From: Deltaproteobacteria bacterium
GTDB lineage: Bacteria; Desulfobacterota; GWC2-55-46; DRQE01
Assembly: GCA_015492495.1 (NCBI GenBank)
Contig: WGEY01000035.1
Coordinates: 1-55,918 of the forward strand
Length of the DNA stretch: 55,918 nucleotides
Direction of reading: 5' to 3'
Both the position numbers and the translations under genes were made by a program. Below the pieces are notes generated by a model. The model was not told the origin of the DNA. It ran no database searches and worked only from the letters and a program-made list of their open reading frames with translations. This document shows, in pieces, positions 1-55,918 of this stretch; within the stretch, counting starts at the first letter, position 1; every line of letters begins with the position of its first letter.

Positions 1-172
<172 letters not shown>

Positions 173-184
173 TTATGGACCATG

Positions 185-260
<76 letters not shown>

Positions 261-301
261 GGAGAGCTAACGGCACAAAGCCTCCCGCAGAGTTTGCAAG
301 A

Positions 302-375
302 TGGAGCGGGTGATGGGAATCGAACCCACGCATCCAGCTTGGAAGGCTGGAGTTCTACCACTGAACTACACCCGC
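302..375 (-). tRNA. tRNA-Gly(TCC)
   Basis: A 74-base cloverleaf with encoded CCA. The acceptor is GCGGGTG/CACCCGC, the anticodon stem CCAGC/GCTGG and the loop CTTCCAA, so the anticodon is TCC. It lies 41 bases before tRNA-Thr(GGT) and corresponds to glyT of the E. coli tufB operon. Confidence 0.97.
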
Positions 376-590
376 CTGCATACAACTTTTGATTCTGAGG
401 GCGGAACCACACAACAGCCAGAACAAGGAGGGGAGCTGCGATGAAACAACCTTCTGCCGCCCGTTTTTTTCAAACTAAGGTCGCCTGCCCACACAAGCGG
501 TGACAATTCGGGAAGTTTGCCCGGTACCCCAGTGACCATACTACAGCCCACTTGCCTTCCCCGACGACCCAAAATATACCCCTGCGCACC
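376..590 (-). other. Spacer inside the tRNA operon without a recognised gene
   Basis: About 215 bases between tRNA-Gly and repeat A1. In E. coli the tyrU-glyT gap is short, so this is extra DNA. It holds a 68-codon minus-strand open frame (366-572) that runs into tRNA-Gly and has no similarity I recognise, so I do not call it a gene. A TATATT box near 572-577 could be a weak internal promoter, but no good -35 is visible. Confidence 0.4.
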
Positions 591-700
591 TTAAGGAAAC
601 TCTGATTAATTCGTCATTGCAAGGAGCTAAGCGACGAAGCAACCTCTAAGTGTTTGATTTTACTAAAAACGAGATTGCTTCGCTGCGCTCGCAATGACGA
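591..700. repeat. Palindromic repeat family A, copy 1
   Basis: It begins with the family terminus GGAAACTCTGATTAATTCGT. From 611 to 700 it folds back on itself: TCGTCATTGC on the left matches GCAATGACGA on the right, and further inside GAAGCAACCTC pairs with GAGATTGCTTC. The outer right terminus is missing. Related copies lie at 1231, 29832, 30965 and 46388. It has no coding capacity and looks like a MITE or REP-type element. Its position, between tRNA-Tyr and tRNA-Gly in one operon, is unusual. Confidence 0.8.
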
Positions 701-819
701 AACAGGCAATAAAAGCTCGCCCTCGAAAAAGAAACCGGTACGGCTCTAAAAAAACGCCCGCCCGAAGCCCCCCGGACCCCGAGACAGAACCGATCCGACA
801 ACACACAAAAGACAAGACG

Positions 820-904
820 TGGTGGAGAGGGGAGGATTCGAACCTCCGAAGGCTGAGCCAGCAGATTTACAGTCTGCCCCCTTTGGCCACTCGGGAACCT
901 CTCC
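820..904 (-). tRNA. tRNA-Tyr(GTA)
   Basis: An 85-base class II tRNA with a long variable arm and encoded CCA. The acceptor is GGAGAGG/CCTCTCC, the anticodon stem GCAGA/TCTGC and the loop CTGTAAA, giving anticodon GTA. It corresponds to tyrU. A 444-base gap carrying repeat A1 separates it from tRNA-Gly. Confidence 0.97.
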
Positions 905-1031
905 CTGAAATTAAAGAAATAAGAGCCCTGAAGTCTCTCCCCCTGGAAGACCTCCTGGTTGCTCCGCTTTCTGTCTCGACATCACGCCTGGGGGCATCGG
1001 ATCTCCCCCCCGGCGTTCGAATGCAATGTTA

Positions 1032-1107
1032 TGGAGCTGGCGATGGGACTCGAACCCGCAACCTGCTGATTACAAATCAGCTGCTCTACCAATTGAGCTA
1101 CGCCAGC
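1032..1107 (-). tRNA. tRNA-Thr(TGT)
   Basis: A 76-base cloverleaf with encoded CCA. The acceptor is GCTGGCG/CGCCAGC, the anticodon stem GCTGA/TCAGC and the loop TTTGTAA, so the anticodon is TGT. It is the first tRNA of the operon (thrU position) and starts about 50 bases after a strong promoter. Confidence 0.97.
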
Positions 1108-1162
1108 CCTAATTATATTACCACGCAACAAAATCGACGAGTCGTGTGTCTTGAATCTAATA

Positions 1163-1192
1163 CTTATAGAACACCTGTGCGTGCGTTGTCAA
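1163..1192 (-). promoter_or_regulatory. Sigma-70 promoter of the tRNA-tuf operon
   Basis: On the minus strand, a perfect TTGACA (1192-1187), an 18-base spacer and TATAAG (1168-1163). The predicted start near 1156 lies about 50 bases before tRNA-Thr(TGT). Position and quality suit a strong stable-RNA promoter. Confidence 0.75.
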
Positions 1193-1230
1193 GTATTTTT
1201 TAGCGATTATGGGAGGTCGCTTTCTTAAAG

Positions 1231-1260
1231 TTAAGGAAACTCTTGATCAATTCGCCATTG
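1231..1260. repeat. Degenerate terminus of repeat family A, copy 2
   Basis: TTAAGGAAACTCTTGATCAA followed by TTCGCCATTG matches the left terminus of family A with an inserted T and a few changes. The palindromic body is not clear. Just beyond it, a small hairpin (CCTGC-CTTC-GCAGG type) lies at about 1283-1300. The remnant sits between the tRNA promoter and the 3' end of prfB. Confidence 0.55.
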
Positions 1261-1321
1261 TGTCCCGGTGCAGTGTCTGCATGACCTGCCTTCGCAGGTT
1301 CCTTGGAAAAAGCATCGGTCT

Positions 1322-2462
1322 TTAAGCGCCGCCGTGCGCCCGCTCTCTTCCCTCCGATTCTTGTTGCACACCGGCGCCGTGAAGGAGAAACGCCTCTATG
1401 AACTCATCGATACCTCCGTCGAGTACCGAGTCCACGTTACCGACCTCGATCCCTGTTCTATGGTCCTTCACAAGCCTGTAGGGCTGCAGGATGTAGGACC
1501 GTATCTGGCTTCCCCATGCGATCTCGCGCTTTTCATGGAGGCTCTCCATCTTCTCCTCCTCTTCCTTGCGCTTGAGCTCATAGAGGCGGGCCTTGAGTAT
1601 CTTCATGGCCATGGCCCGGTTCTTGTGCTGACTCCTCTCGTTCTGGCACTGTACGACTATGGCCGTTGGCAGGTGGGTTATACGCACGGCCGAGTCGGTC
1701 TTGTTCACATGCTGCCCCCCGGCCCCGCTTGAGCGGTATGTGTCCACCCTGAGGTCCGACTCGTTTATATCGATCTCGATATCCTCTTCCACCTCGGGGT
1801 AGACGAAGACAGAGGCAAAGGAGGTGTGCCTTCTCTTTGAGGCATCGAAGGGTGAAATCCTCACCAGCCTGTGAACACCGACCTCGGCCTTGAGATATCC
1901 GTAGGCGAACTCGCCGCTTACCGTGAACGTAACGCTCTTGAGCCCCGCCTCCTCCCCGGCCAGGTAATCGACTATCTCGGTCTTATACCCCTTGCGCTCC
2001 GCCCACCTCAAGTACATCCTCAGGAGTATATCGGCCCAGTCCTGGGCCTCGGTGCCGCCGGCCCCGGGATGGATCGAAACTATCGCGTTGGCACGGTCGT
2101 TCTCCCCGCCGAGCATCCTCCTAACCTCGAAGTCCTTGATCGAAGACTCGGCACGGGCCACCTTCTCGCCCGCCTCACGCGCCGTCTCCTCGTCCTCTTC
2201 CTCCCGGGCCAGCTCAAGTAGCACCTCGGCATCGTCCACCAGCCTTTCCATCTCATGAAAGGCGGAAAGCTCGGCCTCAAGAGAGGCCTTCTTTTTCATG
2301 ATGCCCTGTGCCCTCTCCTGGTCATCCCAGAAGCCGGGCTCACCGAGCACACGTTCTATGTCTTCAAGTTCCTTCTTCTTTTTATCCGGGTCAAAGATAA
2401 CCTCGGATCTCGTTCAACCTTTCCCTTGCCCGTTCGATCCTTTCCCTCGTCTCGTCAAACAT
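1322..2462 (-). CDS. prfB: Peptide chain release factor 2 (with +1 programmed frameshift)
   Basis: RF2 releases finished proteins at UGA and UAA codons. The first 23 codons run from the ATG at 2462 to an in-frame TGA at 2393-2391. Shifting +1 at CTT TGA C joins them to the long frame ending at 1322, giving 379 residues, near the usual length. The SPF stop-codon motif lies near residue 204 and the GGQ peptide-release motif at about 248-250 (SSGAGGQHVNK). The ATG overlaps the TGA of lnt by one base, so the two are probably translationally coupled. Starting the gene at 2350, inside the long frame, would miss the N-terminal domain start and the control site. Confidence 0.95.
2390..2405 (-). promoter_or_regulatory. 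prfB +1 programmed frameshift site
   Basis: The minus strand reads CGA GGT TAT CTT TGA C. The slippery CTT followed by UGA-C matches the conserved autoregulatory site of bacterial RF2 genes. A GAGGT stretch just before TAT resembles the internal Shine-Dalgarno that pushes the ribosome forward. The mechanism is known from E. coli: low RF2 lets the ribosome slip and make more RF2. Confidence 0.92.
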
Positions 2463-4003
2463 CACACAAACCTCCTCGTCTTCAAACTCGAAAAGATTAT
2501 AATAGCCGAAAATAGTGCGTTTGTACAGGGGAAAAAGAGCGTATGTCTTGAAAAAAACGTGGTTTTTCCCCGTTTAAGCCCGACCTCTCCGACGAGCACC
2601 TCGCGGCTGAGGAGCTGCGTCCTGGAGATGACCCTTCCAACCGGGTCCACCAGTGCGCTTATGCCGGTATTGGCTGAACGAACAAGAAAGACCCTGTTCT
2701 CCACGGCCCTCAGGATAGCCTTGTCGAAGTGTTGATAAGGCGCCGATGTCCTGCCGAACCATGCGTCGTTCGTGATGTTTACAAGCAGAGAGGCGCCGTT
2801 GTTCATGAAGGAAGCCGCCATCCCCGGGAAGATCGCCTCGTAGCAGATGAGGACGCCGATCCCCTCCCTCGAACCGTTGTTTATGAACTCGAGGGGAAAG
2901 GTTCCCCTGCCCGGAACAAAGTCCCCGGCGCCGGCCGTAAGCTTCCTGGCGAAGAAAAGGAGCCTTTTAAGCGGCACGTACTCGCCGAAGGGCACGAGAT
3001 GGACCTTGTCGTACCTGCCGGATACAAGCCCGGAGGGATCTATGAGATACGCGCTGTTAAGCAGGTTGACGCCGCCAGCGGACCGGTCGTATGTATAGTG
3101 CGGCGCACCGGTAAGAAGGTACGCCCCTGTCTCGACCGGTATCCTCGACACAAGGTCCCTCATTTCCCTGTCGTAGGCGAGGTAAAAGGGCATGGCCGTC
3201 TCTGGAAAGACTATGAACTCCGCCCCATCCTCCTTCGCCTTGGTGCTCAGCCTGCGGTAGAGGTTTACGGTTTCGAGCTTAAGGGAGGGATTCCACTTCA
3301 ACGACTGCTCGATATTGCCCTGCACAACCCCCACCCTGAGCCTCCTCCAGCCCGCAACCTCCCTGTCGACCTTATCGGTCCTCACCACACCGTAACCCAG
3401 GACCAGTACGGTCGCAAGAAGTGCTGTCGCCGCAACATGGACGCGGCCTCGTCCCCTTGCCGGGCCGCGCCAGGCGAGGTATATCGCTGTGTTGATCATA
3501 ACCACCCAGAACGATACCCCCCACACCCCGGTTATGTCGGCTATCTGTATGAGCGGAAGGTATGCGACCTGTGAGTACCCCATGAGCACCCAAGGAAAGC
3601 CGGTAAACAACGCACCCCTCAGGTACTCCAGTACAACCCAGAGCGACGGCAAAAAAAGGAGCCTCACGAGCGGTCCGCTGCGCTCCGTCACCTTGAAGCC
3701 CAGCGCGAAGAGGCCCACGAAGACGGCGAGGTACGAGGCCAGAAGGAGCATGACCCCAGTACCCGCCGCAAGGGAGACCCCTCCGTAGAAGTACATGGAG
3801 TGAACCACCCAGTAGACCGTTCCAAGGAAGAAGAAGAAGCCCCATGCCCAGCCGAGCAAAAAGGACCTTCGTGTGCCTGCGCCTTCGAGGGCGAAAAGGA
3901 ACGGAACGAGCACCGCCCATGCGACAAAGCCTTTGTCGAACGGCCCGAACGCGGCCACGGCCGCAAGCCCTGATATGATGGAAAGGAGTATCCTCTTCTT
4001 CAT
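2462..4003 (-). CDS. lnt: Apolipoprotein N-acyltransferase
   Basis: Lnt adds the third acyl chain to the N-terminal cysteine of lipoproteins in the inner membrane, before Lol sorting. At 513 residues it has the normal length. The first 210 residues form about six to seven membrane helices. The rest is a carbon-nitrogen hydrolase domain with the expected triad: Glu268 (VFPETAMPF), Lys333 (DKVHLVPFG) and Cys387 (LICYEA). I chose the ATG at 4003 because it overlaps the stop of the preceding gene (ATGA) and starts a good MKKRILLS membrane anchor; the open frame runs further upstream, but that part lies inside the neighbour. The stop overlaps the prfB start by one base. Confidence 0.96.
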   Translation of the reverse strand: MKKRILLSIISGLAAVAAFGPFDKGFVAWAVLVPFLFALEGAGTRRSFLLGWAWGFFFFLGTVYWVVHSMYFYGGVSLAAGTGVMLLLASYLAVFVGLFALGFKVTERSGPLVRLLFLPSLWVVLEYLRGALFTGFPWVLMGYSQVAYLPLIQIADITGVWGVSFWVVMINTAIYLAWRGPARGRGRVHVAATALLATVLVLGYGVVRTDKVDREVAGWRRLRVGVVQGNIEQSLKWNPSLKLETVNLYRRLSTKAKEDGAEFIVFPETAMPFYLAYDREMRDLVSRIPVETGAYLLTGAPHYTYDRSAGGVNLLNSAYLIDPSGLVSGRYDKVHLVPFGEYVPLKRLLFFARKLTAGAGDFVPGRGTFPLEFINNGSREGIGVLICYEAIFPGMAASFMNNGASLLVNITNDAWFGRTSAPYQHFDKAILRAVENRVFLVRSANTGISALVDPVGRVISRTQLLSREVLVGEVGLKRGKTTFFSRHTLFFPCTNALFSAIIIFSSLKTRRFV

Positions 4004-4743
4004 GCCAGAAAGGTGGTGAACAGGTAATAGATGAGCAACGTGAGGCCCGTTCCGAGCAACGCGCCGAGAAGCACCTCGAAGCGGGTATGTATCCCCCTTA
4101 CGACCCTCGAATGGCTCACCATCACGGCCAGAACCAGCGTAAAGGCGCTCACAAGGGGGTTGAGCGTCAATATGGTCACGGACGTCCACATGGAAAAGGC
4201 CACCGCGGCGTGACCGCTGGGCAGCCCTCCCTGGAGCGGCCTGCCCCTTGCAAAAAATGTCTTGGATACTATGACCCCTATCAGCACCATGAGAAGCGCT
4301 ATGACCGCGATGTGTGCTGAGAAGTGCCTGGCCTCCCTCAACGCTATGGCGGTGGGCTCGAGGAGGTACTTTGAAAACAGGACGTACACCATTACGGCCA
4401 GGGCCAGGGCCGAGATGAGCACCGCCCCGGCTGATACGTCCTTTGCCACCTTGGCGGTGATGTTGTACTTCTGCTCAAGGAGGTTTACTGTCTCCTCTAT
4501 GGCCGTATTCAGCATCTCGGCGGCGAGCAGTATTATTATGGACATGGCAAAGAGCATGAACTCCACGAGCGGAAGCTTCAGGACGAGGCTTACGATGAGC
4601 GCGACGATTGCGACCAGGAAGTGGTACCTCATGTGCCTCTGGGTCCTGGCCGCGTAAAGTATGCCCTCTATGGCACAGTTGAGCGCCTCAAACCAGCTGC
4701 CGGGTTTTATGGGTCCGGAGGGTCTTTCAGGGGATCTGCTCAT
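4000..4743 (-). CDS. Diacylglycerol/undecaprenol kinase fused to a PAP2 phosphatase
   Basis: This is a 247-residue membrane protein made of two enzyme halves. Residues about 20-125 are a DgkA-type lipid kinase, with the signature AEMLNTAIEETVN and three helices. Residues about 140-245 are a PAP2 phosphatase, with its three motifs KTFFARGRP, PSGH and SHSRVVRGIH. One half can phosphorylate a lipid alcohol such as undecaprenol or diacylglycerol, and the other can remove phosphate. Such fusions occur in several bacterial groups; the substrate here is inferred. The gene overlaps lnt by four bases (ATGA) and follows ybeY after a 126-base gap, in a cell-envelope and RNA-maintenance operon. Confidence 0.88.
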   Translation of the reverse strand: MSRSPERPSGPIKPGSWFEALNCAIEGILYAARTQRHMRYHFLVAIVALIVSLVLKLPLVEFMLFAMSIIILLAAEMLNTAIEETVNLLEQKYNITAKVAKDVSAGAVLISALALAVMVYVLFSKYLLEPTAIALREARHFSAHIAVIALLMVLIGVIVSKTFFARGRPLQGGLPSGHAAVAFSMWTSVTILTLNPLVSAFTLVLAVMVSHSRVVRGIHTRFEVLLGALLGTGLTLLIYYLFTTFLA

Positions 4744-4869
4744 AGGTCACTTGATACCATGAAGTCGCGGCCATTGGCATCCACCGCCTTCGGGGTCGGA
4801 ATACGACCCGACGGACGGCGGTGGCCGAACGGAGGCCATAAAAAGATGGGGCCGGCGGGACCCAGTCTG

Positions 4870-5301
4870 TCACCGATCGATAATACCCCTTTTTTCAATG
4901 GCCGCGAGCAACTCCTCTTCCTTCCTCCTCATCTTTGCGGCCTGGCGCCCGCCGTTGACGTGGTCATAGCCTACAAGGTGCAGTATGCCGTGCACGAGAA
5001 GCCTCGCCATCTCGCGGTCAAGGCTTACGGAGTACCGCGCCGCCTGGCTGCGTGCACGCTCTACGGATATGACTACATCCCCGATCAGGCTGGGGTCGTC
5101 CATGGGAAAGCTCAACACGTCTGTGGGCCTGTCGAGGTCGCGGTACCGCCTGTTGAGTTCTCGTATGCCGTCGTCATCGGTAAGCGAGATGCTCAGCTCC
5201 GCATCCACGAGCCCGAGCGCCTCCAGCGCCGCCTCGGCCATCTTCCTTATCTTCCTCAGCCCGCACCTCCGGGAGGTCTTTACGTCCAGTTCTACCTTCA
5301 A
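4870..5301 (-). CDS. ybeY: Endoribonuclease / rRNA maturation factor YbeY
   Basis: YbeY is a zinc metalloprotein needed for 16S rRNA 3'-end maturation and ribosome quality control. The 143-residue product has the diagnostic zinc motif [11 protein letters not shown] near residues 106-116 and the upstream LSFPMDD segment. It overlaps phoH by four bases (ATGA), the usual phoH-ybeY pairing. Confidence 0.96.
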
Positions 5302-6293
5302 GAGGTCTCCTCCCGAGTTCCCGCCTCCTTTTTCGCAGCAGCCCGCTCAAACGCCTTTATAACCTCCTGAACGAGCGGATGCCTTACGACGTCGGTCTCA
5401 CTGAAGTAGACGAACTCTATGCCGTCTATGCCCTGGAGTATCTTCTGCGCCTCCACGAGCCCGGACGGGCGGGCAAGCGGCAGGTCTATCTGGGTTATGT
5501 CACCGGTGATGACGGCCTTTGAGCTGAAGCCGAGCCTCGTCAGGAACATCTTCATCTGGTCTATCGTGGTGTTCTGGGCCTCGTCGAGTATCACGAAGGA
5601 GTCGTTGAGGGTCCTCCCCCTCATGAACGCAAGGGGCGCGACCTCTATGGTCCCGCGCTCTATGAGCTTCTGGGCGCGCTCGAAGTCCATCATGTCATGG
5701 AGTGCGTCGTACAGCGGACGCAGGTAGGGATCCACCTTGGCCACCAGGTCGCCCGGCAGAAACCCGAGCTTCTCGCCAGCCTCGACCGCCGGCCTCACCA
5801 GGATTATCCTGTCGACCTCCTTACTTGACAGTGCGGCAACCGCTGCGGCCATAGCAAGATAGGTCTTTCCGGTGCCGGCCGGTCCTATCGCAAAGACTAT
5901 GTCGTACCTCCTTATTGCGTCGAGGTACCTCTTCTGGGCGACACTCTTCGGGGCTATCCGCTTTTTACGGTACGAGGTGGCGACGGAATCCATGAACACA
6001 TCCTTGAGATGGATGGAGCCGTCGGCAATGAGTATCCTCAAGGCGTAATCAAAGTCCGGCAGGGTGAGCTGGTAACCGGACTTGAGAAGATCGTAGAGCT
6101 CGGCGAGCAGGCGTTCGGCAAGCCCCACCCCCTCGGCCCCTCCCTGTATGGTCACGAGGGTGCCCCTTGTATCTATCCTTACGCCCAGCCTCTTCTCAAG
6201 CCACTTGAGGTTCTCCCCTCCCCTGCCGAAGAGGACGGGTGCGAGGGTGTTGTCGTCGAGGGTTATCTGCCTGCTTACCTTTTCCTTGGCCAA
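5298..6293 (-). CDS. phoH: PhoH-family ATPase
   Basis: PhoH-like (YbeZ) proteins are cytoplasmic ATPases linked to RNA processing and found beside ybeY. The 331-residue protein has an N-terminal KH-like part (residues about 10-90), a Walker A motif [10 protein letters not shown] (about 136-145) and a Walker B region FVILDEAQN. The start is a TTG at 6293 (MAKEKVSRQ), about 10 bases after a GAGAGG ribosome binding site; no ATG fits better. It overlaps ybeY by four bases and lies 53 bases after the GH57 gene. Confidence 0.94.
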
Positions 6294-6346
6294 TAAAACA
6301 AGACCTCTCTTCTTTCTCTTGCCGTCTCCTGTCTATTCTCCGCGGC

Positions 6347-8092
6347 TTACAGGGGTCGTGCTCCGCATGGCGCAAACTCCAGAGCTCCGAACCACCTCGG
6401 GTCGAGGTCCGCAAAGAGGTTGTCCCTCTGCTTGACAAGGGCGAGAAGGTTCCTATCGCCGTCTGTAAGGGATTCACCGTTCGCCTTCTTTCTGGCCATG
6501 GCGGCGAGCTTTTTGAAGTCCTCGTAGTGCCTGGCAACGCGCTCGGCCGCATAGTCGGCCGCCGAGCGCGTGGAGATCAGGAACTGCCAGTCGGACGACT
6601 CAAGGAGGAGAAGCTCCCTGCCGGCCTGGGCCAGTATCTGCAAAAGCTCTGGATCATTGGTGTCACCGTACCGCGCGGCCAGCTCATGCATCTCGTCCTC
6701 GGCCTCGTATATATGCACCCAGGTCCACTTGTTCATGTCATTGAACCATATCCAATGATACCCCCCCTCCCCCCAAGAACCCTCTGGCAACTGTACGACC
6801 TCGACGGGGCGGTTCAGATCGAGGTACTCGCCGCCGGTTACGAGCCTCACCTCTCCGTCGTCGTGAAGGGCCTTTATCGCGTGGTACAGGCACTCAGGCC
6901 CCTCGAACCACCAATGGCCGAAGAGTTCGGCGTCGTACGGCGAAACCACGATACCCTGCTCGCCGGTCTCTTCGAGGTGGCCTCTTAGGTTCCCCTTGAC
7001 GAGATCCTTGAAGTGGCCGGCGTTCTCCCGGATGCGCGAGGCGGCGCTCTCGGGGTTGTACGGCTGCTTGTCCGCAAGGTCTGCCCCTGAGTCAGTAACC
7101 CTCCAGTAGCGAAGGCCACCTGGGAACCTCTTTTTGTGGAAGTCCAGGTAGTTGGGGTCCCCCGGGTAGCCCCACTCGCCGCTCCATACCTGGAGACCTG
7201 TGGCAGGGTCCCTTGTAAAGACCGCAACCGGCATCTTTCCTTCGATGGCCGGACCGACCCAGTAGACCCTGAACGGGGACCTTTCCGTGGTCTCGGGCAT
7301 GGGCTGGTACTGGTCTTTGAAGGTCGCCCACAGGTTCTTGAGGTCCTCGAAGCGGTCGAGGTACACGCCCATGGCCTTGCCACCCTTGAGAAGATGAGCG
7401 TCTATGTAAAAGTACTCTAAGCCGTTCTCGCTCAGAAACTCCTCCACACCCTTTCGCAGATATGGCTCCCTCTCTTCACCGGCGGGCCTCTTCCACATGT
7501 AGGACGGCCTGTAGGCGCACTCGGGCAGCCATATGCCGCGGGGGTCCCTTCCGAAGTGCCTCCTGTAGCTCGAGACAGCCTGCTTCACCTGCGCCTGTAT
7601 GCTCTCGTCCCTGGAAAGCAGTGGAAAGTAGCCGTGTGTGGCGCCGCAGGTGATTATCTCTATGTGTCCTCCGTCCTGCAGCCTCCGGAAGGCCCCGACG
7701 ATGTCTTCACCGTAGGTGTCGACAAAGTCCCTGTACGTGGAGCCGTAAAGATCGAGCCACATGCGTGCCACCCCGGCCATGTGCTCTTCTCCGAGCAGGG
7801 TGAACTCGTCGATATCGTGCCTTGCGGCCTCCATCTTCTGTTCGAGGTACCGCTTGAACCCTGCCTTGAACTCCTCGTCCACGAGCATCTCTGTGAGGAC
7901 CGGTGAGAGGTCTATGGTGACCCTGGGGCTCATGCCCTCGTCTATGAGGCGGCCGAATACCTTCAAAAGCGGCAGGTACGTCTCTGCCGCCGCCTCGTTG
8001 AGCCAGTCGACCCCATGCGGCCAAGTGCCGTGTGACACCACGTATGGAAGGTGCGCATGCAGCACGAGGCTGAAGTAACCTATATTTTTCAC
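6347..8092 (-). CDS. GH57-family 1,4-alpha-glucan branching enzyme
   Basis: A 581-residue glycoside hydrolase family 57 protein that probably introduces alpha-1,6 branches into glycogen in the cytoplasm. The N-terminus YFSLVLHAHLPYV is the first GH57 motif. The catalytic glutamate lies in WLPECAYRP (about residue 190) and the catalytic aspartate in VVSPYDAELFGHWW (about 375). The C-terminal helical domain with the WQFLISTRSA segment is typical of the branching-enzyme subgroup (DUF1957). The start is a GTG at 8092 with GGAGG 8 bases upstream. No other glycogen gene is adjacent; it heads the phoH-ybeY operon. Confidence 0.88.
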   Translation of the reverse strand: MKNIGYFSLVLHAHLPYVVSHGTWPHGVDWLNEAAAETYLPLLKVFGRLIDEGMSPRVTIDLSPVLTEMLVDEEFKAGFKRYLEQKMEAARHDIDEFTLLGEEHMAGVARMWLDLYGSTYRDFVDTYGEDIVGAFRRLQDGGHIEIITCGATHGYFPLLSRDESIQAQVKQAVSSYRRHFGRDPRGIWLPECAYRPSYMWKRPAGEEREPYLRKGVEEFLSENGLEYFYIDAHLLKGGKAMGVYLDRFEDLKNLWATFKDQYQPMPETTERSPFRVYWVGPAIEGKMPVAVFTRDPATGLQVWSGEWGYPGDPNYLDFHKKRFPGGLRYWRVTDSGADLADKQPYNPESAASRIRENAGHFKDLVKGNLRGHLEETGEQGIVVSPYDAELFGHWWFEGPECLYHAIKALHDDGEVRLVTGGEYLDLNRPVEVVQLPEGSWGEGGYHWIWFNDMNKWTWVHIYEAEDEMHELAARYGDTNDPELLQILAQAGRELLLLESSDWQFLISTRSAADYAAERVARHYEDFKKLAAMARKKANGESLTDGDRNLLALVKQRDNLFADLDPRWFGALEFAPCGARPL

Positions 8093-8156
8093 AAGAGAAT
8101 ACCTCCAAAATTACAGGGCCTTACACCCCGTTTCAATGACGAAGCGTAGCACCTTG

Positions 8157-8185
8157 AGTCTATCATAGGGCCGGCCGTTTTGCAA
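8157..8185 (-). promoter_or_regulatory. Possible promoter for the GH57-phoH-prfB operon
   Basis: Minus strand TTGCAA (8185-8180), 17-base spacer, TAGACT (8162-8157); predicted start about 8150, some 58 bases before the GTG. Both boxes match consensus at four of six positions only. Confidence 0.35.
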
Positions 8186-8285
8186 TTTTTAGTCAATGCC
8201 GGCAAATGTACCTGGAAACCCGCATCCTTTCCGCACGGCCCTGCCACCGCGGTCGCACGAAAAGCGCGGTGTAGCCGGACCCTGA

Positions 8286-8417
8286 CAGCAACCGTTGAAC
8301 ATGCATAGCGAGCGCCTGTCTGCGTGCGGACCGCGCAGACAGGCATCCCCCGCAGCGGGCTGCGGGGTTAAGGGGCAAAATGTAACCGGATAACTACTTA
8401 CATGAGAAGATTCCCTG
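8286..8417. repeat. Palindromic repeat family B, copy 1
   Basis: This element of about 132 bases matches 38953-39079. Shared parts are GCATAGCGAGCGCCTGTCTGC against GCAAAGCGAGCGCCTGTCTGC, two internal hairpins (one of CTGTCTGC/GCAGACAG type, one CCCCGCAGC/GCTGCGGGG), and a terminal TTCCCTG that is inverted at the left end in the better preserved copy. It fills the gap between lpxC and the GH57 gene, which otherwise (8093-8546) contains no gene. Confidence 0.7.
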
Positions 8418-8546
8418 AGCCGGCCCAGGGAGCTTCAATCGGAGCGCAAAAAAGACAGGCACAGATACACAAGGGCTTGGGCCCGGTCTACCTTATAACC
8501 GGGTGTAAGGTGGACATGGATACGGATAAGAACAGAAGGATGGGTC

Positions 8547-9470
8547 TCAGGCTGTAACCAGTTCCTCGCTTAACACCGGGACCGTTGCGGATTCCGCCTC
8601 GACAAACTCCAGCATCTTCCAGCGCCTGGGGGTCTTGAGGACCTTTGTAACAAGGCTCTGGTTGAGCGCATGCCCGGACCTGTAGGCCTTTATCCTACCT
8701 ATGAGAGGCATGCCAAGCAGCGCAAGGTCCCCTATCAGATCGAGCACCTTGTGGCGCACGAACTCATCGGTGTACCTCAGCCCTTCCTCATTGAGTATGT
8801 CATCATCCCCTATGACCACGGCGTTCTTCAAGGAACCGCCCAGCGCAAGGCCGTTTTTCTTGAGCATCTCGACATCCTTGAGAAAGCCGAAGGTCCTGGC
8901 GCCTACGATCTCCCGCTTGAAGGCGCCAGGTGAAAGCGAGAAGGTGAAAGACTGCCTGTTGAGGTAGCTGTGCGCAAAATCTATGGTGTAGTCTATTGAT
9001 AGGAGGTCCTCGCCATCAGCATCGCCAGGGGGCATGAGATATATGTACTTTTCATTTTCAGATACCTTGAGCGGCCTCCTTATGACGATATACCTTCTCG
9101 GTGAATCGAGCCTTGAAAGACCAACCTTCTCTATCATCTCGACGAAGGGTACGGCGCTGCCGTCCATTATGGGTACCTCGGGGCCGTCGACCTCGATGAG
9201 CGCATTGTCGACCCCCATACCGTACAGTGCGGCAAGCAGATGCTCTACGGTGGAGACTGTAACCCCGTCGACACCCAGCGTGGTGGCAAAGCTTGTTGAA
9301 ACGACGTTCTTGTACTTCGCCTTTATGACCGGAGAGCCAGGGATGTCTCTGCGGACAAAGGATATACCCGTCCCCTCGCCCGAAGGCAGTATCCGGACGC
9401 TTACCGGCAGACCAGTATGAAGACCGATCCCGGAAAACCCTATGGTGTCACCTACGGTTCGCTGGTACAT
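8547..9470 (-). CDS. lpxC: UDP-3-O-acyl-N-acetylglucosamine deacetylase
   Basis: LpxC is the zinc-dependent committing step of lipid A synthesis. The protein shows FSGIGLHTG near the start, the zinc-ligand helix STVEHLLAALYGMGVDN, the PIMDGSA motif, and the C-terminal zinc region YTDEFVRHKVLDLIGDLALLG. I chose ATG 9470 (MYQRTVGDTIG) because it aligns with the usual N-terminus; ATG 9476 and a GTG at 9500 are in frame. There is no clear ribosome binding site. A sigma-54-like motif at 9484-9499 would place the transcript start within a few bases of this ATG and would exclude the GTG. Confidence 0.95.
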   Translation of the reverse strand: MYQRTVGDTIGFSGIGLHTGLPVSVRILPSGEGTGISFVRRDIPGSPVIKAKYKNVVSTSFATTLGVDGVTVSTVEHLLAALYGMGVDNALIEVDGPEVPIMDGSAVPFVEMIEKVGLSRLDSPRRYIVIRRPLKVSENEKYIYLMPPGDADGEDLLSIDYTIDFAHSYLNRQSFTFSLSPGAFKREIVGARTFGFLKDVEMLKKNGLALGGSLKNAVVIGDDDILNEEGLRYTDEFVRHKVLDLIGDLALLGMPLIGRIKAYRSGHALNQSLVTKVLKTPRRWKMLEFVEAESATVPVLSEELVTA

Positions 9471-9483
9471 ATCCATATTCAAA

Positions 9484-9499
9484 TGCAAAAAACATGCCA
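9484..9499 (-). promoter_or_regulatory. Sigma-54 (-24/-12) promoter-like site before lpxC
   Basis: The minus strand reads TGGCATGTTTTTTGCA, i.e. TGGC, seven bases, TTGC, with correct spacing and a flanking A. The next base, T, is also shared with the motif at 29744-29760 before the PEP-CTERM gene, which differs at one position. The predicted start lies near 9473. Chance matches to the eight core bases are expected about once or twice in this window, so the shared extended sequence is the main support. Confidence 0.5.
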
Positions 9500-9600
9500 C
9501 AACAAAAACCTTTTACGAATCAAGCAGTTATACTTACAGAAGAGCCCTTGGTGTGTCAAAAACGCAACAAACAGCCGCAAAAATCTCTTTTATGCAACAA

Positions 9601-9834
9601 CTAACGCCTAGACAGAAGGTACATTATGAGGGTCGCGATGGCACTTATAAGCAGGGATGTGCCCAGGGGGGAATAAAAGACGAAGTTGTCCTTCTTGTAA
9701 TATACGTCTCCGGGAAGCCTGCCGATGGGCAGCTTCTGCAGAAAAGGTGACGCATAGGCCAGCAGGAATCCCAGACCGGCTATTACAAGCCCCACTACTA
9801 TGAGAAGCTTACCGGTTGAAGCAAGGTGGTTCAT
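9601..9834 (-). CDS. DUF2905 family small membrane protein
   Basis: A 77-residue protein with two membrane helices flanking a conserved loop, LPIGRLPGDVYYKKDNF, the hallmark of the DUF2905 family. Function is unknown. The frame is open further upstream (to 9987), but that part is not helical and lacks a ribosome binding site, so I start at ATG 9834 (MNHLASTGK). A good promoter lies at 9914-9942. It may be transcribed on into lpxC after 100 bases. Confidence 0.85.
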   Translation of the reverse strand: MNHLASTGKLLIVVGLVIAGLGFLLAYASPFLQKLPIGRLPGDVYYKKDNFVFYSPLGTSLLISAIATLIMYLLSRR

Positions 9835-9913
9835 ACTCTGAAAAACGCGCAGCGGACCGCCTTTCTGTGCCCGGCAGCAGAAGACGTTTCCACACGGATC
9901 AAGGTTGATTTCA

Positions 9914-9942
9914 ATTATACATTTTTCTACCGGGAAGTTCAA
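9914..9942 (-). promoter_or_regulatory. Sigma-70 promoter for the DUF2905 gene
   Basis: Minus strand TTGAAC (9942-9937), exactly 17 bases, then a perfect TATAAT (9919-9914). Predicted start near 9907 leaves a leader of about 73 bases. Confidence 0.65.
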
Positions 9943-10097
9943 CAGCCTGGGCTGTTTCAGGACCAAGGCCGAGCACCCCAGAACCATCGGTATCGGGTCT
10001 TCGGGACGGCTGCGTCAAAGAGAAGCTCCACGACATCTACCTTGCACCACGCCTCCATGGCATTACTTCTTCGGTGAAACAAATGAAGCCAAAATGC

Positions 10098-10126
10098 TTG
10101 ACTTTTACCCTTAAAAAACTTATTAT
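10098..10126 (+). promoter_or_regulatory. Sigma-70 promoter for the antiporter operon
   Basis: TTGACT (10098-10103), 17-base spacer, TATTAT (10121-10126). Predicted start near 10133. It faces away from the DUF2905 promoter and leads into the mnh genes after a long leader. Confidence 0.6.
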
Positions 10127-10132
10127 TTGACG

Positions 10133-10521
10133 CAAAAAAGACCTGGGAGGCCACAAAAACAGAAGCTTCATTAAGTATATTGGGCGGGCAAGAAGTACAT
10201 GTCACACTCTACTGTATCCTTAAAACCGCCTGCCCTGAATCAGCATCTTGGATGCGGTTTCACAAACGTTTCGAGCTCATCGGGTGGAGAAGCATCGCAC
10301 TGTAGAGAAAAGGTTTCCAGTAGGGGCTTATCAGTCGAAGACAGGTCAAGAGACCTTGGCACTTCAAAGTCTTTTCCTGGAACTCCATACCTTGTCTGAC
10401 TGCTCCACCTGTTACGAGCGCCGAGTTATATACGCGGCTGTACCACAACGGTCGAACAGACCAGGGTAGCGGCAGCCGGCCGTACGACAGGGCCGTACGC
10501 ACCTGTACCGGAGATTGTTTG
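10133..10521 (+). other. Long untranslated leader of the antiporter operon
   Basis: About 390 bases between the predicted transcript start and mnhE with no credible gene on either strand. GC-rich inverted segments lie near its end (CCGTACGACAGGGCCGTACG, 10480-10499), just before the start codon. No known riboswitch class is recognisable by eye, but the length would allow one. The whole gap 9835-10521 holds only the two divergent promoters. Confidence 0.35.
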
Positions 10522-11016
10522 ATGAGCTTTATCCTGACCGCAATAATAATGTTCGGCTTCTGGATGTTCCTTTCCGGAGAGTTAGGCATCATTTTCATCA
10601 TATCAGCCGTTGTATCAAGCCTCATCGTAGCATACATTTCGCACGACCTTCTGATAGGAAAAACAGACATAAGATCCGGTTTTTCGAATCTGCTAAGGCT
10701 CATACGTTACGTGCCGTGGCTCATATGGCAGGTGATACTTGCGAACCTCGACCTGGTCTACCGCACGCTGCACCCGTCCATGCCCATAGAGCCGTTGATG
10801 ATCAAGTTTGACTCCAAGTTGAAGACCGACACCGGCATAACGATACTTGCCAACTCCATAACGCTCACACCGGGCACGGTCACGGTCAAGGCCGACAGAA
10901 ACGGTGAGTTCATGGTCCACGCATTGGCAAGGGGGCCTGCAGAGAGCCTTCTGGAGGGCACCATGCAGGCAAAGGTCCGCAAGATAGAGGGAAGCGAAGA
11001 AAAGAGAAATGTTTGA
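10522..11016 (+). CDS. mnhE: Na+/H+ antiporter subunit E
   Basis: MrpE/MnhE is a small membrane subunit of the multi-subunit Mrp cation/proton antiporter. The 164-residue product has two to three N-terminal helices, the amphipathic segment RYVPWLIWQVILANLDLVYR, and the conserved tail with ITLTPGT and a final soluble domain. I start at ATG 10522 rather than at the adjacent TTG 10519. It is the first gene of a ten-gene, tightly packed operon and overlaps mnhF by eight bases. Confidence 0.93.
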   Translation: MSFILTAIIMFGFWMFLSGELGIIFIISAVVSSLIVAYISHDLLIGKTDIRSGFSNLLRLIRYVPWLIWQVILANLDLVYRTLHPSMPIEPLMIKFDSKLKTDTGITILANSITLTPGTVTVKADRNGEFMVHALARGPAESLLEGTMQAKVRKIEGSEEKRNV

Positions 11017-11263
11017 ATCCGCCGCATTAGCTATCATATTGTCGGCCATACTGGTCCTGTACAGGGGCATCAGGGGCCCCAGGATATGTGACAGGGTGCT
11101 TGCCATAAACGTGATAGGGACCAAGACGGTGGTGCTCATAGCGCTAATAGGTTTCATTTATGAGCGCCCGCACTTCATGGACATCGCACTGGCTTACGCG
11201 CTCATCAACTTCATCGCGACCATAGCATTTCTCAAGTACAGGGAGATGGGGAGGTTGGACTGA
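11009..11263 (+). CDS. mnhF: Na+/H+ antiporter subunit F
   Basis: An 84-residue protein with three membrane helices and the family segments RGPRICDRVLAINVIGTKTV and FMDIALAYALINFIATIAFLK. It is an MrpF subunit. It overlaps mnhE at its start and mnhG at its stop (TGATG), indicating coupled translation. Confidence 0.94.
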   Translation: MFESAALAIILSAILVLYRGIRGPRICDRVLAINVIGTKTVVLIALIGFIYERPHFMDIALAYALINFIATIAFLKYREMGRLD

Positions 11264-11613
11264 TGGTGGATACAGCCCTTGCAGCAGACATCGGCTGGAT
11301 GGATGTAAAGACGGTCATCACCGGCATATGCCTCGTCATAGGATGCTTTTTCATCATAGTGGCGTCGATAGGCATAATAAGGTTTCCCGACTTCTATTCG
11401 AGGATTCATCCCGCCGGCAAGACCGACACGCTCGGGCAGTCCATGGTGCTGATAGGGTTGATGGTGTATGAAGGATTCTCGCTCGTTAGCGTAAAGCTTC
11501 TGATCATAATCATATTCATATTCATTGCGAACCCAACCGCAACCCATGCCCTTGCAAACGCGGCGTACGTGGCCGGGCTTAAGCCCTGGCAAAAGGGGGA
11601 TCGCAGGAAGTGA
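11263..11613 (+). CDS. mnhG: Na+/H+ antiporter subunit G
   Basis: A 116-residue MrpG subunit with three helices and the signature GIIRFPDFYSRIHPAGKTDT followed by LGQSMVLIGL. The conserved Arg-Phe-Pro-Asp loop is the family hallmark. The start codon overlaps the stop of mnhF. Confidence 0.95.
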   Translation: MVDTALAADIGWMDVKTVITGICLVIGCFFIIVASIGIIRFPDFYSRIHPAGKTDTLGQSMVLIGLMVYEGFSLVSVKLLIIIIFIFIANPTATHALANAAYVAGLKPWQKGDRRK

Positions 11614-11641
11614 CACCATACCGCGGAGAGTGGACCGGAAT

Positions 11642-12205
11642 ATGATGGAGGTCATCTACATACTGCCGCTCTTGTTCCTTGTGGCATGCGCCCTGACAGC
11701 GGTCTTAATGAAGGACCTTTTGGGCGCCACCATAATACTCGGGGCATACAGCCTCATCATGGCCGTTGTATGGACTATGCTCAATGCCGTGGACGTCGCC
11801 TTTACAGAGGCGTCGGTGGGAGCCGGCATCACGACCGTCCTTATGGTGGCGGCCCTCAGCAGGACCGTCCGGGGCGAATACGAGCCGGCTCACGAGGCAA
11901 GAGGGTGGAAGAGAAAAAGATTCAGCATAACAAAGGTCTCGGGCTTCTTTGTCGTCGTTCTGACAGCCGCGGCGATGATCTACGGGACCATGGACATGCC
12001 GGACTTCGGAGACCCCAACGCCCCTGCCAACCTGCATGTGGCCAGAAGGTACATTGAAGAATCACGCCATGAAACGGGTGTTCCCAACTTCGTCACCGCC
12101 GTCCTTGCAAGCTACAGGGGCTACGACACCCTCGGGGAGACCACCGTCATATTCACCGCCGGAATGAGCGTGATACTCCTTCTGAGGAGGATCAGGAGGG
12201 AATGA
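11642..12205 (+). CDS. MrpA C-terminal-like subunit (MbhD/DUF4040 plus MbhE parts)
   Basis: The 187-residue product matches the C-terminal end of MrpA without its large NuoL-like channel. Residues about 1-75 are a DUF4040/MbhD domain (KDLLGATIILGAYSLIMAV, FTEASVGAG). After a basic linker, residues about 95-187 look like MbhE (GVPNFVTAVLASYRGYDTLG). In stand-alone Mrp systems these parts are fused to MrpA; in membrane-bound hydrogenases they are separate. Here they form one gene. The start ATG 11642 follows GGAGAG; the frame is open upstream, but that stretch lies inside mnhG. It overlaps mnhB by four bases. Confidence 0.85.
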   Translation: MMEVIYILPLLFLVACALTAVLMKDLLGATIILGAYSLIMAVVWTMLNAVDVAFTEASVGAGITTVLMVAALSRTVRGEYEPAHEARGWKRKRFSITKVSGFFVVVLTAAAMIYGTMDMPDFGDPNAPANLHVARRYIEESRHETGVPNFVTAVLASYRGYDTLGETTVIFTAGMSVILLLRRIRRE

Positions 12206-12651
12206 AGGAACACATAGTAATAAGGACCGTATCGAGGCTGTTGATCCCCTTCATCCAGCTCTTCGCCCTGTACGTCATAGCCCACGGCGATATCAGCCCG
12301 GGCGGCGGATTCCAGGGAGGGGTTATAATAGGCGCAAGCGTAATCCTCTATGTGATATCGTTCGGCATGGAGGATGGAAGGCGCAGGGTCTCGGAGAGTA
12401 TAAGCGACTTCATGAACTCTGCGGGGGTTTTTCTGTTCGCCGGGATAGGGGTGCTGTGCATACTCGCAGGCGGCGCCTACCTGGAATACACGGCCTTTGC
12501 CGGCAAGGCCGCCCACGGCGAGCACGCGGAACACGCGCTGCACCTGGCGAGCCATCTCGGCATCTACGGCATAGAGATAGGCGTCGGTATAACCGTGGCC
12601 GCCGTGATGATGACCATTTTCTTTGAGACCGCAAGGCACGAAGATGATTGA
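12202..12651 (+). CDS. mnhB: Na+/H+ antiporter subunit B
   Basis: A 149-residue MrpB subunit with four helices. It carries the family core LFALYVIAHGDISPGGGFQG, which is strongly conserved in MnhB/MrpB. A His- and Glu-rich loop (HGEHAEHALH) lies before the last helix. The start overlaps the preceding stop (ATGA), and the last eight bases overlap mnhC. Confidence 0.94.
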   Translation: MKEHIVIRTVSRLLIPFIQLFALYVIAHGDISPGGGFQGGVIIGASVILYVISFGMEDGRRRVSESISDFMNSAGVFLFAGIGVLCILAGGAYLEYTAFAGKAAHGEHAEHALHLASHLGIYGIEIGVGITVAAVMMTIFFETARHEDD

Positions 12652-13030
12652 GCTTATCATAGGCAAGTACAATTACTGGATATACATAGCGCTGATGATG
12701 ATCGGCTTCTACGCGATGATCGCGAAGGAGAACCTCATCAAAAAGATCATCGGAATGAACATCTTCCAGACGGCGGTCATACTCTTCTATATATCCATGT
12801 CAAAGGTGCGGGGCGGTACCGCACCGATAGAGTGGGAGCACGCGGTACGTTACGAAAATCCGCTGCCGCACGTGCTGATGCTCACGGCCATCGTCGTTTC
12901 CGTAAGCACCACCGCGGTCGCACTCGCGCTCGTGATAAGGATATACAAGGCATTCGGCTCCATTGAAGAAGACAAGATACTCGAAATGAAGGGAGACAGA
13001 ACCGGAAAGCCCCCGGAATCTGTACTTTAA
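12644..13030 (+). CDS. mnhC: Na+/H+ antiporter subunit C
   Basis: A 128-residue MrpC subunit, homologous to NuoK. Three helices are visible, with IKKIIGMNIFQTAVILFYIS and PLPHVLMLTAIVVSVSTTAV as family segments. I place the start at ATG 12644 (MIELIIGKYN), overlapping the mnhB stop; an in-frame upstream codon at 12623 lies deeper inside mnhB. Confidence 0.93.
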   Translation: MIELIIGKYNYWIYIALMMIGFYAMIAKENLIKKIIGMNIFQTAVILFYISMSKVRGGTAPIEWEHAVRYENPLPHVLMLTAIVVSVSTTAVALALVIRIYKAFGSIEEDKILEMKGDRTGKPPESVL

Positions 13031-13038
13031 ACGGACGA

Positions 13039-14535
13039 ATGATCTCAGCAGAGAACCTACCGATCCTTGTCATAATAATACCCCTGATATCGGCAATAAT
13101 CACTCCACTCGTCGGAAGGATACACAGGTCAATTGGCTGGCTTGTAGCGCTCCTTGCCACATCCCTCTCCTTCGCATATTCGCTTGCACTCATAAGGTCC
13201 GTCATGGAAAACGGCCCCATAAGCTACTGGCTCGGCGGATGGGAGCCCCCGTGGGGCATAGAGTACGTGGTCACGCCCTTCAACGGCTTTGTCCTCTGCG
13301 TGGTCTCTTTCATAACCATCGTGATAACGCTCTATGCCCGCAAGAGCATCGAGCAGGATGTCTCTGAAAGCAAGATACCATTTTTCTACTCGCTGTACCT
13401 GCTCTTCTTCACCGGGCTCATGGGTATTGTAATAACCGGCGACATCTTCAACCTCTACGTCTTCATAGAGATATCCGCCCTCTCGGGCTACGCCCTTGTG
13501 GCCATGGGCAGGGAACGCGACGCCCTTATAGCGAGCTACAACTACCTGATACTCGGCACAATCGGGGCATCGTTCATCGTGCTCGGCATAGGGTACCTGT
13601 ACATGGTCACCGGGACGCTGAACATGGCCGACCTCAGCGCGCGGCTGCCTGAGCTCTACGATTCCACCACGGTCAGAAGCGCATTCGCCTTTTTCATGGT
13701 CGGGCTGAGCCTGAAGTTGGCTCTTTTCCCGTTCCACATATGGCTGCCTAACGTCTACACGCATTCACCATCTACGGTCTCTGCGCTGATGGCCGCAACG
13801 TCCACCAAGGTGAGCGCATACGTGCTCCTGAGGCTCATGTTTACGGTCTACAGGCCGGAGTTCGTCCTGACCGTGGTACCGGTGACAAAGATACTGCTGA
13901 TTTTGGCCGCGCTGGCCATCATAATAGGCTCTGTGATAGCACTGGCCCAGACCAACATAAAACGCATGCTCGCTTACTCGAGCGTCGGGCAGATAGGTTA
14001 CATAATACTCGGCGCCTCAATCGCAAACCAGACGTCCATGACCGGAAGCCTCATGCACATATTCAACCACGCGCTCATGAAGGGTTCCCTGTTCATGGTG
14101 GTGGGCGCCATGGTGTACAGGACCGGCATCGTGAATATAGAGGATATGAGGGGAATGGGCAAGAAGATGCCGTTCGCCATGGCGGCCTTCACGATCGGCG
14201 CGCTTTCCATGATAGGCTTCCCGTTTACCGTGGGCTTCGTGAGCAAGTGGTACCTCGCCGTGGGCGCGCTCAAGGCGGACATGTGGTACTTCATCCCTAT
14301 AATACTCTTAAGCTCGCTGCTTACGGCGGTGTACTTCTGGAGGATCGTTGAAGCGATATACTTCAGGGAAAAGTCGGAAAAGCTCGCCGGGCTTCCGTCC
14401 GAACCGGCGGAGGCGCCGTTCGGCATGACCGCTACGACGCTTTTCCTGTCGCTGCTCTGTATTGTATTCGGTATCGCAGCCTTTATACCGACGAAGGTGG
14501 CTGCGGCCGCGGCGAAGCTGCTTCTCGGAGGATAG
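13039..14535 (+). CDS. mnhD: Na+/H+ antiporter subunit D, first copy
   Basis: A 498-residue proton-conducting membrane protein of the NuoL/M/N-MrpD family with about 14 helices. The key polar residues are present: a Glu in LYVFIEISALSGYALV (helix 5), a Lys near LKLALFPFHIWLP, a Lys in ATSTKVSAYVLLR, and a Lys in HIFNHALMKGSLF. It retains everything expected of an active antiporter channel. The ribosome binding site is weak, and translation may depend on coupling to mnhC, 8 bases upstream. Confidence 0.94.
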   Translation: MISAENLPILVIIIPLISAIITPLVGRIHRSIGWLVALLATSLSFAYSLALIRSVMENGPISYWLGGWEPPWGIEYVVTPFNGFVLCVVSFITIVITLYARKSIEQDVSESKIPFFYSLYLLFFTGLMGIVITGDIFNLYVFIEISALSGYALVAMGRERDALIASYNYLILGTIGASFIVLGIGYLYMVTGTLNMADLSARLPELYDSTTVRSAFAFFMVGLSLKLALFPFHIWLPNVYTHSPSTVSALMAATSTKVSAYVLLRLMFTVYRPEFVLTVVPVTKILLILAALAIIIGSVIALAQTNIKRMLAYSSVGQIGYIILGASIANQTSMTGSLMHIFNHALMKGSLFMVVGAMVYRTGIVNIEDMRGMGKKMPFAMAAFTIGALSMIGFPFTVGFVSKWYLAVGALKADMWYFIPIILLSSLLTAVYFWRIVEAIYFREKSEKLAGLPSEPAEAPFGMTATTLFLSLLCIVFGIAAFIPTKVAAAAAKLLLGG

Positions 14536-14539
14536 TTCT

Positions 14540-16009
14540 GTGGAGATAATACACTCGGCAAGACCGCTCTATGCAATGGCCGTCTCGGCGGTAGCGGTTG
14601 TCCTTATAGGCTTTTCGTACGAGAGGCCGAACCTGCGCGAGTTCTGGACCATACTCGCCGCGGTGGTGAAGTTCGCGATAGTCATGTCCATGGTCCCGGC
14701 GGTCCTCGACGGCAAGACGATCGAGTACTCACTCGTCACCATACTCCCCGGACTGGAGATAGGTTTCAAGGTGGACCCCATGGGCATACTCTTTGCCGCG
14801 ACCGCGTCGTTTCTGTGGATCCTCACATCGTTCTATTCGATAGGATACATGAGGACGCTCAAGGAGCATGCCCAGACGCGTTACTTCATGTGTTTCGCCG
14901 CGACCATGACCGCGACCATAGGCGCGGCGTTCGCCGCCAACATGTTCACGCTCTTCCTCTTCTACGAGGCCATCACACTCTGCACCTTTCCGCTCGTCGG
15001 CCACAAGGAGACACCCGAGGCAAGGGCCGGTGCGAGAAAGTACATAGTGTATCTGCTCGGCACATCCCTGGCCTTCCAGCTCTTCGCCATCTTTCTCACA
15101 TACAACGCCGCCGGCACGCTTGAGTTCTCGAGCCAAGGCATACTCGCTGGCACGGCCTCCAAGACGATGCTGACCGTCATATTCGTCCTTTTCATCGCGG
15201 GTATAGCCAAGGCCGGCATCATGCCCTTTCACAACTGGCTGCCAGCGGCCATGGTGGCCCCCACCCCTGTAAGCGCGCTCCTGCACGCGGTGGCGGTCGT
15301 AAAGACAGGGGTCTTCTCCATCCTCAGGGTTCTTTTTTTCGTCTTCGGAACCGATCTCCTGGTGGACCTGGACATAGGCACGGCGGCGGCCTATTTTGTA
15401 TCATTTACCATAATCATGGCCTCCTTCGTTGCCCTGACGAAGGACAACCTCAAGGCGAGGCTCGCCTACTCCACCGTGAGCCAGCTATCTTACATAGTAC
15501 TCGGTGCGTTGCTGCTCACACCGAGCAGCGCCGTAGGAGGGATAGTACACATTGCAAACCATGCATTCTCAAAGATAACGCTCTTTTTCTGCGCCGGCCA
15601 CATCTACGCCGCGGCGCACAAGACGAACATAAGCCAGCTCGGCGGCATTGCCAGGCGTATGCCGTGGACCATGGCCGCGTTCTTCATAGCATCCCTGAGC
15701 ATGATAGGAGTACCCCCGGTGGCCGGTTTCGTGAGCAAGTGGTATCTTGCCGTGGGTTCGGTCGAGGCCTTGAACTACCCCGTGCTGGTGGTACTCCTTG
15801 CCAGTACAATGCTCAATGCAGCGTATTTTCTCCCCATAACCTACAAGGCCTTCTTTGAAAGGGAGAAGGAGGACGAGTACCACCACGGCGAAGAGGTCAG
15901 AGAGATACCGATCATGGCCATCCCGCTTGTACTTACCGCCGTAGGGTCGGTCATAATAGGGCTCTACCCGGATTACTTCATAGCCCTTGCGAGAGAGGTG
16001 ATAAGATGA
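14540..16009 (+). CDS. MrpD/NuoM-like proton channel subunit, second copy
   Basis: 489 residues, again of the MrpD/NuoLMN family. It has Glu in LFLFYEAITLCTFPLVG, Lys in IAKAGIMPFHNWLP and VVKTGVFSILR, and Lys in HIANHAFSKITLF. It differs clearly from the first copy, with a longer N-terminal pair of helices. The start is GTG 14540 with GGAGG 8 bases before; the open frame extends upstream inside the preceding gene. It could take the place of the missing MrpA channel domain. Confidence 0.9.
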   Translation: MEIIHSARPLYAMAVSAVAVVLIGFSYERPNLREFWTILAAVVKFAIVMSMVPAVLDGKTIEYSLVTILPGLEIGFKVDPMGILFAATASFLWILTSFYSIGYMRTLKEHAQTRYFMCFAATMTATIGAAFAANMFTLFLFYEAITLCTFPLVGHKETPEARAGARKYIVYLLGTSLAFQLFAIFLTYNAAGTLEFSSQGILAGTASKTMLTVIFVLFIAGIAKAGIMPFHNWLPAAMVAPTPVSALLHAVAVVKTGVFSILRVLFFVFGTDLLVDLDIGTAAAYFVSFTIIMASFVALTKDNLKARLAYSTVSQLSYIVLGALLLTPSSAVGGIVHIANHAFSKITLFFCAGHIYAAAHKTNISQLGGIARRMPWTMAAFFIASLSMIGVPPVAGFVSKWYLAVGSVEALNYPVLVVLLASTMLNAAYFLPITYKAFFEREKEDEYHHGEEVREIPIMAIPLVLTAVGSVIIGLYPDYFIALAREVIR

Positions 16010-16224
16010 AGGTGTCTGCAAGAGTCAAGGTCGCGTTCTATGTGGTCCTGCTCGCCGTCTTTGCGAGCGACTTTTTCATCACACGCGAACACCCGGTCTT
16101 TCCCTGGGACAGGATACCTGGGTTCAGCGCCGTCTACGGATTCATATCCTGCGTGGTCATCGCAATGTTGTCGAAGTTCATCGGGCACCACGGGATAATG
16201 AAGAAAGAGGACTATTATGACTGA
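16006..16224 (+). CDS. Small two-helix membrane protein of the antiporter operon
   Basis: A 72-residue protein with two predicted membrane helices (residues about 8-25 and 43-60) and a charged C-terminal end KKEDYYD. I do not recognise a named family. It overlaps the second MrpD gene at its start (ATGA) and the third at its end by eight bases, so it is surely a real, co-translated gene. Its place suggests a small accessory or assembly subunit of the antiporter. Confidence 0.8.
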   Translation: MKVSARVKVAFYVVLLAVFASDFFITREHPVFPWDRIPGFSAVYGFISCVVIAMLSKFIGHHGIMKKEDYYD

Positions 16225-17998
16225 GTGGGCACATCCCGCGGCGATACTCATAGTCGGCTCATTCCTCGTCCCGTTTCTCAGGGGCGGGTTAAGGAAGTGC
16301 TACCTCCTGGCCCTGCCATCCGCGGCGCTTGTCTCCACCATCTACTTGTCGCCAGGAAACCACTGGACCTACAGCTTCCTCGGTAACGACCTCATCTTCG
16401 GCAGGGTCGACAAGCTGAGCCTCGTTTTCGCCTACGTCTTCACCATAATGGCCTTCATAGGCAACATGTACGCGCTGCACGTGGACGACAACAGGCAGCA
16501 CGTGGCAGCCCTGATGTATGCCGGAAGTTCGTTGGGGGTGGTCTTCGCAGGCGACCTGCTCACCCTCTTCATCTTCTGGGAGATAATGGCATTCGCATCG
16601 GCCTATCTCATATTCGCGAGGTTCACCGAGCGCGCGAAGAAGGCCGGTTTCAGGTACCTGCTCGTGCACCTCTTCGGAGGCGTGGTGCTCCTTGCCGGCA
16701 TCATAATGCACTACGTGGAGTCGGGCTCTCTCCTCTTCGGCCCGCTGGGAGACGGTGGATTGGCGTTCTACCTCATACTCATCGGCTTCATACTGAATGC
16801 GGCCGTGCCCCCGCTGAGCGCCTGGCTTTCGGACGCGTATCCAGAGGCAACTATAACAGGCTCGGTATTTCTATGCGCATTTACGACGAAGACCGCGATT
16901 TACGTACTCATAAGGGGCTTTCCCGGTACGGAAATACTCGTCCCCATGGGGGTCTTCATGACCCTCTACGGGGTTGTCTACGCGGTCCTTGAAAACGACT
17001 GCAGGCGGCTTCTCGCCTACCACATCATAAGCCAGGTGGGCTACATGGTCACCGGTGTGGGTATGGGCACATACCTTGCCCTAAACGGGGCCACTGCCCA
17101 CGCCTTTACGCACATCATCTACAAGGCCCTTCTCTTCATGGGCGCGGGCTCGGTGGTATACATGACAGGGTTGAGGAGACTCACCGACATGGGCGGACTC
17201 TACAGGACCATGCCGGTCACCATGGTGCTCTACATGATAGGCGGGTTCTCCATATCGGCCTTCCCGCTGTTCAGCGGCTTTGTAAGCAAATCCATGGTGG
17301 TCTCTGCCGCGGCCTATGATCACAGAGCGATCGTTACGCTCCTGCTGACCGCGGCTTCAACAGGTACGTTTCTGTCAACCACATTAAAGCTGCCATACTT
17401 CATGTTCTTCGGAAAGGATTCAGGCATCAAGGCCAAGGAGCCGCCATTGAACATGCTGGTCGGGATGGGTATAGCAGCGTTTCTGTGCGTGGCGATGGGT
17501 GTCTATCCGAGCGCTCTCTACAATGTGCTGCCGTACCTTGCCAAATACAAGCCGTATACAGCAGACCATATAACAGGTTCTCTCGGCCTTCTCCTCTTCA
17601 CTGCACTCGGCTTCTTCGTACTGCTCAAGAAGCTCAACCCGGAGCCTACCATAAGCATGGATACCGACTGGTTCTACAGGAAAGGGGCCTCGATATTTAT
17701 GTGGTTCCTGAACGATCCCATGCTGAAGATAGGGGACCTGCTTGCGAGGACCTTTTTCAACACCATACCATCGGCGCTCATCTGGTTCAGCAAAAACCCG
17801 CTGGGGGCGTTGAAGATCGCCGCTGACACGGCCTTCATCCTCGTATGCGGCTCGGACAGGCGGGCCGAGGTAAAAAGGAGGATAGATAAGGAAAAGGCCA
17901 TCTATCCCGGTGACATCATAAAGCACTGGCCGATCGGCTCGACGGTGCTCTGGGTGACCATCTTCCTTTTAACCTGCCTTCTCATCTACTATGTCTGA
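16217..17998 (+). CDS. MrpD/NuoL-like proton channel subunit, third copy
   Basis: 593 residues, the largest of the three channel proteins. Family features are Glu in LFIFWEIMAFASAYLIF, Lys in AFTTKTAIYVLIRG, the NDCRRLLAYHIISQVGYM segment, and Lys in HIIYKALLFMGAG. A C-terminal extension of about 110 residues follows the last core helices and ends in one more membrane helix, recalling the NuoL tail. In MrpD-like proteins the Lys/Glu pairs carry the protons. It closes the operon; no clear terminator follows. Confidence 0.9.
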   Translation: MTEWAHPAAILIVGSFLVPFLRGGLRKCYLLALPSAALVSTIYLSPGNHWTYSFLGNDLIFGRVDKLSLVFAYVFTIMAFIGNMYALHVDDNRQHVAALMYAGSSLGVVFAGDLLTLFIFWEIMAFASAYLIFARFTERAKKAGFRYLLVHLFGGVVLLAGIIMHYVESGSLLFGPLGDGGLAFYLILIGFILNAAVPPLSAWLSDAYPEATITGSVFLCAFTTKTAIYVLIRGFPGTEILVPMGVFMTLYGVVYAVLENDCRRLLAYHIISQVGYMVTGVGMGTYLALNGATAHAFTHIIYKALLFMGAGSVVYMTGLRRLTDMGGLYRTMPVTMVLYMIGGFSISAFPLFSGFVSKSMVVSAAAYDHRAIVTLLLTAASTGTFLSTTLKLPYFMFFGKDSGIKAKEPPLNMLVGMGIAAFLCVAMGVYPSALYNVLPYLAKYKPYTADHITGSLGLLLFTALGFFVLLKKLNPEPTISMDTDWFYRKGASIFMWFLNDPMLKIGDLLARTFFNTIPSALIWFSKNPLGALKIAADTAFILVCGSDRRAEVKRRIDKEKAIYPGDIIKHWPIGSTVLWVTIFLLTCLLIYYV

Positions 17999-18021
17999 GC
18001 TTCCGCAAACGGCAAAAAACT

Positions 18022-18051
18022 CTTACATCTCAACAGGTTATCTGATATAAT
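18022..18051 (+). promoter_or_regulatory. Extended -10 promoter for hemW
   Basis: A perfect TATAAT (18046-18051) preceded by TG at the extended -10 position, with CTTACA (18022-18027) 18 bases upstream as a weaker -35. The predicted start is near 18058, so hemW is not dependent on the antiporter operon. Confidence 0.7.
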
Positions 18052-18096
18052 GGACTGGCGGCATCTATTTTTGGCGCTGCGGGAGGATTGTGGGGT

Positions 18097-19263
18097 TTGG
18101 ACAAGGTGACGGGATACACACCGAATGGCTCCCTCGGGATATACATACACATCCCCTACTGCAGGAACAAGTGCGCATACTGCGACTTCAACTCCCGTGC
18201 AACGGACCCTGTGCCAGAGGGGCCGTACACGGAGTGCCTGCTGAGGGAACTCTCCCTCCTTGCGGACAGGGAATCACCGAAGGAACGATTCTCCGGCCTT
18301 GAGACGGTCTACTTCGGCGGCGGGACACCGTCACTTTTTTCACCGGAGTCCATAGTCCGCATTCTGGACAACGTATTTGCAGTGATCCACCCCAATGACG
18401 GAATCGAGATAACCATCGAGGCCAACCCGGACACGGTCGACGGAAAAAGGCTCAAGGGGTACAGGGACGCTGGCATAAACAGGCTGAGCCTCGGCGTGCA
18501 ATCCTTCAATGACCTGGACCTGAAGAGACTCGGAAGGACCCACAGTGCGCGCAAGGCCGAATGTGTAATACAGGAGGCGAGGGACGCCGGGTTTACAAAC
18601 CTATCGATCGACCTAATCTTCGCCATCCCCGGACAGACGCCGTCGGACCTGGAACGATCCATACTCAAGGCGCTGACGGTCCGGCCGGAGCACATATCCC
18701 TTTACGGACTTACGATAGAGCACGGCACCCCACTGCACACGGCCCTTCGGAACGGGAAACTGGACCTTACCCCCGAAGAGGTAGAGGTCGAAATGTACTT
18801 CAAGGCAAAGGAGCTCCTCAAACAGGCTGGTTACGAGCATTACGAGATATCCAGCTTCGCGCTCGAGGGTTTCCACAGCCGCCACAACAGCCGCTACTGG
18901 GAGGGCGGTAGCTACATCGGCCTCGGTGCCGGCGCGCACTCTTTCCTGAGATACCCCGGATGGGGCAGGAGGTGGTGGAACGAACAGGACCCCGAACGCT
19001 ACATGGAACTTACGGCCGCGGGTGTGGCGGCTACCGAAGGCGGAGAGACGCTTGGAAGGGACGAAGCCATGACCGAACGGCTGATGCTGGGATTAAGGAG
19101 GCTCTGCGGTATAAGCGAGGAAGAATTCAGGAAAGACTTCGGCCTCTCGCCCAGGAGCGTGCTGGAGTGGAAAAGGCTCCGTGAACTCGGGATCGTTCAA
19201 TCGGCCAACGGCAGAATAACACTTACTGAAAAAGGGATAATATTTTCAAACGAGATATTTTAG
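18097..19263 (+). CDS. hemW: Radical SAM heme chaperone HemW
   Basis: HemW is a radical SAM protein, long misannotated as coproporphyrinogen III oxidase, that binds heme and delivers it. The 388-residue product has the 4Fe-4S motif CRNKCAYCDF (CxxxCxxC), followed by YFGGGTPS and the INRLSLGVQSF segment. The Cys after the first motif is absent, as in HemW rather than HemN. I place the start at TTG 18097, 10 bases after GGGAGG; a TTG at 18088 is too close to that site. Confidence 0.92.
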   Translation: MDKVTGYTPNGSLGIYIHIPYCRNKCAYCDFNSRATDPVPEGPYTECLLRELSLLADRESPKERFSGLETVYFGGGTPSLFSPESIVRILDNVFAVIHPNDGIEITIEANPDTVDGKRLKGYRDAGINRLSLGVQSFNDLDLKRLGRTHSARKAECVIQEARDAGFTNLSIDLIFAIPGQTPSDLERSILKALTVRPEHISLYGLTIEHGTPLHTALRNGKLDLTPEEVEVEMYFKAKELLKQAGYEHYEISSFALEGFHSRHNSRYWEGGSYIGLGAGAHSFLRYPGWGRRWWNEQDPERYMELTAAGVAATEGGETLGRDEAMTERLMLGLRRLCGISEEEFRKDFGLSPRSVLEWKRLRELGIVQSANGRITLTEKGIIFSNEIF

Positions 19264-19267
19264 TCAC

Positions 19268-19296
19268 TTGAAATAGCCCGCACCATTTGTTATCTT
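19268..19296 (+). promoter_or_regulatory. Possible sigma-70 promoter for hrcA-grpE-dnaJ
   Basis: TTGAAA (19268-19273), 17 bases, TATCTT (19291-19296). It begins 5 bases after the hemW stop. No CIRCE element (TTAGCACTC-N9-GAGTGCTAA) is present between here and hrcA. Confidence 0.45.
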
Positions 19297-19349
19297 TCTT
19301 TTCTGGATGAAATAAGACGGCTTGCACGGGATCCTGTACGGTTTTGGCC

Positions 19350-20420
19350 ATGAAAAGAATACACAGGAGAACAAACATCATAAGGGGTGAAACAGGGCTG
19401 ACCGAACGGGCCGAAAAGATACTGGCCGCCGTGGTCCAGGAATATGTCACAACGGCCGTACCGGTGAGCTCCAAGACCATAGCCGAAAAGTACGGTATAG
19501 GGCTGAGCCCGGCGAGCATCAGGAGCATCATGGCGGAGCTCGAAAGGGAGAACTACCTCACCAGACCCCATACATCCGCCGGCAGGGTCCCGACGGACAG
19601 AAGCTTCAGACTTTACGTCGACTCGCTCAGCGAACTCGAGGAGCCCCGCGAAACAGACATCGACCTCATAAGCTCATGCTGCAACGGTCCGTTCGGCGCC
19701 GATCTGATAATGCGCAGGACCACGAGGGCGCTCTCTATGCTTACATGCTGCGCCGGATTCGTGCTTACGCCGCGGCTCAGGCACCTTTCGATAAAACAGA
19801 TCAGGTTCCTGTCCATAAACGACACCAGCCTTTTGGTCGTCATCGTATCGACAGGGGGATTTGTTCAAACGAGGCTTGTGAGGCTCGACGAGGATATAGA
19901 CCACCTCGACCTGGAGAAGATATCAAATTACCTCACCACACTCGCAAGGGGGAAAACACTGGAAGAGCTGCGTAACAGGGTTCTGAGAGAGATGAAAAAA
20001 GAAAAGAACCTCTACGATACGCTACTCAAAAGGGCGCTAAAACTCGGGGAGATCGCCGTAAAAGAGGTGTCGACGAGCCCTAAGGAAGAGATATACGTCG
20101 AAGGCATGACGCTTATCTTCGAGCAGCCCGAGTTCAGGGAGGACGTGGAGAGGATGAGGCGCCTGTTCAATGCGTTCGAAGAAAAGAGCCTTCTCGTCAA
20201 GATACTCGACAAGAGCCTTGAGGATAAGGAACCCCACATCTACATGGGATCAGAGTGGGATGTCGAGGAGTTCGAAGGGCTCAGTTTCGTCACCGCTCCG
20301 TGCCGCAAAGATGGATATACCATCGGGACAGTCGGTATCATCGGACCCGTCAGAATGAATTATCCCAAGATCATCCCCCTCGTAAACTATGCCGCCCAGT
20401 TTCTCGGCAAGGCCCTTTAA
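19350..20420 (+). CDS. hrcA: Heat-inducible transcription repressor HrcA
   Basis: HrcA represses heat-shock genes by binding CIRCE. The 356-residue protein has the N-terminal winged helix (LTERAEKILAAVVQEYV, then LSPASIRSIMAELE) and the conserved HTSAGRVPTDRSFRLYV segment, followed by the GAF-like domain ending in GPVRMNYPKIIPLVNY. The ATG at 19350 is preferred to the in-frame TTG at 19344. It is the first gene of an hrcA-grpE-dnaJ group without dnaK. Confidence 0.95.
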   Translation: MKRIHRRTNIIRGETGLTERAEKILAAVVQEYVTTAVPVSSKTIAEKYGIGLSPASIRSIMAELERENYLTRPHTSAGRVPTDRSFRLYVDSLSELEEPRETDIDLISSCCNGPFGADLIMRRTTRALSMLTCCAGFVLTPRLRHLSIKQIRFLSINDTSLLVVIVSTGGFVQTRLVRLDEDIDHLDLEKISNYLTTLARGKTLEELRNRVLREMKKEKNLYDTLLKRALKLGEIAVKEVSTSPKEEIYVEGMTLIFEQPEFREDVERMRRLFNAFEEKSLLVKILDKSLEDKEPHIYMGSEWDVEEFEGLSFVTAPCRKDGYTIGTVGIIGPVRMNYPKIIPLVNYAAQFLGKAL

Positions 20421-20482
20421 CTATCCTGAGTTATAGTTAAGGATTATTGAAGACAAACCATATCCGTAAAGAGGGAAGGTCC

Positions 20483-21091
20483 ATGGACAAGGAGATGGAA
20501 CAGAAGAAAGCTTCTGAGGCAGCAACCGGAGAGGAGGCCTGCAAAGACCCCAAGGAGCTGGCCGCTGAATACGAAGAGGCGGCGGAGCAGCTCAGGAAAG
20601 AGCTCGATGAAAAGACAAAGGAGGCCGAGGAGTTCAGAAACAAGTACCTCCGCAAGTGCGCAGACTTCGAAAACTACAAGAAGAGGATGGATAAGGAGAA
20701 GTCCGCACTCGTAAGCTTTGCCAACGAGGAGCTCATAAAGGAACTTCTGGGCGTGCTGGACAACCTTGAAAGGGCGCTTGAGCACTTCGAGGAATCGCCC
20801 AGTGAAGAGGCTGCGGTAAACTCATTGCGCAGCGGTGTCGAGCTCACGCTCAAGAACATGCACGACATCCTCAAGAAGTTCGGGCTCAAGGAGATAGAGG
20901 CCAAGGGCAAGCCGTTCGACCCTACGATGCACGAGGCATTGAGCCACGAGGAAAGCGAAGAATACGAAAGCGGGGTCGTCATCAAGGAGCTACAGAAGGG
21001 TTACCTCCTCAACGAGAGGCTTCTCAGGCCGTCGCTCGTAGTCGTTGCAAAAGGACCGTCAGGCAAGCGGGAGAGCGAAACCTCTAATTAG
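20483..21091 (+). CDS. grpE: Nucleotide exchange factor GrpE
   Basis: GrpE releases ADP from DnaK. The 202-residue protein begins with a charged coiled coil (residues about 10-95). The conserved KYLRKCADFENYKKR follows, then the beta domain with FDPTMHEALS and KGYLLNERLLRPSLVVVAK. The start ATG 20483 has a GGGAAGG site upstream; the frame extends 12 codons further. It lies 62 bases after hrcA. Confidence 0.96.
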   Translation: MDKEMEQKKASEAATGEEACKDPKELAAEYEEAAEQLRKELDEKTKEAEEFRNKYLRKCADFENYKKRMDKEKSALVSFANEELIKELLGVLDNLERALEHFEESPSEEAAVNSLRSGVELTLKNMHDILKKFGLKEIEAKGKPFDPTMHEALSHEESEEYESGVVIKELQKGYLLNERLLRPSLVVVAKGPSGKRESETSN

Positions 21092-21202
21092 TCCGCCGGC
21101 AAACACCTAAAGAAGGCACCGGGCAACGGCAACATCCCCGCCACGAACAGGCGCCGCGTTTTGCCCGGGATCGACAATATACGGAAGGCAGGGTCTCATC
21201 TT

Positions 21203-22297
21203 ATGGCTAAAGATTACTACCAGGTGCTCGGTGTGGACAGAAACGCCACCGACGCCGAGATAAAGAAGGCCTACAGAAGGCTTGCGCACCTATACCATCC
21301 AGACAAGCACAAGGGTGACAGGGAGGCCGAGGAGAGGTTCAAGGAGATAAACGAGGCCTACGAGGTGCTCAAGGACCCCGAAAAACGCGCCGGGTACGAC
21401 AGGTTCGGCCAGGCCGGGGTTGGCGGCGGCTTCGGAGACGTGGGCTTCGGCGGAGACTTCCAGGACTTCTTCGGCGACATATTCGCCGACTTTTTCGGTA
21501 CGAGGAGGAGACGCCCCGGACCAGAGCCCGGCGCCGACCTCAGATACGACCTCGAGATCACCTTTGAGGAGGCGGCCTTCGGAGCGACCAAGAAGATCGA
21601 TATACCCAAGACCGTGCCCTGTGACACCTGCAACGGCAGCGGGGCCAGACCGGGGACCTCACCGGACAGGTGCTCAAGGTGTAACGGAACAGGCCAGGAG
21701 AGGTTCCAACAGGGCCTTTTCAGCATATCAAGGACATGTTCCGCATGCAGGGGAACCGGGGCGGTCATACACACCCCCTGCAAGGATTGCGGCGGAAGCG
21801 GCAAGACCCGTGCTACACAAACCATCACAATAAATATCCCTCCAGGCGTGGATACCGGCTCGAGGCTGAGGATCGCCAACGAGGGGGAGGCTGGACGCAG
21901 GGGAGGCCCTCCTGGGGACCTCTATGTCTTCATCACCGTCAAGCCACACCCCATATTCAAGAGAGACGGTTACGATGTGATATGCGAGGTGCCAGTCAGC
22001 TTTCCCCAGGTCGCCCTCGGCTCGGAGATAGAGGTTCCGACACTCGAAGGGCCGGTAAAGCTCAAGATACCTGCCGGCACGCAGACTGGCAGGATATTCA
22101 GGCTAAAGGGCAAGGGCATAGCCTCGCTACAGACGGGAAGGCGTGGAGACGAACTTGTACACATAAGGGTCGAGACACCCACGAGGCTCAACAAGAGGCA
22201 GAGGGAGTTACTTGAGGAGTTCGCCAGGATAAGCAACGACGACATATTGCCCCAGAAAAAAAGCTTCTTCGAGAAGGTACGGGAGATCTTCGAGTGA
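21203..22297 (+). CDS. dnaJ: Chaperone DnaJ (type I)
   Basis: DnaJ delivers clients to DnaK and stimulates its ATPase. The 364 residues show, in order, a J domain with the HPD tripeptide (YHPDKHKG), a Gly/Phe-rich linker ([18 protein letters not shown]), four CxxCxGxG zinc repeats ([32 protein letters not shown]) and the substrate-binding domain. The ATG at 21203 is supported by [11 protein letters not shown]. dnaK, usually between grpE and dnaJ, is absent from the window. Confidence 0.97.
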
Positions 22298-23904
22298 AAA
22301 GAAAGATAGCTGCTGCGGCCGTCATATTACTCCTTTCGGCTTCCCTGTCGGATGCAAGGATATTCTGGTCCGAGAACGCGGCCACCGAGGCCCTGTGGAG
22401 GATATTCGAGGATATAGAGCTCAACGGCGCCACCGACACGAACACCGCGGAGCTTGAAAGGTTCATATACACCTACCCCGCCTTCGCCGACACGGACGAG
22501 GCCGTAATAAGGATCGCATCGATCTTTGCGGACAAGAAAGACTTCCGCAGGGCCGCAACCTTCTACCAGATGCTCCTCGAAGACTTTCCCGCAAGCCCCC
22601 ACAAGATGGAAGCGCTCTACGGGCTCGGATACTGCCAGTACAGAAATGGAATGATAATGGAGGCAAAGTCCAACCTGGAATCCGTGGTCTCCACCCCGAA
22701 CACATCGCTCACCCTCAGAGTAAAGGCCCAGATACTGCTCGACGCCATAGAGTCAATTATCTCCACGCTGAAGCAGGAAGCCGACAGGCCGGCCATTGGC
22801 GCCGTGCTGCCGCTGAACGGGCTGTACGCCGCCTTTGGTGACGATGCATTGAAGGGCATACTGCTTGCCGTGGAAGAGTTCGTGAAAAAGGGAGGCATGG
22901 ACATAGAGGTAAGGGTGAAGGACAGCGGCTCACGGGATGTGTCCGCAGAGGAGTTGGCCGAGCAACTGCTCAGGGACGACAACGTGATGGGTATTGTAGG
23001 GCCTCTCCTGAGCAGAACGGCCCCGGCGGTGGCAAGGACCACCCAGAGTAGAATGGTCCCTGCCATAGTGCTCTCCCAGAGAGACGGTATACCCGAAACC
23101 GGTGACTTTGTCTTCCGCAACTTCCTGACACCGAAGCAGCAGGCCGAGACGATAGCGGAGTACGCAATCGATACAGAGGGGCTTAAGAGCTTTGCGATCC
23201 TTTATCCGGACAACACCTACGGCAGGGACCTCGCCTACCACTTCAGGAACGCGGTCATGTCGCGCGGGGGAACCATAGCCGGAGAGGCCAAGTACGCCCC
23301 CGGCAAGAAGGACTTCGGCAAGGAGCTCAAGGCACTGTTCGACATAAAGGTGGAAAGGCGCCTGGTGGGCAGACGCCTTGTGGCGGAATACACCCCTGGC
23401 ATCGAGGTCCAGGCGCTGTACATACCGGACTACTACGCCAGCGTGGCGCAGATAGCCCCGTACCTCGCCTACTACAACATAAAGGACGTAGTGCTCCTCG
23501 GCTCCAACGGATGGAACTCCCCTGAGCTCATAGAGCTTGCCGGTGAATACGTAGAAGGGGCCGTATTCGTGGACGGGTTCTTTCCCAGGAGCAACAGGAA
23601 GGGTACGAGCGACTTTGTAAGGAGGTTCAAGAAGGTCTACGGATACGAGCCGGGTATAATAGAGGCAGAGGCCTATGACTCGGCCATGATAATGCTCGCG
23701 GCCATCGCGCAAAACGCCACGGACCGCCTCGCCGTAAGAGATATCATAGAGAAAACGGAGATACCCGACGGCGCAACCGGCAGGATCCACTTCGATGAAT
23801 ACGGGGATGCGGTAAAGGAGCTCTTCCTGCTAAAGGTGGAAGACGGAAGGATCATCGAGGTAGAGACACTGCCGGATGAAGGTGTGTCACCCGTCAGGCA
23901 GTAG
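22294..23904 (+). CDS. Periplasmic LpoA-like protein (TPR plus branched-chain-type binding fold)
   Basis: A 536-residue secreted protein with a signal peptide ([20 protein letters not shown]). Residues about 35-150 form TPR-like helices ([20 protein letters not shown]). Residues about 165-520 are a periplasmic-binding fold of the Peripla_BP_6 type ([29 protein letters not shown]). This build resembles LpoA, the outer-membrane activator of penicillin-binding protein 1A, but there is no clear lipobox cysteine. A transport-binding role is the alternative. The GTG start overlaps the dnaJ stop by four bases, so the two genes are coupled. Confidence 0.78.
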
Positions 23905-23945
23905 CACGGTGTGGAACTGCGCTTGCCCCGGGTGAGATTTAGTAT

Positions 23946-23974
23946 TTGCACCGAAAAGCGTTTTAGGTTATACT
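23946..23974 (+). promoter_or_regulatory. Sigma-70 promoter for dksA
   Basis: TTGCAC (23946-23951), 17 bases, TATACT (23969-23974). The predicted start is about 23981, one base before the ATG, so the mRNA may be leaderless. Confidence 0.65.
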
Positions 23975-23981
23975 GATTTTC

Positions 23982-24350
23982 ATGGAAAAGGAAAAACTCG
24001 AACGCTTCAGAGGCATACTCAATTCAAGGCTCGAGGAACTCCTTCACGACGCGGAGAAGACCGTCAGCGGGATGAACAGGGCAGATGAGGAGCATTTTCC
24101 CGATCCTTCCGACAGGGCGTCTCACGAGACCGACCGGAACTTTACGTTGCGCGTCAAGGACAGGGAACGCAAACTGGTGGCCAAGGTCAAGGAGGCCATC
24201 AAGAGGATAGACCAGGGAACATACGGCATCTGCGAACTGTGTGGCGAGGAGATCTCCGAAAAGAGGCTCGAGGCCAGGCCCGTCACCACCTTCTGCATAG
24301 AGTGCAAGAAGGAAGAGGAGGAGCTCGAAAAAAAGAGAGGCCTCCCTTGA
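23982..24350 (+). CDS. dksA: RNA polymerase-binding transcription factor DksA
   Basis: DksA binds the secondary channel of RNA polymerase and works with ppGpp in the stringent response. The 122-residue protein has the coiled-coil tip DPSDRAS, whose acidic residues are the functional ones, and a four-cysteine zinc finger (CELC and CIEC) with the family segment RRLEARP-like KRLEARPVTTFC. No Shine-Dalgarno precedes the ATG, matching the predicted leaderless start. Confidence 0.93.
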   Translation: MEKEKLERFRGILNSRLEELLHDAEKTVSGMNRADEEHFPDPSDRASHETDRNFTLRVKDRERKLVAKVKEAIKRIDQGTYGICELCGEEISEKRLEARPVTTFCIECKKEEEELEKKRGLP

Positions 24351-24401
24351 AAAACACCTTTCTTTTTGCAAGGCATCTTGTCCTTTTTTTGACATAACCC
24401 C

Positions 24402-24430
24402 TTGCATTTTACTTCGGTTTGCGTTATATC
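24402..24430 (+). promoter_or_regulatory. Possible promoter for the galT-like gene
   Basis: TTGCAT (24402-24407), 17 bases, TATATC (24425-24430), predicted start near 24437. A TTGACA at 24389 lacks a fitting -10 box. Confidence 0.4.
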
Positions 24431-24488
24431 CACATAAGACCATCCCGTTTTACGCCAAATCCAGAGACGATAGCAGGACACTAAGGAT

Positions 24489-25490
24489 ATGTCCGAATTA
24501 AGAAAAGACCCCATAATAGGCAGATGGGTGATAATATCCACGGAACGCGGAAAGCGTCCTTCGGAGTTCGTCGTGCCTCCTCCCCCTACAAAGGGAGGCT
24601 CCTGCCCGTTCTGCGAGGGCAACGAGTCGATGACACCTCCCGAGATAATCGCATACCGTGAGCCCGGGACCCAGCCCAACACGCCGGGTTGGCGCATTCG
24701 GGTTGTGCCCAACAAGTATCCGGCGCTCAAGATAGAAGGCAGCCTGGGCAGGGTCGGCGAAGGGGTCTATGACAAGATGAACGGCGTGGGGGCCCACGAG
24801 GTCATAGTAGAGTCGCCCAACCACAAGGATACCCTGTCGACCATATCCACCAACAGGTTCGAGGAGCTCTTGTGGGCATACAGGGACAGGATCATAGACC
24901 TCAAAAAGGACACAAGGCTGCGCTACCTCCTCATATTCAAGAACCACGGCGAGGCGGCCGGCGCATCGCTTGAACATACGCACACCCAGCTCATAGCCCT
25001 GCCGATAATCCCCAAGAGGGTCGCAGAGGAGCTCGACGGCTCGCTTGAGTACTTCAACTACAAGGAACGGTGCGTGTTCTGCGACATAGTCCGTCAGGAG
25101 ATCATGCAGGGGGAAAGGGTTGTAGCCGAAAATCAGGACTTCCTTGCCGTAAGTCCTTACGCCCCGAAGTCTCCGTTCGAGGTCTGGATACTGCCGAAGT
25201 TCCACGAGTCCAACTTCGAGAACTCACAGAAGCACCACTACGAGAACCTGGCCTTGCTCTTCTCCGATGTGCTCAAGAGGATGGACAAGGTTTTGACCTT
25301 CCCGCCATATAACTTCATTTTGCACACCGCGCCGATAAAGGACAGTGTCTCCCTGCAGCACTACCACTGGCACTTTGAGATAATGCCGAAGCTTACAAAG
25401 ACGGCCGGCTTTGAATGGGGCTCGGGCTTTTACATAAATCCCACGCCTCCTGAAGAAGCGGCGACCTTCCTCAGGGAGGCCAAGATCTGA
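24489..25490 (+). CDS. galT: GalT-family nucleotidylyltransferase
   Basis: 333 residues of the HIT-superfamily galactose-1-phosphate uridylyltransferase family. It has a CPFC zinc motif near residue 38, a second zinc-type pair CVFC, the active-site stretch HTHTQLIALP (HxHxQ; the middle His takes the nucleotide) and a C-terminal LQHYHWHFEIMPKLTK. Classical GalT has HPHGQ, so HTHTQ leaves room for a related activity such as ADP-glucose phosphorylase. No other Leloir gene is nearby. AAGGA precedes the ATG. Confidence 0.82.
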   Translation: MSELRKDPIIGRWVIISTERGKRPSEFVVPPPPTKGGSCPFCEGNESMTPPEIIAYREPGTQPNTPGWRIRVVPNKYPALKIEGSLGRVGEGVYDKMNGVGAHEVIVESPNHKDTLSTISTNRFEELLWAYRDRIIDLKKDTRLRYLLIFKNHGEAAGASLEHTHTQLIALPIIPKRVAEELDGSLEYFNYKERCVFCDIVRQEIMQGERVVAENQDFLAVSPYAPKSPFEVWILPKFHESNFENSQKHHYENLALLFSDVLKRMDKVLTFPPYNFILHTAPIKDSVSLQHYHWHFEIMPKLTKTAGFEWGSGFYINPTPPEEAATFLREAKI

Positions 25491-25572
25491 CGCACCGCGG
25501 GGAACAAGGATCATGCCCTGCAGGTTTTTGTAAGGTCCACACAAATAAAGGCCCGCTCGCTGTGACCGTAGC

Positions 25573-26793
25573 ATGGGATATGAGATACTGAGCAAAGTAA
25601 TTGAGCTGACGGACTCCAACCTCGGCCTCGACCAGAGGTTGAAGAAGGTGGCGGGTCTTTTATACCGTTCTTTCCCAGTCGACCACTGCAGCATCTACAG
25701 GCGTGACAAGGGGGAAAAACTCTTCAAGATAGTGGCCGCCGGGGGCAGGCGCAAGGGATCTGTAAACGCCTACAGGGAAGATGAAGGGCTTGCCGGACTG
25801 GCAAGAAGATCGAAGAAGGCGCTGGAGGTCTCAACCCCTTCAGAGGAGTCTACAAGCTGGCGCGGTGTGGAAGACAGGGGGCTATCGGGATACAGAAGCG
25901 CCTTTGTCTATCCTCTTACAGACGGAAAGAGCTGCTACGGGGTCCTTTATCTCAAGTCGACGAACAAGCGCACGCTCTCGACCACCAACAGGAAGCTGCT
26001 CGGCGTCATCGCCAAGCAGATAGCGGCGTCGATCAAGTACGATGAAAACATAGTTCGGCTCAAGAGGACATACAACGAACTCAAGAACCTTCAGACAAGG
26101 CTTGCGAACGCGGAAAAACTGATGGCCCTCGGTGAGCTTTCAGCCACACTTGCGCACGAGATCAAAAACCCGCTTGTCAGTATCGGCGGCTTTGCAACGA
26201 GGCTCAAAAAAAAACTCGATCCAGGCTCTCCACACCTGGTGTATGTGGACCATATATTCAACCAGGTCACCAGGCTCGAGGAGATCATGGACGACATACT
26301 GAACTTTACCGAGGACAAGTCGCTAAAGTTCTCGCTTCAGAACATAAATCCCATAGTCGACGAAGCATTGGGGCTCTTCGAAGAGGCATGCCGCAACCAG
26401 AATATAGAGGTAATCAAGGATCTGTCGAAGGATTCGATTCAGGTGATGGCCGATCCCCATCAGCTTAAGATTGCTTTTGACAACCTCATAGCAAATGCGA
26501 TACAGTCCATGGAGCATGGTGGAACGCTGACGGTAAAAACAAGAAAAGAAAACGACTGGGGGGTAGTGGAGGTAAGCGATGTCGGCGGCGGGATAGCCCC
26601 GGGCCTTGTAGGAGACATATTCAATCCCTTCTTCACTACAAAGAAGTCAGGGACCGGGCTCGGACTGCCCATAACGCACAAGATAATAACAAAACATGAC
26701 GGACACATAGAGGTCTTCAACGAGTACGGCAAGGGCATGACGTTTGCCGTGAAACTGCCATGTGCCGGGAAGCGCTCCCGCAGGAAAAGATAG
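25573..26793 (+). CDS. GAF-domain sensor histidine kinase
   Basis: A 406-residue cytoplasmic kinase without membrane helices. Residues about 15-165 are a GAF sensor domain (VDHCSIYRRDKGEKLFKIV). The phospho-acceptor motif is LAHEIKNPL, with an N box FDNLIANAIQSME, and G boxes DVGGGIAPG and GTGLGLPI. All catalytic motifs are intact. The signal is unknown. No ribosome binding site is obvious. The receiver protein that follows after 33 bases is the likely partner. Confidence 0.9.
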   Translation: MGYEILSKVIELTDSNLGLDQRLKKVAGLLYRSFPVDHCSIYRRDKGEKLFKIVAAGGRRKGSVNAYREDEGLAGLARRSKKALEVSTPSEESTSWRGVEDRGLSGYRSAFVYPLTDGKSCYGVLYLKSTNKRTLSTTNRKLLGVIAKQIAASIKYDENIVRLKRTYNELKNLQTRLANAEKLMALGELSATLAHEIKNPLVSIGGFATRLKKKLDPGSPHLVYVDHIFNQVTRLEEIMDDILNFTEDKSLKFSLQNINPIVDEALGLFEEACRNQNIEVIKDLSKDSIQVMADPHQLKIAFDNLIANAIQSMEHGGTLTVKTRKENDWGVVEVSDVGGGIAPGLVGDIFNPFFTTKKSGTGLGLPITHKIITKHDGHIEVFNEYGKGMTFAVKLPCAGKRSRRKR

Positions 26794-26826
26794 ATGAACG
26801 TATAAAACCGTTTCATGGAGTTCGTT

Positions 26827-27189
26827 ATGAAAAAGAGAGTTCTCATTGTCGATGACGAAGAGGGTATCAGGCTCCTTTACAAGGAAGAACTCGAAGAAGA
26901 GGGTTGTGATGTCGAGCTTGCCTCTTCCGGTGAAGAAGCGCTTGAGAAGCTCGAATCAGACAACATAGACCTCGTGCTGCTCGATATCAAGATGCCAGGC
27001 ATGGACGGTGTGGAGGTCCTGAGAAAGGTGAAAGAGAGGTGGAAGGAGTTGCCTGTCATACTCTGTACAGCCTATCCCCACTACAAACAGGAGTTCGGCA
27101 CATGGGCCTCGGATGCCTACGTTGTAAAGTCCTCTGACCTGAGGGAGCTCAAGGAAAAGGTAAAGGACATATTGAAGATGTCGTCCTGA
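26827..27189 (+). CDS. Single-domain response regulator
   Basis: A 120-residue CheY-like receiver with no output domain. The acidic pair is in LIVDDEEG, the phosphorylated Asp in LVLLDIKMPGMDG, the Thr in ILCTAYPHY and the Lys in YVVKSSDLRELKEKV. It is the probable partner of the upstream histidine kinase and would act through protein contacts or a relay. I use ATG 26827 (MKKRVLIVDD), with a TGGAG site 6 bases before. Confidence 0.9.
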   Translation: MKKRVLIVDDEEGIRLLYKEELEEEGCDVELASSGEEALEKLESDNIDLVLLDIKMPGMDGVEVLRKVKERWKELPVILCTAYPHYKQEFGTWASDAYVVKSSDLRELKEKVKDILKMSS

Positions 27190-27234
27190 CAGCGGAAAAA
27201 AAACCGCGGGATATGCGTTCCGATTTCACAACAT

Positions 27235-27310
<76 letters not shown>

Positions 27311-27320
27311 GAAAGATCAA

Positions 27321-27356
27321 GGGGTCGGCCCGGTTCGGGTTCGGCCCCTTTTTTTT
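27321..27356 (+). terminator. Rho-independent terminator after tRNA-Ala
   Basis: GGGGTCGGCCC pairs with the later GGGTTCGGCCCC over a short loop and is followed by eight T (27349-27356). It is the clearest intrinsic terminator in the window. Confidence 0.85.
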
Positions 27357-27655
27357 GTGGGTGCAACAATGCAGCCATCGTGAATAGAGGCTTGTCTCAG
27401 TCGGTTATCCTCTGCCCTGATGCTTGTGCAACGAGGCTCAGGCACATAGCCGGCACGAGGCCTGCCTGCCGACAGACAGGTCGGGCTTGAAACAGTATCT
27501 CAAGATAGAGCAGATCAACGAACCTGAAAGGGAAGAGGCTACGGCATAGAGCAACCATCCCGGATTGGGACCACCATAAATGTGCGAAAAATTCTGGAGA
27601 GTGCCATCACATGTCAACGGGCTGACCCCGTGTTCTGACTTTACCTTGAAAACCA

Positions 27656-27683
27656 TTGACAGCGGCATCAATTTCATTACAAT
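27656..27683 (+). promoter_or_regulatory. Sigma-70 promoter for the MNT-HEPN pair
   Basis: A perfect TTGACA (27656-27661), 16 bases, TACAAT (27678-27683). The predicted start falls on the ATG at 27690, suggesting a leaderless transcript. The rest of the gap 27357-27689 has no gene, only a small CCTGC/GCAGG-type hairpin near 27461-27481. Confidence 0.65.
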
Positions 27684-27689
27684 GAATAT

Positions 27690-28292
27690 ATGTTCAGTAA
27701 AGTGAAAACATTGGAGGCTAATAACCCGCTTGCCGACCTCCTCGTAAAGACAAGCCACCAGAAGGTCATAGCCTTCTTTCTTGCCCGTCCGACCGGACAG
27801 TTCTACGGCGCAGAGATATCCGATAAGACAGAAATAAGCATCGGGCAGATAAGTAAGGTCCTTGGAGACCTCAGGAAGGCAGGGCTCGTTGAGATGGAGC
27901 GCAAGGGTAGGACGGAGCTCTACAGCATCGTCTTCGACAATCCGGCGCTAAGGGTTTTCAAGGTCCTTAACACGATCATCTCCATAGAACCTCTTGTCGA
28001 AAGCCTCAGGAGCGTGAGCAAGCGGGTCGTACTTTACGGAAGCTGTGCCAGCGGTACGAATATAGAAGAAAGCGACCTCGACCTCCTCGTCGTAAGCGCC
28101 AGGAAGGGTGAAGTGGAGGAGATAATTTCTGCCTTTCCGGCCAGTGCGTACTACGGATTCTCGGAGATCAGGGCCGTGGTAAAAACCCCGGCCGAGTGGG
28201 CGGCCCTTGAAGATAAGGACCCGGTATTCTACAACGAGATCATAAAGGGGATCGCCCTTTACGAAAAGGAGATAGATGAGTCGAGACTTTAA
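27690..28292 (+). CDS. MNT-type nucleotidyltransferase with N-terminal winged helix (probable antitoxin)
   Basis: A 200-residue protein in two parts. Residues about 20-95 form a winged helix-turn-helix (EISDKTEISIGQISKVLGDL, then GRTELYSI). Residues about 100-190 are a minimal nucleotidyltransferase with the catalytic pattern GSCASGTNIEESDLDLLVV (GS followed by DxD). In MNT-HEPN systems this enzyme modifies and silences its HEPN partner. The fused HTH suggests that it also represses its own promoter. It overlaps the HEPN gene by 17 bases. Confidence 0.87.
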   Translation: MFSKVKTLEANNPLADLLVKTSHQKVIAFFLARPTGQFYGAEISDKTEISIGQISKVLGDLRKAGLVEMERKGRTELYSIVFDNPALRVFKVLNTIISIEPLVESLRSVSKRVVLYGSCASGTNIEESDLDLLVVSARKGEVEEIISAFPASAYYGFSEIRAVVKTPAEWAALEDKDPVFYNEIIKGIALYEKEIDESRL

Positions 28293-28707
28293 AAAATGTC
28301 TTGAGAAAAAAAGTCTCTACAGGTCCGAGGACGCAAAGGGTCTTTCGAAGAATGAACTCATATCGGCAGGAGACGACCTGGAGGAGGCAAGGCTGAGTCT
28401 CGCCGGGAGACGTTTCAAGTGGGCGACTATCCAGGCCTATTACTCAATGTTCCATGCCGCGAGGGCGCTCCTGTATTCCAGAGGATACCGCGAGAGAAGC
28501 CACTACTGCGTCATGGTGGGCATAGAGCACCTCTTTGCCGAGGAAGGCCTTCTTGACATGAAGTGGGCAAGGGCCCTCAGAAATGCTATGAGCATGAGAG
28601 AGGACGCCGATTACTCAAGTGAATTCTCCGAGGACGGAGCTAAAACTACCGTTAAGAACGCCGATGGGTTTTTAAAAGAGGCGAAGAGGATTATCGAGGG
28701 CGGTTGA
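28276..28707 (+). CDS. HEPN-domain protein (probable toxin partner of MNT)
   Basis: A 143-residue all-helical protein of the HEPN family (PF05168 type), with IQAYYSMFHAARALLYSRGY and a following RERSHYC that supplies an R-x3-H-like pair. HEPN proteins are often RNases kept inactive by their nucleotidyltransferase partner. The coding overlap with the MNT gene ties their expression together. Whether this one is an active RNase cannot be told from the sequence. Confidence 0.85.
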   Translation: MSRDFKKCLEKKSLYRSEDAKGLSKNELISAGDDLEEARLSLAGRRFKWATIQAYYSMFHAARALLYSRGYRERSHYCVMVGIEHLFAEEGLLDMKWARALRNAMSMREDADYSSEFSEDGAKTTVKNADGFLKEAKRIIEGG

Positions 28708-29031
28708 TAAGAGCTCACGGTTCCTTTCCAGCAAACGGTATTCATGTAGAACTTTCTCTATCTCCCCTTGACTACGCTCTCTCCATTATGATTTGTTGAA
28801 CTGCGCATATATACGTTCACCCCGTAATATGGCGGGATGCGATGGAAGCCGTCGCGGTCAACAACTCAATGGCTCAACAAAATCTGTATAACAAAAAGCA
28901 TTAAACCACATATCACGGAACGCATCTATGTCCCTAAAATCAAATTGTGACAACTTGTCAACTGGAAACCTCTCAGGTGTGTCTTCCCTTTTCATTTCCA
29001 TTTATGCTCTGATACGGGACTCATTACTTAA

Positions 29032-29226
29032 TTACAAACAGAAGAAACGAGGATCGCAAGACTTTTCTCGACACACTGGGCGTGGCACTGAGCCTGTCGC
29101 ACATCGCAAGGCCGTAGCGAGCAAATGTCTCTCGACGTTGGTGAGCGTTTGTATCCAGTTCCATTTAGTTTCTACTACATCGAATTTATTCTTCCACACA
29201 AAATCTCCCTTAGCCGGATGCTTCAC
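29032..29226 (-). CDS. Possible small orphan ORF (64 residues)
   Basis: A GTG-started frame reading MKHPAKGDFVWKNKFDVVE at its start, with GGGGG a few bases upstream. It lies behind the promoter at 29303-29331. I recognise no family, and its C-terminal end runs through a stretch resembling a dispersed non-coding repeat (GACAGGCTCAGTG). It may be a remnant rather than a working gene. Confidence 0.22.
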   Translation of the reverse strand: MKHPAKGDFVWKNKFDVVETKWNWIQTLTNVERHLLATALRCATGSVPRPVCREKSCDPRFFCL

Positions 29227-29302
29227 GTTCCCCCACTGATACCATGCGCGCCGTTATCCACCAGGAGGCGCCAACAGCGGTCTGCGGTCGCAACCTGCCA
29301 TC

Positions 29303-29331
29303 AGTATATGAAGCACGCATCTTCGGGTCAA
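29303..29331 (-). promoter_or_regulatory. Sigma-70 promoter-like site in the gene-poor stretch
   Basis: Minus strand TTGACC (29331-29326), exactly 17 bases, TATACT (29308-29303). Predicted start about 29296. The only thing downstream is the 64-residue frame or an unknown RNA. Confidence 0.45.
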
Positions 29332-29743
29332 GAAAAATACCGGAAAATGCCTTGGCAGGGATTCGAGCACATGGTTACCTGAATACCAATAAATCCCGTA
29401 TTTATGGAGATTGTACATAACACCGGACATGAATATGAGCCGTGACAGAGACCTGAAAGCAAGTGCTGGACGATCTGTAACGGCAAGGCCCCCACAAGGC
29501 ACAACGAATTTTCTCACTCCATCGAGCGCCCACCTTGGTTTTAGCGTCCGCCCACAGGTCAAGTTGTCCCTTCCTCTTCAAGCCGACCGGGCTGTAATAG
29601 AACCCGGTACGGGTATGCTCGGTTTTCATGACCGTGACCAAAAGGTGTCGGAAAACTTTACACTTTTGCAGTTTAAAAATCCGGTTTTTTTGATGTTAAC
29701 AAAAAGACCTTTTAAATCAAGAAGATACAAAGAGGTAATTTTT

Positions 29744-29759
29744 TGGCGTGTTTTTTGCA
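29744..29759 (+). promoter_or_regulatory. Sigma-54 promoter of the PEP-CTERM gene
   Basis: TGGCGTGTTTTTTGCA has the -24 TGGC and -12 TTGC boxes at correct spacing in an AT-rich setting. PEP-CTERM genes are known to be under RpoN control in several bacteria, often with the PrsK/PrsR two-component system. The transcript would start near 29770 and have a leader of about 275 bases carrying a family A repeat. Confidence 0.68.
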
Positions 29760-29831
29760 TAAACTAAACAAGTCGCAAATAGTGTTGCGCGTTGATCTTT
29801 TTGAACTTTAAACGCTACTCGCTTAATACCA

Positions 29832-29994
29832 AGGGAACCTCTGATTTATTCGTCGGATCGTCATTGCGAACAGAAAATGAAGCATCCCGTCTTTGAGCGG
29901 ATCAACAGGTTATAGATTGCCGCATGTCTGCGTGCGGCGCGCAGGCAGGCACCGCATTCCCTCGCTTAGCTCGGGACAAGCCTCTCAATGACAT
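29832..29994. repeat. Palindromic repeat family A, copy 3
   Basis: The left terminus GGGAACCTCTGATTTATTCG and TCATTGCGAA match the family, and CTCAATGACATCGA near the right end is the inverted partner of TCGTCATTG. The interior carries a GTCTGCGTGCGGCGCGCAGGCAGG hairpin-type segment. It lies within the leader between the sigma-54 site and the PEP-CTERM start codon. Confidence 0.65.
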
Positions 29995-30047
29995 CGAAAA
30001 ACGAAGTCGATCAGACCTTCCTTAATCAATCAGCAAGGAGAATCTCG

Positions 30048-30899
30048 ATGAGAAAACGACTCACGCGGCTTCTATCAATTCTTGTCCTCGCTCTTTTCTG
30101 GTACGCCGACGCATCCGCCGTCACGATCGGCGGTTTCGATGCCTCTAGGGGCGGATCCTTAAGCCTCAAGTCAGGGACGGACCTGAGCAGCCTCAGGGGA
30201 GAGTTGGCGACAGCCTTTCCGGGGGTTGTGCTCGAGGAATCCGATGTGCTTACGGATTCATTTCTCTCAGGCCTCGATGTGCTCGTGATCTTCAGCATCA
30301 CGGGGTGCTGTTCAGCGACCATGCCGCTGTCTCCGGCAGAGCAGGCGGCCGTGACCGACTTTGTCAATGCCGGAGGCGGGGCGTTGATCTTCGCCGACAA
30401 CGACACCTTCGATCTCGCCACGGGAATAGCCGACACCGTAAACGAGAGCCTCATCGATCCCTTCGGTCTCGACGTTACCGGGACCTTTTACGGCACTTAC
30501 CCGGCTACGGTCACCGATCCGTTGAGCAGCCCGGTTACGAGCGGTCCCTTCGGCACGGTCTCTTCGCTGAGCCTACTTTATCCCGGCTACTTTGACAACC
30601 TCGGCACAAATGCAACATCCTTGGCCACACTGAACGTAAACGGTAAACCCTTCCTTGCTGTTATCGAGCAGGGGCTTCTTTCTCCGACAAGCGGCGGTGT
30701 CGTTCTTTTTTCCGATGGCGGCTTGGCGATCAACAGTTATCTCGGCTATGCCGACAACAAGGCCTTGATCCTGAACGCCGTTGATTTTGCCGCGGATCCC
30801 GTAAACCCTGTTCCGGAACCGGGCACCGTATTTTTCCTCGCTTCCGGCATAGCCGGGCTGATCGGGTACCGTTATCGTTCCAGGAAACAGGCCGGATAG
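30048..30899 (+). CDS. PEP-CTERM protein with a glutamine amidotransferase-like fold
   Basis: A 283-residue exported protein. It has a signal peptide (LTRLLSILVLALFWYADASA), then a single domain with ThuA/DUF4350-like features (LSGLDVLVIF, then LSPAEQAAVTDFVNAGGGAL and IFADND). The C-terminus is a canonical sorting signal: PVPEPGT, a hydrophobic stretch and a basic tail RYRSRKQ. Exosortase would process it for export to the surface or matrix. The start ATG 30048 has AAGGAG 8 bases before; the frame is open 20 codons upstream inside the repeat. No exosortase gene lies in the window. Confidence 0.88.
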   Translation: MRKRLTRLLSILVLALFWYADASAVTIGGFDASRGGSLSLKSGTDLSSLRGELATAFPGVVLEESDVLTDSFLSGLDVLVIFSITGCCSATMPLSPAEQAAVTDFVNAGGGALIFADNDTFDLATGIADTVNESLIDPFGLDVTGTFYGTYPATVTDPLSSPVTSGPFGTVSSLSLLYPGYFDNLGTNATSLATLNVNGKPFLAVIEQGLLSPTSGGVVLFSDGGLAINSYLGYADNKALILNAVDFAADPVNPVPEPGTVFFLASGIAGLIGYRYRSRKQAG

Positions 30900-30964
30900 G
30901 CCGAACCGGCATCGTGCCTGGCACAGTGGTCAGAGTTGCTACTGTGTCAAACTTTATAAGATAA

Positions 30965-31096
30965 GGGAACTTCCGAGCAATCGGCTGTCATTCCGTCATT
31001 GCGGGCGAAGGGCCGAAGGCCCTCGTAACGACCTGAAGGCCCGCCCGCCGCGCTTTGCCTGTGGATTCAGCTATTGACAAGTGAATCAGAGTTTCC
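30965..31096. repeat. Palindromic repeat family A, copy 4
   Basis: Its left end is GGGAACTTCCGAGCAATCGG with TCCGTCATTGCGGGC following. The right end reads GTGAATCAGAGTTTCC, whose complement GGAAACTCTGATTCAC is the family terminus. The interior has GGGCCGAAGGCCC. It sits between the converging PEP-CTERM and DUF255 genes and fills most of the gap 30900-31143, where an intrinsic terminator is otherwise not seen. Confidence 0.7.
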
Positions 31097-31143
31097 ATAA
31101 TACTCAAACGGCTGAAAAAGCTCACTCCATGACGGCCGATCCG

Positions 31144-33243
31144 CTACCGCCGGACCGTCTCCGGCCTTCTGAGCATCTCAACGAGCCTCTCCTTGTCCGT
31201 AACCGGCGGGCCGCAGCTTCCGCCCGTACACACGTAGGCCGTGGCCTTTCCTTCGATGCTCCTGTATTGATCCACCGCGGCCACACTGGAAAGGAACGAA
31301 CAGCCTTCGTCCTCCGGCTTGAAGACCACGGTCATATCTGGTATGAACTCGCTTCTCAGTGCCTTCAACATCTCGCGCGTGTCCTCGCTTTTAGAGTCCC
31401 CGGCGATGACCAGGTTGAAGGACGGACCGAGGGCGAAGTCCAGGGCGGTGAGAAGGTGTATGAATGCCGCCGGGGAACGCCGTACGGGGGATGAAAACAG
31501 GCGTGCTATGGAGTACGCCCTGTCCATGAACGCAGTGTCACCGGTTATGCCGGAAAGGCGCAGCAGGTTTAGCATCGCAACGGAATTGCCCGATGGCATG
31601 GCGCCGTCCCGGCCCTCCTTCTGGCGTATGATGAGGCGTTCACCGTCCCTGGGTGTGAAGAAGAAGCCGCCGTCCGCCTCATCCCAGAAGCGATCGAGAA
31701 GTATGGAGTTCAGGTCGAGAGCCCTTTTGAGGCAGTTCGCATCGAAGGTGGCCTCGTAGAGCTCGATGAGCCCCCATATAAGGAAGGCGTAATCGTCGAG
31801 GTTGGCATCGAGCGCGGCCTCGCCGTCCCTGAACCTGTGCCTGAGCCCGGAAGCGGTAACCATGTTTTCGAATATGAAGTCAGCGGCCCTCAGGGCCGCA
31901 TCCGTGTACGCCCCGACCCCGAAGGCGGCGCCGGCCCTTGCGCACGCGGCTATCATTAGGCCGTTCCAGTCTGTGAGTATCTTGTCGTCCCTGGCCGGAT
32001 GCACGCGGCCTTCCCTGCAGGCAAAGAGCCTCTGCCGCGCCGACTCCACCTCGGCCTCCAGCACATCTGCCCTGACACCGGTCCTGAGTGCCAGATCCTC
32101 GATGGATGCTCCAAGGTACAGGATATTCTTTCCTGTCCTCATACCCAGGGCCTCGTCACGAAAGTTCCCCTCATCTTCGACGTTGAAGACCTCCATTACG
32201 AGATCCGCATCAGCGCCGAGCACCTTGCGTATCTCTTCTGCCTTCCATAGATAGAACGCACCCTCCCGGCCCTCGCTGTCTGCGTCCTCTGCCGCATAGA
32301 AGCCCCCTTCGGGGGAGGTCATATCCCTCAGGACATAGCTCAGGATCTCACGGGCCGTATCCCTGTAGAAGCCCTTCTTGGTGGCCTGATACGCCTCTGT
32401 ATACGCGATGGTGAGAAGGGCCTGATCATAGAGCATCTTCTCGAAGTGCGGGACGATCCAGCGCTCATCCGTTGAATAACGGTGGAAACCGAACCCTACA
32501 TGATCGTATATGCCGCCGAAACGCATCTTTCGCAGTGTCTTCTCCACCATCGCGAGCGCATCGGCGTTGCCCGTGCGCCTCCAGTAGCTCAAAAGGAAGA
32601 AGATGTAGTGAGGGACCGGAAACTTGGGGGCAGCGCCGAATCCCCCGTTTTCACGGTCGAAACGCCCGAGAAGATCCACGAACGCCTCGTCCATTACGGA
32701 ACGGTCCGGGGCCTCGCCCGGATCGAGGGCAGAGACCTCCTTGAGCGCAGAGACCGCACCCTCCGCTGATCTCAAGAGCTCCTCCCTCCTCTCCCGCCAC
32801 ATGGTCCTTATGCCCTCAACGAGCGCGATCATGCCCACCCTTCCGAAACCTGTCTCCTTGGGTATGTACGTCTCGGCGAAGAAAGGTTTCTTGTCAGGGG
32901 TCATTATGACATTGAGCGGCCAGCCTCCGGTGCCGGTCATAAGCTGCGAGACGGCCATGAGCACGTTGTCCAGGTCCGGACGCTCCTCACGGTCTATCTT
33001 TATGGAGACGAAGGTCTCGTTCATGAGCGAGGCCACCTCGGGATCGTTGAAGCTCTCTTCTTCCATCACGTGACACCAGTGGCATGCCGAATACCCGGAT
33101 GATACGAATACCGGCTTGTCCTCCCTCCTGGCCTTCTCGAACGCCTCCTCGCACCACGGATACCAGTCCACCGGGTTGTAGGCATGCTGGAGAAGATAGG
33201 GGCTCTTTTCGTTTATCAGTCTGTTGGGTCTTCTCTTCGGCAT
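31144..33243 (-). CDS. DUF255 thioredoxin-like protein (YyaL family)
   Basis: A 699-residue protein of the YyaL/SSP411 family. Residues about 1-165 are a thioredoxin-like domain ([20 protein letters not shown]), with the redox-type [14 protein letters not shown] (CxxC). The rest is an (alpha/alpha)6-barrel like that of cellobiose epimerases ([20 protein letters not shown], then [12 protein letters not shown]). The biochemical role is not established. I start at ATG 33243 ([13 protein letters not shown]), 7 bases after GGGGG; the frame extends nine codons upstream. Confidence 0.88.
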
Positions 33244-33412
33244 AACTGCAGCCCCCTTTCCGTCAACCATTCCGCGGCGCGGTACGAAGCTTTCACCCGT
33301 CTGCGGACAGGCCCGCCTTGCGGGATTGACAAGTGCCTGAACTTAAAGTATATCCCAGGCCGGGTGGATTACAAGTTGAGGCGGGGTTTCTGTGAGAGAC
33401 TTAGAGGAATCC

Positions 33413-34939
33413 TTACACCACTGCCCTGTCCAATGCCCTGTACTGTATGGCCTCTGCTATGTGGTGGGAGAGGATCCTGTCGGACTGATCCAGATCCGCG
33501 ATGGTCCTTGCCACCTTGAGTATCCTCGTGTAGGCCCTTGCCGAAAGCCCGAGCCTCTCAATCGCGGCCTCGAGGAGCGCGGTCGATTCACCGTCGATCT
33601 CACAGTACCTTCTTGTCTGCCTCGAGGTCATCCTGGCGTTCGAGAATATCCCCGTACCCCTGAACCGTTCCTTCTGGATCCCGCGCGCACGGTCCACGCG
33701 TCTTTTGACCTCGACGGAACCCTCGCCGCATCTAGCGCCGCTCAACTCGCTGAAGCGGACCCTCGGGACCTCGCAGTGAATGTCTATCCGGTCGAGGAGC
33801 GGCCCGGAGAGCTTCGCCCTGTAACGCTGCACCATCGGCGGGGTGCAGAGACACTCCTTCTGCTCGTCCCCCAGGTATCCGCACGGACAAGGGTTCATGG
33901 CGCAGACGAGCATGAAGTTCGACGGATAGGTAAGGGAGACGGCGGCCCGCGATATGGTGACACGGCCGTCCTCGATCGGCTGGCGCAGGACCTCCAATAC
34001 GTTCTTCCTGAACTCGGGCACCTCGTCGAGGAAAAGAACCCCGTTGTGTGCAAGGCTCACCTCCCCGGGCCTCGGAACCTGCCCCCCGCCTATGAGCCCT
34101 GCGTCGGAAATCGTATGGTGGGGCGCACGAAAGGGCCTCTCGGTAACGAGCACACCTTCTTCGGACAGCATGCCGGCCACGCTGTGGATCTTCGTCGTCT
34201 CGATGGCCTCATCGAGCGTCATATCCGGCAGTATGCCCGGAAGCCTCCTTGCGAGCATGGTCTTGCCCGAGCCCGGAGGACCTATCATGAGGACGTTGTG
34301 GCCGCCTGCCGCGGCAACCTCGATCGCCCTCTTTACGTGCTCCTGCCCCATGACATCGCTCAGGTCGAAGTGCGGACAGCGATCCTGCCTGAAGCAACCG
34401 GCGAGATCCACGCTTGCGGGTTGAAGCACCCTTCTGCCGTTCATGAACTCCACGAGCTCCGCAAGGGACGAGACCCCGTAGACCTCCGTCCCTTCGACGA
34501 CGGCCGCCTCCCGGCTGTTCTGGACGGGCAGTATGATCTTCTTTTTGAGCCTTCCGGCCAGAACGGCCACGGGCAGGGCCCCTCTTACGGGCTTTATGGC
34601 GCCGTCCAGGGAGAGTTCGCCGAGGATCATGAACTCGGAAAGGCCTTCATTCTTTATGATACCTTCGGCAAGAAGTATCCCAACCGCAACGGGAAGATCG
34701 AATGTCGTACCCTCTTTCTTTATGTCGGCCGGCGCGAGGTTGACCGTTATCTTTCCGGTGGGAAATGGATACCCGGAGTTCTTTACAGCAGACCTTACGC
34801 GTTCCTTGCTCTCCTTTACGGCATTGTCCGGAAGCCCCACGGTGGAAAAGGCGGGAAGCCCCCTTGTGGAGTCCACCTCCACCTCGACCGGATATGCCTC
34901 TATCCCGAGGACAGAGCTGCTGAGGACCTTGGCAAGCAT
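33413..34939 (-). CDS. comM: ComM/YifB Mg-chelatase-like AAA+ ATPase
   Basis: A 508-residue protein of the YifB family. ComM is a hexameric helicase that helps branch migration during natural transformation. The N-terminal S5/Lon-like domain has STRGLPAFSTVGLPDNAVKE. The AAA+ core has Walker A MIGPPGSGKTMLARRLPG, Walker B VLFLDEVPEF, and the family zinc-type segment MNPCPCGYLGD, with CLCTPP after it. It lies 97 bases after the BzaF gene on the same strand. Confidence 0.93.
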   Translation of the reverse strand: MLAKVLSSSVLGIEAYPVEVEVDSTRGLPAFSTVGLPDNAVKESKERVRSAVKNSGYPFPTGKITVNLAPADIKKEGTTFDLPVAVGILLAEGIIKNEGLSEFMILGELSLDGAIKPVRGALPVAVLAGRLKKKIILPVQNSREAAVVEGTEVYGVSSLAELVEFMNGRRVLQPASVDLAGCFRQDRCPHFDLSDVMGQEHVKRAIEVAAAGGHNVLMIGPPGSGKTMLARRLPGILPDMTLDEAIETTKIHSVAGMLSEEGVLVTERPFRAPHHTISDAGLIGGGQVPRPGEVSLAHNGVLFLDEVPEFRKNVLEVLRQPIEDGRVTISRAAVSLTYPSNFMLVCAMNPCPCGYLGDEQKECLCTPPMVQRYRAKLSGPLLDRIDIHCEVPRVRFSELSGARCGEGSVEVKRRVDRARGIQKERFRGTGIFSNARMTSRQTRRYCEIDGESTALLEAAIERLGLSARAYTRILKVARTIADLDQSDRILSHHIAEAIQYRALDRAVV

Positions 34940-35036
34940 CGTTCAAACAAAGACGCCGGCTACGGCGGCGTTTTGATGGCAATACCTGGAATCAGTTCAA
35001 AACACAATCTGCTGCGGGCACATGCGCCCGGCACCC

Positions 35037-36338
35037 TCACTTCTTTGCGCCCGCTGCAAGGCTCCGGCTGAAGTGGTCATTGACGTTATCGAGAGCGCAG
35101 AAGCTTCCGCACATGGTACAGGTGTCCGGCTCCTCGGGCATCCGGCTGTCCCTTATCTCCCTGGCCCTCTCACCGAAGAGCCCGAGCCTGAACTGGGCCT
35201 CCCAGTCGAGGTCGCGCCTGGCCTTGCTCATCTCCATGTCTCGGCGCGTATCCCCGAGCTTTACCATGTCTCCCACGCGGGCCGCTATCCGGGCCGCCCT
35301 GACGCCCTCCACCACATCTTCCTTTGAAGGGAGGGCCAGGTGTTCGGCCGGAGTCACGTAGCATATGAGGTCCGCACCGTACCTTGCGGCCTGCGCGGCA
35401 CCTATGGCGGCGGATATGTGGTCATATCCTGCGGCCACATCGGTCGTGATGGGCCCTAGGACATAGAACGGGGCATCCATGCTCATCCGCTTCTGAAGCT
35501 TCACGTTGGCCTCGATGTCGTCAAGCGGCAGGTGGCCCGGCCCCTCGCACATCATCTGGCACCCCATATTCTGGCCGATCTCCACAAGCTCGCAGTTTAT
35601 GACAAGCTCCTGTACCTGTGCCCTGTCGAGGCTGTCATGGACAGCGCCCGCCCTCAGCCCGTTGCCGAGGCTGAGCACGCAATCGTACCTCTTGAGTATC
35701 TCCACCACCCTGTCGAACTTCTCGTAAAGCGGGTTCTCCCTGTCATTGTGGAGCATCCATCCGACCATGTACGAGCCCCCTCTCGAGACCAGCCCCCCGT
35801 AACGGTAGCCCTGTTTTCTGAGCCTCTCGATGGTGAGCCTCGTTATCCCGCAGTGTATGGCCATGAAGGATATGCCGTCTGCACACTGCCTCTCTATGAC
35901 GTCGAAGAGGAGCTCCTCCGTGAGCTTGTTGGGGTCGTGGTACCTCCTTATGGCCTCTGCAAACGCCTGGTACAAAGGGACGCTTCCGACCGAAAGATTC
36001 GTCGCAGAAAGCACCTCGCGCCTTATGAGATCGAGGTCTCCCCCCACGGAGAGCTCCATCAAGGTGTCCGCCCCCGCCTCTTCGGCCGCTATAGCCTTTT
36101 CCACCTCGGCCGAGACGTCGGCTATGTCGGATGAGGTGCCGATGCTTGCGTTGACCTTGGTCCTGAGCCCCCCGCCTATTGAGACGAGCCTGGCCCTGCG
36201 GTTGGTATTGTTGGGGATCACCGCCTTGCCGGCGGCTACAAGCTCCCTTATCTCTTCCGCCGATTTGGACTCTTCCCCGGCGACCTCCTCCATCTCCTTC
36301 GTGACGATGCCTTGCCTGGCGCACTCTATCTGCGTCAT
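35037..36338 (-). CDS. bzaF: ThiC paralogue, probable 5-hydroxybenzimidazole synthase BzaF
   Basis: A 433-residue radical SAM enzyme of the ThiC superfamily. The C-terminal cluster motif is CTMCGSFC. ThiC makes HMP phosphate for thiamin; its paralogue BzaF turns the same substrate, AIR, into 5-hydroxybenzimidazole for the cobalamin lower ligand without oxygen. Three points favour BzaF: it closes a cobO-U-T-S-C run, the nearly invariant ThiC segment GDGLRPG is GNGLRAG here with MMCEGPGHLP after it, and no TPP riboswitch precedes it. GGGAGG lies 7 bases before the ATG. ThiC remains possible. Confidence 0.7.
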   Translation of the reverse strand: MTQIECARQGIVTKEMEEVAGEESKSAEEIRELVAAGKAVIPNNTNRRARLVSIGGGLRTKVNASIGTSSDIADVSAEVEKAIAAEEAGADTLMELSVGGDLDLIRREVLSATNLSVGSVPLYQAFAEAIRRYHDPNKLTEELLFDVIERQCADGISFMAIHCGITRLTIERLRKQGYRYGGLVSRGGSYMVGWMLHNDRENPLYEKFDRVVEILKRYDCVLSLGNGLRAGAVHDSLDRAQVQELVINCELVEIGQNMGCQMMCEGPGHLPLDDIEANVKLQKRMSMDAPFYVLGPITTDVAAGYDHISAAIGAAQAARYGADLICYVTPAEHLALPSKEDVVEGVRAARIAARVGDMVKLGDTRRDMEMSKARRDLDWEAQFRLGLFGERAREIRDSRMPEEPDTCTMCGSFCALDNVNDHFSRSLAAGAKK

Positions 36339-36491
36339 TCAGAACCTCCCTTTAACCGACTGTATTCGACTTCCGCTTCAGGACGGGTACCCAGGCCCTG
36401 CCACGCGCGAGCCGACCCGGGTGTACTTCCGCGCCGCCAAGAGGTGATGGATGAGCCTCCAACGTACACGACCGGCATGGACGGGACCGTC

Positions 36492-37127
36492 TCAATAGAT
36501 GATCGTCCTTTCCATCTCCTGATTGGGCCCGCCGTTGAGCATCTTGACGACCCTCAGGCCGTCCTGGAAGTAATCTATTATATTGAGCCCGCCGTAGTCC
36601 TGTTCTATCCTGAAAAAGTTCTCAAGCCCAAGCCCCATTGCATCCGCCAGTATCACACGGTTCACCCCTCCGTGCGCCACTATGCAGACGTGCTCGCCGC
36701 TGTGCCTGTCTATGATCCTCTCAAGCGCCGGAAGTACCCTCTTTCGGAGCTCGGTCAAGCTCTCTCCGCCTTTTATCCTCGCGTTGGCTATGTCCTGGAA
36801 GCTGAAGCCCGCATCCTCGGGGTACTTCTCTATGGCCTCGTCCCTCGTGAGCCCCTCCCACCTGCCGAGATGAAGCTCCCTGAGCGCGGGAACCGTTATC
36901 GGCTCAAGCCCCAGCCTCTCGGCGATTATAACGGCGCCCTTCCAGGCCCTCTGTAGGTCGCTCGAATAGACGGCCCTGATCTCCCGGCCCTCGAGGAAGT
37001 CGGCAAGCCGTTCCATCTGCATGCGTCCCAGCTCCGTTATGTCCACATCACTGTGGCCGTTATAACGGAATTCGTCGTGCCCTACGACCTGGCCGTGACG
37101 CACAAGATATATCCTCGTCTCATTCAT
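36492..37127 (-). CDS. cobC: Alpha-ribazole-5'-phosphate phosphatase (histidine phosphatase family)
   Basis: A 211-residue histidine phosphatase with the catalytic YLVRHGQVVG at the N-terminus, YSSDLQRAW, the Glu in LRELHLGRWEGLT, and the second His in IVAHGGVNR. In the cobalamin pathway CobC removes the phosphate from alpha-ribazole phosphate or adenosylcobalamin phosphate. It overlaps cobS by four bases, which supports this role over a general phosphoglycerate mutase. Confidence 0.87.
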   Translation of the reverse strand: MNETRIYLVRHGQVVGHDEFRYNGHSDVDITELGRMQMERLADFLEGREIRAVYSSDLQRAWKGAVIIAERLGLEPITVPALRELHLGRWEGLTRDEAIEKYPEDAGFSFQDIANARIKGGESLTELRKRVLPALERIIDRHSGEHVCIVAHGGVNRVILADAMGLGLENFFRIEQDYGGLNIIDYFQDGLRVVKMLNGGPNQEMERTIIY

Positions 37128-37876
37128 AATCGTCCATAAATCAGAAAGATGAAGACAAGAAACAATACCTCCCCTATCTCACTTTGAAAACCCATTATGT
37201 CCCCGGTCGTGCCGCCGACCTTCGCCCTGAAAAAGACCGTCGAAATGTATGCCGCCGGCACGATGAGCGCCATCGCCGCAAGACCGGCAGCACCCATGAG
37301 GTATGCGGCCATTGCAGCGGCAAAGACCGCTGCGATAACGAATGTACCGGTTGAGTTGCCGGAAAACGCCCTTCCCAGGCCCGCCCCGCTCCTGGCGTAA
37401 CGTGCCCAGCATGCCATGGGAACTATCGCCCATCTGCCGGCGACCGGGAAGAGGAACAGGGCACGGCTCCTGATATCGGCCGTAAGAGAGACCACGCACT
37501 GGTATTTTAACAGAATCAGGAGAACGACTGCAACAACCCCTATGGCCCCCACCGAGCTCGTACGCATTATCTCGAGACGCCGCTCAGGGGTGCTTCCCCC
37601 CGCGAGCCCGTCGACTGTGTCCATGAACCCGTCGAGGTGAAGCCCGCCGTTTGTAAGAAACAGTATGACAAGGAGCAGTGCGCTCTCCGGTCCTGCAGGG
37701 AGCATGTCACGGAGAAGATAGTCTGCGCCTGCGACTACAGCACCCTGCAACGCCCCGACGACCGGGAAGAAGGCCATCGACCGTGAGAGCTCTTCGGGTT
37801 CCACGGTGATGTTCTTTTTTACGCTGAAGAGCGTAAGAAACTGGAGGGCAAGTATAAGACGTCTTAGAGGCTTCAC
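37124..37876 (-). CDS. cobS: Adenosylcobinamide-GDP ribazoletransferase
   Basis: CobS is the membrane enzyme that joins adenosylcobinamide-GDP to alpha-ribazole (phosphate), completing the cobalamin nucleotide loop. The 250-residue protein has about six helices and the family motif [19 protein letters not shown], plus the later KVGGTTGD segment near the C-terminus. It overlaps cobT upstream and cobC downstream by four bases each. Confidence 0.94.
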
Positions 37877-38937
37877 TTTTTCTCTGAAACCCCGGCCTCG
37901 TCAAAGGTTGCCATCTCGTTGTAGATCTTCACACCGGCCTCGATGAGCGTCATGCCTATGGCCGCGCCTGTTCCTTCACCTAGCCTGAGGTCCAGATCCA
38001 CGAACGGTCTGAGCCCCATCCTGTCGAGCATGACCCTGTGCCCCCTCTCTACAGAGACGTGCGCCGCGAATATGTAGTCCTTTATACCGGGCTCGAGCTC
38101 CGTTGCCACCAGCGCACCGGCCGTTGATATGAAACCGTCTATGACAACCGGCACCCGCCTCGACGCCGCACCCACGACGAGCCCGCAGATCGCCGCGATC
38201 TCCGGCCCGCCGACCTTTGAAAGGACGTCGAGCGGATCCTTGGGATCGGGCCTGTTCACCTCGAGGCTCTCCTCTATGACCCTCACCTTGTGCTCAAAGG
38301 CACGATCGTCTATGCCGGTGCCCTTGCCCGTAACCTCGCGTACCGGAAGGCCCGAGAAGGCCGCTATAACGGCGCTCGAAGGCGTGGTGTTGGCGATCCC
38401 CATCTCTCCGGTGGCAAAGACCACCCCACCTCCTGCATATTCTGTGGCGAGCTCGATCCCCACATCGATGCACTTGAGGGCCTCTTCCTCTGTCATGGCC
38501 GGACCCTTGCGCATGTTTCGGCTGCCCATGACGACCTTCCTCGAGATGAGCCCCTCGGCCGTGTGGCCGCCTGCTCCGAAGTCATGGTCCACGCCCACAT
38601 CGATGACCTTCACCTCGGCCCCGGCATGCCTTGCAAGGACGTTTATTCCGGCTCCGCCCCTCAAGAAGTTGTAGACCATCTGGGCCGTCACCTCCTTGGG
38701 AAAGGCGCTCACGCCCTCTTCGCTCACGCCATGGTCCGCGGCGAAGACAAAGACCATCTTTCGCGTTATCCGCGGCCTGATCTCGCCCGTTATCGCCACG
38801 ATCCTCTCGGCGAACTCCTCGAGGCGTCCGAGGCTTCCCAAGGGTTTTGTAAGTGAGTCGAGCCTTCTGCGGGCCTCTTTGATGAGCCGTGAGTCGATCG
38901 GCCGGATGGATTCAAGCGTTGATGAAAGGTTCGACAT
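37873..38937 (-). CDS. cobT: Nicotinate-nucleotide--dimethylbenzimidazole phosphoribosyltransferase
   Basis: CobT activates the lower-ligand base by adding ribose phosphate from nicotinate mononucleotide. The 354-residue product shows [15 protein letters not shown] near the start, [20 protein letters not shown], and the catalytic glutamate region near the end ([18 protein letters not shown]). A GGAGG lies 7 bases before the ATG. In this operon its base substrate would be 5-hydroxybenzimidazole if BzaF is correctly named. Confidence 0.95.
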
Positions 38938-38952
38938 TCTCTTGCCTCCTCA

Positions 38953-39079
38953 CAGGGATTCCTTGAAAATGCAAAGCGAGCGCCTGTCTGCCGTGCTACG
39001 GCACGGGCATTCCCCGAAGCCCGCTTCGGGGTTGGCGAGCGAATATAATACGAACTTCCTTACATTTGAAGGTTCCCTG
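38953..39079. repeat. Palindromic repeat family B, copy 2
   Basis: 127 bases ending in inverted copies of a terminus: CAGGGATTCCTTGAAAATGC on the left and TTTGAAGGTTCCCTG on the right. Inside are two hairpins, one CCGTGC/GCACGG and one CCCCGAAGC/GCTTCGGGG. It matches 8286-8417. It sits in the cobT-cobU gap (38938-39236), followed by another small hairpin CTGTCTGCTACAGGCAG; no gene lies there. Confidence 0.72.
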
Positions 39080-39236
39080 TCTGCTACAGGCAGGCCTGAG
39101 CCTGCAGGGTGCTTCACACCGCAGGATATCCCCTCTTCCCGCGGAAGACCGGGGAATGGGCCCGCGTCGCATCTACGAAGCAGGATCGGGATGCGAAGGA
39201 CCGACACCCATGCCAGGGGGCACCTCATTCAGTCCG

Positions 39237-39782
39237 TCACTTCATCTTGAGTGCGATACCAGCCGCAACGAAGAAGACCTCGTCCGCACTTGCCGCCATC
39301 CTCTGGTTGGCGAGTCCCGCGAGGTCGCGGAAGCGCCTCCCGAGCGGATTGTCCGGGACAATGGCGCAGCCCACCTCGTTCGAGACCGCTATGACGGATG
39401 AATCCAGGGCTGCACACGCATCGGCAAGCCTATCGGTTGCCCGGAGTATGGCGTCGTCTGTAAGGCCCTCCTCAATCAGGTTCGAAAGCCACAGTGTGAG
39501 GCAATCGATGAGCACCACCGAGGGGGCTCGTTGCCCCTCCAACCTCGAGACAAGGTCCACCGGCTCTTCGATAGTCGTCCATTCCCCTCCCCTCGACTTT
39601 CTGTGCGCGGCGACCCTCTGTTCCATTTCACCGTCAAGCACCCTCGCGGTGGCGAGGTATACAGGCCGAAGCCCGCCTTCCCTGGCAGCGGTCTCGGCAA
39701 GCCTCTGGGCGAAGGTGCTCTTTCCGCTGCGCGCCCCGCCGAGTATGAAACTGAACCTTTTGAGCCCCTTCTTCAAAGACAC
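39237..39782 (-). CDS. cobU: Adenosylcobinamide kinase / guanylyltransferase
   Basis: CobU phosphorylates adenosylcobinamide and adds GMP. The 181-residue protein has Walker A LGGARSGKSTFAQRLAE, the guanylylation His region EQRVAAHRKSR, and LIDCLTLWLSNL with SNEVGCAIVP. The start is GTG 39782, two bases after the stop of cobO, so the two are coupled. Confidence 0.95.
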   Translation of the reverse strand: MSLKKGLKRFSFILGGARSGKSTFAQRLAETAAREGGLRPVYLATARVLDGEMEQRVAAHRKSRGGEWTTIEEPVDLVSRLEGQRAPSVVLIDCLTLWLSNLIEEGLTDDAILRATDRLADACAALDSSVIAVSNEVGCAIVPDNPLGRRFRDLAGLANQRMAASADEVFFVAAGIALKMK

Positions 39783-39784
39783 CC

Positions 39785-40360
39785 CTAAAACTCGATCCCC
39801 TTTCTGGCCTTAGTTCCCCCGTCATAGGGGTGCTTTATCTTGAGCATCTCTGTTACGTAATCCGCAATCCTTACCAGCTCAGTCGGTGCGTCCCTGCCGG
39901 TAAGTACGACCTCAACCCCTTCTGGTCGCTTATCGAGAAAGCCGATCACATCACCCACATCGATGTATCCGCCGTTTACCGCGCCGATTATCTCATCGAG
40001 GACGACCATGTCAAAGCAGCCCTCCATCATCCTCGTCCTGGCAAGTTCAAAGGCATCGACCACCGAACGTTTCACAGCCGGATGGTCCGTCCGTCGACCG
40101 GTAAACAAGGGGTGCCTGACGTTCGAGCGTACGAGCTCGACACCGTCGAGGTATCTTTCAAAGACCTCCTTTTCGCCCGAAGGGTCGTCCTTGAGCTTGA
40201 AGAACTGTACGAAGAGGACCCTCAGCCCCTGTCCGGCCGCCCTTACCGCAAGCCCTATGGCAGCGGTGGTCTTGCCCTTGCCCTGGCCGGTGTACACGTG
40301 CACGAGCCCGGTCCTGAGGCGTTTTTTTTCAACCGACTTCTCCCGCTCGCACACAGACAT
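39785..40360 (-). CDS. cobO: Corrinoid adenosyltransferase
   Basis: CobO/BtuR transfers the adenosyl group from ATP to cob(I)alamin or cobinamide. The 191-residue protein has the Walker A-like YTGQGKGKTTAAIGLAVRAAG, the LDEIIGAVNGG segment and the diagnostic C-terminal KHPYDGGTKARKGIEF. AGGAG precedes the ATG. It is the first gene of the cob operon. Confidence 0.95.
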   Translation of the reverse strand: MSVCEREKSVEKKRLRTGLVHVYTGQGKGKTTAAIGLAVRAAGQGLRVLFVQFFKLKDDPSGEKEVFERYLDGVELVRSNVRHPLFTGRRTDHPAVKRSVVDAFELARTRMMEGCFDMVVLDEIIGAVNGGYIDVGDVIGFLDKRPEGVEVVLTGRDAPTELVRIADYVTEMLKIKHPYDGGTKARKGIEF

Positions 40361-40525
40361 TCGTCTCCTGCTTTCGGATCAAGGGGACCCTTTCCGATCT
40401 CTATCAAGCAACAACCCGTCCCGGGACACCTGAAAGGCATATCTGCTCAAAGACGGCGTACCGCAAGCCTTTCCGTTATCAGACCTTGTGCTGGGAATTG
40501 GAACGGACCTGGATCCAAGGTATAT

Positions 40526-40555
40526 AGGCTATCAGCTTTATGAAAATGTAGTCAA
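40526..40555 (-). promoter_or_regulatory. Possible sigma-70 promoter of the cob operon
   Basis: Minus strand TTGACT (40555-40550), 18 bases, TAGCCT (40531-40526). Predicted start about 40519 leaves a leader of some 160 bases. I see no cobalamin riboswitch in it. The gap 40361-40624 has no gene. Confidence 0.45.
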
Positions 40556-40624
40556 GGGTATTTTTCGGCAAACCGCAGGTGGGTATCCGGAAGCTACCGT
40601 CGGCACGCGCCTTGGTGCATCCGC

Positions 40625-42220
40625 TCAGTCGGCAAAGTGTTTGAACAGCTTGATCCTGGTGGGATGACGCAGCTTCTCGAGCGCCTTCGACTCTATCTGC
40701 CTTATCCTTTCGCGGGTGACGTTGAAGTGCTCTCCGACCTCTTCGAGCGTATAGTCGGTCGCCTCACCGATCCCGAACCTCATCCTCAGCACCTCCTCCT
40801 CGCGCGTGCTCAGTGTGGCGAGTATCCGGTTCATGTGGTCGATGAGGTTGGAGTGCATCGCCTCTTCCGCTGGAGAGGCGGCGTTCCTGTCCGGTATGAA
40901 GTCGCACAAGAATCCGCCGTCCTCCTCTCCCACGGGGGTCTCGAGCGAGACGGGATCGCGTGTTATCTTGAGCGCCTTCCTGACCTTGTCCACTGATATG
41001 CCCATCTTTTCGGCCACCTCTTCGGGCGTGGGCTCCCTGCCGTTGAGCTGCACGAAATGGCGCGTGATACGCTGGAGCCTGTTTATGGTCTCGGTCATGT
41101 GTACCGGTATGCGGATTATCCTTGACTGATCGGCGATGGCCCTCGAGATGGACTGCCTTATCCACCACGTGGCATAGGTCGAGAACTTGTAGCCCCTGGT
41201 GTATTCGAACTTTTCGACCGCCCTCATGAGACCGATATTGCCCTCCTGTATGAGGTCGAGAAAGTGCAACCCCCTGTTGAGAAACCTCTTGGCTATACTG
41301 ACGACAAGCCTGAGGTTGGCCCTGATGAGTTCTTCCCTTGCGGCGTCTATGCGCAGCTTGGATTTTCCGAGCCTCCTCACTGCCTTCGAAAGCCCTTCCC
41401 CGTCCAGTCCCGTACGTGCCTCAAGGGCCCTTAGTTCCCTGCGCGCCTCCTTGAGCCGCTTTACCGCCCTTCTGAACTCATCCTCCCCCACCACGAGATC
41501 CACCTTCTCGCCCCTTTTAAGCCTCCTGTCGACCTCGAGTATCTCGCCTTCGCGGAGCTTGAGCTTCCTCTCCACCGAAGAGACCCTTCTCCTCAACCTC
41601 CTGTGCTCCCTCGCACATTCGCAGAATGCCTTGTATAGCCTCTCAAGCAGCCTGGACCTACTGCCGATGCCGGCCAAAAGTTCGACAAGCCGCTCCTCAT
41701 CTCCAACCCTGGCGGTCTCCCTGCGGCCGTTGGACGAAATAAGCCTCTTGTAACGCCGCTCAACCTGTGCTATGGCCTTCAACAGCCTCTCAGGCTCACC
41801 CTCCTCGTCAGCCAACGCCTCCTCGCCTTCCACCGCGGCGTCCCTCGACCGGTCCGAAAAGTCATGCCTTGCCAGTATCTCGTCCTTCAGCCTGTTGAGC
41901 TCCGCAAGAAGGAGCGGGCTTCTGAGAAACTCCCTTATCATCTCCTCTCTGCCGCACTCTATCCTCCTGCCCAGCTCCATCTCCTCCTGCTTTGAGAGAA
42001 GCGTTCCCTTGCTCATCTCCCTGAAGTAACTCCGGACAGGGTCCAGCTCGCCTGCGACGTAATCGGGGCGGTCTGCCTCCTCGAACGCTGCGTTCCCGTC
42101 CCGGCTACATTCGAGGTCCTGGGCGGGGTCCATCAGGTCCTCGTGGAGATCAACGTGATCCATTTCTTCCAATGTCTTGTGCGAACCGCCGTTACCGGAA
42201 CCGTGAGAGGTCAGTTTCAT
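40625..42220 (-). CDS. rpoD: RNA polymerase sigma factor RpoD (sigma-70)
   Basis: The housekeeping sigma factor, 531 residues. Region 1.2 starts near residue 60 ([17 protein letters not shown]), a charged non-conserved region follows, and region 2 has [20 protein letters not shown] and [19 protein letters not shown]. Region 3 has [14 protein letters not shown] and region 4.2 [20 protein letters not shown]. The N-terminal 60 residues are short and acidic, without the normal region 1.1 fold. The ATG at 42220 follows AGGAG by 8 bases; a GTG directly before it is less likely. It lies 56 bases after dnaG. Confidence 0.96.
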
Positions 42221-42276
42221 CACCGATGCTCCTTTGATGGTATGTGGGCTATCATGCTGTCTTCTGAACAGACGGG

Positions 42277-44010
42277 CTACCGTTCGCCTTCGGGGCCCAT
42301 TTTTCCGAGTATCTTGCGCACAAGATCTTCATGGCCGCTCTCCTCGAGCCTCCTTAGCATCTCGACGGTCGCCCTTCTGGGCCTGCCTGCCTCCAGTATC
42401 TTCCTCGTGCAGTCATCGAGCATCCTCTCTGGCGACTCCATGAAGCCCTTTTCATCGCTGAAGATGGTCTCTGCCACGAAACCCCTTACATCCTCGTCAT
42501 ACACCCGGTCGAACACCTTTTCCGGCTCCGTAACCCCGTCTTCGTACAATGAGGCTACGACTCTGGCGACCTCTTTCAGGAGCGGGGTCCTGAAAAGGGC
42601 GAAGGCCTCTTTCACCCTCTCGCTGTAGAGCTCCGGATGCCTGAGGATCACCTTCAACACCATGGACTCCGCAAGCCTCGAACCATCCGGCCTCAACACA
42701 CCCTTCAGGATCCGCGACGGGGTTGAACCCTGACTCGAGGCAAGGTTCATGGCCTCGTACACCGCCCTTGCGTCTACACCGAGAACGGACGCGACCATGG
42801 CCACGTAATGCTCCCTGGATGCGGCGTTCCTTATCCTTACGAGCCTGGGCACGGCCTCGTCCAGATACGCCGCCTTGCCGTCGGCAGAGCCCGTATCGTG
42901 GACCCTTTTGAGCTCCTTCAAGAAAAACTCCATGATCGGCTCTGCACCGCGGATCTCCTCTTCGAGCCTTTCTCTCCCCTCCCTTTTGAGGAAGTCGTCC
43001 GGATCGCATCCGTCCGGAAGCACCACCACCCTTGTTGGCATCTCTTCGGACAGGGCCAGGTCCAGCCCCCTCAGGGCCGCCTTTCTTCCCGCCTCGTCCG
43101 CGTCAAAGAGCATGCACACCGAGCCGGCGTAGCGCTTCAAAATCCTTACGTGTCCCGGTGTAAGGGCCGTGCCCATAGTCGCGACACTGTTCGTCAACCC
43201 CGAACGGTGCAGGGCTATGAGGTCGAAGTATCCTTCGACCAGGATAACGTATCCGGCCTTGCTTATCGCCCCTTTCGCCTGGTACAGCCCGTAGAGGACC
43301 TCGCTTTTCCTGAACACCGCTGTCTCCGGCGAGTTCAGGTACTTCGGCTCTGCCGCGTCTATGCTCCTTCCGCCGAATCCGACCACCCTCCCCCTGATAT
43401 CTATTATCGGAAAGATTATCCTTTCCCTGAAGCGGTCATAGTAACGATTGTCAGCTTTACCCACCAGCCCGGCCTTCACGGCGAGATCGAGGTCCAATCC
43501 CCTGTCTCTGAGATAGACCACCAGGCCGTCACTCCGCATGGGGGCGTAGCCGAGTTTGAACCTGCTCGCTATCTCGCCATCATATCCCCTCTTCTTGAGG
43601 TAATGCCTTGCCCTGGCCCCGGGTGTGGAGCCCAACGTCTCCACAAAGAAGTCGCACGCAGCCTGGTTCAGCCTGTATATGCGCTCCCTTTCACCTCCCC
43701 CGCCACGCCTGTCGGCCCACTCTTCCTGTATGTGTATTCCGTATCTCCTTGCAAGGGACCTTACGGCCTCGGGAAAGCTCATGCCCTCGTGCTTCATGAG
43801 GAATGTTATGGCGCTCCCGCCCGTGTGGCATCCGAAGCAGTAGAAGATGTTCTTCTCCTCGCTTACCGTAAAGGAAGGGGTCTTTTCCGAGTGGAACGGA
43901 CACAGCCCCACATGATTGCGCCCCCTCCTCTTCAGCGGAACATACTCCGAGACGACCTCCACGATGTCGGCACGCTCCCTGACCTCTTCTATCTTCTCGC
44001 GCGGTATCAT
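42277..44010 (-). CDS. dnaG: DNA primase
   Basis: DnaG makes the RNA primers for replication. The 577 residues show the N-terminal zinc finger ([13 protein letters not shown] and YCFGCHTGG), the catalytic TOPRIM domain ([26 protein letters not shown]) and a C-terminal part that would bind DnaB. It starts three bases after the mutS2 stop and leads into rpoD. Confidence 0.96.
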
Positions 44011-44013
44011 TGT

Positions 44014-46326
44014 TCAGGCGACCTCCACTATGGTTACACCGGCGCCTCCGGAGAATCCATCCCCTTGGGAGAACCCCTTCACCAGAGGGTTTGTCTTGAG
44101 GTGTTCATGTATAGCCCTCTTGAGCGCCCCGGTGCCTATGCCGTGTATGAGCTCGACCCTTTCAACCCCCTTCATGTGCGCGTCGTCTATCACCCTGGAA
44201 ACCGTCTTTACGGCCTCATCGGCCCTTGAGCCGATGAGGTTCACGCTCATCGGCACCTGCGGCTCGCATTCGGCCGCCGCACTTACACGCCTTCGGGTGT
44301 CTCGTCCACGCCCCTCCACCTTCACGAGCCTCGCCCAGTCGACCCACACCTTGAAGTTTCCGGCCAGGACCTCGGCCCTCGACCTTCCGTCATCGACCCT
44401 TATGACCGTACCAACGGCACTACTCCCGCTTATGGCGACCACATCGCCCACAGCCGGTATGTAGGCCGTCTTGTGTTCGGTCAGAAGCGGCATAACCTTC
44501 TGTTTCACCCTTTCAAGCTCCTCGGAGGCCTTCTTGCCTGCTCCGCTTCTCTGCCCTTCAACGAGCGCCCTTATCTCCTCGCCGGCCTTGCTGACCAACC
44601 TGTCTACATTCCTTCTCGCGCTTTCCAGGAGCCTTTTCCTGTCGCCCCTCAACCTCTCGAGCGCCTTGAGCTTCAGCTCCTCCGTACGCTCGAGCCTTTT
44701 ACGCAGCTCTTCGAGCCTTTTACGCTCATCTTCCACCATGCGCATTGACTTTACGAAGGCCCCCTCACCGCCCTCGAGCCTCTGCCTTGCCGCTTCTATG
44801 ACATCATCGGGAATACCGTACCTGCCGGCGATCGAGAGTCCGAGGCTGGGGCCCGGCATTCCGTAACGCAGTTTGTAAAGGGGTCTCAATGTCTCTTCGT
44901 CGAACTCTACCGAGGCGTTGTCAAAGTCCCGGTCAACCTGCGCGTGAGCTTTAAGGAGGTTGAGGTGTGTCGTGACGACAGCCACTGCCCCCCTGCGCCT
45001 GAAGGCCTCGAGGATCGAGAGTGCGAGCACACTGCCTTCGGCCGGGTCAGTGCCTACGCCGATCTCGTCTATGAGCACAAGTGTAGAGGGACCGGCCTTG
45101 GCGAGTATCTCGCCGGTACGTTTAAGGTGTGCCGAGAATGTACTCAGGTCCTCGGTTATATCCTGCCTGTCACCGATGTCCGCGAAGACCCTCTCGAAAA
45201 AGAGGATCTCGCTATCCTCGGCTGCTGGAACGGGAAGGGCGGACTGTGCCATGATGGTCAGAAGGCCCACGGTCTTCAAGGCGACTGTCTTGCCTCCGGT
45301 GTTTGCACCCGATATTACGAGGACCTTCTTACCGTTACGGAGCAGTATGTCCACGGGTACAACGGTGGTCTCGCCCCTGAGCTCCTTGAAGACCAGCACC
45401 GGGTGTCTGGCCGCCCTGAGCTCGAAACCGCCGTCTTTTTTCATGACCGGTATGACACCGCGTATGCGGCCTTTGAAGAGGGCCTTTGCCTGTATAAAGT
45501 CGAGCGCCGCCGCTATGGAAAGATCTGCGTAGAGCCGGTCCCTTACGCTCAAGACCATCGAGGAGGCCCGCTTGAGTACCTCTATCTCCTCCTGCTTCTC
45601 TTCCTTCTTGAGTATCGCCACACGGTTATTTAGCTCCACCACCTGAAAGGGTTCTATGAAGTACGCGGCCCCGCTGGAGGACCTGCCGTGGACTACACCC
45701 GGGAAACGGGTGTGAAAACCGGCCCTTACACACAGCACGTAACGGTCGTCCCTGATGGTGAAGAACTCGTCCTGCAGGCTTTCCCTGACCCTCCTGTCCT
45801 TTACGAGCTCTTCAATTATGCGCCTGCACCCCCGCCTTGAGGCAGCAAGATCCTCCCTTATCTCCCTGAGCCTGCCGGAGGCATCGTCCTTTATTTCTCC
45901 TCTTTCATCGAGTATACCGGAAAGCGCATCGAAGAGTGAACGTGGCGTAGAGAGGGAATCGAGCCTCGAGGCCATAATGGGGAAGGAGCCTTTGAGCGCG
46001 GGGTCGGAGACCCCCTTCAATAAAAGGATGCTCTCTACGGTGTGCTTCACCTCAAGAAGCTCGTCGGGCAAGAGGTAGGCCCCGCCCGGCCTTAACCTCG
46101 ACATGAGACCGCGTATGTCGCTGATACCGCCGAGAGGGAGGGTCCCGTGCCGGCCGGTGAACTCTACGGCCTCTCGGAGCTCGTCATAGGCCCTTTGGAT
46201 CTGCACGAAGTCGCTCGAGGGCCTCAACCCCGCGACAAGCTCTCTCCCAAGTGCTGTCGAGGCTAAGGTTTCGAGCTCCTTCAGTACCGCATGGTATTCC
46301 AGGGCATCAAAGGTGGTCTCATCCAC
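44014..46326 (-). CDS. mutS2: Endonuclease MutS2
   Basis: A 770-residue MutS2 with the ABC-type ATPase (Walker A ISGANTGGKTVALKTVGL, Walker B LVLIDEIGVGTDPAEG), a coiled-coil middle (residues about 520-640) and a C-terminal Smr nuclease domain (VNLIGSRADEAVK, then ELIHGIGTGALKRAI). MutS2 suppresses recombination and rescues collided ribosomes in the species studied. I start at GTG 46326 (VDETTFDALEYHAVL) after GGAG; the open frame upstream runs into repeat A5 and does not resemble the family. The stop lies three bases before dnaG. Confidence 0.94.
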   Translation of the reverse strand: MDETTFDALEYHAVLKELETLASTALGRELVAGLRPSSDFVQIQRAYDELREAVEFTGRHGTLPLGGISDIRGLMSRLRPGGAYLLPDELLEVKHTVESILLLKGVSDPALKGSFPIMASRLDSLSTPRSLFDALSGILDERGEIKDDASGRLREIREDLAASRRGCRRIIEELVKDRRVRESLQDEFFTIRDDRYVLCVRAGFHTRFPGVVHGRSSSGAAYFIEPFQVVELNNRVAILKKEEKQEEIEVLKRASSMVLSVRDRLYADLSIAAALDFIQAKALFKGRIRGVIPVMKKDGGFELRAARHPVLVFKELRGETTVVPVDILLRNGKKVLVISGANTGGKTVALKTVGLLTIMAQSALPVPAAEDSEILFFERVFADIGDRQDITEDLSTFSAHLKRTGEILAKAGPSTLVLIDEIGVGTDPAEGSVLALSILEAFRRRGAVAVVTTHLNLLKAHAQVDRDFDNASVEFDEETLRPLYKLRYGMPGPSLGLSIAGRYGIPDDVIEAARQRLEGGEGAFVKSMRMVEDERKRLEELRKRLERTEELKLKALERLRGDRKRLLESARRNVDRLVSKAGEEIRALVEGQRSGAGKKASEELERVKQKVMPLLTEHKTAYIPAVGDVVAISGSSAVGTVIRVDDGRSRAEVLAGNFKVWVDWARLVKVEGRGRDTRRRVSAAAECEPQVPMSVNLIGSRADEAVKTVSRVIDDAHMKGVERVELIHGIGTGALKRAIHEHLKTNPLVKGFSQGDGFSGGAGVTIVEVA

Positions 46327-46387
46327 GATACTCCAAGAGATGGTAAGGACTGTACTGCAATGTACCTTTCCGGGGGTTAAAGATGCC

Positions 46388-46556
46388 GGAAGCTCTGATT
46401 TATTCGTCATTGTGAGGAACCGAAGCCGCAAGCAAAGCCGTGTGGAAGCTATTACAAAGCATCTCCTGCTATGAACCAACTACTTGGAGAGATCGCTTCG
46501 CTGCGTGCCTGCGGTCCTTCGCAATGACAGGATGCAGCCGATTGATCAGAGTTTCC
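46388..46556. repeat. Palindromic repeat family A, copy 5 (most complete)
   Basis: 169 bases with inverted ends: GGAAGCTCTGATTTATTCGT on the left and, on the right, GATTGATCAGAGTTTCC, whose complement is GGAAACTCTGATCAATC. Inside, TCATTGTGAGG on the left faces CCTTCGCAATGACA on the right. It lies directly upstream of mutS2 and would separate it from the NIF3 gene. No coding capacity. Confidence 0.82.
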
Positions 46557-46583
46557 TGCAGATATCGCCCCGGGGCTTTTCCG

Positions 46584-47534
46584 TTACTTCCTTGAAAACC
46601 TTCTGAAGCCGGAGCACGGGATAATCTCCACACCGGCGAGCACATCGTCGAGGAGCAGGTTCACCCCAAGGTTGTCGCTCGCTATATGTCCGGCTATGAC
46701 GACGTTTATGTGATGTTTCTGGGCCTCCTTGCGGTGGTCCTCGCTTATGTGCATTCCGACTACGGTGCCCACGCCCGCTGTTGAAAGGCCCTCGTATATC
46801 TTCTTGCTGCCCCCGGTGCCACCGGTCATGTCGACGAAGACCTTTCCGGCCCTCCTCTTCCTGGAGCCGACCACCACCCTTGGGCCCACCGTTTCACTCC
46901 GTGCACAGCCGTATTCAGGGATATCATGCAGTATGTCCAGGACATCCGACACATACCGCGGTGTCTTCTCGTCGAAGATCTTCTGCAGGTAACTCGAAAC
47001 GGCGTTGTCCGTCGGGGTGTGCATGCACATGAGCGGTATGTCCAGGAGCCTCGCCGCATCCACCGCCCTTGTATGATTTGCAGGAAGGAGCCTCCTTTCA
47101 ACATCCTTTATGCGCTCCGCCATGAGGTCCTCGGCGACATGTATGGGGACACCCTGCTTGAGCAGTATGGCGGACTGCATGTCCATCACCTCGTGAAGCG
47201 CGGCCATGGCCCTGCCCTCCGGATGGTGCGCTATGATAAGGTCCACGCCCTGTCCCTTTTCCCTCAGCCTGTCCGCCAGAAGGACCTCGCCGATCTCTAT
47301 GTCTATACCCACCATCACCCTTTTGACCTCTGTGGCGGGGTCGCCGTACAGTATCCTCGTATCTGCGTAAGGATTGGTAAGCTTCTCCTTATCGAACCAC
47401 CTCCTGTCCTCTTCCTTGAGCTCCTCGAACTCCCTCTTGGCCTTTCTCAGGTCTTCCTCGACCTCTTCCCTGCCCCTGGGGTCGAGCTCCATCCCCCTCT
47501 TCACCGCCTTTTCGTAGATCTCCTTCAGTTTCAT
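46584..47534 (-). CDS. NIF3/DUF34-family protein
   Basis: A 316-residue protein of the NIF3-like (YbgI/DUF34) family, metal-binding proteins of uncertain function. Metal ligands are visible in LIIAHHPEGRA and in the C-terminal VIAGHIASDNLGVNLLLDD. The N-terminal 60 residues are a charged helical extension. The start is ATG 47534 (MKLKEIYEKAVKRG) with GGAG 5 bases upstream. It lies between yqeY and mutS2 on the same strand. Confidence 0.86.
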   Translation of the reverse strand: MKLKEIYEKAVKRGMELDPRGREEVEEDLRKAKREFEELKEEDRRWFDKEKLTNPYADTRILYGDPATEVKRVMVGIDIEIGEVLLADRLREKGQGVDLIIAHHPEGRAMAALHEVMDMQSAILLKQGVPIHVAEDLMAERIKDVERRLLPANHTRAVDAARLLDIPLMCMHTPTDNAVSSYLQKIFDEKTPRYVSDVLDILHDIPEYGCARSETVGPRVVVGSRKRRAGKVFVDMTGGTGGSKKIYEGLSTAGVGTVVGMHISEDHRKEAQKHHINVVIAGHIASDNLGVNLLLDDVLAGVEIIPCSGFRRFSRK

Positions 47535-47630
47535 ATGCACTCCGTTAATTTCGGGTTTTATATCTGAAGAATGCACACGGGCACAGACTCCGCACGCCGC
47601 TGCCGAACGTACGGGCGTACATGCGAATCT

Positions 47631-48077
47631 TCATCCGCCGAGCTTTTTCTTCACGATCTCCTGAACCGTCCTGCCGTCGGCCCTCCCCCTGAGCTTGGCC
47701 ATCACGGCCTTCATGAGCCTGCCCATGTCCTTCATGCCCTCGGCGCCGACCTCGGCGGCCGTCTCGTCCACAACGGCCTGTATCTCTTCGGCCGAAAACT
47801 GCTGCGGCATGAAGGCCTTAAGGATTGCGAGCTCCCTCACCTCCTTTTCCACGAGGTCATCCCTTCCGCCCTTCCTGAACTGCTCTATGGAGTCCTGCCT
47901 CTGCTTCGCGAGGGTCGATACGACCTGCAAGACCTCCTCGTCCGCAAGCTCCCTCCTCTTCTCTATCTCCTTGTTCTTGACGGCGGAAAGGAGGTACCTC
48001 AACGTGGAGAGTGTGGGCTTGTCCCCCGCCTTCATGGCCTCCTTCATCTTACCGGTTATCTCTTCTTTCAGGCCCAT
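47631..48077 (-). CDS. yqeY: GatB/YqeY domain protein
   Basis: A 148-residue YqeY protein, resembling the tRNA-binding tail of GatB, with STLRYLLSAVKNKEIEKR, FMPQQFSAEEIQAVVDE and GRADGRTVQEIVKKKL. YqeY typically sits between rpsU and dnaG; here rpsU is missing, and nif3 and mutS2 come between it and dnaG. The gap 48078-48279 holds no gene. Confidence 0.94.
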   Translation of the reverse strand: MGLKEEITGKMKEAMKAGDKPTLSTLRYLLSAVKNKEIEKRRELADEEVLQVVSTLAKQRQDSIEQFRKGGRDDLVEKEVRELAILKAFMPQQFSAEEIQAVVDETAAEVGAEGMKDMGRLMKAVMAKLRGRADGRTVQEIVKKKLGG

Positions 48078-48249
48078 CGTCCTTGCTCCTTTCCAATCAC
48101 CGCCTCTTTCGACATGATACCGCGGGAGGCATCTTTTTCACAAACACTGGCGGCTGAACCAAGCCGCATGCATCACTCGGGATACGATCCAATAACACAA
48201 CCTGGCATCACAAGATCACCTCTACCGGGCGGCGAAGCGCAGAAGGTAT

Positions 48250-48274
48250 CCGGACCGTCCTCGACGCGGTCCGG
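48250..48274 (-). terminator. Hairpin just after mglA
   Basis: A perfect 8-bp stem CCGGACCG/CGGTCCGG with a 9-base loop, six bases after the mglA stop. No T-tract follows, so it is at best an mRNA-stabilising or weak terminator structure. Confidence 0.45.
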
Positions 48275-48279
48275 CAAGC

Positions 48280-48867
48280 TCAAGCACCCTTTTTAAGCTC
48301 CAGGAGCACCAGCTTCACTATGCCCTTGAGCGTTTCAAAGACACCTATGCCCTCCGTGGCAACGGCCTCGAAGTCCGGCACACCGTCGACATTGAGGATC
48401 TTCTTCAGCTCGGCTATCGGCACGCAGTTGGGTATATCACGCTTATTGTACTGGATAACGTAAGGGACCTTGTCGATGCTGTAGCCGTGCTCTTCAAGGT
48501 TCTCCTTCATGTTTTCGAAGCTTTCTATGTTCGCATCCATCCTTTCCACCTGTGAATCCGCGACAAAGACTATACCGTCGACCCCCTTGAGGATGAGCTT
48601 TCTGGATGCGTCGTAGAATATCTGGCCCGGGACCGTGTAAAGGTGAAAGCGTGTCTTGAAGCCCCTTATCTCGCCGAGGGCGAGTGGAAGAAAGTCAAAA
48701 AAGAGCGTCCTTTCGGTCTCGGTGGCAAGGGATATCATCTTGCCCCTTGACTCGGGTCTTGTCTTCTTATAGATGTGGGTCAGGTTGGTGGTCTTACCAC
48801 AGAGCCCCGGCCCGTAGTAGACTATTTTGCAGTTTATCTCTCTTGCTGAGTAATTGATAAAAGACAT
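48280..48867 (-). CDS. mglA: Ras-like GTPase MglA
   Basis: MglA is a small GTPase that sets front-rear polarity for gliding or type IV pili in Myxococcus and relatives. The 195-residue protein has the P loop [12 protein letters not shown], the family-specific [20 protein letters not shown] switch II region, and [10 protein letters not shown] (N/TKxD). It lies 53 bases after mglB, its GTPase-activating partner. Confidence 0.95.
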
Positions 48868-48920
48868 GGCCGATACAGCGCGGGTATGGATTCTCCATAT
48901 TTTGTGTTACGGGGAAGAGG

Positions 48921-49403
48921 TCACTGGAAGAGCTTTTCTATATCCTCATCCGTAATCTCTTCGAGGAGGCTTCTTTTCGGGGCCGAGGACTCCATGCGCC
49001 TCAGCACCCTTTGAACGCAGTCGTCGAGCTCTTCGCTGGCCTTCCTGACCCTGAGCCTTACGAGCCCGAGCGAAGAACGGTCGTCGAAGATCACAACGAG
49101 TATGACCCTCTGACCGACGATGGAGATATGAATATTGTCCTTTTCCCCCTCGTGAAAGAGTATGGAGAACTCCTTTTCCCCTATGAGCCTGGCAAGCCCC
49201 CCTGTTGCAGCGATATTTCCAGCGGTGAGCGATGCCAGGGATGTCGAATCTATATCCTTCGTATCCCCGCTGGAGGCGATGAGCTGGCCGTCCTTGTCCA
49301 CAAGAAAGACGCTCTTTGCGTTGGCATCGGCAAGGAGGTGCTCTATTATCCTGGATATCTCCCGGGACTCCTCCTCGAACATGACCAGTGAAGATTGAAC
49401 CAT
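48921..49403 (-). CDS. mglB: Roadblock/LC7 protein MglB
   Basis: A 160-residue roadblock-domain protein (residues about 15-125; VFLVDKDGQLIASSGD, ILVVIFDDRSSLGLVRLRV). MglB is the GTPase-activating protein of MglA. The C-terminal 30 residues are an acidic tail (LEEITDEDIEKLFQ). I use ATG 49403; ATG 49382 (MFEEESREI) is also possible, and neither has a strong ribosome binding site. Confidence 0.92.
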   Translation of the reverse strand: MVQSSLVMFEEESREISRIIEHLLADANAKSVFLVDKDGQLIASSGDTKDIDSTSLASLTAGNIAATGGLARLIGEKEFSILFHEGEKDNIHISIVGQRVILVVIFDDRSSLGLVRLRVRKASEELDDCVQRVLRRMESSAPKRSLLEEITDEDIEKLFQ

Positions 49404-49423
49404 GACAGACACCCTTGTCTTAT

Positions 49424-49453
49424 ATATTACAAAACAAATACAGGGCGTGTCAA
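49424..49453 (-). promoter_or_regulatory. Sigma-70 promoter for mglB-mglA
   Basis: Minus strand, perfect TTGACA (49453-49448), 18 bases, TAATAT (49429-49424). Predicted start near 49417, giving a very short leader of about 14 bases. Confidence 0.65.
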
Positions 49454-49549
49454 AGGACAGGTCCGCCCTGTACCCGGCCGCCGGGACGGGGCCCCGCGGA
49501 TCCAGCGCCCCTTGGCAGGTACGGGCGGTAAGGCGGAAGGGTGCACCCC

Positions 49550-50485
49550 TTAGAAGACCCTCTTTCCATCCATCTCAAGGAGTCTTTCCCACTCGCTGTC
49601 GATCCTCTTCTGCGTCTCCTCCAGAAGCCACCTGTTTTCTTCCTTGAAGAGGTGCTTGAACCTGCCCTGCAGCTTGAGCCACTCTTCGATGGGTTTCTTC
49701 TCCCTGGGTTTGTAGTTAACCTTCAAGATGCCGTCCTCGACTTCGTAGAGAGGCCAGTAACAGGTATCCACGGCGAGCTTCGCTGTCTCGATGGAAAGTT
49801 CCGGCTTTGAATACCACCCGAGAGGACACGGGGATACGACATTAAGGAACGTCGGCCCCTCGGTGTTGAACGCCTTTTCGGCCTTCTTGGCCAGGTCCCT
49901 CCAGTTGTGCGGGGATGCCTGTGCGGCATAGGGTATGTTGTGCGCCACAACTATCCTCGTAAGATCTTTCCTCCACTGTCCCTTTCCAGGATGTGCAGAG
50001 CCGGCCGGCGAGGTGGTAGTGGCCGAGCCCAGCGGGGTGGCGCTTGAGCGCTGTATGCCGGTATTCATGTACGCGCCGTTGTCGTAACAGACGTAGAGAA
50101 AGTCGTGTCCCCTCTCCAGCGCGCCCGAGAGCGCCTGAAAGCCTATATCATATGTTCCGCCGTCTCCGCCGAGGGCAAGGAACTTTATGTCCTTGTCAGC
50201 CGCTATCTTTCCCTTCTTCTTCAACGACCTGTAAGCGGACTCTATCCCGCTTATGGTGGCAGCGGAGTTTTCAAAGGCCGAATGTATCCAAGATATCCTC
50301 CACGATGTGTACGGATATATGGTCGTCCCGACCTCAAGGCACCCGGTGGCCGTTGTGGCGACGACCGGTGCGCCCGCGCTCCTCAGTAGCAGCCTCATGA
50401 TGGGAGGTATGCCGCAGCCAGCGCACAGCCGGTGTCCCCCGCTGAACAGCTCCTCCCTGGCAGAAAGTTCTTTTAGCGTAGCCAT
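49550..50485 (-). CDS. porB: Pyruvate:ferredoxin oxidoreductase, beta subunit
   Basis: The 311-residue thiamin-diphosphate subunit. It has LCAGCGIPPIMRLLLRSAG at the N-terminus (Cys ligands of a cluster), the TPP motif LGGDGGTYDIGFQALSGALE, and YDNGAYMNTGIQRSSATP. With the other three subunits it oxidises pyruvate to acetyl-CoA, CO2 and reduced ferredoxin, or runs in reverse for carbon fixation. It is the last gene of the por operon, 15 bases after porA. Confidence 0.93.
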   Translation of the reverse strand: MATLKELSAREELFSGGHRLCAGCGIPPIMRLLLRSAGAPVVATTATGCLEVGTTIYPYTSWRISWIHSAFENSAATISGIESAYRSLKKKGKIAADKDIKFLALGGDGGTYDIGFQALSGALERGHDFLYVCYDNGAYMNTGIQRSSATPLGSATTTSPAGSAHPGKGQWRKDLTRIVVAHNIPYAAQASPHNWRDLAKKAEKAFNTEGPTFLNVVSPCPLGWYSKPELSIETAKLAVDTCYWPLYEVEDGILKVNYKPREKKPIEEWLKLQGRFKHLFKEENRWLLEETQKRIDSEWERLLEMDGKRVF

Positions 50486-50500
50486 AACCTCTCTTCCTTA

Positions 50501-51697
50501 TTATATGGTTATATAACCTGTAAGCTTCCCCGCCTCTCCGGTCTCAAGAACATTGTAGAGCTCGTCAAAGACCGCCTCTGCGTCCTCCACCTTGTAGTCC
50601 CTTCCGCCGAGTCCGAATATGCGGCCGATGACCTTCGGCGCGCTATCTCGGCCATAGAGGGCGCTGCGCACATCGGTAAAGAGCGGGCCGCCGAAGCCGC
50701 TCATCGAGTCCGCCCTGTCCAGGACACAGACGGCCTTTACACCCATGAGCGCAGAGGCTATCTCCTCGTGCGGGAAAGGCCTGTAGAGCCTCGGCCTCAG
50801 GAGGCCGACCTTCTTACCCTGATCCCTCAGCCTGTCCACGGCGACCTTTGTTGTGCCGGCAGCCGAGCTCAACACCACTATCGCCACGTCCGCATCGTCG
50901 AGCCTGTAGCACTCCATGAGCCCGTACTCCCTGCCGAAGCGTTCGCCGAACTCCCTTCCAACTTCAATAACGACTTCTTTTGCACCACGTATAGCCTTGG
51001 ACTGTTCGTATTTGAAGTCAATGTAATACTCGGGCAACGTCATCGCCCCCATGGTGATCGGGTGGCCCGTATCCAGAAGGGACTGTTTCGGCTCGAACTC
51101 ACCGACAAAGTCCTTGACATCACCGTCTTCTATGAGCGTGAGGTTCTCTATCGCATGGCTCGTTATGAATCCGTCCAGGCATACCATGGCCGGTGTAAGG
51201 ACACGGTGGTCCTCGGCTATCCTTACGGCCTGAAAGAGGTTATCGTAGGCCTCCTGAACCGTCTCCGAATATATCTGTATCCAGCCGGAATCCCTCGCGC
51301 CCATGGAGTCCGAGTGATCGCAGTGTATGTTTATTGGCGCGGAAAGGGCCCTGTTGACCACAGCCATGACAACCGGAAGGCGCATTCCGGATGCGATGTA
51401 GAGGACCTCCCACATGAGGGCCAGCCCCTGCGAGCTCGTGGCGGTCATGACCCTGGCCCCGGCGGCCGCGGCCCCCACGCATGCGCTCATCGCAGAGTGC
51501 TCGCTTTCGACCGTTACAAGCTCTGTAGAAACCTTGCCGTCAGCGTAGTAACTCGAAAACTCCTCCATGATGGCGGTGGAGGGGGTTATCGGGTAGGCCG
51601 CGCACACGTCAGGGTCTATCTGCTTCATGGCATAGGCGACCGCTGAGTTCCCGGTCAGCACAACCTGTTTCTTTTTATCCGTAAGAGGTGTCGCCAT
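50501..51697 (-). CDS. porA: Pyruvate:ferredoxin oxidoreductase, alpha subunit
   Basis: A 398-residue alpha subunit with CAAYPITPSTAIMEEFSSYY, VESEHSAMSACVGAAAAGAR, TSSQGLALMWE and, later, LDRADSMSGFGGPLFTDVRS. These are typical for pyruvate rather than 2-oxoglutarate enzymes, though a related 2-oxoacid cannot be ruled out. The ATG at 51697 has GGAGG 8 bases before and lies two bases after porD. Confidence 0.93.
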   Translation of the reverse strand: MATPLTDKKKQVVLTGNSAVAYAMKQIDPDVCAAYPITPSTAIMEEFSSYYADGKVSTELVTVESEHSAMSACVGAAAAGARVMTATSSQGLALMWEVLYIASGMRLPVVMAVVNRALSAPINIHCDHSDSMGARDSGWIQIYSETVQEAYDNLFQAVRIAEDHRVLTPAMVCLDGFITSHAIENLTLIEDGDVKDFVGEFEPKQSLLDTGHPITMGAMTLPEYYIDFKYEQSKAIRGAKEVVIEVGREFGERFGREYGLMECYRLDDADVAIVVLSSAAGTTKVAVDRLRDQGKKVGLLRPRLYRPFPHEEIASALMGVKAVCVLDRADSMSGFGGPLFTDVRSALYGRDSAPKVIGRIFGLGGRDYKVEDAEAVFDELYNVLETGEAGKLTGYITI

Positions 51698-51699
51698 CT

Positions 51700-51999
51700 C
51701 TATGCCTCCTCTTCTTCCATTGTTATGGCCTTGACCTTGTCGGGGCACTCCATGGCGCATATGCCGCAGCCCTTGCAGTGCTCCAGGTCAAAGCCGACCA
51801 TCTTACCGTCCTCTGCTATAACAGCCGAGTCAGGGCACATGACCCAGCATATGAGGCAGTTGGTGCATTTGTCCTTGTCCAAGACGGGCCTCAGCTTCCT
51901 CCATCCGCCGGTCACATAGTCGTGTGCATTGCCCGCCTTATGTATGACACCCCCGAGAGGGACCTCTTTCTTTTCTTCGCAATCTTTCTTCATCGTCAC
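51700..51999 (-). CDS. porD: Pyruvate:ferredoxin oxidoreductase, delta (ferredoxin) subunit
   Basis: A 99-residue protein with two 4Fe-4S motifs, CTNCLICWVMCP and CKGCGICAMECP. It passes electrons from the TPP/cluster of the beta subunit to free ferredoxin. The start overlaps the stop of porG by four bases (ATGA). Confidence 0.95.
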   Translation of the reverse strand: MTMKKDCEEKKEVPLGGVIHKAGNAHDYVTGGWRKLRPVLDKDKCTNCLICWVMCPDSAVIAEDGKMVGFDLEHCKGCGICAMECPDKVKAITMEEEEA

Positions 52000-52592
52000 T
52001 CCCCTTTCACCCCTTCGAACCCCCTCTTCATGGCCTCCACATTACCCTCTATCACCCTGGGGCTGAATTTTTTGGAATAATTCTCCTTGAAGTTGTCTAT
52101 GAGCGAATCCAGCTTCACTATTGACGTTACCTTTGCAAGGGCGCCGAGCATGGGGGTGTTGGGCATGTGCCTGCCTATGGTTTCCATCGATATTTTCGAA
52201 GCATCGACGGTAAAGACCTTCGCCTCCTTACCGAGCCCGAGCTCCCTGCGCATCGCGCCAGCGGAATGCGTGGTGTTAACTATAAAAACAGCGTCAGGTG
52301 ATGTGCCGTCAGTAAGCCCTGATGCCGAATCATCCGCCCTGAGCGTTCCGATCAAGGTGGGGTCCACTATGAGGACTATGTTCGGATTCTTCACCTGACA
52401 GTGCAGCCTGATCGGCTCATCCGAGAGCCTGTCGTAGGCCCTTACCGGCGCACCCATCCTCTCCGGGCCGAACTCCGGGAAGGCCTGAACGTACTTGCCT
52501 TCTCTCAACGCAGCCTCTCCAAGGAGCTTTGCAGCGGTAACCACACCCTGCTGAGCCCTTCCGTGCCATCTTACTTCGGTGTATTCAGCCAT
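51996..52592 (-). CDS. porG: Pyruvate:ferredoxin oxidoreductase, gamma subunit
   Basis: A 198-residue gamma subunit with RWHGRAQQGVVTAAKLLGEA and AFPEFGPERMGAPVRAYDRL, both diagnostic. It is the first gene of the porGDAB operon. I start at ATG 52592 (MAEYTEVRWHG) after AAGGAAGAGAG; the frame extends 21 codons upstream without family similarity. Confidence 0.94.
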   Translation of the reverse strand: MAEYTEVRWHGRAQQGVVTAAKLLGEAALREGKYVQAFPEFGPERMGAPVRAYDRLSDEPIRLHCQVKNPNIVLIVDPTLIGTLRADDSASGLTDGTSPDAVFIVNTTHSAGAMRRELGLGKEAKVFTVDASKISMETIGRHMPNTPMLGALAKVTSIVKLDSLIDNFKENYSKKFSPRVIEGNVEAMKRGFEGVKGE

Positions 52593-52648
52593 CTCTCTCT
52601 TCCTTAGTTTTTTTATACCCCGCAGACCGGACCAAGAGCGGGGTTGAA

Positions 52649-52668
52649 GATGCATTGTTTAATGCATC
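52649..52668. promoter_or_regulatory. Perfect dyad upstream of the por operon
   Basis: GATGCATT-GTTT-AATGCATC, two 8-base arms around four bases, 57 bases before porG and 31 bases past recR. It has no T-tract, so it looks more like an operator than a terminator. A second inverted pair, CCCCGC/GCGGGG, lies between it and porG (52614-52643). Confidence 0.5.
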
Positions 52669-52698
52669 CCCGCATCAACTGCGAAGGGCGCCAAAGAC

Positions 52699-53307
52699 TC
52701 AGGCCTCTTTCCTCCCTTGCATGGCCCGTCCGAGGGTGGAGGGGTCCATGTATTCTATGTGGCCGCCCACAGGGATGCCTGCCGCGATACGCGTAAGCTT
52801 CAACCCGTAAGGGGCGAGCACCTTCTTCAGATAAAGGGCGGTCGCCTCGCCCTCGGCATCGAATGCCGTCGCAAGGATGACCTCCCTGACGGTAACCGGC
52901 GCAGGCCGCCTGATCCTGTCCACGAGTTCCTTCACCTTTATCTCGTCCGGGCCGATCCCCTTGAGGGGAGCGAGCAGGCCGTGGAGCACGTGGTACCTGC
53001 CCCTGTAAGAGCCGGTCGCCTCAAGCGCGACCATATCCCTGTAATCCCCCACCACGCATACGGTCGTAGCGTCCCTTGACCGGTCGGCGCATATGCTGCA
53101 GGGATCCTTGTCGGAGAACGTCATGCACTCAGAGCAGAGGCTCACGTTCTCCCTCACGTCACGTATACTCCTTAATAGTTCTTCAACATATCCGTTCTTT
53201 GCATTCAACACATAGAGGGCGAGCCTTGAGGCCGTCTTCTCCCCTATGCCTGGAAGCCCTGAAAAGGCCTTAATGAGCCTTGAAATCGGTTCCGCGTAAC
53301 GTTGCAT
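52699..53307 (-). CDS. recR: Recombination protein RecR
   Basis: RecR works with RecF and RecO in loading RecA. The 202-residue protein has the helix-hairpin-helix FSGLPGIGEKTASRLALYVL, the four-cysteine zinc finger (CSECMTFSD and CSIC), and the TOPRIM domain (VCVVGDYRDMVALE). It is the last gene of ffs-dnaX-ybaB-recR. Confidence 0.96.
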   Translation of the reverse strand: MQRYAEPISRLIKAFSGLPGIGEKTASRLALYVLNAKNGYVEELLRSIRDVRENVSLCSECMTFSDKDPCSICADRSRDATTVCVVGDYRDMVALEATGSYRGRYHVLHGLLAPLKGIGPDEIKVKELVDRIRRPAPVTVREVILATAFDAEGEATALYLKKVLAPYGLKLTRIAAGIPVGGHIEYMDPSTLGRAMQGRKEA

Positions 53308-53442
53308 GCCTTATAGACGAAAAATCGCCGTACCTCTCAACCCCGCACAGCCCCTCCGAACATATCGGAAAAGCTCTGCGGCCGTTGCTCATGGTCCATG
53401 TGTTATACGGCTGTTTATTCCGCGATGCGGCCCAAAGGCCGT

Positions 53443-53766
53443 TCAGAACAGGCCGGGCGGCAGGTTTATACCGAGCCCTGAGGTCACCTTGCTCATTTCC
53501 TCTGAAACCATCTCCTGGGCCCTCTTGAAGGCCTCGTTCACAGCCGCCATCACCAGATCCTCAAGCATCTCGACATCCTCCGGGTCGACCACCGAGCGAT
53601 CTATCTTTATGTCGACCAACTTGAGGGCCCCGTTCACCGTTACGGTGACCATCCCACCTCCGGACGAGGCCTGACAGGTCTTTTCGGCAAGGCCCTTCTG
53701 TATCTCGGCCATCTTCTCCTGCATCTTCTGGGCCTGTCTCATGAGATTTCCCAGATTCTTAGACAT
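53443..53766 (-). CDS. ybaB: Nucleoid-associated protein YbaB/EbfC
   Basis: A 107-residue YbaB-family DNA-binding protein (NLGNLMRQAQKMQEKMAEIQ, GGGMVTVTVNG). It overlaps the 3' end of dnaX by eight bases and precedes recR, the usual dnaX-ybaB-recR order. Confidence 0.96.
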   Translation of the reverse strand: MSKNLGNLMRQAQKMQEKMAEIQKGLAEKTCQASSGGGMVTVTVNGALKLVDIKIDRSVVDPEDVEMLEDLVMAAVNEAFKRAQEMVSEEMSKVTSGLGINLPPGLF

Positions 53767-55336
53767 TTGTTCTCCTCCGTTCCTCCACGATCCTGCCTCC
53801 GAGGGTGGTCAAAGCCTTTCTAAGGACCGGATCCGCCCCCTCAAGCCTCTGTCCGGCCGGCACACCGGCGCACTCCTTTTCCTTGTCTTTTTTGTTGATG
53901 CTTATCTCTATCCTGCGCTTGAAGAAGTCCTTGCAGAGGCCTTCCAGCGTCTCCTTTTTCACGCCGAGAAGGAAGTTGGCGCTCTTTGCATCCAGCGTAA
54001 TACTGAGGACCGAACCGTCAAAGGAGAGATCGGCGGACTCAAGCGTTGTGTAAAGAAGCCCGTCTTTCTCCCTTATGTAACTCAGGATATCCCGGCCTGA
54101 TACATCGTCCTTTTTTTCTGACCCGGGTAACGTCCGCTGTGGCCGGCCTTCAACCTTCGGTCGATCCTTTGCCGCCCCCGCTCCTCCCTGTCCGCCTGAG
54201 CGGTGCCTCAGGCCCTCAAGCCTTGCTATAAGCTCACCGACCGGCTTCATATCCTCGAGCCGGCTGGCCCTTACTAGCATCATCTCCAATGAAAATCGGG
54301 GGGTAGATGATCTTACGACCTCCTCATACCCCCTCGTAAAGATGCCGAAAAGCATCTGCAACCTTTCAAGTCCAACGCACTCGCCGAGGGCCTCGAGCCG
54401 CTTGGCCTCGCCCTCGGGAAGCCCCGCAAGGGCCCCGTCACCAGAGACCTTGATCACGACAAGATCCCTTATGTGCTCTATAAGCTCGGTCGAGACCTTC
54501 TTCAAATCATAACCGAAGTCATGTATCTTTTCAACAATATTAAGGCACCGCGCCGCATCTTTTTCAAGCACGGCCTCGGTAAGCTCGAATATCACGGACC
54601 TGTCCATGAGGCCGAGGGCGTCTACCACGTCACCTGCCCCGACCTCGGAACCCGAAAAGGATATGACCTGCTCAAGCAGGCTCTGGGCGTCCCTGAGGCT
54701 CCCTTCCGACTCCCTCGCTATAAGATACAGCGCATCTTCCTCAACCTTGACGCCTTCTTCGCGGATGATCCTCCCAAGGTGTTCGCCTATCTTCTTAAGC
54801 GGTATGCGCCTGAAGTCGAACCTCTGGCACCTGGAGTGTATTGTAAGAGGAATCTTGTGGGGCTCGGTAGTTGCAAAGATGAAGATGACATGGGGTGGCG
54901 GCTCTTCGAGTGTCTTCAACAACGCATTGAAGGCCGACTCCGAGAGCATGTGGACCTCGTCTATGATGTAGATCTTGTACCGTCCGTGGCTCGGCGCATA
55001 CCTTACGCTCTCCCTCAGTTCACGTATGTTGTCCACACCGGTGTTGGATGCGCCGTCGATCTCAAGCACATCGACGGACGACCCGTTTGCAACCGCCCTG
55101 CACATGGCGCATTCGCGGCACGGGGTCGCAGTAGGCCCCTCGGAGCAGTTGAGGCACTTTGCGAGTATCCTCGCCACGGTGGTCTTGCCCACCCCCCTGG
55201 GCCCTGAAAACAGGTAGGCGTGGCCTATCCTCCCCGAAGATACTGCGTTGGAGAGGGTCCTGACCACGTGGTCCTGACCCACGACCTCCTCAAAGGCGGA
55301 GGGCCTCCACTTTCTGGCGATCACTTGATAAGACAT
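53759..55336 (-). CDS. dnaX: DNA polymerase III tau/gamma subunit
   Basis: The clamp-loader ATPase, 525 residues as tau. It shows KWRPSAFEEVVGQDHVVRTL, Walker A FSGPRGVGKTTVARILAKCL, four zinc cysteines near residues 64-79, Walker B YIIDEVHMLS and the SRC sensor segment IHSRCQRFDFRRI. Codons 407-409 read GAA AAA AAG, a slippery site (see 54110-54117). The ATG at 55336 lies 189 bases after the SRP RNA gene. Confidence 0.96.
   Translation of the reverse strand: MSYQVIARKWRPSAFEEVVGQDHVVRTLSNAVSSGRIGHAYLFSGPRGVGKTTVARILAKCLNCSEGPTATPCRECAMCRAVANGSSVDVLEIDGASNTGVDNIRELRESVRYAPSHGRYKIYIIDEVHMLSESAFNALLKTLEEPPPHVIFIFATTEPHKIPLTIHSRCQRFDFRRIPLKKIGEHLGRIIREEGVKVEEDALYLIARESEGSLRDAQSLLEQVISFSGSEVGAGDVVDALGLMDRSVIFELTEAVLEKDAARCLNIVEKIHDFGYDLKKVSTELIEHIRDLVVIKVSGDGALAGLPEGEAKRLEALGECVGLERLQMLFGIFTRGYEEVVRSSTPRFSLEMMLVRASRLEDMKPVGELIARLEGLRHRSGGQGGAGAAKDRPKVEGRPQRTLPGSEKKDDVSGRDILSYIREKDGLLYTTLESADLSFDGSVLSITLDAKSANFLLGVKKETLEGLCKDFFKRRIEISINKKDKEKECAGVPAGQRLEGADPVLRKALTTLGGRIVEERRRTNV
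54110..54117 (-). promoter_or_regulatory. Possible -1 frameshift (or slippage) site in dnaX
   Basis: Minus strand A AAA AAG in the zero frame GAA AAA AAG. Nine bases later comes a small hairpin, TCAGG-CCGGGATAT-CCTGA. A -1 shift would add 23 codons and stop, giving a product of about 432 residues, close to E. coli gamma (431). No upstream Shine-Dalgarno-like stimulator is evident. Confidence 0.55.
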
Positions 55337-55525
55337 ATTGAGTATGCGTCACGAGCGGCAACCCCGTTGCTGGCCTTGGGGTCGGCTGGCGGAGCGTAAA
55401 CAGGTTTTAATCGGACGATACAATGCACTATATGAATTCCTCCAACCCGCTGCAGATACTATCTACCTCCGGCAGACCGGGGCCGCCGCTTGCGGGATCA
55501 AGAAAAGACCTCTACCTTACGGACA

Positions 55526-55638
55526 CTGTTGATAGCCAGGCACCCTTGCGGCACATGGATAAAGGCGCTTACCGTTGCTTCCTTCCGGACCTGGCGGGTT
55601 TCACGCCCCTCCATTGCGCAAGACCCGGCTATCAACAG
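55526..55638 (-). ncRNA. ffs: Signal recognition particle RNA (4.5S type)
   Basis: On the minus strand a long hairpin closed by CTGTTGATAGCC / GGCTATCAACAG. Its tip contains CAGGTCCGGAAGGAAGCA, the conserved Ffh-binding domain with the GGAA tetraloop. The length of about 113 bases fits small bacterial SRP RNA. It lies next to dnaX, as in many bacteria. Confidence 0.95.
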
Positions 55639-55673
55639 TAACCGTAATCAGCACGCTCCATACCTCTCAAAAA

Positions 55674-55690
55674 TGGCGGAGAGAGGGATT
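55674..55690 (-). pseudogene. Broken copy of the tRNA-Ser 3' end
   Basis: TGGCGGAGAGAGGGATT is the same 3' end as the tRNA-Ser at 55895, with two bases missing from the acceptor stem and the same five A before it. Its continuation CGAACCCTCC, the rest of the T arm, appears only at 55847, after two 78-base tandem units. The copy is thus split inside the T loop. Confidence 0.65.
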
Positions 55691-55846
55691 GTCCGCCTGC
55701 GGCGGACCCGGTATGGTCGGTATCTTCAATATCGTGCCTCTCGCCTTCGGCTCAACGCACACTCCGGTGTCCGCCTGCGGCGGACCCGGTATGGTCGGTA
55801 TCTTCAATATCGTGCGTCTCGCCTTCGGCTCAACGCACACTCCGGT
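55691..55846. repeat. Two tandem copies of a 78-bp unit
   Basis: Units 55691-55768 and 55769-55846 differ at a single base (CGTGCCTCTC against CGTGCGTCTC). Each opens with the palindrome GTCCGCCTGCGGCGGAC and ends ACACTCCGGT. Near identity suggests a recent duplication. Removing both units restores a continuous tRNA-Ser T arm. Confidence 0.9.
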
Positions 55847-55894
55847 CGAACCCTCCGATTCCCAACTTCCCAGCCAACGGCATCTTATGAAAAA

Positions 55895-55918
55895 TGGCGG
55901 AGAGAGAGGGATTCGAAC
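55895..55918 (-). tRNA. tRNA-Ser, 3' end only (cut by window edge)
   Basis: The minus strand ends GTTCGAAT, CCCTC, TCTCTCC, G, CCA: T loop, T stem, acceptor, discriminator and encoded CCA. A discriminator G with this acceptor is typical of serine tRNAs. The anticodon lies outside the window, so the identity is likely, not certain. Confidence 0.75.

Follow-up and report, generated by a model that had tools for sequence, protein, structure and literature searches.

Bacterial islands land mainly at transfer RNA genes. Behind the tyrT gene of E. coli, the rtT repeats are arranged in tandem and all include a tRNA 3'-end copy, whose T arm is not known to be interrupted by a hairpin. The rRNA intervening sequences and the Rickettsia palindromic elements are hairpins in genes for stable RNAs, often located in loops, and their hosts are functional rRNA or protein genes. 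In Dehalococcoides, islands specific for ssrA insert into the T loop, duplicate about 20 bp of the RNA gene's 3' end as a direct repeat, accrete in tandem and leave relics (PMC3146451). REP/RAYT systems are recognized by a RAYT gene lying between two inverted repeat copies (PMC2817692), and REP palindromes are the insertion targets of IS1397 and IS621, two full insertion sequences with a transposase (PMC1525189).

We analyzed a stretch of 55,918 nucleotides, referred to as the window, which is the entire contig C35 of a 2.26-Mb draft genome (G000). Read on the minus strand, its right end consists of tRNA-Ser(CGA), a short spacer, GGAGGGTTCGA, two 78-bp units, AATCCCTCTCTCCGCCA, TTTTT, the SRP RNA gene and dnaX, with the following features.

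55895..55918, minus strand: 3' end of the functional tRNA-Ser(CGA), complete on C81:128-219(-) (151-bp overlap and ARAGORN).
55857..55889, minus strand: perhaps the 5' part of the split copy in decayed form, weakly tRNA-Ser(GGA)-like (shuffle P about 0.05).
55846..55856, minus strand: T-stem 5' strand and T loop to A58 of the split copy (GGAGGGTTCGA), from alignment to tRNA-Ser genes.
55768..55845, minus strand: 78-bp repeat unit closest to the 5' half of the T arm, the first one in the tRNA sense (repeat finder; covariance model match 55786-55853, E 1.1e-11).
55769..55785, no strand given: terminal hairpin of the first unit, GTCCGCC-GCA-GGCGGAC (sequence).
55690..55767, minus strand: second tandem unit, one base different (repeat finder; covariance model match 55708-55773).
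55691..55707, no strand given: terminal hairpin of the second unit (sequence).
55673..55689, minus strand: 3' tail of the split tRNA-Ser from T-loop position 59/60, with T-stem 3' strand, acceptor 3' strand and CCA (assigned from the sequence, the direct repeats and the alignment of T arm and tail to tRNA-Ser genes).
55531..55630, minus strand: small SRP RNA (ffs), next gene downstream and synteny anchor (Rfam RF00169, 77.5 bits).

A preliminary description of this DNA had reported a tRNA-Ser 3'-end copy broken at GGATT by two 78-bp units that differ at one base, and both the sequence and a repeat finder confirmed this arrangement. The tail of the copy (55673-55689) is followed by the units at 55690-55767 and 55768-55845, and the T arm resumes at 55846; the single-base difference costs the unit at 55690-55767 one pair of its main stem. 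The remnant reads GGATT, 156 nt and TCGAACCCTCC, or in the tRNA sense GGAGGGTTCGA and (A)ATCCC, the T base at the junction being common to both. Two direct repeats, AAAAATGGCGGAGAGAG (55669-55685 and 55890-55906) and GAGAGAGGGATT (55679-55690 and 55902-55913), mark both tRNA 3' ends, and the remnant tail, ATCCCTCTCTCCGCCA, falls 2 nt short of that of the functional gene, ATCCCTCTCTCTCCGCCA. Exactly two occurrences of the palindrome GTCCGCCTGCGGCGGAC were counted in the window, with 0 expected from shuffles. When aligned to tRNA-Ser genes, T arm and tail of the remnant reached scores of 49 to 59 (shuffles, about 19) and are clearly of tRNA-Ser type, while its 5' part showed a weak likeness to the tRNA-Ser(GGA) of two relatives, G006 and G008 (shuffle P about 0.05).

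The last 151 bases of the contig are identical to the first 151 of contig C81. Extending past the window edge through this exact overlap recovered the full tRNA-Ser(CGA), which ARAGORN placed at C81:128-219(-); C35 ends inside the same gene. Since the assembly breaks inside the repeat, the number of tandem units is at least two, its exact value not being readable from the assembly.

Counting the unit in its own genome and in relatives, as the preliminary description had proposed, revealed a family. BLAST against the same genome identified related copies on C41, after a tRNA-Arg, and on C110, after a tRNA-Glu, each in or beside a tRNA 3'-end copy. A covariance model built from six copies (R1) detected about 30 copies distributed over 14 of 59 relatives. 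With the second model (R2), the family was detected in 17 of 48 genomes of the order under strict settings and in 25 of the 33 examined under lax settings, with 1 to 44 copies each. Outside the order, none was found in a 297-genome sample of the phylum in which few candidates were scored per genome. The carriers include metagenome-assembled genomes labelled Deltaproteobacteria (Dive100_bin4.97 and SJ296) as well as DP16D_bin.2. The 78-bp unit is a copy, tandemly doubled here, of a small noncoding repeat family of a bacterial order.

The fold of each copy, read in the tRNA sense, comprises a 4-bp helix on the outside (CNGG/CCNG), a long and asymmetric loop rich in A, the main stem and, as a second hairpin, a terminal one. 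On 94 distinct copies, 92.9% of the cells were paired, and double changes were found in 164 cells compared to 48.9 in shuffles; none of 500 shuffles reached any of the measures, and slid controls were far lower. As the alignment was fitted to the model, the covariation counts are biased towards the fold, and it is the sliding control that is decisive. The outer helix covaries (CCGG/CCGG, CTGG/CCAG, CAGG/CCTG and TTGG/CCAA). With one non-pairing column pair left out, the true pairs contained G.U in 16 cells and A.C in 4, which hints modestly at an importance of the RNA strand in the tRNA sense and at selection on an RNA. The main-stem loop varies by subfamily through nested hairpins (AAA; GCAGCCGAAGGCGAG; GACTCACGAAGTGATAA; longer), as if hairpins insert into hairpin loops.

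Family copies are also dispersed without any tRNA part. The genes flanking copies are ordinary housekeeping genes, and a rough ORF count gave only a mild excess of dispersed copies in the sense of the preceding ORF. Larger dispersed multi-hairpin elements containing the same core occupy intergenic regions of G040 and G029 (L094-L107) and of G037 (L156-L157); their ends resemble TAACAGG/CCTGTTA, they often follow soon after a stop codon, and G040 alone has 44 matches.

An intact tRNA lies at most 400 nt upstream on the same strand in 22 of the 96 collected copies, while a rough estimate (about 45 tRNAs with 400 nt each in 2.2 Mb, one strand) gives an expectation well under 1; a nearby tRNA on the opposite strand was seen only once among the 96 matches (L181, beside tRNA-Phe). 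The tRNAs involved are Asn, Glu(TTC), Glu(CTC), Arg(ACG), Arg(CCG), His, Ser and Leu, and possibly Pro (L041). The linked copies, usually found behind the tRNA's own terminator, as a rule occupy the T loop of a 3' fragment of the local tRNA between positions 58 and 59, that is, between TTCGA and AT, with no target duplication or one of at most 1 nt. The fragments split in this way belong to Asn, Glu, Arg or His. As for tRNA-targeted elements, a direct repeat of the tRNA 3' end is thus paired with an intact tRNA at the other boundary: in 13 of 21 loci, the 18-nt tail behind the insert repeats the 3' end of the local tRNA without a difference, and in 3 more it agrees in at least 16 of 18 positions (the window tail being 2 nt shorter). 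The tails also track variants of the local tRNA, reading ATCTCTCCGGGCGCACCA at Arg(ACG) in G025, ATCCCTCCGGGCGCACCA in G029 and ATCCCTCCAGGCGCGCCA in G015. The tail is decayed or absent at the tRNA-linked loci L014, L032, L034, L089 and L159, and a clear tail is gone at the Leu locus and a few others. In many tRNA-linked copies (L111, L050, L042, L109, L014 and others), the core is directly preceded by the T arm of the tRNA in antisense orientation, and at L050 this arm, TTCGAACTCCCGG, matches an unusual local tRNA. According to RNA folding, the antisense arm and the T stem form mutually exclusive pairings that compete for the same strand.

Whole units are also arranged in tandem, with spacers that are either identical (L087, and C83 with a period of 151) or different (G025). 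The preliminary description had called the 78-bp repeat now expanding. This is not supported: its basis is one tandem duplication, and the tandem unit elsewhere is larger, comprising tail, spacer and repeat, as on C83.

Copies were found in other tRNA contexts too. At L033 (G031, tRNA-Glu) and L040 (G043, tRNA-Asn), the tRNA fragment starts at the anticodon loop and holds the repeat in its T loop. The flanks at the island end of these two loci are homologous (alignment score of 103 compared to a maximum of 37 in 300 shuffles), and we read them as the right ends of related islands that would have crossed over in the anticodon loop. At L030 (G001, C119), a family copy splits the T loop of a nearly complete second tRNA-Ser. 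The sole anticodon-loop case is L110 (G001), where a copy splits a tRNA-Arg copy between TACGA and AT (GGACTACGA followed by CTGG). The tRNA-Ser copy of L030 has, in addition, another small hairpin inserted in the anticodon loop, where the site is once more TTCGA.

Orthologous sites with and without an insert were observed at a tRNA-Asn locus and, with respect to six relatives, at the window locus. The tRNA-Asn locus has the same upstream gene in three genomes and harbors two units in G025, one unit with an unrelated hairpin in G012 and none in G024; these states amount to gain or loss at a single site. Another hairpin-rich element (CAATTTTGCAGGAGAGCAAAATTG...GGCCATGGATGGCCGAAGTC), unrelated to the family, sits at the same T-loop position in tRNA-Asn 3'-end copies at L205, which is on contig C40 of the window's genome after the tRNA-Asn at 3699-3775, and at L208 (G012); L207 (G003) and L112 have a similar insert. 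As a separate observation, large islands occur at tRNA-Asn in G016 (C1:2702586-2747548) and also in G013, G014, G020, G026 and G031, with direct repeats that start at the anticodon loop (tRNA positions 33-77). In G016, G020 and G009, a putative C-terminal part of a tyrosine integrase gene stands convergent after tRNA-Asn.

Among the described systems, REP/BIME sequences with RAYT share several features with the family: short, structured palindromic repeats between genes, non-autonomous and without target duplication. The family differs in its longer two-hairpin structure, its tRNA-loop copies and its lack of the GT(A/G)G head before the palindrome (copies start with CNGG, with CCNG as partner). 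Furthermore, no core copy was found near Y1_Tnp genes in 18 loci of the order, and PF01797 is absent from many carriers. Because of the missing RAYT beside copies and the different head motif, we rejected a REP/RAYT system, and the same lack of association removes a RAYT/Y1 transposase as local partner. The Dehalococcoides islands resemble our units in T-loop insertion, 3'-end direct repeat, tandem accretion and relics. However, they carry genes and serine recombinases, whereas the units described here are gene free, being either a hairpin of about 80 bp or a piece of 150 to 220 bp. With the rtT repeats, the family shares tandem repetition behind a tRNA with 3'-end copies, but here the T arm is split by a hairpin. 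In the loci scanned, Rfam rtT gave no match, and only SRP and tRNA reached the gathering score; with no covariance-model match over the repeat, a structured RNA known to Rfam (rtT, SRP or tRNA) was rejected. Unlike the hosts of rRNA intervening sequences and Rickettsia palindromic elements, those here are dispensable tRNA copies, and the family is specific to an order. IS1397 and IS621 similarly have a palindromic DNA target, but no transposase was seen here. We also rejected a MITE of a DDE transposon, given the lack of a target duplication (at most 1 nt) between TTCGA and AT. A search of viral contigs with one strict pattern gave no match that would speak for a phage origin; in genome contigs, it matched 31 loci, three of which are real (L059, L073 and L086), while the rest have no nearby tRNA and are probably coding matches. 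No description of the same structure was found in the literature, mainly the freely accessible part. We have filed the family as a dispersed palindromic repeat type with an unusual tRNA-loop preference, outside REP/RAYT and Rfam.

Our main reading, to which we assign a probability of roughly 0.55, is that the repeat is a mobile, non-autonomous hairpin, site specific in tRNA loops, that survives in dispensable tRNA copies and was later doubled in the window. Insertion in tRNA loops is recurrent and exact in position, and nearly always concerns a redundant or displaced tRNA 3'-end copy beside an intact gene. The earlier suggestion that a palindromic repeat invaded the T loop of a non-functional 3'-end copy is supported. 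An enzyme supplied in trans would insert the hairpin into tRNA loops, and the hairpin would persist only in tRNA copies that can be spared. The element in the window would have doubled after insertion, probably via slippage or unequal crossing-over. Neither a transposase nor an integrase gene lies near the window remnant, and Y1/RAYT genes are absent from many carriers and have no copy beside them. Where tails match the local tRNA exactly, gene conversion, selection or a tail-carrying element is suggested in place of passive decay. The antisense T arm upstream of many tRNA-linked copies is not accounted for by simple insertion. The G.U excess, the marginal tRNA likeness of the remnant's 5' half and the linked loci with a decayed or missing tail also speak against this reading. 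A bolder version, which we regard as possible but doubtful, is that of an undescribed class of mobile DNA of about 80 bp that lands between CGA and AT in the loop of a tRNA arm, moves in trans, spreads across the order and keeps the 3' copy identical via conversion or by carrying it.

The strongest rival is a larger mobile unit carrying the tail. The whole piece of 150 to 220 bp (tRNA 3' tail, terminator, antisense arm, T arm and hairpins) would then be a miniature integrative element or a minimal cis-mobilizable relic. A recombinase would cross over in the T loop, so that the unit's own tail restores the tRNA and the displaced tail becomes the direct repeat. The succession of an intact tRNA and a unit with an identical 18-nt tail fits this reading, as do the tandem whole-unit arrays, whose identical or different spacers are as in accretion, and the precedent of the Dehalococcoides islands, which enter the T loop of tmRNA and leave repeats of 20 bp (PMC3146451). 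We nevertheless consider it unlikely: the hairpin is present without the rest of the unit in island scars, in a full tRNA copy and in an anticodon loop, the dispersed copies have no tRNA part, and a recombinase gene is found in no unit.

Alternatively, the repeat could be a functional structured RNA downstream of tRNAs, in which a T-arm or antisense-arm hairpin together with the conserved core would serve, for example, in tRNA 3' processing, in termination or in the binding of a tRNA-modifying enzyme. The strong covariation, the excess of G.U over A.C in true pairs, the sense orientation after tRNAs, the occurrence at Asn, Glu and Arg(ACG) genes across several families and the mutually exclusive pairings of antisense arm and T stem all point in this direction. 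Yet the repeat is patchy and missing at orthologous sites, it usually lies behind the tRNA's own terminator, the same T-loop spot can hold an unrelated hairpin, and copies are dispersed among ordinary genes, which makes a role of this kind rather improbable.

The preliminary description had interpreted the tRNA-Ser copy as the possible scar of an integrated element, with the palindromic repeat invading later. This holds in kind for G031 (tRNA-Glu) and G043 (tRNA-Asn), but for the window itself it is quite improbable. The integrase that might have been expected nearby was not found: over about 9 kb on the left side of the remnant and 12 kb on its right, there is no integrase, other mobile gene or transposase, nor did the 85 proteins flanking copies elsewhere have an integrase in their top 25 Pfam families. 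Moreover, when synteny was compared in nine genomes of the family, six of the eight relatives had the order tRNA-Ser(CGA), intact second tRNA-Ser(GGA) and SRP RNA, and the remnant occupies exactly this GGA slot between tRNA-Ser(CGA) and the SRP RNA gene. Because the GGA gene is intact at the same place in six relatives, the remnant may be what is left of this tRNA-Ser(GGA) gene after decay, or else a partial duplicate, instead of an island scar. BLAST found no second tRNA-Ser(GGA) in this assembly, whose tRNA list is incomplete (Ser(GCT), Ile, His and others are also missing, and gaps are likely). Since other essential tRNAs are missing as well, nothing follows as to a reliance of the organism on the split tRNA-Ser(GGA).

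That the right-end structure is an artefact of assembly at the contig end, as the break inside the repeat and the 151-bp overlap of C35 and C81 might suggest, is hardly credible, because independent copies with the same architecture are present on C41, C110 and C83 and at other loci in more than 10 genomes, so that assembly error is not the sole cause and the tandem number alone is uncertain.

Overall, the presence of one family at the same spot in several tRNA gene pieces suggests an uncharacterised mobile hairpin with a tRNA-loop preference, and the unrelated hairpin at the same T-loop position suggests that hairpin loops are hot spots for insertion. Such a repeat would mislead the annotation of tRNAs and islands, it breaks assemblies, and it could reveal a loop-specific insertion enzyme. 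If the repeat indeed homes to the loops of left-over tRNA copies, it would provide a sensitive indicator of old integrations.
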